Positions 1-32,819 of a stretch of 32,819 bases of DNA are shown piece after piece. The notes under the pieces were generated by a model. That model searched no databases. It saw only the letters and a list, made by a program, of their open reading frames with translations, and was not told the DNA's origin. The position numbers and the translations under genes are program-made. The DNA comes from Candidatus Fibrimonadaceae bacterium. Its GTDB lineage: Bacteria; Fibrobacterota; Fibrobacteria; Fibrobacterales; Fibrobacteraceae. The stretch covers positions 1 through 32,819 of the forward strand of contig JAITFT010000063.1 in NCBI GenBank assembly GCA_031281155.1, given 5' to 3'. How positions within the stretch are numbered: the first letter of the stretch is position 1; every line of letters starts with the position of its first letter.

Positions 1-99
1 CACGCCCATGAGTTTGACGAGAAGCCTAGGCATTTCGACAGCAAGCTTCTTGATCGCTTATACTCCCGCGCTGAATTTTCTAATTTTCACAACGCATAA
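1..99 (+). CDS. 3' end of an unidentified gene (partial)
   Basis: Frame 1 is open from the first base to a TAA at 97-99 and gives 32 residues (begins HAHEFDEKPRHFD, ends EFSNFHNA). The composition is mixed and charged like a real protein tail, and the codon use fits the neighbours. The gene starts outside the window. I do not recognise the family. It could be the host gene next to which the recombinase-bearing element sits. A chance open frame of this length is possible. Confidence 0.4.
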   Translation, partial: HAHEFDEKPRHFDSKLLDRLYSRAEFSNFHNA

Positions 100-280
100 A
101 ATCGCATTTCTGCATAACATAAGCAATCATTAGCTTTATCGCCAACAAGTCCACATGTTACCGAACGAAATAAAACTCTTAAAAACAAAAACAGAACAAA
201 ACGAAAGTATCCAGTACCAAAAAGTTTAAAATTTTTGTATATTTACTGTCGTGTAAATGTCGTAGAAAAAGAGAGGTTTT

Positions 281-1510
281 ATGGCTACTATAGACATTAG
301 ATTTGGACAAATAAAAGACAGGACTGTTGGCTACAAACCTATGCATTATTGCGTAGGGAATAAATCTAAAAAATTCCTGCAAGCGTGCTTGAAAGCACAC
401 GAAATAATTATGGACGTGCTTACACCACAAGCTCGGGCAAGCATTACTCCAAAAGAAGCTAAAGCTGCTGTGCTTGCATATGTGGCTATGGACGAGGCAG
501 GAAAGAAAGAACTTATTAAAAAAATAGCCTTATCTGGTTATGGATTGAAAAACGAAGTGGAATCCGCAACACTTGAAGAATTAGCTAATGCTTGGCTTGA
601 GCAAAGAGTAGCGCAGGGTGCAACGGAACAGCAGAAAAAAATTGCAATGCAGCAGAGACAGGTGTTTTTGGATTTTTTCACAAAAACAGGAATGGAAAAA
701 GTGACAGATTTGAAGCCGGACACTGCACATAAATTCTTAGCTTGGCGTAGCGAAACGAATTATGGAAATAATGGCGGAACAACAACAAGTGCAAGCGTAC
801 TTAGGCTCAATTTACAGATACTCCGGCAAATGGTAAAAATAGCGGCTCGCAATGGGTGGATTGCAAATCAAGGTATTTGGGACGATGTGAAAGTCAAGAG
901 CATTGCAGGAGTTAATACTAAAACCGTTGAGCCCTTGCCTGTTGATTTGCAGAGGAACTTTTTGGAAAAACTTAAAGGAATGAAGGTAGAGCTTCACGAT
1001 TCGGTTTTGCTTTTGCTGTTGACTGGCATGAGAATCGGCGAGCTTGAAAGCTTGTCCCTAGAAAGCATTCGGGGCAATGCAATTGTTTTACACGGCGAGG
1101 CTGTCGGTACTGCGAAGCCTTTGAGTGGCAAGAGTGCAGCTGCGGCAAGGACATTGCCCGTTTGCCCAAGCGTTGCCAAGATTTTTGAGAGGGGGTATAT
1201 TTTCTGTGCAGGAAGAATAAGGCAGACAATTCAATGCGATTGGTTTAAGAAAAAATTCCCTGGTATTCATGCGCATCGATTAAGGCATACATTTGCGGTT
1301 AACAAGCTGCTTTCTAAAACTGCCGATCTGCAAATGGTGAGCTACCAGTTGGGGCATGGGGATATAAGCTTAACGGCGAATCTTTACGGCAAATTTGTTC
1401 CGGAACATTTCAAAGTTGGGTTTGAGGAGGCTATAAAGGAGCGTAAGGAATTGCTGGATTGGCTGGAAAATGGGTATTTTCACGAGAAAAAACCATTTAA
1501 AAACCCTTGA
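281..1510 (+). CDS. Tyrosine recombinase / integrase
   Basis: A 409-aa site-specific recombinase that would cut and rejoin DNA through a covalent 3'-phosphotyrosine. The N-terminal 90 residues are family-specific. A SAM-like core-binding domain covers roughly 96-200 (LANAWLEQRV onward) and the catalytic domain 215-390. The active-site set is visible: Arg251 in TGMRIGEL, a candidate beta-hairpin Lys284, His332 and Arg335 in HRLRHTF, His359 in QLGHGD and the nucleophile Tyr369 in NLYGKF. Length and spacing are normal for phage/ICE integrases, so it is probably active. ATG 281 follows GAGAGG at a good distance; a TATATT -10-like box lies at 238-243 without a clear -35. The stop codon lies inside the terminator hairpin. 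It is the only recombinase seen, so it is the candidate mobiliser of the region. Confidence 0.92.
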   Translation: MATIDIRFGQIKDRTVGYKPMHYCVGNKSKKFLQACLKAHEIIMDVLTPQARASITPKEAKAAVLAYVAMDEAGKKELIKKIALSGYGLKNEVESATLEELANAWLEQRVAQGATEQQKKIAMQQRQVFLDFFTKTGMEKVTDLKPDTAHKFLAWRSETNYGNNGGTTTSASVLRLNLQILRQMVKIAARNGWIANQGIWDDVKVKSIAGVNTKTVEPLPVDLQRNFLEKLKGMKVELHDSVLLLLLTGMRIGELESLSLESIRGNAIVLHGEAVGTAKPLSGKSAAAARTLPVCPSVAKIFERGYIFCAGRIRQTIQCDWFKKKFPGIHAHRLRHTFAVNKLLSKTADLQMVSYQLGHGDISLTANLYGKFVPEHFKVGFEEAIKERKELLDWLENGYFHEKKPFKNP

Positions 1511-1525
1511 AAAAGGGTTTTTAAA
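1496..1525 (+). terminator. Rho-independent terminator of the integrase
   Basis: A perfect 13-bp inverted repeat (1496-1508 and 1513-1525) with a GAAA loop. The GGG is followed by TTTTT within the right arm. The integrase TGA (1508-1510) lies at the stem/loop border, so the hairpin is part of the gene end. Confidence 0.8.
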
Positions 1526-1554
1526 TTCCATCCTGCGTTTAGGATATTGATAAT

Positions 1555-1594
1555 GCAAAACCTAGTTAATTATATATATTTAACTAGGTTTTGC
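1555..1594. promoter_or_regulatory. Palindromic operator over a -10 box, upstream of the AbiEi remnant
   Basis: A perfect 15-bp inverted repeat (GCAAAACCTAGTTAA at 1555-1569 and its complement at 1580-1594) with an AT-only 10-nt centre. A TATATT -10-like box at 1575-1580 falls in the centre, 30 nt before the remnant's ATG at 1610. Known AbiEi antitoxins repress their own promoter by binding inverted repeats, so this fits the operator of the lost abiE operon. It could also fold as a second hairpin after the integrase, but no T-run follows. Confidence 0.55.
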
Positions 1595-1609
1595 GAAGAA
1601 GAGGATATT

Positions 1610-1783
1610 ATGAATATAAAACAGCAAGTATTACAACTTGCAGATGCCAAAGGAATCATTCGGGCTAAAGACCTTGATGCCGCAGGTATTTGCCGAAATT
1701 ATTTATACAAAATGCACAGCGAGGGGCTTTTGGAGAAGATGGCTACTTATATGGTTGCCAGAAGCCAGAAAATGGAGAAATAA
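1610..1783 (+). pseudogene. Truncated AbiEi-type antitoxin (N-terminal winged-helix fragment)
   Basis: A 57-aa product beginning MNIKQQVLQLADAKGIIRA. It matches the N-terminal wing/HTH segment of AbiEi-like regulators ('predicted transcriptional regulator of viral defence system'): an 'AKDLDAAGICRNYLYKM' helix pair, then 'EGLLEKM', where full proteins continue with an RGLY-type strand and about 150-200 more residues. Here the homology stops and a short unrelated tail (MATYMVARSQKMEK) follows. ATG 1610 is chosen because GAGGATATT precedes it; an upstream TTG at 1547 would translate through the palindrome. The gene ends 9 bp from the convergent helicase gene, so a deletion probably removed the rest together with the toxin gene. 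It may still make a DNA-binding fragment. Confidence 0.6.
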
Positions 1784-1792
1784 GGTTCAAAA

Positions 1793-4147
1793 TTAAACAA
1801 CCTCAAACCCCAAACTCTTGTAACTCCTTAACCGTTTCCTATACATCCCCAACAACACCGTCACTTTTTCATCCACATAATCATAAACCCGTATTTCCTT
1901 TTTTCCGTGAAACGCACGGTTAAGGCGACCGGTATATTGAGTAAGCGTTCCCTTCCATGAAAAAGGAAAAACTATGAATAGAGTGTCAAGGCTTGGCAAA
2001 TCAAAACCTTCCCCAAGGTACTTTCCCGTAGAAAGGATTATCTTGTTTTCGTGGGCAGCACTTTGAATTTCCTCCATAATCACTTTTAACTGCTTCTTCC
2101 CAAGCCCGCCTTTCAGCACAAAGAGAGGTGACACATGATCTTTCAGAGCGTTGTTCAATATATCCAGATGCTCTATCCGATCGCTCAAAACAAGGCATTT
2201 CCGACCTTCGCGATGCAAGTCGAGAATATCTTGAACTATCAGCTTATTTCGTTCTTCATTTTGATAAAGACTATGGAATATATCTTGGATAGCAGTTTGC
2301 TCGGTGCTAAAATCGGTGATGCGAGGGAATACTTTTTGTTCAAATAGCGATGCGGTACGGGCACTCGAATAACGGACATCTCCAAGATTCATCAAGACGA
2401 TAGGATGCTGGCCGTCTTTGCGTATAATGGTCGCAGAAAGGCCCAAGCGATAATGTGCTGGGCATTTTCTGATTATCCGCTCAAATGAAACGGCTGAAAT
2501 GTGATGGCATTCGTCAACAATGATTTGGCCATATTCAGACATCCAATTTTCTACGACATTTTTTTTGACAATGCTTTGCATAACAACAATATCAATGATG
2601 CCATTGCGCTTTTTCTTCGTTCCGCTATAATAACCAATATCCTTTTTAGGAATTCCCAGAAATTGATGTATTCGCTCTACCCATTGATCTGCAAGCATTT
2701 TGCGGTGAACTAAAATAATGGTATTCACTTTTCGCTCCGCTATCATTCGGATGGCAACAACGGTCTTACCAAAGGCTGTGGAAGCGGAAAGTATTCCTGT
2801 TTGATTTGCTTTTAGTTTTTGAAAAGCTTCTTCCTGGTCATCTCTAAGTTCACCCTGAAAACTAACTTCAATAGGCTTCCCGTGATTTTGCTTGTCTTGT
2901 AATTCTGGTTTAATTTTGTAATGTTCAAGGATTGCCATAAGGCTATCTAAACATCCAACAGGCAGGCCGATATATTCAGGAAAGAATTCATAGCAGTGAA
3001 GAATGTGCGGTTTGTTCCAAGTTGGAAGTCGCATATTTTGAGCTTGGTAAAATTCTGGATTTGCAAAAGAAGCAAGTCTAAGTATACGGTTACGCAATAC
3101 AGGCGGAAGGCCGGTGTGGTTAATGTAGAGCTGGTCAGCAAGCACTACTTCTACTTTTTGCGGAATCGGCTCAGAAATAACAGGCAAAATGGTAGTTTTT
3201 CTCTGCCATGGCTTGGCTTCATCCTCCATCTCTACAGGATTGTAAACTACGGGCAAAAGTTCGTTTTGCTGAATGGCATTTTGAATGATAGAGTCTAATT
3301 TATTTTCATCCATATACTTTACGGAAGCGAGAAATGCCCACTGATCATCGTAGGGGACCATATCATCATTTAAAAACAGAGTGTGTCCCTTCTCTCTTGC
3401 CGCCTTTTGCAGAGGAAGAGCAATAAGATTGCCAAAGCCGCCTTTAGGCATTGTATCTTGATTTGGAAAAAAACGATCAAATGAATCAAGTCCAATTTCC
3501 GGCCTTCTATCCAATGTGCGTGTCATCAGAAATGCGCCGAGCTTTCGTGCTTTTATTGTCGAGACTGGGTATTCAAAAAAAATCCATACATGAGCACCGT
3601 TTCCAGAACGTGAACGTTCCAAAATGGCAGGTATTTCTTCGAGCTTGCAGGTATTCACGAACGCCTTGGTATCTTCTCGCCACGTATCTTTGTCAAAATC
3701 TACCGCAAGAAAATAACAAGTTTCATTTTGCAGCATTGGGTAAACTCCCATGACAATAGAACCGGTAAGATGGTTTTTAACCACTTCGTCCGTTAGCTGT
3801 ACAAATGAGCGTTTGGAGCAACTGCCGCAGTTTATTTTTGGTTTTTCGCAGATTTCTCGAACCCATTCGTTTCGACATGCAGGCTGGTAACCGGATTTCC
3901 CTGTTTTTTTGCTTTCAAAGCGTTTTGCGTAAACATCTTCTCTGCCTCTGAACAGAGAGCGAAACAGGGTGATTTTCGCTTCAGAGGAGGAATTGTTGGT
4001 TGTTCCAGATACTGAAGCTTCGGAAATAGTCTGCTTGGTTAGAGCGATTTGCTCTTCTTCAAATTGACGTTTTTTAGCTGCTAATAATTGCTCTAACTCC
4101 GCAATTTCTTTTTGGAGATTCAATAAGGAGGCTTCTGTTACAGGCAT
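1793..4147 (-). CDS. TOTE-type archaeo-eukaryotic primase fused to an SF2 helicase
   Basis: A 784-aa fusion. Residues 1-40 are a charged coiled coil. Cys91, Cys100, Cys107 and Cys110 form a zinc-binding cluster. The AEP primase core covers about 115-270, with the metal-binding DFD (Asp150, Asp152) in FLAVDFDK and the SGNGAHVW motif (Ser181-His186). A linker follows, then a superfamily-2 helicase from about 430: Walker A STAFGKT (Lys461), DECH box (545-548), SAT (571-573) and motif VI QYTGRLNR (737-744). This is the layout of primase-helicases annotated as TOTE conflict-system proteins, implicated in defence or mobile-element conflict. No nuclease domain or neighbouring partner is visible, so it may act alone or be a leftover of a larger operon. 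The start has no clear ribosome-binding site, but a TACATT box lies about 15 nt upstream. All key residues are intact. Confidence 0.85.
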   Translation of the reverse strand: MPVTEASLLNLQKEIAELEQLLAAKKRQFEEEQIALTKQTISEASVSGTTNNSSSEAKITLFRSLFRGREDVYAKRFESKKTGKSGYQPACRNEWVREICEKPKINCGSCSKRSFVQLTDEVVKNHLTGSIVMGVYPMLQNETCYFLAVDFDKDTWREDTKAFVNTCKLEEIPAILERSRSGNGAHVWIFFEYPVSTIKARKLGAFLMTRTLDRRPEIGLDSFDRFFPNQDTMPKGGFGNLIALPLQKAAREKGHTLFLNDDMVPYDDQWAFLASVKYMDENKLDSIIQNAIQQNELLPVVYNPVEMEDEAKPWQRKTTILPVISEPIPQKVEVVLADQLYINHTGLPPVLRNRILRLASFANPEFYQAQNMRLPTWNKPHILHCYEFFPEYIGLPVGCLDSLMAILEHYKIKPELQDKQNHGKPIEVSFQGELRDDQEEAFQKLKANQTGILSASTAFGKTVVAIRMIAERKVNTIILVHRKMLADQWVERIHQFLGIPKKDIGYYSGTKKKRNGIIDIVVMQSIVKKNVVENWMSEYGQIIVDECHHISAVSFERIIRKCPAHYRLGLSATIIRKDGQHPIVLMNLGDVRYSSARTASLFEQKVFPRITDFSTEQTAIQDIFHSLYQNEERNKLIVQDILDLHREGRKCLVLSDRIEHLDILNNALKDHVSPLFVLKGGLGKKQLKVIMEEIQSAAHENKIILSTGKYLGEGFDLPSLDTLFIVFPFSWKGTLTQYTGRLNRAFHGKKEIRVYDYVDEKVTVLLGMYRKRLRSYKSLGFEVV

Positions 4148-4239
4148 TTTTCAAGTAATAATGTAGAATTTGATTGCTCTCATTTTTCGTCCTTATAACC
4201 CTAATATTGCTTGCGTAAATTGAGCAAGAAACAGAGTTC

Positions 4240-4254
4240 GCACCACTATGGTGC
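4240..4254. terminator. Small hairpin downstream of the GLUG gene
   Basis: GCACCA/TGGTGC with a 3-nt loop lies 17 nt after the stop of the minus-strand GLUG gene. No T-run follows, so termination activity is uncertain. Confidence 0.25.
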
Positions 4255-4270
4255 ATTTGATTAGAAAAAG

Positions 4271-7200
4271 CTACCTCACTGGCACCTGCAAAATTTTCTT
4301 TTCACTACCGAATGACGTTTTCACAATGTACACTCCTTTCGGCAAATGCCCAAGCGATACTGTATAAACGCCACCGCTGAAGTTTTGCTGCCAAATTAAA
4401 TCTCCTTTCAAATTGAATATTTCAACTACAGCGTTACTGGTTACCTGCAAATTTATACCGTTGTGGATTTGGGTGGCTTGGTTGGAAGTAGCAATTTGCG
4501 GGAAACGTATTGGGGTGCTACCGTCGCTTGAACTACTGCTTGGAGTTATACCACTACTACTGGATGGCGTGTCCGTACTGGAAGAAGACGAGAGTGATGA
4601 CCAACCACTTGTAACGATAATGTCTTCTGGTGGCGCATTATCTGCAATCGCGCCGCCGCTTGGGGTTAAGCAGGCAACATTGGCTATCATCAAATTTTTG
4701 CTTGCTCCGTTGTTTACATTATCGTCAAAAGCCCAAGACATATTGGTTACCTTTGTTAAATCGACAGGCACTGCATTTATATCTCCGGTTGCGCCTCCGC
4801 ACCCTGCGCCTGGCCAGCTACGTGCTAAGTTTAGCGTGGTCAAATCCACGGTTCTCTTAACCCAAGTGCTTTGAGCGGGAGTTATTGGCAAGCCCCATTT
4901 ATTATCGTCTGCTAAAGTCGGGTTAACGCAAATGTCTTTTTGGAATTCCACTAGGAACCAATGCGGGTCCCCTTTGTAATAGTAGGAGATTTCTTTGCAG
5001 TCGGCAATATTTGGATTTCCAGCTGTTTTGTTTCCAATGTATATTCCTGCTCCGCTATATTTATCCGGTGTTGCTAGTGTTATATTCCAAAGTTTTGCTA
5101 CGCCTTCTGAGAAGCCAAGAAAGCCATCGCTATCCTCATATTTTGGGTTGCTAGCTGTTGCATCATTGTACACGTAAACGCCAACATTTCCACCGTAAGC
5201 GGTAGGAACATTTTCAGCATCTTTGCCGTTGTATGCGAAGATGTGGTAGCTTGGAACCTTTATTGAAGGTTTGGGTAAATTGAGCAGATATGGGTAACCG
5301 TTGTTTATTGAGCTTTCAATATCCCAAATTGTATTGAAATTCCAACCTACAAAGTTGGATTGCTGCTTCATCTGTGCGGTGTTTCTACCCCAAATGCCTT
5401 CTTTGCCGCCAACACAAGAGCTTTGCTTGCTTGTTAACGAGTCATAATAACTGTTGGTTATCGTACCAGGATTGGTAACTAGCCATTCAACCGCTTTACC
5501 AATCTGCTTGCCAGCCATAGCACCTTTCTTGGCAGCCTCTAGGTCGAAAGTCTTACTAAAAACAATTAAAAAGCCTGCTATCTGTCCAAATTCTTCGAAA
5601 GGAACCGGGATATCGCTGTTGCTTCCCACAAGTCCACCAGAATAAGACCAAATAGATGTTGAATTCTTTACTTCGCCAATTGAATAACTATTGAATATTT
5701 CGCCTTTTCCATTGATTCCTGCAAGTCCACCGATATAAGGGGCTACTATCCCATTTCCCATAACTACGCTAGCAGAATAACTATTATTTATTGTGCCTGC
5801 ATTGTTTCCAACTAATCCACCGAGTTGATTTTCTCCCGTAACCATTCCTTCAGAATAACAACCACTTATCATACCTTGATTTAATCCTGCTATTCCGCCA
5901 ACCCAAAGTCCAGCAGTACCAGCGACAATGTTATTATTCCCTGTTACTGTACCTGTGTAATAACAATTAATTATAGTGTCTAAGTTAAATCCAACAAATC
6001 CACCAACCCCTATTTTTCCTGATATTACTCCTTCGGAATAGCTGTCTTTTATAGTGCCTGCATTAGTTCCTATCAATCCGCCGACAATAGAATCTCCAAC
6101 TACTTTACTAACAGAATAGCTACTATTTATCTCGCCATAATAATAGTCATTCACCATACCACCAACATTAAGCCCTGCAAGTCCACCAACAAAACTTTTT
6201 CCCGTTATTGCCCCATCGGAATAGCTGCTTCTTATAATGCCAGCATTAGCTCCTGTTAACCCACCAATTCGGTAATTTCCCGTTATTGTACCAGAGAAAT
6301 AGCTGTGGCTTATAGTGCCTATGCTTGTAAGTTGAATCCCATCCTCTTCTTCATCTAAAAATTGATTAATACCGACAAGTCCACCAACAAGAGTATCTCC
6401 TGCTACTGCGCTAGTGGAATGGCTATTACTTATCGTAGCGCCAGTGTTAATACCAACAAGTCCACCAATCATTATACTTCCTGTCACGTCGCCTTCGGAA
6501 TAACTGTCTCTTATAGTACCAAAGACTAAATCGTCTATCGTGCCTCCAAGATTGGCTCCAATAAGCCCACCAACAGCTGATTCTCCCACTACCTTTCCAG
6601 TAAAGTGACAGGTACTTGTCGTACCGCCATTGTTATATCCTATAAGCCCACCAACCATTCTATTTCCTGTCACATCGCTAATGGAATTGCTATTGCTTAT
6701 ATCACTATGGGTATTCCATCCCACTAGCCCGCCAACAAGGACATTTCCAAATACCTCACCAGCGGAATTGCTACCGCTTATATTCCCATCACCACGATTC
6801 CATCCCACCAGTCCGCCAATTCGTTCTGTCCCTATCACTACTCCTGTGGAATAGCTGTTGCTTATCTCACCTTCGTTCAATCCTACTAGTCCACCAACAC
6901 TGTGATGACCTTTCACAATACTTGTGGAATAGGTATCCTTTATCGCGCTTGTACTAGTGTTAAATCCAACCAACCCACCAACATTCAATGAACCTCCAGC
7001 AGCACCTGCTTCAACAATGCTTCCCATTACCATACTAACGGAATAGCTATCATTTATTTCACCTTCGTTATACCCTACAAGCCCACCAATATTTCTCGCA
7101 GGTGTTCCCTGTACTGTTATCGTACCAGCGGAATGACTGCCCCTTACAATGCCATAGTTGCTCCCTATAAGTCCACCGAGTTCTTGAACGCCAGCTACTT

Positions 7201-7825
7201 CGCCGTTGGAATAACAATCAATTATAGTACCGTAGTTATCTGCTACAAGCATACCACCGTTTGCAAATACTTCGATGTAAGAAGCAATTATACCGAGATT
7301 TTTTATCGTTCCATTAGAGCCTAAATATCCGAACAAGCCTAAACTACCAGTGCCATCATAATTATCTCCACCTATATAAACGCCACTCACTACAAAATCA
7401 TTTCCATCAAAAGTCCCTTGGAATCCTAATCCTTCCTTAGAACTACTATAGCCATCACACAAAGGATGCTCAGGAAGAATATCACAAATAGTAGTAGTAG
7501 TACCATAGCTGCCTTCTATCGGACTCCACTTATTGGCAGGAGGGGTTGTTGCCCAGCTTTTCCAATTTATTGTATCGTTGAGCATAATATTTGCACCAAG
7601 CTTAACGATTTTGCCAGCAAAATCATTTCCGTCGTTCACTAATTGCTTAAATCCAGCAAATTGTTGTGCTGTAGTTATGGTAAATTCGCTTGCCAAAGGA
7701 TTATTGGTGTACCAAACCGTATTAGCCGTGCCATTCCAAACGGTTTGCGCAAAAGCCGTTTGAACTCCCACACTTCCAATAAACAGGAAAAACAGGACTT
7801 GCAGAATTTTAGTGGATTTTTTCAT
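4271..7825 (-). CDS. Secreted GLUG-repeat surface protein with T9SS-type C-terminal domain
   Basis: A 1184-aa secreted protein. Residues 1-26 are a signal peptide (cleavage after AFA). An N-terminal domain precedes about 19 GLUG-type repeats (core 'VGGLVGxNxG...SYS', about 165-770), which should form a long right-handed beta-solenoid. A separate domain (about 845-1060, around WFLVEFQKD and VTNMSWAFDD) resembles the carbohydrate-binding-like modules of fibrobacterial surface proteins. A Ser-rich linker and a 75-residue tail of the T9SS sorting-domain type follow (VEIFNLKGDLIWQ ... GVYIVKTSFGSEKKIL). Likely role: cell-surface adhesion or polysaccharide contact. Its ATG overlaps the stop of the upstream M6-like gene (ATGA), with AGGAG before it, so the two are translationally coupled. 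Confidence 0.88.
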   Translation of the reverse strand: MKKSTKILQVLFFLFIGSVGVQTAFAQTVWNGTANTVWYTNNPLASEFTITTAQQFAGFKQLVNDGNDFAGKIVKLGANIMLNDTINWKSWATTPPANKWSPIEGSYGTTTTICDILPEHPLCDGYSSSKEGLGFQGTFDGNDFVVSGVYIGGDNYDGTGSLGLFGYLGSNGTIKNLGIIASYIEVFANGGMLVADNYGTIIDCYSNGEVAGVQELGGLIGSNYGIVRGSHSAGTITVQGTPARNIGGLVGYNEGEINDSYSVSMVMGSIVEAGAAGGSLNVGGLVGFNTSTSAIKDTYSTSIVKGHHSVGGLVGLNEGEISNSYSTGVVIGTERIGGLVGWNRGDGNISGSNSAGEVFGNVLVGGLVGWNTHSDISNSNSISDVTGNRMVGGLIGYNNGGTTSTCHFTGKVVGESAVGGLIGANLGGTIDDLVFGTIRDSYSEGDVTGSIMIGGLVGINTGATISNSHSTSAVAGDTLVGGLVGINQFLDEEEDGIQLTSIGTISHSYFSGTITGNYRIGGLTGANAGIIRSSYSDGAITGKSFVGGLAGLNVGGMVNDYYYGEINSSYSVSKVVGDSIVGGLIGTNAGTIKDSYSEGVISGKIGVGGFVGFNLDTIINCYYTGTVTGNNNIVAGTAGLWVGGIAGLNQGMISGCYSEGMVTGENQLGGLVGNNAGTINNSYSASVVMGNGIVAPYIGGLAGINGKGEIFNSYSIGEVKNSTSIWSYSGGLVGSNSDIPVPFEEFGQIAGFLIVFSKTFDLEAAKKGAMAGKQIGKAVEWLVTNPGTITNSYYDSLTSKQSSCVGGKEGIWGRNTAQMKQQSNFVGWNFNTIWDIESSINNGYPYLLNLPKPSIKVPSYHIFAYNGKDAENVPTAYGGNVGVYVYNDATASNPKYEDSDGFLGFSEGVAKLWNITLATPDKYSGAGIYIGNKTAGNPNIADCKEISYYYKGDPHWFLVEFQKDICVNPTLADDNKWGLPITPAQSTWVKRTVDLTTLNLARSWPGAGCGGATGDINAVPVDLTKVTNMSWAFDDNVNNGASKNLMIANVACLTPSGGAIADNAPPEDIIVTSGWSSLSSSSSTDTPSSSSGITPSSSSSDGSTPIRFPQIATSNQATQIHNGINLQVTSNAVVEIFNLKGDLIWQQNFSGGVYTVSLGHLPKGVYIVKTSFGSEKKILQVPVR

Positions 7826-8220
7826 GAGGAACTCCTATGGTTGAAAATTTTTTGGAACCTGTTACGCATAGCTTCTGCTTGAGAAGAGCTAAACCAAAGT
7901 TTTTTTGGAAGCCCATCAAGAAATTTCTTCTCTGCCTTTGTTCGTTTTTGCTTGTTAGATGCTCGTATTCCAGACGCTTTCAAATCGCCTGATTCATCTT
8001 TAATAGCGTATTCCAGAAAGCCGTCTTTGCCAAATAACAGAGTATATCCGTCGAGTGTTTCCCGCCAACTTACAAATTCATCTCCGAAAAGTTGAATGGT
8101 AATTGTTGAGCCATCCGGCAGCGTGTAATCCGCAGGGTGCGGATACGCCGGTACGGTGTGAGCATGTTGCAAAAGGACAATGCTGAATAAGGCTATGACG
8201 ATTCTAGGAAGCTTTTTCAT
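7822..8220 (-). CDS. Exported protein made only of an M6-metalloprotease N-terminal domain
   Basis: A 132-aa protein with a signal peptide (about 1-25) and one domain like the N-terminal, propeptide-like region of M6-family (immune inhibitor A type) proteases: 'YPHPADYTLPDGSTITIQL', 'GDEFVSWRETLDGYTLL' and 'LDGLPKKLWFSSSQ'. In full-length relatives a zinc protease domain with HExxH follows. Here the gene stops after HRSSS and no HExxH is present. It overlaps the GLUG gene by 4 nt. Either it is the stump of a protease gene interrupted by acquisition of the GLUG gene, or the domain has its own role, such as inhibitor or chaperone. Family assignment is fairly sure, function is not. Confidence 0.7.
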   Translation of the reverse strand: MKKLPRIVIALFSIVLLQHAHTVPAYPHPADYTLPDGSTITIQLFGDEFVSWRETLDGYTLLFGKDGFLEYAIKDESGDLKASGIRASNKQKRTKAEKKFLDGLPKKLWFSSSQAEAMRNRFQKIFNHRSSS

Positions 8221-8277
8221 AGTGATTGAAGTTTTTTAACTCTCGTAAAAACTGAAACTGCGCCGGCCCGGAAAAGG

Positions 8278-8664
8278 CTAGAACAATCCCAAATCAAAAC
8301 AAGTTGTGCCATATGGCAAATTTCCATAAACATAGACGTATACATATGCGTACATAAAACATCTTAAAGCATAATTATCTGCACATTTGGGAATCCATTG
8401 CCATTCATCTTCACATTCTTCTTCGGTTAAACCAATACTGGAAAGTGTAGAACCGACACATAAAGTAAGTCCAGATTGTCCATCATAAGCTTGACATGCT
8501 CCCTTTGTTCCATCACTGGACGAACTAGAAGGCTGTTGCGAATCGCTTGAATATTCTGGTAAGTTGCTACCACCCCCATCCCCCATTGTTCCGCAGGAAG
8601 ACAAAAGTAACAGTGTTAGTGCGGCAATAAATACCGCTAATGAAAGTGAATGAGTTGCTTTCAT
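8278..8664 (-). CDS. Small Ser-rich, Cys-containing lipoprotein
   Basis: A 128-aa product with a signal peptide and lipobox LLSSC (lipidated Cys24), then a Gly/Ser-rich tether (SSDSQQPSSSSS). The compact C-terminal domain has several cysteines, a 'GLTEEECEDEWQWIPKC' segment and an unusual Tyr/Val alternation (YAYVYVYVYG). The two 'EEC...EWQW' and 'C' segments resemble repeats seen in fibrobacterial lipoproteins. A strong AGGAGG lies before the ATG, 9 bp after the barrel gene's stop, so both are in one operon. Function unknown; probably periplasmic or on the cell surface. Confidence 0.75.
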   Translation of the reverse strand: MKATHSLSLAVFIAALTLLLLSSCGTMGDGGGSNLPEYSSDSQQPSSSSSDGTKGACQAYDGQSGLTLCVGSTLSSIGLTEEECEDEWQWIPKCADNYALRCFMYAYVYVYVYGNLPYGTTCFDLGLF

Positions 8665-8673
8665 ATAACCTCC

Positions 8674-9303
8674 TTAGAACGTATAATTTACGCCAATTTG
8701 AACTTGCATCAAAGTTGGTGTTTCACCGCCTATTCCCATATATTCCCCAAAACCATACGATGAAAAGCTACCCAAACCACGTAGGTCTATAGAAAAATGT
8801 TCATTTATGCGAAACCCTAATTCACAAGCAAAACCAACATCGCTCGCAGAACGGTGATTTTTAAAAGTTTCATCTTGACTATCTTGCAAATCCAATACGA
8901 CCCCAAAATACGGGCCAATTCCCAGATATATCAAATTTTCTTCGCGGTACCTAAATCTAAAAAGTAATGGAACATCTATCCCGGTTTCTGTTACTGTCAA
9001 ACCATTAAAATCTTTAATCGGTTCTCTATGTTGTATGGTTATTTCCGGCACAAAATAGACACCCCAAACGGGAATAAGGGCATAGGCCCCCAACCCGTAA
9101 GAATTGCCGCCTTCTACCGTTTCCTTAGATACCGTGGTTCCCCACATAGTAGTAGTTTGTATTTCATCTGGAAAAATCCCTGCGGCCCCTATATTCGCCC
9201 TCGCTCCAAAGCGAATATCTTCTCCCCATGCAGTTGCATTGCCAAAGAAGAATGTTAATACCATGGCGAAAAACGCCGACGAAAGAAAATGATTAGTTTT
9301 CAT
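8674..9303 (-). CDS. Outer-membrane beta-barrel protein
   Basis: A 209-aa protein with a signal peptide (cleavage near residue 25, NATA/WG) and alternating amphipathic strands typical of the small 'outer membrane protein beta-barrel' family. Signature strands are 'RFGARANIGAAGIFP', 'IYLGIGPYFGVVLD' and the final 'QIGVNYTF'. The terminal Phe is the usual BAM-recognition residue. The length fits an eight-stranded barrel. It overlaps the upstream regulator-like ORF by 11 nt and precedes the lipoprotein gene, suggesting a co-expressed envelope set. No substrate can be inferred. Confidence 0.8.
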   Translation of the reverse strand: MKTNHFLSSAFFAMVLTFFFGNATAWGEDIRFGARANIGAAGIFPDEIQTTTMWGTTVSKETVEGGNSYGLGAYALIPVWGVYFVPEITIQHREPIKDFNGLTVTETGIDVPLLFRFRYREENLIYLGIGPYFGVVLDLQDSQDETFKNHRSASDVGFACELGFRINEHFSIDLRGLGSFSSYGFGEYMGIGGETPTLMQVQIGVNYTF

Positions 9304-9517
9304 ACTGAATACTCCTATTTTGAAGGTTGGTTAAATTATTTGCTAGACCCAGCTCTACAAGCTCGCCATTTACATTTTCAAGCGAATTAACTATGATAGA
9401 ACTCGCAACACTTTTCTTGTTTGCCGGAATGCCACGGGCATTTAAACGAGCTACTTCTTCAATTATAAGCCGCTCTGCTCTCTCCGAAACGGCTATTGTA
9501 CCGATTTTACTTTTCAT
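9293..9517 (-). CDS. Small regulator-like protein, possibly ribbon-helix-helix
   Basis: A 74-aa protein (MKSKIGTIAVSERAERLI...). A basic N-terminal strand is followed by two helices around 'AERLIIEEVARLNARG' and 'NKKSVASSIIVNSLENV', a pattern like ribbon-helix-helix or antitoxin-type DNA-binding proteins. ATG 9517 is chosen because the open frame upstream codes a hydrophobic, low-complexity stretch over the promoter. A minus-strand TATATTTG box lies at 9554-9547, about 30 nt upstream. It leads the envelope operon and may regulate it. Family assignment is tentative. Confidence 0.55.
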   Translation of the reverse strand: MKSKIGTIAVSERAERLIIEEVARLNARGIPANKKSVASSIIVNSLENVNGELVELGLANNLTNLQNRSIQYEN

Positions 9518-9590
9518 TGTAATTCTATTTTTTACACTCACGCTAACAAATATAGAAATAAAAATGTAAAAAATTGGGAAGGAATACAAT

Positions 9591-9624
9591 TTCATTCATT
9601 TTTTTTCATTTATATTCATTTTTT
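9591..9624. promoter_or_regulatory. Phased TTCATT repeats between divergent regulators
   Basis: TTCATT occurs at 9591, 9595, 9605 and 9615. The last three are exactly 10 bp apart, each beside a T-tract. This places identical half-sites on one DNA face between the divergent genes starting at 9517 (minus) and 9640 (plus). It looks like an operator or curved-DNA element; the binding protein is unknown, with the HTH protein at 9640 the nearest candidate. Confidence 0.45.
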
Positions 9625-9639
9625 GCCGATAAAAAGAAT

Positions 9640-9969
9640 ATGAAAACGCTGGATATTGCAAAATTTGCCCATAGAGTGGGTTTTAAATACAGGGAGCTTG
9701 CTGAGGAATTGGGAACCTCAACGAGCTTGATAGGTCAAGTTGCCAGAGGAAAATCAAAGTTTTCCTACGAAAATGTGGTGAAATTGATAGAATTAGGCAT
9801 AACGGCAGAGGAGCTATTAGGAGAGGAATTAGGAAAGGCATTCAAAAAACGCTGCTACGAAGAATATGTCAAAGAAAATAGAGATTGCACAACGCCAATA
9901 GACGTTGCTGATGCAAAGAGCATGGTTGTAGCAGGTTTGCAGAAGATTTTGGACGAGGTTAAGGGGTAA
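9640..9969 (+). CDS. Small XRE-like HTH regulator
   Basis: A 109-aa protein. Residues 1-60 carry a helix-turn-helix of the XRE/Cro type ('YRELAEELGTSTSLIGQVARG') followed by 'ENVVKLIELGITAEELLGEELGKAFKK'. The same 'IT.EELxGxExxKxFK' signature occurs in the XRE protein at 23095-23724, so both belong to one regulator family. The C-terminal half is charged and helical. ATG 9640 is chosen over the upstream in-frame start because the extension codes a hydrophobic stretch over the phased repeats. It may regulate itself and the divergent envelope operon. Confidence 0.72.
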   Translation: MKTLDIAKFAHRVGFKYRELAEELGTSTSLIGQVARGKSKFSYENVVKLIELGITAEELLGEELGKAFKKRCYEEYVKENRDCTTPIDVADAKSMVVAGLQKILDEVKG

Positions 9970-10018
9970 GTTGCGCATAAGAAAGACTAAAAATTTACTA
10001 TATTTATGACAGCATAAA

Positions 10019-10035
10019 GTGCTGCTTTTCAGCAC
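10019..10035. promoter_or_regulatory. Hairpin upstream of the AbiEii module
   Basis: GTGCTG/CAGCAC with a 5-nt loop, 26 nt before the ATG at 10061 and 15 nt after a TATATT box (9999-10004). It could be an operator or 5'-UTR stem for the toxin operon, or a weak terminator for the HTH gene. Confidence 0.3.
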
Positions 10036-10060
10036 CTTTCGCAAACAAAATGGAGTGCTA

Positions 10061-10249
10061 ATGCCTGAGCTGACTACCGCTGATTTAGTTACTCATCAAA
10101 AGAAAATCGGCGGGCTTAGCCATGCCTCGGATTCAACTATTCAGCGATTGAGTTATTTGTTGGAGCATGGCAAAGAAAGTGAAGGTTTTGAGATCAATAT
10201 GCGTTGGAAAGTAATTGTTAACGAGCAAATTGAGGTGGATGATTTATGA
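10061..10249 (+). CDS. 62-aa partner of the AbiEii toxin, putative antitoxin
   Basis: A 62-aa acidic protein (MPELTTADLVTHQKKIGGLS...). ATG 10061 is preceded by TGGAG; an upstream GTG at 10019 lies in the hairpin and has no ribosome-binding site. Its stop overlaps the AbiEii ATG by 4 nt (ATGA), the coupling expected of a toxin-antitoxin pair. It lacks the winged-helix and C-terminal domain of AbiEi, so it is either a different, much smaller antitoxin or the remnant of a larger one. Possible short helices are 'DSTIQRLSYLLEHGKE'. Function is inferred from position only. Confidence 0.6.
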   Translation: MPELTTADLVTHQKKIGGLSHASDSTIQRLSYLLEHGKESEGFEINMRWKVIVNEQIEVDDL

Positions 10250-11025
10250 TACCGCAACCTGCGATAACGCAATGGTCGGAATTTTTCCCTTGGAAAAATA
10301 ACGCACAGATAGAACAGGATTTGGTGATTTGCCGTGCGTTGGTCGCTATTTTTAGTGATCCATATTTGTCTTCGCATTTAGCATTCAGAGGCGGAACGGC
10401 GTTGCATAAATTGTACTTGCATCCGCAGCCTCGCTATTCTGAAGACATTGACTTGGTGCAAATTAATGCGGAGCCGATTGCAGAAACAATTGACAGGATT
10501 AGAGCCGTTTTGTCTTTTCTTGGCAGGCCTAAGATAAAGCAAAAAATGCATAACAATACCATGATTTTTCGTTTTGATTCTGAAATTCCGCCGATAATTC
10601 CTATTCGATTGAAAGTGGAAATAAATTGTCGTGAGCATTTTAACGTTCTTGGTTTAACGCAATGCGATTTCAGCGTAAGTAATCAGTGGTTTTCGGGAAA
10701 CTGTGCGATAACTACATATCATTTGGAAGAGTTGCTGGACACAAAGCTTCGTGCGTTGTATCAGCGTCGTAAGGGGCGAGATTTGTTTGATTTGTATAAG
10801 GCTGTTTCAACGCAAAATGTTAGCACGGAAAAGATAGTTCAGTGCTATCGTAAATATATGAGTTTTGCAGTTGATAAGCCGCCGACAGCAAAAGAATATT
10901 TGCAAAATATGGAGTTAAAGATGCAAGACGATGAATTTTTGGGAGATACGCTTATGTTGCTGAGGCCTGATGAATTGTACAATCAGGTTGAGGCTTGGGG
11001 GAGTTGTGAGGAACATTGTGGATAG
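10246..11025 (+). CDS. AbiEii/AbiGii-family nucleotidyltransferase toxin
   Basis: A 259-aa nucleotidyltransferase of the AbiEii (type IV toxin / MenT-like) family. Members transfer nucleotides to targets such as tRNA acceptor ends and stop growth during phage infection. Visible motifs: FRGGTALHKLYL (Gly49-Gly50), the metal-binding SEDIDL (Asp67, Asp69), a third-acid strand RLKVEIN (Glu125 region), Lys167 in DTKLRAL and the conserved RKGRDLFDLYKA block (Arg178, Asp179, Asp182). Length is normal and all motifs are intact, so the enzyme should be active. It is coupled to the 62-aa ORF before it rather than to a normal AbiEi gene. Orphan AbiEi-like genes occur at 1610 and 21431. Confidence 0.88.
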   Translation: MIPQPAITQWSEFFPWKNNAQIEQDLVICRALVAIFSDPYLSSHLAFRGGTALHKLYLHPQPRYSEDIDLVQINAEPIAETIDRIRAVLSFLGRPKIKQKMHNNTMIFRFDSEIPPIIPIRLKVEINCREHFNVLGLTQCDFSVSNQWFSGNCAITTYHLEELLDTKLRALYQRRKGRDLFDLYKAVSTQNVSTEKIVQCYRKYMSFAVDKPPTAKEYLQNMELKMQDDEFLGDTLMLLRPDELYNQVEAWGSCEEHCG

Positions 11026-11226
11026 GATATAGGAGCGGCAGACATAGACTTATGAAAAGAAGCTTAGGGGTAATTGGAGCCTGAACGGCATGGAATACTC
11101 TCTTGACAACGGCTGCATGGTAAAACTTGATCAGGCTAAAAAAGAATGTTTGCTGAAAAGTTGAAGAGAGACCTCTTTTAGCAAAAGTTTAATCGTGGCA
11201 GGTTTACAAATTTTAACTGTAGTCTT

Positions 11227-12303
11227 TTAAGTTTCTATCTTATACATAAGATAATCAATAGAGTTTATATCACCCATTTGTTTCTTTCGTTTTGGGTCAA
11301 ATGATACATCCGATGTTGGATATACGCTACCAAAAGTATTCCAGCTTTTTATAGTTTGAGTTAATTCTTCTTTAAAAGCAATTTTATCAATTCCTTCTTT
11401 ACCATTATTAATGAAAAAAATGCTACTTGCAACTAAATCACATAATTGTATTGAATTAGATAACTCACTTGATTCAAATTTAAAAGAATTCACCTTTAAC
11501 GGCAAGCGAGTTTTATATTCTCCATAGCCAATATCTACAGGTTCAGTAACAATATTGGCAAGAATTTCAAGATATTTTTTACTCTCGTTTGTGCTTGTTG
11601 ATCTATCATGTATAATATTTATACTCCCGTTTAGCTCTTTGGTCCATTGCCCTACCAACTCAATTAAAGCATGGCTAGCTGGATCCAAAGCATATTTGTC
11701 TACATTATCTAAATAACTTAAAATGTCATTTTCCGTTTCTAGAAGAGTGTAGAAATCTGTCTTTAGCTCATCTCTCAGGCAATTTTTCATAGCATCTTCT
11801 AATGCTTTGTAATATTCATTTATTTGATTTGTATCCATTTTATTATTATCTTTTATCTTAATCATTTTAACAAATGATTTTAGTACTTTATCCATTCTTT
11901 TTTCACCACAAAAGGCATAGCTACATATATAAAACATATTAGCATGTGCGATGTTAATCCCGCCATCAAAATAATCTATTCCGGTATCATATAGTTGAGG
12001 TTCATACAAATAATTAAGCATTTGGCATGCAATAAAATATTTCTTATGATAATAACAAGTTTTAAACTTTTCTTTAAATAAAGTTTCATTATCACGCAAA
12101 AGTTTTATTATCTTATGCCGATCTGATACAGATTCCTTTAAATCTTTAAAATGTATTTTTTTGTTTTTTCCGAAATATTTCTCAATTATTTCTTTTGCTT
12201 CATCTTCTTGTATTATTGATGAACATAATACATAAATAGTTTGCATTTTATTCAACAAATCCGACCCTGTATTTCCTGCTTCATCAAAATAGATTGTAGC
12301 CAT
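11227..12303 (-). CDS. DUF3800 (RNase H-fold) protein
   Basis: A 358-aa DUF3800 protein. It opens with the family signature YFDEAGNTGSDLL (Asp7, Glu8), has a second acid strand INIIHDRSTS (Asp233) and a final SIQLCDLVASS (Asp289). Together these make the acidic cluster of an RNase H-like fold; a nuclease role is predicted for the family, not proven. It is longer than many members because of a helical insertion at about 130-205. The ribosome-binding site is GGGAGAAAG before ATG 12303. It is divergent from the TPR-DUF2971 gene across 146 bp. DUF3800 genes often sit in defence islands, which fits the surroundings. Confidence 0.85.
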   Translation of the reverse strand: MATIYFDEAGNTGSDLLNKMQTIYVLCSSIIQEDEAKEIIEKYFGKNKKIHFKDLKESVSDRHKIIKLLRDNETLFKEKFKTCYYHKKYFIACQMLNYLYEPQLYDTGIDYFDGGINIAHANMFYICSYAFCGEKRMDKVLKSFVKMIKIKDNNKMDTNQINEYYKALEDAMKNCLRDELKTDFYTLLETENDILSYLDNVDKYALDPASHALIELVGQWTKELNGSINIIHDRSTSTNESKKYLEILANIVTEPVDIGYGEYKTRLPLKVNSFKFESSELSNSIQLCDLVASSIFFINNGKEGIDKIAFKEELTQTIKSWNTFGSVYPTSDVSFDPKRKKQMGDINSIDYLMYKIET

Positions 12304-12449
12304 ATCTTTCTCCCAAATTTACACAAATTTAGAAAAATAACGCTTCAAGCTATGGCTAGTACTCTGTAAAAAAACATATAACAAAATAAGTTCTTGGTAT
12401 TTTTGGTATAAAATTTTGTATTTTATATCTTAATAAGAGGCAGCAAAAT

Positions 12450-14297
12450 ATGAAAAGCAAAAATGCAGAACATTGGTTTAATGAAGGAAAGAGTTTTTCT
12501 AAATCTGGAAACCTTGAAGCAGCAATTAAATGTTATGATAAGGCCGTTCGTTTGAAGCCAGGCTATGTTGATGCTTTTCGTAATTGTGGAATTTCACTTG
12601 CCCGTTTAGCCCAAATCAAACGAGATGAATCTTTATTTAAGAAAGCCTTCGAAAAATATGCCAAAGTCGTAAGTTTAAATCCAAATAATGCCAATATTTT
12701 TAATAATTGGGGAAATGCACTTTGCAACTTAGCCCAAATCAAACAGGATGAATCCTTATTTATGGAGTCTCTTGAAAAATATACCGAAGCTGTAAATATA
12801 GATCCAAGCATTGCTCATGTTTATAATAATCGAGGGACTGTGTTTGTCGATTTAGCTAAAATCAAACAGAACAAATCTCTGTTCATGAAAGCTTTTAAAG
12901 AATATGCTAAAGCGGCAAGCTTGGGTCAAAATTATGCTTATATTTTTTACAATTGGGGAAATGCACTTACCGATTTGGCTAAAATAAAACAGGACAAGTC
13001 TTTATTCAAGGAGGCTTTTGAAAAATATGCAGAAGCGGTAAGTTTGAATCCAGATAGTACTTATGTTTTTCACAATTGGGGAAATGCACTTGCCGACTTA
13101 GCTGAAGTTAAACAGAGTGAAGGTTTATTAAAAGAATCATTTGAAAAATTTTATAAAGAATCAGATAACCTAAAAAAATTAAAAAAAGAGATTTTGGAAA
13201 TACTCGTTATGCTTAGGAATAGCAAAACAAATATATGTGAAAAATTTGGTGTGGAAAAATTTTATCCAGTATTAGATTCTGACCTGAAAATTAATTTCGA
13301 CTATTCCTTTGAAAAAGCTACAAAGAACATTAAAAATAAAACAAAATTGAAAAAATATAAAGAAGTCTATGTTCGTTCCATTTCAGTTATCAGTCGGCTA
13401 TATATCGACTTTGAAAATGAAAAATTAGTAGCACATTATACGAATAAAATCACTTCGCAAAAATTGCTGTTCGAAGACTCAAGGTTCAGATTAAATGCGA
13501 TAAATCATTCCAATGATATTACCGAGGGAGAGATTTTGCTAAAATATCTATTCAAAAAATATCCTACAAGGAAAAAATTAAATGCTGAAAGCGAAACCTT
13601 TGCTGGATGTTTTATATTTAATTACGATAGTTTAAATCAATTTCGACTTTATGGAAAAGAGAACGGAGAAGAGGGAACTGGAATGTCACTTGTTTTTCGT
13701 GATAATTTTTTCAGCAAAGAAGCGAAAATTAGCATGAAGCTATCAGAAACAGAAGGTAATGATTCGCCAGGAAAAGAAGAAGAAAAATACACTCTTTTTC
13801 GTTGCATGTATATTGACCCAATAACACGACGAGTAGAAACGGTAGGTCACAAGGAGGCCTATCTGTTTTTTCGAGAGAAAAATGAAAATGAATCAAATGG
13901 AGATATTGATAATAAAGTAAAAAAATATCGTAAATATATTACTGATATTATTGAGAATGTAAGAGAGGAGATGGATATTTTAAGAAAATTGGTTAAAGGA
14001 TTAGACTCGAAAATAGTTGGACAGTTGCTTATCAGTTTACGTTATCTTACCAAACATATTGCTTTCAAAGAAGAGCAGGAATGTAGAATTTTAAGAAGAC
14101 ATGACTTAAAAGACAAAAAAAATGTAAAAACTAATGAATTCAAGCAAATATATGTTGAATATAAACCTGAAGTTTTTAGCTGTATAGAAAGAATATATTT
14201 TGGTCCTAAGGCAACTGGAATAGAATTATTTCAAGATTTTTTAATACATCATGGAAAGAAAATTCTGTATGAAAAATCGGCAAACCCGTTAGCATGA
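12450..14297 (+). CDS. TPR-repeat protein with C-terminal DUF2971-like domain
   Basis: A 615-aa two-part protein. Residues 1-235 hold five tetratricopeptide-like repeats with a strict 41-residue period, longer than the classic 34: LAQIKRDESLF at 53, then related versions at 94, 135, 176 and 217. The linker 240-320 is Lys-rich and helical. The C-terminal domain (about 325-600) resembles DUF2971: 'KLVAHYTNKI', 'LNAINHSNDITEGE', 'FAGCFIFNYDSLNQFRLYG', 'GTGMSLVF' and 'EEQECRIL'. DUF2971 has been linked to small-molecule or ADP-ribose-type chemistry; its activity here is unknown. AGAGG precedes ATG 12450. The TPR array suggests a sensor or partner-binding part joined to an effector. No membrane segment or signal peptide. 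Confidence 0.75.
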   Translation: MKSKNAEHWFNEGKSFSKSGNLEAAIKCYDKAVRLKPGYVDAFRNCGISLARLAQIKRDESLFKKAFEKYAKVVSLNPNNANIFNNWGNALCNLAQIKQDESLFMESLEKYTEAVNIDPSIAHVYNNRGTVFVDLAKIKQNKSLFMKAFKEYAKAASLGQNYAYIFYNWGNALTDLAKIKQDKSLFKEAFEKYAEAVSLNPDSTYVFHNWGNALADLAEVKQSEGLLKESFEKFYKESDNLKKLKKEILEILVMLRNSKTNICEKFGVEKFYPVLDSDLKINFDYSFEKATKNIKNKTKLKKYKEVYVRSISVISRLYIDFENEKLVAHYTNKITSQKLLFEDSRFRLNAINHSNDITEGEILLKYLFKKYPTRKKLNAESETFAGCFIFNYDSLNQFRLYGKENGEEGTGMSLVFRDNFFSKEAKISMKLSETEGNDSPGKEEEKYTLFRCMYIDPITRRVETVGHKEAYLFFREKNENESNGDIDNKVKKYRKYITDIIENVREEMDILRKLVKGLDSKIVGQLLISLRYLTKHIAFKEEQECRILRRHDLKDKKNVKTNEFKQIYVEYKPEVFSCIERIYFGPKATGIELFQDFLIHHGKKILYEKSANPLA

Positions 14298-14641
14298 AAA
14301 TTGAGCGAAAGTTCTTTTGGCTAATAGAAAATTTTAAATGTTCATAAATTATTTTTCCCCTAATCTTTTGCTTAAACATCATAAAAATCAATGTTCCACC
14401 GTAAATAATTTGACGCATATTGGCGGCGATGAAATTGGGTATGCCAACGTCTTAGGCAAGACAGGCGTATAGATAGATAAATAGATAATCATATCATATC
14501 TAGGTTTATAACCAAATGTTAGTTTGCAAAATTCTCTTCGTCTATCATTTGAAGAAATTTACATTCCGTTAAAAAATTTAATCAAATTCTGCAAAACATT
14601 CTTTTGGAACTCACGATTCTCAGCTAGTTGAATGGCCATAT
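14298..14641. other. Intergenic stretch without a convincing gene
   Basis: This AT-rich gap lies between the converging TPR-DUF2971 and symporter genes. Short ORFs are present on both strands (for example 26 codons on the minus strand, 14559-14639), but none has a recognisable family or ribosome-binding site. I see no terminator hairpin with a T-run. Confidence 0.5.
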
Positions 14642-16055
14642 CTATGCAAGCTTTCGTATTTTAGACGCAAGCAGACATATAATACCACTAAGAACAAGAG
14701 AAATGATTGTTCCTGTAGTCGATATATTAACATTTTTAATAATTGAACCATATACAAAAAGTGGTACGCCTATTGACATAGCAATAATTGAACCCCAAAA
14801 AGCTGCTTTATTATGCAAACGTCCCCAAAATAATGTTAAAATTGTCGGTATAAAAAGTGCAGCTCGGAAAGAGCCCGCAAGTAATTGCAGATAAAGAATC
14901 GAAATGTTTGGGATCATCGCAATACCGACAGCCAATATAATTACAATTATCATCGCTATCCGCGCAACCACAACTAATTGCATATCATTAGAATTTTTAT
15001 TAGAAAATCTTTTATAAATATCTACTACTGTAATACTACTTATTGCACAAAGTGCCGAGCTCCCTGCCGCTGTTAAAGCAGATAAAAGCATAATTGCAAA
15101 GATACCAACGCCTAACGAAGGAAGAAATTTTGCTATAGTTTCAATGCCAGCTAACTGAGGGCTGCTAACTACAACTCCAGATGAAGGATTTGCAGCAATA
15201 AATCCCAACATGGATAACATTACTGGGACTATAATAAATATAACTCCTGCCAGAAGAAAAGATCTTTTAACATTTTCTTTCTTCATCGAAAACGCCCTTT
15301 GCCATTGTTGCTGATCGACAGTTACTCCAGCTAATAACGATATAGTGATAGGAATTCCATATGCCCAAGCAACGCTTGGATCAAATAGATTTGTAAAAGT
15401 TCCTGTCGAGCCACCTAACCCACCAGCTATTGCATCAAAACCACCTGCAAATGAAACTGTAATAGGTACAACCAATATAGTTACAGACAATATGATCACC
15501 ATCTTAATTACATCAGCAACAACTGATGAACGAATACCACGAATTGAAGCAATAAGTACAAAGACGAATGCAATTATAATTATCAAGAATGGCTTTGATA
15601 GTCCTGTCAATAGATTTAGCAATAGTAATGAACCTGTTAGCTGCACCAATACTGCATAGAATTGGACGAAAAGTATTACAACATTATATAGCATTTGATT
15701 CCTAACTCCAAGACGGTGTTTTATATATTCAGGTAGAGTATACCCCTGTTCTATAACACTTCTTACTTTTACTGCAAAAAAAGCAAACATAATTAATGCT
15801 AAAGTATTAGGCACAGCGAACCAAAAAATCCCGGGAAGCCCACGAGTGTAAACTATTTGAGAAGAAGTGAATAAGGCAGGCGCCCATATCCATGCCGCCG
15901 CCGAACTAACAGCTCCAATTAATGTGCCATATGACCTATTTCCGACAAAAAACTGCTCAAACCGATTTTGTCTTTTTTGATAGAAAGTTAGCGACAACAA
16001 TGATTAGAATGCTAACAACAATAACTATCAGACTACTTGTTAAATTAAATCCCAT
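14642..16055 (-). CDS. Sodium:solute symporter (SSS family), frameshifted near the N-terminus
   Basis: An integral-membrane Na+/solute symporter with about 13 hydrophobic helices. The main frame (14642-16000, 452 aa) begins inside the protein, with the family hallmark 'FEQFFVGNRSYGTLIGAVSS', and carries 'SLLAGVTVDQQQWQRAFSMK' as in SSS transporters. The missing first helix is in another frame, from ATG 16055 behind a perfect AGGAGGA: MGFNLTSSLIVIVVSILIIV, then ANFLSKK. The frames would join if the A6 run (minus strand, 15978-15973) had five bases, giving 470 aa with a normal 'SKRQNRFEQFF' link. So there is a one-base insertion: sequencing error, phase variation or early decay. Translation from the internal TTG at 16000 would lack helix 1. 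The ribosome-binding site overlaps the dikinase stop codon, so the two form an operon. Substrate unknown. Confidence 0.82.
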
Positions 16056-16065
16056 TTAAATCCTC

Positions 16066-17169
16066 CTACTTATTTACAAGGCTGTTGTTAGATAAAGGTC
16101 TATTTATAAGATTCACTATGCCTTGCATTTCTTCTGCAATAATTTCTACAACATCGCCGTCTTTTAATATTTTGGTAGCAGTTTCAGTTCCGATTATACA
16201 AGGCACGTTGAACTCTCTGCTTAGCTGTGCTGCGTGGCAAGCAATACCGCCATATTCGGTTATTATTCCGCTACATTTTTGCAGTACAATTGCCATATCA
16301 ATCGTTGTCATAGGAGTAACAATTATATCGCCTTCATTTATCTTGCCCAATTCTTGAGCAGACTTTATTACTTTAGCTGTACCTTTAACTCTGCCCATTT
16401 TAGCAACTGTTCCAACAATACTATCGGGACTTACCTCCATTTCACTAATATCGAATTTATTCTCTAAACCCTCAAAGACATATATTTCACTTTCATTTAC
16501 AAGATATGTAGAAAAGAACTCTTTTCTTTTTTTTATTTTGATTGCAAAATTAGTTTTCTTACCATTTAATAGGGCTAATATTTCGTTGTGAGTGAGATAT
16601 ATCAAATCGTTATACTCCATACCTAACTGCTTGCCTATCTCTAAAAACATAGGGCGCAAACGATAATCACCTTCTATAACAGCATCCATTCTATATGTTC
16701 GTAAATAGGCGTAATCTTGAGCTATACGCAAAATATAACTAATAGTCGTATTGATTGTCTTAATTTCGTTTAACTTTGTAATTCTCATCTTACTTTCTGA
16801 GCTTAAATCATCAAGTTTCTTTTGGCATTCGCCTAAATGCTTCCCTATACTGCTAATAACATCTGTTTCAGTCCAGCCCTCGCCTATGTATCTATATGTT
16901 GCCAGCCATGAATATTTTTCTAAATGCTCATCAATCAAAGCATTAATAGTTGCATCATCAAAACCTAATCCCTCACGCTCCATTTTTGCTCCAATAGCCA
17001 ATTCATTTTTGTGCATCGCTGTAAACGCCAAATCTTTAGGTGTAACTACATATTCATAACGAAAATCAATGCCAAGCTTCGAAACTTCACTGGTAAGTAA
17101 CTCCGTAATAATATCGTCCATAAACGTAATATATTGAAGAAAGGTAGCTGTAGCAAGTTTTTTTCGCAA
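16066..17169 (-). CDS. Dikinase-like enzyme, C-terminal part: linker plus phosphohistidine swivelling domain
   Basis: A 367-aa frame. The C-terminal 90 residues are a PEP-utiliser mobile domain: 'GTAKVIKSAQELGKINEGDIIV' then 'ITEYGGIACHAAQLSREFNV', with catalytic His312 and 'PCIIGT'. The helical part before it (about 20-240) corresponds to the variable middle domain of rifampin-phosphotransferase-like enzymes. There is no C-terminal TIM barrel, so it is not a true PEP synthase or PPDK. The listed start is TTG 17169 without a ribosome-binding site, and it overlaps the upstream ATP-grasp frame by 124 nt. The two frames most likely form one 774-aa protein broken or joined at the A7 run. Alone this part could not bind ATP. 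Confidence 0.75.
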   Translation of the reverse strand: MRKKLATATFLQYITFMDDIITELLTSEVSKLGIDFRYEYVVTPKDLAFTAMHKNELAIGAKMEREGLGFDDATINALIDEHLEKYSWLATYRYIGEGWTETDVISSIGKHLGECQKKLDDLSSESKMRITKLNEIKTINTTISYILRIAQDYAYLRTYRMDAVIEGDYRLRPMFLEIGKQLGMEYNDLIYLTHNEILALLNGKKTNFAIKIKKRKEFFSTYLVNESEIYVFEGLENKFDISEMEVSPDSIVGTVAKMGRVKGTAKVIKSAQELGKINEGDIIVTPMTTIDMAIVLQKCSGIITEYGGIACHAAQLSREFNVPCIIGTETATKILKDGDVVEIIAEEMQGIVNLINRPLSNNSLVNK

Positions 17170-18389
17170 TACTCTCGAAAAATAGCTGTCAATACTGCAT
17201 TTGAAAGTTGTGTATAGCTATTCCTACTATTTTCTATACAAAACGTTAGAAATTCATTGCACGCATTCATACATTTGTTTCTAACACTATCGCAAAAACC
17301 ATCATAAGATCGAATATCGCGTTTTACTTTACTTTTGATTAATTGTTTAGCTCTCTGGATTTCTTCCGTATCGGCCCATTTACCATGCTCACAACTCTTA
17401 AAGGTAACGAAAATATCCTCTCCTGTATACCTTAACCAGCTTTCTCTGGTAGCGCTAGAGTCAGAAAAACTAACCCACAATAAAGGCATCCTGCGTGAAA
17501 CATATTTTTTCCATACATGTTCTTTTTCTAATTCTATAATCTTACTATCTATTGTTAAAAATACTACCGCTCGAGATTGTAAGAAATGTAATATATCATC
17601 AAATACCCACTCAATGTCTTGTGGCTTGTCAAATAGTTTCTCTATGTCCATACTTTTAATAACTAATTTTTCAAGCGTTTTATCATCAAGTAAAGGTTCT
17701 GTTGTTAGCTCAGAAGATACTAATTTTAGAGTCTGTCTATCAAACAAATATCTATTTGGTGTAATAATACCACCAACAACGTTATCCCTTGTGCCTGATG
17801 CTATTTCAACTAAAATATAATTTTGGTCTATAGGGTGCTGCGTGAATACAACCCCCGAGCATTTCGCATTAATCATATTTTGAACAATGACTGCCATACC
17901 TTCAAAAAGTGTTAAATTATTACATAAACGATAATAAATAGCCCTGTCATTGAAAAGTGATACCCATACTTTTTTAACATTTTCGTCAATATTATTTTTA
18001 TTTACATTTAAAAATGAATCATGTAGCCCCGCAAAGGAATAACTACTACCGTCTTCGCTTACGGCTGAAGAACGAACTGAAACAGAACTACCAAGCCTTT
18101 GTGCCTGCTCCGCAATTTTAAGCGAAACATCACATCTCATAATAAGATTTTGTAAAATTGCACTATTTTCTTGAAAATTATCAATCGTGATGTTTTTGCA
18201 AATATTTTTAATTCTCTCGTATACATTGTTTTCTTTTAGGGTATCTATAAAACAATATGTAGGGATTATAAATCCATGTGGAACAGAATATCCTGCATTG
18301 ATTAGCTTAAGCAAAGAATTGCCTTTACCGCCAAATTCGTCCGCATTACTACGTATTCCTTCTGTCAATTCAATCATTTGTTTTTTCAT
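17046..18389 (-). CDS. Dikinase-like enzyme, N-terminal part: ATP-grasp (PEP/pyruvate-binding) domain
   Basis: A 447-aa frame whose residues 1-280 form the ATP-grasp nucleotide-binding domain of the PEP synthase/PPDK/rifampin phosphotransferase group: 'FGGKGNSLLKLINAGYSVPHGF' (Lys22), 'SVSVRSSAVSEDGSSYSFAG' (Arg106) and the ATP-binding 'QDIEWVFDDILHFLQSR' (257-273). Homology to the family continues past residue 300 and then shifts to the overlapping frame at codons 409-411 (GAA AAA AAC). The residues after that (NLLQLPFFNILRLW...) look like out-of-frame translation. With a -1 shift the full protein is 774 aa: ATP-grasp, substrate domain, His domain. Such enzymes split ATP to AMP + Pi and phosphorylate a small substrate. 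A minus-strand TATATT box lies far upstream (18736-18731). Confidence 0.8.
   Translation of the reverse strand: MKKQMIELTEGIRSNADEFGGKGNSLLKLINAGYSVPHGFIIPTYCFIDTLKENNVYERIKNICKNITIDNFQENSAILQNLIMRCDVSLKIAEQAQRLGSSVSVRSSAVSEDGSSYSFAGLHDSFLNVNKNNIDENVKKVWVSLFNDRAIYYRLCNNLTLFEGMAVIVQNMINAKCSGVVFTQHPIDQNYILVEIASGTRDNVVGGIITPNRYLFDRQTLKLVSSELTTEPLLDDKTLEKLVIKSMDIEKLFDKPQDIEWVFDDILHFLQSRAVVFLTIDSKIIELEKEHVWKKYVSRRMPLLWVSFSDSSATRESWLRYTGEDIFVTFKSCEHGKWADTEEIQRAKQLIKSKVKRDIRSYDGFCDSVRNKCMNACNEFLTFCIENSRNSYTQLSNAVLTAIFREYCEKNLLQLPFFNILRLWTILLRSYLPVKFRSLALIFVMNM
17157..17165 (-). other. A AAA AAC heptamer at the dikinase frame junction
   Basis: On the minus strand codons 409-411 of the ATP-grasp frame read GAA AAA AAC, an in-phase X XXY YYZ slippery heptamer. 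A -1 slip there continues exactly into the second frame (CTT GCT ACA...). A SD-like GAGAG lies a few bases upstream. I did not find a convincing downstream stem-loop. A missing A in the run (sequencing or mutation) explains the frames equally well. Confidence 0.5.
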
Positions 18390-18883
18390 AATAACTTATT
18401 ACCTCGGAATTAACAAATCTTCTTGCTAAACAACGGCAACATCATAATTAGATTTATCATTGTTAATGGTGTAGCAACTTGTTGTTTGTGAGAAATTTCA
18501 TTTGTCGGTTTGCTTCGTTTTTCAAAATTTCCAAAAAGTTTGTATAAATTATTTAATTCAAGCATTAGGGAAGCTCCACTTTTCTATCATTACAAATAAA
18601 AAAGAGTAAATTTTCATTTGCCCCCTCCGCTATCACTTTTGTAAAAAAGACCTTCCGCAGGAGACCTTCGAAATTTTCCGAAACAATTATAAAACTTCAA
18701 ATATTGACTTTCATACATAATTCTAAAACGAATATAGTAAATAACTAAGATTAACTCAGATTTCTTTGCCTAGGACAAAGGAAATGGGACATGGGACAAG
18801 ATTTTACAGCAAAATTAAACGAAAAAGGCCGAAAATTACCAGCTTTTGGCTATTTACCAATTACATGCCCAACAGAATAGCAT
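18390..18883. other. Long untranslated leader/intergenic region of the dikinase operon
   Basis: No gene is visible in this gap. It holds a minus-strand TATATT box (18736-18731) that could start the dikinase transcript with a leader of about 340 nt, and a near-palindrome around CCTAGG at 18764-18780 (CTTTGCCTAGGACAAAG). Nothing resembling a known riboswitch was recognised. Confidence 0.4.
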
Positions 18884-19111
18884 TCATGAGTAACTAGCTT
18901 CTGCTATTTTCTCTCGCACCATTACGCCAATAATTTCCGCAGGACTTTTATGTGTCGCAAGTGATCTGGTGATAAGATAATTTATAGAAGGGTCGTCCAG
19001 ACCAAACAACTTGGCGTTTCGTTTGCTAACGAAACCAGTTCCATTTGCACCAACCTTAGGAGTTGTCTTTGTTAACAACTCGTTCAATGCATCATATTCT
19101 TCTTCAGTCAT
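18884..19111 (-). CDS. CopG-like antitoxin
   Basis: A 75-aa protein (MTEEEYDALNELLTKTTPKV...). The pattern 'EEYDAL...TK..PKV...GTGFVSKR...LDDPSINYLITRSLATHKSPAEIIGVMVREKIA' fits the small antitoxins paired with BrnT/DUF4258-like toxins, where the C-terminal 'KSPAEIIxxMVRxxI' helices form the ribbon-helix-helix-type dimer. ATG 19111 is chosen because GGAGAGAG precedes it; the in-frame ATG at 19156 has no ribosome-binding site and lies inside the upstream toxin remnant. The gene is complete while its partner is truncated, so the antitoxin may persist as an orphan regulator. Confidence 0.65.
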   Translation of the reverse strand: MTEEEYDALNELLTKTTPKVGANGTGFVSKRNAKLFGLDDPSINYLITRSLATHKSPAEIIGVMVREKIAEASYS

Positions 19112-19122
19112 TGCACTCTCTC

Positions 19123-19230
19123 CTACTTTAACAGCGCAATATATGCAGAACGACATTTCATTGCGTGGAAAATAGTTTCCCCATGTTTAAAGGCAGAGCT
19201 GCTATACTTGATTTTAAAATCCATTGCCAT
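19123..19230 (-). pseudogene. Remnant of a BrnT/DUF4258-like toxin
   Basis: A 35-aa ORF, MAMDFKIKYSSSAFKHGETI..., ending 11 nt before the antitoxin start. 'SSSAFKHG...IFHAM' matches the N-terminal 'saHa.KHGis..di.hAm' strand-helix of small RelE-fold toxins of the BrnT/DUF4258 type. The family needs about 80-100 residues, so the catalytic remainder is gone, probably by internal deletion. A minus-strand TATATTT box (19264-19258) lies about 30 nt upstream, so the remnant promoter could still serve the antitoxin. Confidence 0.5.
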
Positions 19231-19291
19231 TACTACATCCTAGGGTCAACATTTAATAAATATAGATTTTTTAGAAAGCTTGTACCTTTAG

Positions 19292-19325
19292 CTTCAGGCA
19301 AATTGTTCTCGTCCGGGAATGCTTA
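19292..19325 (+). repeat. Dispersed non-coding repeat, copy 1
   Basis: CTTCAGGCA, 4 variable bases, then GTTCTCGTCCGGGAATGCT. It matches copy 2 (20517) at nearly every position of the two conserved blocks. Only the left part of the element is present here, just upstream of the YhcG-type nuclease gene. Confidence 0.55.
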
Positions 19326-19404
19326 AGCTGATGTTTAAATTCCTATATTATACCCATGCAAACAGCTCTTGAACCCGCATTTAAAACCTCTATGAGTGGC
19401 AACC

Positions 19405-20496
19405 ATGAATAAGAAAAAACGGGAAATTATTTTGACAAATGACATGCAGATTGATGAAAATGCTCTTTTTGAACATGTCTCGGAAATCATCGAAAATCGT
19501 AAATCTCGTGCGGCGGCATACGCCAACAGCGAAGCTACTTTAATGTTTTGGGAAATTGGGCGGTATGTCAATTCGGTTATACTTGATTCAAAACGCGCGA
19601 CTTATGGAAAACGAATAGTGGCAACACTGTCGCAACAATTGCAAGAAAGGCATGGAAATTCGTTCGAATTGACAAATCTTCGCCGAATGCTGCGTTTTGC
19701 CGAAGAATTTGCTGATTACGAAATTGTGGCGACACTGTCGCCTCAATTGAGTTGGTCTCATATTATTGAGCTTTTACCGCTGACAACAATTGAAGCTAAG
19801 CTTTTTTACGCCAAAGATATAGTTAATAGACGGCTCGGAATCCGTGAACTCCGCAAGCAAATCTCCCGTAAAGCTTATGAGCGGCGAGAAATTGCAAATT
19901 CACAGCTATCAGATGCTTCTTCCGTTCCGTTCAACGTGTTCAAAGACCCTTATTTGTTGGACATCTTGGATTTAAAAGAAAATTTTCTTGAAGCTGATTT
20001 AGAAAAAGCCGTGCTGGCAGAGCTCGAAAAATTCATTTTGGAATTCGGCCAAGGCTTTACTTTTGTTGAACGGCAAAAGCGCATGGCTATTGCTGACGAG
20101 GATATAGTTCTTGATTTGCTGTTTTATCACAGAATACTGAAAAGACTTGTTGCGGTGGAATTAAAAATCGGTGTATTCAAGGCTGCTTACAAAGGACAAA
20201 TGGAGCTATACTTGAAATGGCTTGACAAATATGAACGCCAAGAAGGCGAAGAAGCACCGATAGGACTAATTCTTTGCGCTGCCGCAAACCGGGAAAAGAT
20301 AGAGCTTCTTGAAATGGATAAAGCTGGCATTGCGGTTGCGGAATATTGGACGCACCTTCCGCCCAAGAATGAATTTGAAGCCAAAATCAAAACTATATTA
20401 CTTGAAACGCAAGAACGGCTTGAACGCCGCAAACTGCTTCATGGCGGTAAAATTCAAAAACAGATTGATTATTTTTATGAGACAAAAGATTCTTAA
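19405..20496 (+). CDS. YhcG/DUF1016 PD-(D/E)XK nuclease-domain protein
   Basis: A 363-aa protein. The N-terminal DUF1016 helical domain (about 20-165) shows the family features 'FWEIGRYVNSVI', 'YGKRIVATLSQQLQERHG', 'LRRMLRFAEEF' and 'QLSWSHIIELLPL'. The C-terminal PD-(D/E)XK fold holds 'EFGQGFTFVERQKR', Asp237 in IVLDLLFYH and the catalytic ELK (Glu252, Lys254). These proteins are found in mobile and defence regions and are thought to cut DNA; the substrate is not established. ATG 19405 is preferred over GTG 19396 because GAG is better placed. A TATATT box lies at 19344-19349. The gene lies between two copies of the dispersed repeat, suggesting a modular insertion. Confidence 0.85.
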   Translation: MNKKKREIILTNDMQIDENALFEHVSEIIENRKSRAAAYANSEATLMFWEIGRYVNSVILDSKRATYGKRIVATLSQQLQERHGNSFELTNLRRMLRFAEEFADYEIVATLSPQLSWSHIIELLPLTTIEAKLFYAKDIVNRRLGIRELRKQISRKAYERREIANSQLSDASSVPFNVFKDPYLLDILDLKENFLEADLEKAVLAELEKFILEFGQGFTFVERQKRMAIADEDIVLDLLFYHRILKRLVAVELKIGVFKAAYKGQMELYLKWLDKYERQEGEEAPIGLILCAAANREKIELLEMDKAGIAVAEYWTHLPPKNEFEAKIKTILLETQERLERRKLLHGGKIQKQIDYFYETKDS

Positions 20497-20516
20497 CTGA
20501 AATGAGCAGAAGGTAA

Positions 20517-20609
20517 CTTCAGGCACGCCGTTCCCGCCCGGGAATGCTCACAAAACCTAATGCTGACCCGTGAGCGGCAGCCCCATTTGGTTGCGCAAAC
20601 AGAAGCCGG
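20517..20609 (+). repeat. Dispersed non-coding repeat, copy 2
   Basis: The left block (20517-20550) matches copy 1. The right block (GTTGCGCAAACAGA at 20590-20603, then GCCGG) matches copy 3, with the same spacing of about 40 nt from the left block. Between them GCTGACC..GTGA and GCC..ATTT are also shared with copy 3. Most complete copy. Confidence 0.6.
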
Positions 20610-20629
20610 ATACGTCCCTGAAAATTGCC

Positions 20630-21262
20630 TCAAGCCTCAGCCCCAACAAGCTCCAAAAATCTTTCCTGCGTCTTTGTAACCGTCTTCTCTCTTTTTGGAA
20701 ATCCTTTGTCAAATTCTGCCGCTTCTTTTTCATCTATCTCATAAATTCTACCCTCATCAAATATCCCTTCAACTCCATTCAAAGCGTTCGGATACAACTC
20801 CAAAACCAACAATGCCGCAGGATATTTTTTGTCTTTGTTTGTTATCTTATACTCTTTCGATACTTTAAATCCAAATCTTTTATAGTATTCAGGATCGCCA
20901 TATATAATAATAGCCTTGTGCCCCATTTCCCTTGATATTTTTACCGTGTGATTTATCAATTTGCCGCCAATACCCATGTTCTGATATTCCGGCAAAACGC
21001 TAATAGGCCCAAATGTTAATACGGTATATTCTTTGTCATCATTTTTTATCTTTGCTTCGGCATATACAATGTTTCCAACAATTTTGTCAACTAGAACTGC
21101 CACAAAATCTAGGGCTTTGACAAATTCTTTTGCCGTTCTCATATTATGAATTAACAAATGCTGGTCGCATCCGGGAATATAAACATCCCAAAACGCTTCC
21201 CTTGTTAATTCCTCAACAAGTCTGTAATCCTGCTCTTCTTCTGGTCTTAGTTTGATTTGCAT
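20630..21262 (-). CDS. GNAT-family N-acetyltransferase
   Basis: A 210-aa acetyl-CoA-dependent acyltransferase of the YhbS-like GNAT group. The N-terminal strand 'KLRPEEEQDYRLVEELTREAF' is typical. Motif A is 'FGPISVLPEYQNMGIGGKLI', with the pyrophosphate-binding Q-x-x-G-x-G (Q-N-M-G-I-G), and 'AIIIYGDPEYYKRFGFK' is the conserved late strand. Length is normal, with a C-terminal extension ('EIDEKEAAEFDKGFPKREKT'). Substrate unknown. The start at 21262 has no good ribosome-binding site, only a C-rich run, so it may be leaderless. It lies downstream of the AbiEi-like gene on the same strand but 168 nt away; a functional link is not shown. Confidence 0.85.
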   Translation of the reverse strand: MQIKLRPEEEQDYRLVEELTREAFWDVYIPGCDQHLLIHNMRTAKEFVKALDFVAVLVDKIVGNIVYAEAKIKNDDKEYTVLTFGPISVLPEYQNMGIGGKLINHTVKISREMGHKAIIIYGDPEYYKRFGFKVSKEYKITNKDKKYPAALLVLELYPNALNGVEGIFDEGRIYEIDEKEAAEFDKGFPKREKTVTKTQERFLELVGAEA

Positions 21263-21430
21263 GGGGGGAAGATAGAAAGATATTCATGGCAACCGCATTT
21301 TCCACATGGCCATCGGATGGCTGCGGATCGGATAATATTATAAGCTCGGTCAAATATTATCGAACCAGTTTCCGTGCTGCATCGAAATCAAATTGCTCCT
21401 TTTTGCGAAGCATGGGTTTTAGCTTAGTCT

Positions 21431-22204
21431 TTATGTCGTGGTATGATCAATAGCAGCTCCTTTCCGTATTATGGACATTAAATCACGAGGAACATACAAA
21501 GCCCACGTTTTATTAAGCGTATATGACTTGTCCCGTACATTATATTGAAGATACTGCTTGTTCTTTGCGAACTTGGTCTGACAAAATGCAAAAAAAACAT
21601 CCGGCAGTTTCAGCGCATCCTTGAAATGTTCCAATATATATCCGGTCTTTTGAAATAGTATCGCTTTGTTATAACAATTCAGGTATTCAGTCAGTTTTGA
21701 GTAATCAAGGAATGGGATTATCTCTATACAACGCAACAACTCTTCGAGTCCTCCAAAGTTATCAAAGTCATTTATGCCATCTATTACTGTGCGTTCCAAA
21801 TCGGTAATACGAACGCCATTAGGCTTAGATTCAACTCCATTTTCAAACGGAGATGGCATACGGCGGTATGTTAGCCCGTCATGCTCAAACTCACGGAAGC
21901 GAGACTTTGATGCCGCATAAACTTCGTAATAAACTTGATTGGCTAAGCCGTAATATTCAAACGCAGAATGGCAAGTAACATAAGCGCCAGGTGCGGCATG
22001 GGATGCAATGACGTAACGGTTTGGTATCGGCTGTTTTGTTTCAAAGCTCATCGCCACAAACAGATTGCGGCGAACCGCTCCTATAAGCCCTCTTTTTTTA
22101 TATGATTCTATTATGAAATGCGCAGATTCTTGGTTGCCAGTCACAGCAACCGCATCATCCATTGAAAAACAGCCCAAATCAACAAACTGTTCATAGTATT
22201 TCAT
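21431..22204 (-). CDS. Orphan AbiEi-like antitoxin / transcriptional regulator
   Basis: A 257-aa AbiEi-type protein. The N-terminal winged helix ('FVDLGCFSMDDAVAVTG...IESYKKRGLIGAVRRNLFVAM') is followed by the family body 'NRYVIASHAAPGAYVTCHSAFEYYGLANQ' and 'GVRITDLERTVIDGINDFDNFGGLEELL'. These proteins repress their own operon and neutralise the AbiEii nucleotidyltransferase, normally encoded directly downstream. Here the downstream gene is a GNAT enzyme, with no AbiEii beside it; the only AbiEii gene (10246) is 11 kb away on the other strand with a different partner. ATG 22204 is chosen with GGTGG five bases upstream. It may be a free regulator or an anti-toxin 'addiction breaker'. Confidence 0.8.
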   Translation of the reverse strand: MKYYEQFVDLGCFSMDDAVAVTGNQESAHFIIESYKKRGLIGAVRRNLFVAMSFETKQPIPNRYVIASHAAPGAYVTCHSAFEYYGLANQVYYEVYAASKSRFREFEHDGLTYRRMPSPFENGVESKPNGVRITDLERTVIDGINDFDNFGGLEELLRCIEIIPFLDYSKLTEYLNCYNKAILFQKTGYILEHFKDALKLPDVFFAFCQTKFAKNKQYLQYNVRDKSYTLNKTWALYVPRDLMSIIRKGAAIDHTTT

Positions 22205-22742
22205 AGCAACCACCAACCTTTCGGCATCGAATCCGTTTTAACAACTACGCAATAAGGTAGAAAATTCTATCTCTTTGCGAATGCTTTCAAAAAGGATGCG
22301 CTGTTTTCGCTCGGAAATGCTCATCCCCTTCTTGTGCTGGTCCGAGTGACTGCCCTATTTAGTTGCGCAAACAGATAGCGGCGTAAGTAGCTTGTTAAGG
22401 AACGACTACTTAAATTGCCTCGCATAATGCAAAAAATATGCCAACTGTAAAAAAATAAATACATCTTCATACAAAAACACATTTTTTCCTTTGAGAAAAG
22501 CTCATGACGATAAAACTGAACAAAAGCGGAAATTCTTGGATGTAATTGCGATCGCATCTGCTTCATAGAGGGAGGGGGGAGTGTGACGAAAAAAATATTG
22601 TCAGTAACTGTAAGCAAGAAAACAAGCTTCATAGGAGGCTTGTTACAAACAGGCCTTTAATTGCGGCTTGAAGAATAGGGCTGGAATCAATTTATCTTCT
22701 CTTTAAAAAAGTATATTATCAAGACAAAACGGAGGATAGCTT
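22205..22742. other. Gap holding the third repeat copy and the promoter of the HTH orphan
   Basis: I find no credible gene here. The gap contains repeat copy 3 (22303-22381), a Thr/Arg-rich shadow ORF on the minus strand without a ribosome-binding site, and a TATATT box at 22712-22717 followed by ACGGAGG before ATG 22743. Confidence 0.45.
22303..22381 (+). repeat. Dispersed non-coding repeat, copy 3
   Basis: GTTTTCGCTCGGAAATGCTCA, about 39 variable bases, then GTTGCGCAAACAGA (22362-22375) and GCGG. This is collinear with copy 2. No long open frame is shared between the copies, so the element is non-coding. Confidence 0.55.
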
Positions 22743-23168
22743 ATGAATAAAATGAACCAGCCAGCCAGTCGGGACGATATACGAGAATTCCTCGAAGCAG
22801 TAAGCAAAGCAGATATGTACATTAAAGAAAGCTGCTACCGTTCTCTTATAGGCTTGAGCCGTACTCATTTTTATTATTTGAAAAAGCGTGGGAAATTTGA
22901 CAATGGCTATAGCCCGAACAGCCATGGTCGGAAAAAGTTCATACATCGCTTTTACAATATGCACCTAGGCAAAATTGTGCTCCCCGGATTGAACTACACG
23001 GAGCCAGTAACGCCAATGCGGAAAGTTAGAATCAGCAACACAAAAAAAACAAGGACAGAGCCAGTGAAGTCGCTGAAGAAAACGCAGAAAAAAATTATGG
23101 TAAATAATCCTTTATCTCATCTGGAAACTCGTCTCCAAAAGGGTCATGATTTTGCGGAGCTACTCTAA
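22743..23168 (+). CDS. Small HTH protein, orphan paralogue of the ATPase-operon HTH protein
   Basis: A 141-aa protein. Residues 4-88 align with the protein at 23922: shared 'MNxP..R', 'E....D.YI.E', 'SR..FY.LKK.GK...G..P', 'RK...H..Y....G.I' and 'EP..P'. The 'IGLSRTHFYYLKKRGKF' segment is a likely helix-turn-helix and the tail (100-120) is Lys-rich. Unlike its paralogue it has no ATPase gene behind it. Its last 24 codons (23095-23168) run antisense through the end of the convergent XRE gene, so this C-terminus may be an accidental read-through after loss of the original downstream gene. The ribosome-binding site is ACGGAGG. No named family recognised. Confidence 0.65.
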   Translation: MNKMNQPASRDDIREFLEAVSKADMYIKESCYRSLIGLSRTHFYYLKKRGKFDNGYSPNSHGRKKFIHRFYNMHLGKIVLPGLNYTEPVTPMRKVRISNTKKTRTEPVKSLKKTQKKIMVNNPLSHLETRLQKGHDFAELL

Positions 23169-23724
23169 AGTTAATCATGGTTCTTATTTGCGAAGCTTTT
23201 GAATGCTTTTTGGCTTTCATTTGCTCCTCCAAATCCTGTATCTGGGAATCCTGTACAAGCCGCCTGGACTGCTCATGCAATTTTATAGCCTCATTGTATT
23301 CCTGCATCTTCGCTTCTTTTTTAATTTCATCATCAGCCTGCTCTATTTCTTTATGCAATTTGCGTATTTTATCCCCTGCTTTAAGCATTTTTGCGTACTC
23401 ATTTGCGTACTCAGTGCCACTTTTTATTATCACGTCTTTCAGCTCTTCAATCATTGCTTCTAAAATAATTTTCTGCGAATTATACCATTCCTTCTTTATG
23501 TTTTTAAAATGTTTTTTTTCATATTCAACTCCAAACAATTCCTCTACAGTTATATCCATTTCCAATAGTTTTTTTGCTATTTGGAACGAAGGAAAGCCCT
23601 TGCCAGCCTCCCAAGTAGATACATTTCCGGGATTTATGCCCAAAACATCCGCTAATTCAGTTTGATTAACCCGCTTTTTATCCCTGAATTTTTTTATTCC
23701 ATCCTTAGTTTCCATAGCTTCCAT
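23095..23724 (-). CDS. XRE-family regulator with long coiled coil
   Basis: A 209-aa protein. The XRE HTH covers about 8-60 ('KRVNQTELADVLGINPGNVSTWEAGKG'), then 'DITVEELFGVEYEKKHFKN', then a helical coiled coil over about 80-175 rich in Glu/Lys, and an acidic tail (PFGDEFPDEIKDYLP). A TTGACA-17-TATATT promoter lies directly before the gene. The -10 is only six bases from ATG 23724, so the mRNA is probably leaderless. GGTAAA-type half-sites overlap this promoter and the facing one, pointing to autoregulation and control of the divergent HTH-ATPase operon. It overlaps the convergent small HTH gene by 74 nt at the 3' end. The coiled coil suggests a sensing or oligomerisation role. Confidence 0.82.
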   Translation of the reverse strand: MEAMETKDGIKKFRDKKRVNQTELADVLGINPGNVSTWEAGKGFPSFQIAKKLLEMDITVEELFGVEYEKKHFKNIKKEWYNSQKIILEAMIEELKDVIIKSGTEYANEYAKMLKAGDKIRKLHKEIEQADDEIKKEAKMQEYNEAIKLHEQSRRLVQDSQIQDLEEQMKAKKHSKASQIRTMINFRVAPQNHDPFGDEFPDEIKDYLP

Positions 23725-23730
23725 ATTTCA

Positions 23731-23759
23731 AATATAGGTAAAAATTACAAAAATGTCAA
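23731..23759 (-). promoter_or_regulatory. Promoter of the XRE gene
   Basis: On the minus strand TTGACA (23759-23754), a 17-bp spacer, then TATATT (23736-23731). The predicted transcription start falls at or beside ATG 23724, so the message would have no leader. Confidence 0.75.
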
Positions 23760-23797
23760 CAAAATTTACCTTTTTTCAATTTTTCTTGATTTTACCC
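23737..23797. promoter_or_regulatory. Candidate XRE operator half-sites
   Basis: GGTAAAAATT at 23737-23746 (inside the XRE promoter spacer) and AAATTTACC at 23762-23770 form an inverted pair. A third site, TTTTACCC (23790-23797), touches the -35 of the divergent promoter. The arrangement would let one protein repress both promoters. Confidence 0.5.
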
Positions 23798-23826
23798 TTG
23801 CATTTTATCAAGTAATTTTCTATATT
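23798..23826 (+). promoter_or_regulatory. Promoter of the HTH-ATPase operon
   Basis: TTGCAT (23798-23803), a 17-bp spacer, then TATATT (23821-23826). The predicted start is close to 23833, giving a leader of about 90 nt before the HTH gene. Confidence 0.7.
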
Positions 23827-23833
23827 AATGAAT

Positions 23834-23932
23834 ATGAATGATTTTTATATAAATTTTAACGATTGTATTTGTGTGGTTCCGCAAAATACGCTAGCGTCAG
23901 AAGTGAAACGGAGGGCAAAAAATGCTGGATAA
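23834..23932 (+). CDS. Possible 32-aa leader peptide
   Basis: An ATG at the predicted transcription start opens a 32-codon frame (MNDFYINFNDCICVVPQNTL...) that ends at TAA 23930-23932, just past the ATG of the HTH gene at 23922. If translated from a leaderless message it would couple to the downstream start. No ribosome-binding site is present, so this is speculative. Confidence 0.3.
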   Translation: MNDFYINFNDCICVVPQNTLASEVKRRAKNAG

Positions 23933-24260
23933 TCCTATGAATGAGCCTATAACTCGCCGAGAATTAAAAATGCTTGCCGAAATCCTGAGAAACTCAAACT
24001 CAGACACTTATATTTGCGAAGTCGAATTCATGCGTCAAGCAAAAATTAGTCGTGGTACCTTCTATAACCTTAAAAAGCTGGGGAAGCTAAATTCCGGGAC
24101 GCATCCGGCTACGCTTGCTTGCCGGAAAAGGCGTTTGCACAAAAGGTATGATTTTCGTAGCGGTCGCATATTGGATTGCATAGAACCTGCGGTGCCGAAG
24201 CCAGACCGCAAAAAAGAGAAAAAGAAAGCAGCCACTCAAAAAAAGGAGACAGGCTTATGA
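23922..24260 (+). CDS. Small HTH protein heading the ATPase operon
   Basis: A 112-aa protein of an unnamed family, paralogous to the one at 22743. The central 'AKISRGTFYNLKKLGKLNSG' is a likely helix-turn-helix. It is followed by a basic motif 'RKRRLHKRYDFRSGRIL' and a Lys-rich tail (KKEKKKAATQKKE). Both ends suggest nucleic-acid binding. GGAGGG lies six bases before ATG 23922. The stop overlaps the ATPase start (ATGA at 24257-24260), so the proteins are made together. It could be the targeting subunit that brings the ATPase to DNA or RNA; that role is inferred from layout only. Confidence 0.7.
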   Translation: MLDNPMNEPITRRELKMLAEILRNSNSDTYICEVEFMRQAKISRGTFYNLKKLGKLNSGTHPATLACRKRRLHKRYDFRSGRILDCIEPAVPKPDRKKEKKKAATQKKETGL

Positions 24261-25921
24261 TAAGCAAATCACTACCTGTATCAGTAAATCAATTCAATGG
24301 CAAATTAGTCGCAAACATCATGGCTAGGGTGCCGATCATAGGAATTGATTACAAAAACACAGACAAATGCACCTTGCATACAATGCTGACAGCTTTGTTC
24401 AACCATCTTAAAATGGAATTATGGCTTTACAGCCTTGACAAAGACGGACGGCCTTGCATAATGCGGTTCCCTTGGAAAAGCAAGCCGAAAAAAACAGACT
24501 TGTATTCATTCGTTCCAAAAGAGGAACAAACAGAAGAAGGTTTGCATGTGGATAAAATAATACTGGATTATGTTTTGCCTTCTATGGGAACAAATCAAAT
24601 ATTCGCTTTCTTTGATGAGGATTTTGACTGGTCCGACATCCAAATACAATTGGCTGAAAAAGCACACGGGCTTGGGCAAACAGTGATTGTTTTGACAGAT
24701 AATTTGGACGAGGAAGATATAACACCAAGGCTTAAAAAGTTTGGCTTTTTTACAAATCATTGGGTTTCAAACGAAGAGGAATTGGCGCAATATTTGGGAT
24801 TGTGCTTGAAAGAAAAAAAGTGGCCTGGCATAAAGCTTGAACTGGGCGACAAGGAAATTCGCAGAATTGCCTCTTTATTGACCGGTTATGGTTTTCTGGA
24901 AGCAGAAAAGCGATTCAATGTATTTGTCATGCTGCATTATCTGAAAAATATGCTTGGAAAAAAGCCTTGCATTATTGACAAAACGGCAATTGATGCTTTC
25001 GAGAAAGAGATGAAAACTGAACGCCAAAAATTGGAAAGCTCGCAAGGCTTGGAACAGATTTCCTTGGAGCATTTCAATGAGAATTCCGTAGCAGGCTTGG
25101 AAAACCTGAAAAGCTGGCTTAAAACGGCAAAAGAATTGTCCACACCACAAAAAATCGGCGAAATGCGAATGATGGGCTGGAATCTTCCACGTGGAGTTCT
25201 GCTTATGGGCGTTCCAGGCTGCGGCAAATCTCTTTCCGCAAAGTGCATAGCAGCTTCATTTGAGTGGCCGCTTTACAGGCTGGATTTTGCAACAGTCCAA
25301 AATATGTGGATTGGGGAAAGCGAAAGGCAGCTGAAAGCGGCATTTGATTTTGCGGACACCCGCTCTCCATGCTTGCTGTGGATAGACGAAATAGAAAAAG
25401 GGCTGTCTGTTTCAGACAATGACCCATACACAAGAAAACTGCTGGGTATGTTTTTGACTTATTTGCAAGAGAGCAAGTCGAATGTATTTGTTGTGGCTAC
25501 TTCAAATGATGTTCAGAAGCTGCCTCCCGAATTGCTCCGCAAAGGACGTTTTGACGAGATATTCTTTGTTGATTTGCCAAATGAAGCGGAGCGTAAAGAG
25601 ATTCTAAAAATGTACTTAAAGAAATATTTGAGAACGGATTTATCTGAAAATTTTGCGAAGAAAGCTGTTGTGGCAACAGAAGGTTTTGCTGCTTCTGACA
25701 TAGAAGGGACATTGAGCCAGCTGGGGCGTAAGAAACTTGCTTATGAAAACACGGATATATCCGAAGAAGCTATTTTGAAATTATTCAAGGAAGCAACTTC
25801 CGTTTCAAGAGTGAATCCAGGAAAAATTGAGGCGATTAGAGAATGGGGATTTAAACACGCTGTTGTTGCTAGCAAGAGTGTAATTCACATAAACATTGAC
25901 AAAAAAAGGAGGTCAATATGA
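24257..25921 (+). CDS. Ycf46-like AAA+ ATPase
   Basis: A 554-aa protein. The N-terminal half (1-270) is the divergent alpha/beta domain seen in Ycf46-type ATPases ('IILDYVLPS...QIFAFFDEDFDW...QTVIVLTDNL'). The AAA+ module is at about 278-500: Walker A GVPGCGKS (Lys324), pore-like 'NMWIGESERQ', Walker B LLWIDEIEKG (Asp377, Glu378), sensor 1 Asn417 in VATSND, 'LPPELLRKGRFDEIFFVDLP' with the candidate arginine finger, and a sensor-2 region near 'GFAASDIEG'. All catalytic residues are present. ATG 24257 (AAAGGAG upstream, ATGA overlap) is chosen over an earlier frame opening inside the HTH gene. Ycf46 proteins are poorly understood. Here the ATPase is flanked by two basic proteins, suggesting a nucleic-acid remodelling machine. 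Confidence 0.88.
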   Translation: MISKSLPVSVNQFNGKLVANIMARVPIIGIDYKNTDKCTLHTMLTALFNHLKMELWLYSLDKDGRPCIMRFPWKSKPKKTDLYSFVPKEEQTEEGLHVDKIILDYVLPSMGTNQIFAFFDEDFDWSDIQIQLAEKAHGLGQTVIVLTDNLDEEDITPRLKKFGFFTNHWVSNEEELAQYLGLCLKEKKWPGIKLELGDKEIRRIASLLTGYGFLEAEKRFNVFVMLHYLKNMLGKKPCIIDKTAIDAFEKEMKTERQKLESSQGLEQISLEHFNENSVAGLENLKSWLKTAKELSTPQKIGEMRMMGWNLPRGVLLMGVPGCGKSLSAKCIAASFEWPLYRLDFATVQNMWIGESERQLKAAFDFADTRSPCLLWIDEIEKGLSVSDNDPYTRKLLGMFLTYLQESKSNVFVVATSNDVQKLPPELLRKGRFDEIFFVDLPNEAERKEILKMYLKKYLRTDLSENFAKKAVVATEGFAASDIEGTLSQLGRKKLAYENTDISEEAILKLFKEATSVSRVNPGKIEAIREWGFKHAVVASKSVIHINIDKKRRSI

Positions 25922-26265
25922 AAATCAAACCCAATGAAGATTATGGGCAACAAATGAAAAAAGCGCGCATAAAGTACGCAAAAGAGCAGGAGGCGAAGCG
26001 TAAAAAGGCAGAGGCTAAGAAGCGCAAAGAGGCGATGATGAAGCAACGCAAAAAAATGGCAGCTGCTGCAAAGCGAGAAAAGGCGGCGAGGGAAAAGCGA
26101 GAAAAGGCATCGATAGCAAAACACTTAAAAGCAGAAGCGAAGAGCCGCAAAAAAGTAGTTATGGAGCAATACAAAGAAGTATTGGCGCAGCGCAAAAGAA
26201 AGGCAGCGATGGTGAAACGCAGAAATGCCATGATAAAAGCAAACCGCAAGGATTATGGCGCCTAG
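25918..26265 (+). CDS. Very basic Lys/Ala-rich helical protein
   Basis: A 115-aa protein, mostly Lys, Arg, Ala, Glu and Met, predicted to be one long charged helix ('KRKKAEAKKRKEAMMKQRKK', then 'KREKAAREKREKASIAKHL'). No enzyme motif, signal peptide or membrane segment. AGGAGG precedes ATG 25918, which overlaps the ATPase stop by 4 nt, so it is the third gene of the coupled operon. The composition recalls histone H1-like or polyA/nucleic-acid-condensing proteins; it could also be a substrate or adaptor of the ATPase. Low complexity makes homology unreliable, but the ribosome-binding site and overlap support a real gene. Confidence 0.68.
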   Translation: MKIKPNEDYGQQMKKARIKYAKEQEAKRKKAEAKKRKEAMMKQRKKMAAAAKREKAAREKREKASIAKHLKAEAKSRKKVVMEQYKEVLAQRKRKAAMVKRRNAMIKANRKDYGA

Positions 26266-26438
26266 GAGAGCAGTGCGCTTCGCTAATCATGGTTCGACAT
26301 ATGGCAATGAATGCGAACCTGCCCCAGTTAAAGAAGCGTTGCGGTATATGTACGAAGATCCATGCCGTTCTTGGAATTGATTTAGTGGCATTGGGCTAAA
26401 GGCTGATTAGAACTGGCTTTCAGACTAGACAAGCTCCA

Positions 26439-26981
26439 TTATTTCACCGCATCCAACCTTTTTATCAAAGCATATATAGCCGTAGAAGGATTCTTACCAA
26501 CCTCTAAACCCTCAGCTCTTTTAATCGCCTCATCTTTATTCAAAGACAAAACCTCCTTCAACGAAACATTCAATACCCCTTTTTTATAGTCATGCACGTG
26601 CTTTTCAAGCTCTAAAATACACTGGGCACTTGTCAATTCAGCAGTCTGCGCCTGAAAATGAAGCAAATACCAAATCTCAAAACAAGGATTTGACAACAAC
26701 AATTCTGCATTTCTAATCTGTTTCAATTTTTTAACAATTTCTGGTACGTCAGAGTCATAAATCAAAAACGTTTCGTCTTTTTTATGCTTCGTGTGGTTGC
26801 TCTTAAAGTTGCTTATATACCTTTCATTTATATCGCCACCCTTCTTCCTAACTTTAATTTCAATCGGAAGCCTGTATTGGGAACGCAAATAATTTATATA
26901 CGCTTCTTCTGTTTCTCCTTCGCAAAAAATAAAAAAGGTAGGCCTTATTTTCTTGTTCTTTGAAATCCGTTTTGCTTTCAT
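26439..26981 (-). CDS. RloB-family (AbiLii-like) TOPRIM-type protein
   Basis: A 180-aa RloB protein. 'PTFFIFCEGETEEAYINYL' (Glu21, Glu23) and 'TFLIYDSDV' (Asp76, Asp78) give the acid clusters of a TOPRIM-like nuclease fold; 'NPCFEIWYLLHF' is the family's conserved third block. It overlaps the upstream ATPase gene by 4 nt (ATGA). ATPase + RloB is the make-up of the AbiL abortive-infection system and is related in logic to other ATPase + TOPRIM anti-phage pairs. Length and motifs are complete. Predicted role: effector nuclease released or activated by the ATPase on phage sensing. Confidence 0.85.
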   Translation of the reverse strand: MKAKRISKNKKIRPTFFIFCEGETEEAYINYLRSQYRLPIEIKVRKKGGDINERYISNFKSNHTKHKKDETFLIYDSDVPEIVKKLKQIRNAELLLSNPCFEIWYLLHFQAQTAELTSAQCILELEKHVHDYKKGVLNVSLKEVLSLNKDEAIKRAEGLEVGKNPSTAIYALIKRLDAVK

Positions 26982-28156
26982 TTTACTATGCTCCTAAGAT
27001 TTTCCAAGGAGCTATCTATATACGGAATCGCATCAAACCTGCCTTGCAAATACGCTTTCTCCACATTCATGTTGTCTCTGAAATCTTTGTAATCAAACAA
27101 TGAATACAAATCGCTTGAACCATCTTCTTTTTTATTCACAAAATAAATCTGGTCTTTGCGCAATTTATTCAAATTTAGCAAGCTGGTGTTATGGGTAGTG
27201 AAAATGATTTGTGCCGAACTGCTTACGTGAAACAGTTCAACTATATATTCAACAATCTTGCTATGCAAACTCGTTTCAATTTCGTCTATCAATAGAACTT
27301 TATTGTTTTTCACAATGTCTATTACTACCAACATCAAAGAAAAAAGTACTTGCGTTCCCTTGGATTCTTCGGACATCAAATCAAATTGAACATCTTTATT
27401 TGCTTTGTGAAAAGTTTTAAAAAACAATCCCTCTTTCAAGCTTATATCAACAATATCGCTATCTGCCATATTAAGCGCTTTGAGCAAATGTTCTCGATTT
27501 TGATTGTAGAGATTTTCTATTTCTTTATCGTTTAGAGTTGGGTAATCAAGAATGAAAGAATTGCTGAAAAAGCTAAATATCATTTTGGGGATTTCTCTGT
27601 CCAGTTGACTAGCACGTGAGATATAAAGCGTTTTGCGGGAAGTATTTTCTGCTACATCCATAGGCTTGTGTATTGCGGAGGAAAAGCTGTATATTTTATT
27701 TTTCTCTTTTCCATTTTTTTTGTTTCTAGCAAAAATTTTGGCACGCCTTCCGTTTGGATAGTAGTACAACTCTTCCCTAACAATTTCTGTATTTGTGAGC
27801 GAAAAGGAATATTCATATTCTATATCATTTATAATGAATTTTACGAGAAAATAACTTTCTTTTTTATTGTATTCATCAAATTTGAATGGTGAAAAGTCAA
27901 ATACGGTGTTTTCATTGTTTAGGTGAGAGGACAATACCATTGAGCGGCAAAAACGGATTGCTTTTATAATATTGCTTTTACCAGATGCATTAGCTCCGTA
28001 AATAACGGCTGATTTAAGGATTCGTTCATCATTGCATTTAAACGTATTATCAAGCAAATCCAGATTTTTCTTGGAGTTGCTATCACTAGCTCTCATATCC
28101 AAAACAATTTCTTCTTTTATAGAGAAAAAATTGCTCAAGCGTACTTCTAATATCAT
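26978..28156 (-). CDS. RloA/AbiLi-like ABC-type ATPase (AAA_15/AAA_21)
   Basis: A 392-aa SMC/RecF-like ATPase. 'LEVRLSNFFSIKEE' is the usual opening strand. Walker A is YGANASGKSN (Lys60, Ser61). An ABC signature-like 'SEESKGTQ' lies at 262-269, Walker B is VLLIDEIETSLH (Asp291, Glu292) and the switch His is in FTTHNTSLL (His322). Members act as sensors that hold or fire a TOPRIM/HEPN partner; here the partner is RloB, coupled by ATGA. GGAGG lies five bases before ATG 28156, with a good TTGATA-17-TATATT promoter upstream. Both genes are intact, so the pair is likely a functional abortive-infection module. Confidence 0.87.
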   Translation of the reverse strand: MILEVRLSNFFSIKEEIVLDMRASDSNSKKNLDLLDNTFKCNDERILKSAVIYGANASGKSNIIKAIRFCRSMVLSSHLNNENTVFDFSPFKFDEYNKKESYFLVKFIINDIEYEYSFSLTNTEIVREELYYYPNGRRAKIFARNKKNGKEKNKIYSFSSAIHKPMDVAENTSRKTLYISRASQLDREIPKMIFSFFSNSFILDYPTLNDKEIENLYNQNREHLLKALNMADSDIVDISLKEGLFFKTFHKANKDVQFDLMSEESKGTQVLFSLMLVVIDIVKNNKVLLIDEIETSLHSKIVEYIVELFHVSSSAQIIFTTHNTSLLNLNKLRKDQIYFVNKKEDGSSDLYSLFDYKDFRDNMNVEKAYLQGRFDAIPYIDSSLENLRSIVK

Positions 28157-28186
28157 TTTAGCCTCCGTTTTTGAAAGTTTACTGCA

Positions 28187-28215
28187 AATATAGAAAATAA
28201 AATCAAATTTATCAA
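28187..28215 (-). promoter_or_regulatory. Promoter of the RloA/RloB operon
   Basis: On the minus strand TTGATA (28215-28210), 17 bp, then TATATT (28192-28187), 31 bp before ATG 28156. Confidence 0.7.
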
Positions 28216-28422
28216 GGTTTTGGTTGAATTTTGTGTTTATTAGATTTTTTGAGCTTGATGAGCAGGCTCAAGCTTCTGTTTACTAAATTACCGATAAAGA
28301 ATTTATAGAATAGGAGGCTTTTCAGTGTCGCGTAAGTGTCGTGAAATTGATTTTAAATTTATGGAAGGAAGTAAGGAAAGCTCGAAAAACGGCGAATTTA
28401 ACGCAAAAAACAACGTTTTTTC

Positions 28423-28644
28423 GTGCAGCTCTACTTTTCAGTCGGTATTATTTCTAACTTTACTCCTATGGAATATGATCAGTATTTGTCTCGTTTCATG
28501 GGCAAGAATGACCGTTTCGCTCAGCTGGCTTACGCCGAGGAGCAGGGCGAGGCTCGGGGCGAAGCCCGTGGCATTGCAAAAGTGCTTGAATACCTCAAAC
28601 AGGGGCACACGGTTGCCGAAGCAGAACAACTGCTGAAGGCTTAG
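28423..28644 (+). pseudogene. C-terminal remnant of an Rpn/PD-(D/E)XK transposase-like nuclease
   Basis: This frame codes 'TPMEYDQYLSRFMGKNDRFA', then 'QLAYAEEQGEARGEARGIAK' and a short helical end 'YLKQGHTVAEAEQLLKA'. That is the characteristic tail of Rpn-family recombination-promoting nucleases, including the GEARGEARG repeat. The catalytic N-terminal 200 or more residues are missing; upstream sequence (28325 on) is a short frame with a good AGGAGG and GTG start but no nuclease homology. The part from ATG 28468 could still be translated. Interpreted as a gene stump left by a deletion or insertion. Confidence 0.6.
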
Positions 28645-28707
28645 CGATCACGGCAGAGCGCCGTTGCTGGCGCAGAGCGAATGGCTAGGGCCGGGCAAAG
28701 GCGAGCC

Positions 28708-28737
28708 TTGCATAGTAGCTTAGGAATTTTGTATATT
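28708..28737 (+). promoter_or_regulatory. Promoter of the DUF2335 module
   Basis: TTGCAT (28708-28713), an 18-bp spacer, then TATATT (28732-28737). The first gene's ATG at 28745 coincides with the predicted transcription start and has no ribosome-binding site, so the message looks leaderless. Confidence 0.6.
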
Positions 28738-28744
28738 CAGAAGC

Positions 28745-28933
28745 ATGGATAAATTGAAAAATTTTCTTTCTGGCTATGCTTCAGCATTTGATATGTGGGG
28801 TAACTCTGTTAATGTTCCTGATTTTTCTCGCGGCTTTGAACGGGATTATTTGGCCCTAAAAAGCGACTGGGAGAAAGTAGGAAAAGACATCGGAAAAGGT
28901 ATTGCTAAATGGAAAGTGAATCAAAAGATATAA
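28745..28933 (+). CDS. Small protein paired with DUF2335
   Basis: A 62-aa protein (MDKLKNFLSGYASAFDMWGN...). The opening 'FLSGYASAFDMW' and the later 'LKSDWEKVGKDIGKGIAKW' follow the pattern of the short unnamed proteins often found directly upstream of DUF2335 membrane-protein genes ('FFSGLAS.LDL...', '...HWERVG..I'). It overlaps the DUF2335 gene by 25 nt in another frame. It may form a two-component unit with the membrane protein, for example a toxin-antitoxin or phage-defence pair; function unknown. Confidence 0.65.
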   Translation: MDKLKNFLSGYASAFDMWGNSVNVPDFSRGFERDYLALKSDWEKVGKDIGKGIAKWKVNQKI

Positions 28934-29262
28934 CCATTCAGTCCATAGCTTACTATGGGCCTTTACCTACGGCTACAGAATTTTCTGGCTATGAACAAGT
29001 CTTGCCTGGTGCTGCTGGCAGAATACTTGCATTGGCAGAAAAAGAAGCAGAACATAGAAGAAAGAATGAGAATAAACTATTAGAGGAATCTGTTAGTTTA
29101 AGTCGCAAGGGACAAATTTTTGCTTTCATTATAGCTTTAGTTTCGCTTGCTATATTCGGATTTAGCATTTTATTTAAGCAACCTTTAATATCAATAGTTC
29201 CTGCGGTTATTGCCTTTACCAGTTTAGCTGCTGTTTTTATGGGGCAACGAAAGCCCTCCTAG
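28909..29262 (+). CDS. DUF2335 membrane protein
   Basis: A 117-aa DUF2335 protein. The signature 'YYGPLPTATEFSGYEQVLPG' is followed by 'AAGRILALAEKEAEHRRKNE', then 'SRKGQIFAFIIALVSLAIFG' and a second hydrophobic helix (ISIVPAVIAFTSLAAVFM). The N-terminal half is cytoplasmic and helical, and the C-terminal half is a two-helix hairpin in the membrane. The family is common in prophage and mobile regions; a few small two-helix proteins of this kind act in phage defence by altering the membrane, but that is not shown for DUF2335. The start lies inside the preceding gene, implying translational coupling. Confidence 0.8.
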   Translation: MESESKDITIQSIAYYGPLPTATEFSGYEQVLPGAAGRILALAEKEAEHRRKNENKLLEESVSLSRKGQIFAFIIALVSLAIFGFSILFKQPLISIVPAVIAFTSLAAVFMGQRKPS

Positions 29263-29356
29263 GCGAGCCCCTTGGCCCTACACGCAAAAATTAACTAAAT
29301 TAAACAAAAAAGTGTAAAGGATGTCACTTCCCACTTTGTAAACCATGTCACTACTC

Positions 29357-29374
29357 TATACAGCGTGCTGTATA
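29357..29374. other. Palindrome TATACAGC-GT-GCTGTATA
   Basis: An 8-bp perfect inverted repeat around a 2-bp centre in the space between the convergent DUF2335 and surface-protein genes. It resembles a dimeric protein-binding site more than a terminator, because the loop is too small for RNA folding. Confidence 0.35.
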
Positions 29375-29434
29375 CCCAGCATGCGGTTCGCTATGACTAT
29401 TGAAAATTAAGATGCGTTTGCCATGTACCTGATA

Positions 29435-29456
29435 CCTCGCAGTCTCTGCTGCGAGG
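29435..29456. terminator. Hairpin downstream of the large surface-protein gene
   Basis: CCTCGCAG and CTGCGAGG with a 6-nt loop, GC-rich, 16 nt after the stop of the minus-strand gene. No T-run follows on the minus strand, so it may be a weak terminator or an mRNA-protecting 3' stem. Confidence 0.4.
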
Positions 29457-29471
29457 AGAGTTCATTTACAA

Positions 29472-32400
29472 TTAGGGTCCCGTACAGCTTGTTGGTTTGG
29501 CAACATTATTTCCCACATTTTGAGGGCCATAATGATTTTGATCAGTAGTGTTTGTTGGTAAATAAACAAACCAAATACCGTTCAAATTGCCTCCCGTTGC
29601 ACTTCTATTTATAGTGCACCTACTTGAATTGCAACTCGGGCCTTGATTTTGATGCGTTCTTGGAAAACAAGCACCTGCGCCATGGCCGGTTCCATTTCCT
29701 ATGCTTTGTCCCCACTTTATATCATCCCAAGCTACACCCGGGCACCAGCTTGGATCGAAATCGCATGGGGTCCCACCACCACCGCCAGCACTGCTCGAAC
29801 TCGGTGCTACCGAACTGCTGCTTGGTGTTGCGCTGCTACTTGAAGATGGAGTGGTACTGCCGCCGGGACCTACACAGGCTGTTGGTTTGGCAACATTACT
29901 TCCTATATTTTGAGGGCCATAATGATTTTGATCAGTAGTGTTTGTTGGCAAATAAACAAACCAAATGCCGCCCAAGTTGCCTGTAGTTGAGCTTCTATTT
30001 ATAGTGCACCTACTTGAATTGCAACTCGGGCCTTGATTTGCATGTGTTCTTGGAAAACAAGCTCCAGCACCATGGCCGGTTCCATTTCCTATGTTTTGTC
30101 CCCACTTTATATCATCCCACGCAACGCCTGGGCACCAGCTTGGATCGAAATCGCACGAAGGCTGAGTTTGCACTGTTATGGCAGGGCAGCTAAACGGAAT
30201 GTCTTGCAAAGTTGCTACAGAGCCGCAATTCGCAACGCCGGATATGCTATGTGTGCCTGTTTGCGAAGCCGTGGCTGGGAACGAAGTTAAAGCTCCAGTG
30301 CCTGTATTATAACTCACGCTGGCTGGGCTTGCGCCGTTATTGCAGCTCAAGGTAGGCGCGGAAATAGAAGCGCCGGGCATAACAGTAGCTGGAGTGCCGG
30401 AACAAGTTATGCCGGCTACCGTCACGGTTCCGCAATCTGCTGTTAAACCGCTTACGCCATTGCAAGCAACCCCTGTTGCGCTTATGCTATAAGTTGTGCC
30501 TGGCGTAGCATTAGCAGGTATTGTCCAAGAATTATTGGGGCGACCTGACCAAGTTGGCGTAGCTGTTGTGGCATTTACAGTACCGCCGCTGCTGTTGCAT
30601 GTTAAAGCAGGCGGCGAGATAAGCACTGTGCCTGGTTTAGCATGCTGCGTAAGTGAAGCACAAGCTAAAGCTACTACCGTTAATGTACCGTTGCAATCTG
30701 CTGATACTTCTATACCGCCGCAATTTGCTGATACTCGAACATTGTTGAAAGTTCCCGCAGTGCTCGCATTAGTATTGAACGTTTGACTTGTAGCGGTTGC
30801 TCCATTGCTGCAAGTAAAGGTACTGGAATTTAAATTTATAGCTACGGCACTGCCCACCGCTACTGCTTGGGTTCCTATGTTGCAAGTCAACGAAGTCACT
30901 ATCCTCTTCGCTTCTTCCGCTTCTCTTTCTGCAATCTCTGCTGCAGCATCCGCTTCTTTCTTTTTATTATCAGCTATCTTTGCTTCAGTCTCCGCATCGT
31001 TCTTTGCGGTTATCGCTTCATCCCTCGCTCTCTCCGCTTCGCTTGTTGTTCCCGCATTCTCGGCTCTCGTTGCTGCGTCTGCCGCATCTTTTGCTGCGTC
31101 TGCCGCATCTTTCGCCGCTGCTGCTGCCGCATCCGCCGCATCCTTCGCTGCTTTCGCTGCCGCATCTGCAGCATCTCTTTTATCCGCATCTGCCATCTCC
31201 GCAGCTGCAGTCGCATCATCTGCCGCTTTCTGCGCATCATCTGCTACTTTCTGTGCATCGTCCGCTGACTTCTTTGCCGCCTCTGCCGCCCTCTGCGCCG
31301 CATCTGCTGCCGCCTTTGCATCCGTTACTGCATCGCCACTACTGCTGCTACTGTTGCCGGTTGTTCCCGAGTTATCTCCGTCAATAATTACGTAGAAATT
31401 AGATACATCCGATCTGCCAGGAAAGTGGCATGTATAACGGCCTCCGGAATTGGAGTTGAAACCTGGAGTGCAGCTAATTGCATTTGTGCTTGGCAGCCCT
31501 GCTGTTGCGCCGTTCAGGCGCATAAAAGTAAAGTAGTTAGGGTGCAGGCCAGCAGTATTGGCGACCTGACCCGATGCTATGCGTACTACGCGTGGCATTA
31601 CGAGTATTGAAGGTTCAAGATCAATAGGATCGCCCACTGCTCCTTCTCTGCTTATTTCCTTGTTTTCAAGCTTTACCGAGAGACGGCTGGTTAGAGGGAT
31701 CCAGTGGGAGTCATCGATAGGAGGCTCTGTGACAGTCTGCGGATTGTTGGGGTCTTGAGGGGGATTCATTGTGTCGTCCCTTTCTGTCTGAGTGCAGTAC
31801 GGATTGGTGTTTCTGTTGCTGCGCCTGCACAAAATGCCTGCTCCCATAAGATCATCAACAAGCGCTTTATTTTCTTGAACACGGAAGTTACCGATTACAT
31901 TCTTTATGCCTGCGCAACTGTTTGTGGGAAAATAGAAATTCCCCTCAAGAGGGCAGGTAGGACTGCCAATAACTACTCTGTTAATATCTTTTAGAGAATA
32001 TATGAAATAATTGTATTTGTAATTGCCTCCATCAGGATTGCCAGATACGCATGTGGGAAGTTTAAATTCGTTGGTTACGCCATTCTCTAAAAATACCATT
32101 GCTCTGGCATTGTTTCTGGTAGGCGGCAGCTGCAAAGTGCCTTGGGCTTGGTTGTAAATAAAAATATATTTTCCGTCCAATACTTTATCTCTTGGGTCAT
32201 AATCTTGTTGTTGATGAAGCCTTACAACATAATATCCATTGTAAAGCTTTGAGGATTGATTTTCTAACGCTTTATAGCAGCCGTCAAGCAAATCGTAAAT
32301 ATTTTTAGTACTTCCGCCAGCAACAATATTGCCGTTGGACCCAAAAGAATTTGTGACATTGTTTAAGCATTTAAAACCATCAAAATGTGTATCATCATCT

Positions 32401-32819
32401 TCTGACACATCTATTAAGAAATTTTTTATTATATCTAAAGAAGAGGCTATGGGATCATCTATTACGAATTTTCCAGCATTAGCGCAATCGCCGCTTTCAG
32501 CAGGTCGCCAGATGGTATTACAGTATTCTTTTACGCTTTCTGCTCCTGCCGGCCTGTTTCCTGCCACTCCTGTTGCAGGAAAGATAGGAAGGACATTTGC
32601 TGCTGCGGGAATGGGGCTGCGGAAATAGCCTATCGGAGTTGAAGTAGTTTCATAATCATTTGCTGTGGTAGAAGCAACGGCATCTCTGAAAGCCAAAATA
32701 GCATCAGGTTTGCTTGGGCAATTACTATCTAATTGATTTCTGCCGTAATTAAAGCGAACCATTGCACCCTGTGCAGCATTTCCTCTAACACCTCCTGCAT
32801 TGCTGCTCCAAACATCGCC
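29472..32819 (-). CDS. Large Cys- and Ala-rich surface protein, partial (5' end outside the window)
   Basis: The frame stays open to the window edge (19 codons before the first visible Met at 32762), so at least 1115 residues are present and the true start is missing. Counted from 32762: residues 1-465 are a Cys-containing extracellular-type region. About 478-621 is an Ala/Asp/Lys-rich coiled coil ('ADAAQRAAEAAKKSADDAQK' style heptads). 625-865 holds three Cys-paired repeats of about 80 residues with an Ig-like look ('SCNIGTQAVAVGSAV', 'ITCSGTPATVMPGASISAP'). Two nearly identical 92-residue modules (869-960 and 999-1090; 'CDFDPSWCPGVAWDDIKWGQ') are joined by a Ser/Thr linker (SSSSSATPSSSSVAPSSSS). 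Likely an adhesin or filament protein, perhaps glycan-binding. I see no sorting tail after the last module. Confidence 0.82.
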   Translation of the reverse strand, partial: GDVWSSNAGGVRGNAAQGAMVRFNYGRNQLDSNCPSKPDAILAFRDAVASTTANDYETTSTPIGYFRSPIPAAANVLPIFPATGVAGNRPAGAESVKEYCNTIWRPAESGDCANAGKFVIDDPIASSLDIIKNFLIDVSEDDDTHFDGFKCLNNVTNSFGSNGNIVAGGSTKNIYDLLDGCYKALENQSSKLYNGYYVVRLHQQQDYDPRDKVLDGKYIFIYNQAQGTLQLPPTRNNARAMVFLENGVTNEFKLPTCVSGNPDGGNYKYNYFIYSLKDINRVVIGSPTCPLEGNFYFPTNSCAGIKNVIGNFRVQENKALVDDLMGAGILCRRSNRNTNPYCTQTERDDTMNPPQDPNNPQTVTEPPIDDSHWIPLTSRLSVKLENKEISREGAVGDPIDLEPSILVMPRVVRIASGQVANTAGLHPNYFTFMRLNGATAGLPSTNAISCTPGFNSNSGGRYTCHFPGRSDVSNFYVIIDGDNSGTTGNSSSSSGDAVTDAKAAADAAQRAAEAAKKSADDAQKVADDAQKAADDATAAAEMADADKRDAADAAAKAAKDAADAAAAAAKDAADAAKDAADAATRAENAGTTSEAERARDEAITAKNDAETEAKIADNKKKEADAAAEIAEREAEEAKRIVTSLTCNIGTQAVAVGSAVAINLNSSTFTCSNGATATSQTFNTNASTAGTFNNVRVSANCGGIEVSADCNGTLTVVALACASLTQHAKPGTVLISPPALTCNSSGGTVNATTATPTWSGRPNNSWTIPANATPGTTYSISATGVACNGVSGLTADCGTVTVAGITCSGTPATVMPGASISAPTLSCNNGASPASVSYNTGTGALTSFPATASQTGTHSISGVANCGSVATLQDIPFSCPAITVQTQPSCDFDPSWCPGVAWDDIKWGQNIGNGTGHGAGACFPRTHANQGPSCNSSRCTINRSSTTGNLGGIWFVYLPTNTTDQNHYGPQNIGSNVAKPTACVGPGGSTTPSSSSSATPSSSSVAPSSSSAGGGGGTPCDFDPSWCPGVAWDDIKWGQSIGNGTGHGAGACFPRTHQNQGPSCNSSRCTINRSATGGNLNGIWFVYLPTNTTDQNHYGPQNVGNNVAKPTSCTGP
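29491..29765 (-). repeat. C-terminal module repeat, copy B
   Basis: 275 nt, about nine-tenths identical to 29881-30155 without gaps, offset 390 nt. It encodes the last Cys-rich module of the surface protein. Confidence 0.9.
29881..30155 (-). repeat. C-terminal module repeat, copy A
   Basis: The partner of 29491-29765. Differences between the copies are scattered single bases, largely at third positions, suggesting a recent tandem duplication kept under selection or by gene conversion. Confidence 0.9.

Follow-up and report, generated by a model that had tools for sequence, protein, structure and literature searches.

A Cdc48-like AAA ATPase in a phage-style operon of a Candidatus Fibrimonadaceae bacterium

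Three adjoining genes in this contig encode a small helix-turn-helix (HTH) protein, a AAA ATPase and an extremely basic protein, with an XRE regulator facing away from them, and they raise the question of whether the four genes make up a conserved but undescribed system, as a sequence-only reading had proposed, or an arrangement of some other origin. The window, meaning the whole 32,819-nucleotide stretch that was analysed, corresponds to contig C51 in a draft assembly that comprises 219 contigs. The features that matter for the argument are:

22743-23168, + strand: HTHb, a small winged-helix protein, paralogue of HTHa (34% identity, E 3e-14)
23095-23724, - strand: predicted XRE coiled-coil repressor (P0004), divergent from the operon (HTH_3, 2.8e-7)
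23736-23771, unstranded: candidate operator AGGTAAA-N22-TTTACCT around the XRE promoter (one match, against an optimistic chance expectation of 0.01)
23922-24260, + strand: HTHa (P0002), a 112-aa winged-helix protein with a basic tail (AF2 model, genus-prophage family)
24257-25921, + strand: Cdc48-like type II AAA ATPase (P0001), 554 aa (Pfam, Foldseek, motifs, phylogeny)
25918-26265, + strand: Lys/Ala/Arg-rich octad-repeat protein (P0003), 115 aa, net charge +30 (ATGA overlap, RBS, periodicity)
26439-28156, - strand: RloB/AbiLii and AbiLi pair, convergent to the operon and a separate unit (PADLOC)

The gene structure is as the sequence-only reading described it. HTHa, the ATPase and the basic gene form a real three-gene operon, joined by ATGA overlaps at 24257-24260 (HTHa/ATPase) and 25918-25921 (ATPase/basic gene), and the coiled-coil XRE gene does run divergently from it. 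Shine-Dalgarno sites stand ahead of all three start codons (CGGAGGGC, AAAGGAGACA and AAAAGGAGG), and the basic gene, with RBS AAAGGAGG, starts inside its ATGA overlap. Because two such overlaps are combined with a strong ribosome site for each start codon, the three genes are likely to share one transcript and would then be co-regulated. The small HTH gene is present twice: HTHb, which belongs to the same HTH family of the genus, lies just upstream with its own RBS (CGGAGG), overlapping the XRE gene tail-to-tail at the 3' ends; it had been overlooked in the first reading. The set of HTH, ATPase, basic and XRE genes has no exact match as a set in Pfam, NCBIfam, PADLOC or PHROGs, in agreement with the earlier suspicion, and the HTHa-ATPase-basic operon is described in no paper found by a literature search. 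The components are known in kind (a prophage repressor, a phage winged-helix protein and a Cdc48-like ATPase), and it is their assembly that is so far unique, being absent from these libraries and from the papers found.

The ATPase is the best defined member of the set. Its Walker A (GVPGCGKS) and Walker B (LLWIDE) motifs, sensor N417 and arginine fingers R428 and R431 are invariant in 47 aligned sequences, so that the Walker and sensor residues are intact, as had been claimed. Pfam recognises the classic AAA domain only (3.7e-28), and among solved structures the D2 rings of Cdc48/p97 and NVL are its best relatives by sequence. An AlphaFold model built on the alignment of 47 sequences (mean pLDDT 81) was matched by Foldseek to both rings of Cdc48, NVL and Rix7 over ~550 columns (best E 1.3e-20; best TM ~0.65, against the D1-D2 region), revealing the tandem AAA-fold domains of a type II ATPase. 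The first domain is degenerate and has no Walker motifs; the second retains the full catalytic complement together with an aromatic residue, W351, in its pore loop (a tyrosine in most relatives). Two stacked AAA domains, the second with Walker A/B, arginine fingers and an aromatic pore loop, are likewise found in Cdc48/p97, NVL/Rix7 and Drg1/Afg2, whereas the ATPase here differs from these in having neither first-domain Walker motifs nor an N-terminal adaptor domain and in being embedded in a phage-style operon. By kinship the protein is thus predicted to be a Cdc48-type protein remodeller or unfoldase, not a helicase or nucleic-acid translocase, since the Cdc48/NVL class is established as such. 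The suggestion that the ATPase acts directly on DNA or RNA is weakened accordingly, sequence and fold both being those of a Cdc48-type protein remodeller. A further match, to phrog_8638 (E 2.3e-75, residues 239-543), leads to Ycf46-like AAA proteins carried by plasmids, satellites and phages; these have the same length and domain plan but different gene neighbours, and identity to the phage members is ~24-29% over the alignment.

The third gene product had been described as an extremely basic helix of 115 residues. Basic it is, with a charge of +30, but it is not merely a helix: hydrophobic residues recur every 8 residues, with none of 20,000 shuffles reaching the observed score and the remaining periods between 2 and 12 all well below it. 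In the DNA of the gene, similarity at lags of 24 and 48 (0.44 and 0.46) exceeds the value of ~0.3 found at most other lags tested. This 24-bp signal, matching the 8-residue periodicity, makes the protein look like an expanded octad repeat; the array went unreported by a tandem repeat finder. Searches of the genus, viral contigs, PDB, PHROGs and the ATPase loci gave no convincing relative, and that this protein binds DNA or RNA is no more than a fair guess.

Where the ATPase came from was approached through its relatives, which were sought in phages, plasmids, viral contigs, genomes and the class. A usable gene map was available for 106 loci, the window included, with flanks of at most 8 kb per side and some contigs shorter. 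The ATPase stands beside at least one of four unnamed partners, c1-c4, in 75 of the 106, and beside all four in 52, in a five-gene operon with the order c3-c1-c4-c2-AAA. The partners are c1 (~572 aa, with a hydrophobic stretch near the C-terminus), c2 (~171 aa), c3 (~162 aa) and c4 (~65 aa, ending in FPxWDLxPPxxFVxR); examples of the operon occur in the Streptococcus satellite phage Javan368 and a Comamonas antarctica megaplasmid. Pfam, NCBIfam and PADLOC contain no entry for the partners sampled, and the literature search found no paper describing the operon. In quick trees with long branches, P0001 joined 73 operon-type ATPases (SH-aLRT 100), apart from those of phages, and it fell inside the operon-type clade in a reduced tree from which the longest branches had been removed; its exact place is unsure because its own branch is long (2.0-2.6). 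This clade, mostly at 33-44% identity, is the nearest to the ATPase, and on these sequence comparisons the five-gene operon appears to be its source and the more novel object. At the locus here, by contrast, c1-c4 are all missing, profile searches having found none in the window. Moreover c1 is absent from 126 of 126 genomes of the class, the same profile having worked in four positive genomes, and therefore either the loss is old or the ATPase gene came in alone. A degenerate five-gene operon, in which the HTH and basic proteins assumed the adaptor roles that the lost partners had filled, is highly improbable: the grouping of P0001 with that operon's ATPases and its full-length two-domain plan would suit such a history, but the class lacks c1 throughout and neither the HTH proteins nor the basic protein resembles any of c1-c4.

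The XRE and HTH genes point to prophages. The XRE protein (HTH_3 match, 2.8e-7) shares 44% identity across 202 aa with the XRE protein encoded divergently in a prophage of another genome of the genus (G011:C20, L103:9255-9971); this prophage carries an integrase, a large terminase and a major head protein. Its best NCBIfam match, below the cut-off, is the phage repressor family RstR, and no relatives were found in viral contigs; judged on its sequence, it is of the prophage-repressor type. Translation probably begins at the second ATG (23715), since the homologue starts there (METKDGIK). A near-consensus promoter for the gene, TTGACA-17-TATATT, lies on the - strand at 23759-23731 and is flanked by the inverted pair AGGTAAA/TTTACCT (23736-23771), of which 0.01 would be expected by chance in the window, an optimistic figure because the pattern was picked after the sequence was seen.

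The HTH family was found only in this genus, in 7 of the 126 genomes of the class, and its members often occur as tandem copies. Four of its loci hold phage replication or head genes: in one (L105) the HTH gene directly follows a replication initiator and precedes ParB, TerS, TerL, DnaB, portal and protease genes, and the others have ParB and a replication initiator (L099), a portal gene (L104) or a DnaB gene (L100). Copies at L095, L098 and L106 are alone or close to an integrase. At a further locus (L096) a 226-aa protein was considered as a replication protein and set aside, having no PHROG match and only an E of 0.009 to a protein of L104. The AF2 model of HTHa has a core pLDDT above 90 and shows three helices followed by short strands; in a fold search no match fell below E 1, and winged-helix regulators were frequent, though not significant, among the matches. 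Viral contigs and phage records gave nothing significant, so the phage link of this family rests on prophages of the same genus.

With kin of both the XRE and the HTH proteins sitting in prophages of the genus, as a phage-type repressor and early genes would, the preferred reading, held at a probability of about 0.5, is that the locus is what remains of the regulatory region and early operon of a temperate phage or satellite, now decayed, which captured a diverged unfoldase. The XRE protein would then act as a CI-type repressor, silencing its own promoter, and probably the divergent operon as well, until derepression occurs, upon which the winged-helix protein of a phage replication module, the Cdc48-like unfoldase and the lysine-rich repeat protein would be made together. 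The unfoldase ring would pull protein through its centre by means of the second AAA domain, the first being structural only, and the winged-helix protein may target it to DNA so that a protein-DNA complex is taken apart; possible targets are complexes for replication or repression, whether they belong to the element itself or to a competing phage. The ATPase would have been recruited from the five-gene-operon lineage and have diverged strongly after losing those partners. Several observations count against a phage remnant. No phage structural genes were noticed in the window; the only integrase noticed (281-1510) is 22 kb off and need not belong; the AGGTAAA/TTTACCT pair flanks the XRE promoter, no operator being evident in front of the operon itself, and its half-sites are not shared with the prophage relative; no relative of the basic protein is found in phages; and P0001 sits on its long branch. 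No tRNAs or RNA families were found in the window.

The surroundings invite another interpretation. The abortive-infection pair noted beside the operon was confirmed by PADLOC as RloB/AbiLii and AbiLi (AbiLi 2.3e-85, AbiLii 3.3e-24), and an AbiEi defence gene is also in the neighbourhood. An undescribed anti-phage module, in which the winged-helix and basic proteins would sense or bind an invading nucleoprotein and the unfoldase dismantle it under an autoregulated XRE, would fit storage beside RloAB/AbiL and AbiE, and divergent operons under XRE control are frequent in defence. Satellites, plasmids and phages also carry relatives of the ATPase, and known defence systems use related AAA proteins, the match to IetA reaching 8.5e-23 over the AAA domain only. 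As a member of a known defence system the ATPase or operon was rejected, the IetA and TRIP13 matches being at domain level only; against the IetA equivalog of NCBIfam the ATPase scores 70.5 bits where the cut-off is 510. IetAS, like sgiAT of SGI1, couples a SpoVK/Ycf46/Vps4-type AAA protein to an S8 protease (PMC10954446). The AAA domain is of the same broad class, but the operon here has no subtilase partner, the genes adjacent to the ATPase giving no peptidase match, and no recognisable effector, whether nuclease or protease, is present. The XRE and HTH genes, moreover, are better explained as prophage genes, and the set recurs at no other locus examined. An anti-phage module is, on balance, somewhat unlikely; defence against other phages is possible as a function, and the results here do not favour it over an internal phage role.

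Co-occurrence did not bear out the proposed four-gene system. Within the flanks covered, a P0002-family HTH, a P0003-like protein or a full-length P0004 relative was found at 0 of the 105 other ATPase loci, 4 of which have weak XRE-domain matches elsewhere in the locus. Among 12 draft genomes of the genus, one (G008) has matches at two contig ends (C114, residues 5-63, 61% identity; C81, residues 479-541, 79% identity) that we infer to be parts of one orthologous gene, and this orthologue has no HTH gene directly upstream and no basic gene downstream; an HTH pair lies on the opposite strand ~1 kb beyond its end. Such a pair is therefore within ~2 kb of the ATPase in both genus genomes that carry more than the first domain, with a different arrangement in each. 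In a third genome (G003) only the first domain is present, with 30% identity across 230 residues. The sequence-only reading had held that ATPase homologues lacking the HTH or basic partner in housekeeping settings would speak against a system; this is largely what was found, except that the homologues lie mostly in the unnamed five-gene operon or in phages and not in known housekeeping contexts. As the combination was found nowhere else looked, the locus appears to be a one-off, prophage-derived assembly.

A further reading is an accidental assembly in a decaying island, in which leftovers of a prophage (the XRE gene and both HTH genes) lie with an isolated ATPase gene and a rapidly evolving basic ORF, an orphan made of diverged 24-bp repeats, and share no joint function. 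The unrelated distributions of the partners, the lone first domain in G003 and the abundance of dispersed repeats in the window agree with this. On the other side stand the paired ATGA overlaps, a strong ribosome site at each of the three genes and fully intact catalytic motifs, which argue for selection on an expressed operon; an accident appears unlikely.

A bolder form of function is a targeted-unfoldase system, in which the winged-helix protein would deliver the Cdc48-like ring to DNA, there to strip off the repressor or replication proteins of a rival, with the octad-repeat polycation as a DNA-coating or substrate-handling partner. This is quite unlikely; if true, it would represent a novel type of weapon between elements or of lysis-lysogeny switch. 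Under the preferred reading of a phage or satellite remnant, a Cdc48-type unfoldase, of a class studied mainly in eukaryotes, would have moved into phage-style regulation. The locus points to a large unnamed family of Cdc48-like ATPases in bacteria and mobile elements, and the five-gene operon, widespread in many phyla, deserves follow-up more than this single locus does.

The product of 25918-26265, the Lys-rich protein encoded by the third gene of the window's HTH-ATPase operon, had been described in the sequence-only reading as an extremely basic helix; it is an octad repeat rather than a plain helix of basic residues, with an 8-residue periodicity of hydrophobic residues in the protein and a 24-bp signal in the DNA.

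Two dispersed sequences and three genes identified with PADLOC lie elsewhere in the window:

20521-20620 and 22344-22375, dispersed repeat of ~95 bp
28448-28574, second dispersed sequence of ~125 bp, within the small ORF 28423-28644
10246-11025 (+), AbiEii homologue
21431-22216 (-), AbiEi homologue
1793-4147 (-), primase-polymerase fused to a helicase (PrimPol, 4.1e-96)

The ~95-bp repeat is present in many copies in the window's genome and in G010, another genome of the same genus, and its RNA fold is more stable than those of shuffled sequences (z -2.4). The ~125-bp sequence is repeated in G010 and in further genomes of this genus, and the small ORF may be a piece of a larger gene. Whereas AbiE genes are usually an adjacent pair, the two homologues here are separated by more than 10 kb and are on opposite strands. 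The PADLOC type of the primase-polymerase fusion is CRISPR-associated; no CRISPR genes were noticed nearby.

Among the compared loci (L109-L188, L022, L023, L090-L092 and L094), the gene order c3-c1-c4-c2-Cdc48-like AAA defines a widespread unnamed operon, found across many phyla as well as in satellite phages and plasmids, with c3 placed 3' of the AAA gene in many Bacillota. Two loci give coordinates:

L145, 5067-5516, c3
L145, 7260-7448, c4
L145, 7986-9536, AAA
L121, 5004-6734, c1
L121, 7170-7658, c2
L121, 7677-9248, AAA
L121, 9288-9779, c3 (after AAA)

Those of the c1-c4 partners that were tested had no match in Pfam or NCBIfam, and none that was convincing in PADLOC.

The small HTH domain, the winged-helix family of the window's HTH protein, also occurs three times, fused in one protein, in a prophage-like region (L100:10049-11002). 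In L004 and L108, two loci from the family to which the window's genome belongs, a shared gene of ~481 aa (cluster c188) comes directly after more distant relatives of the AAA gene, and this is another recurrent pair.
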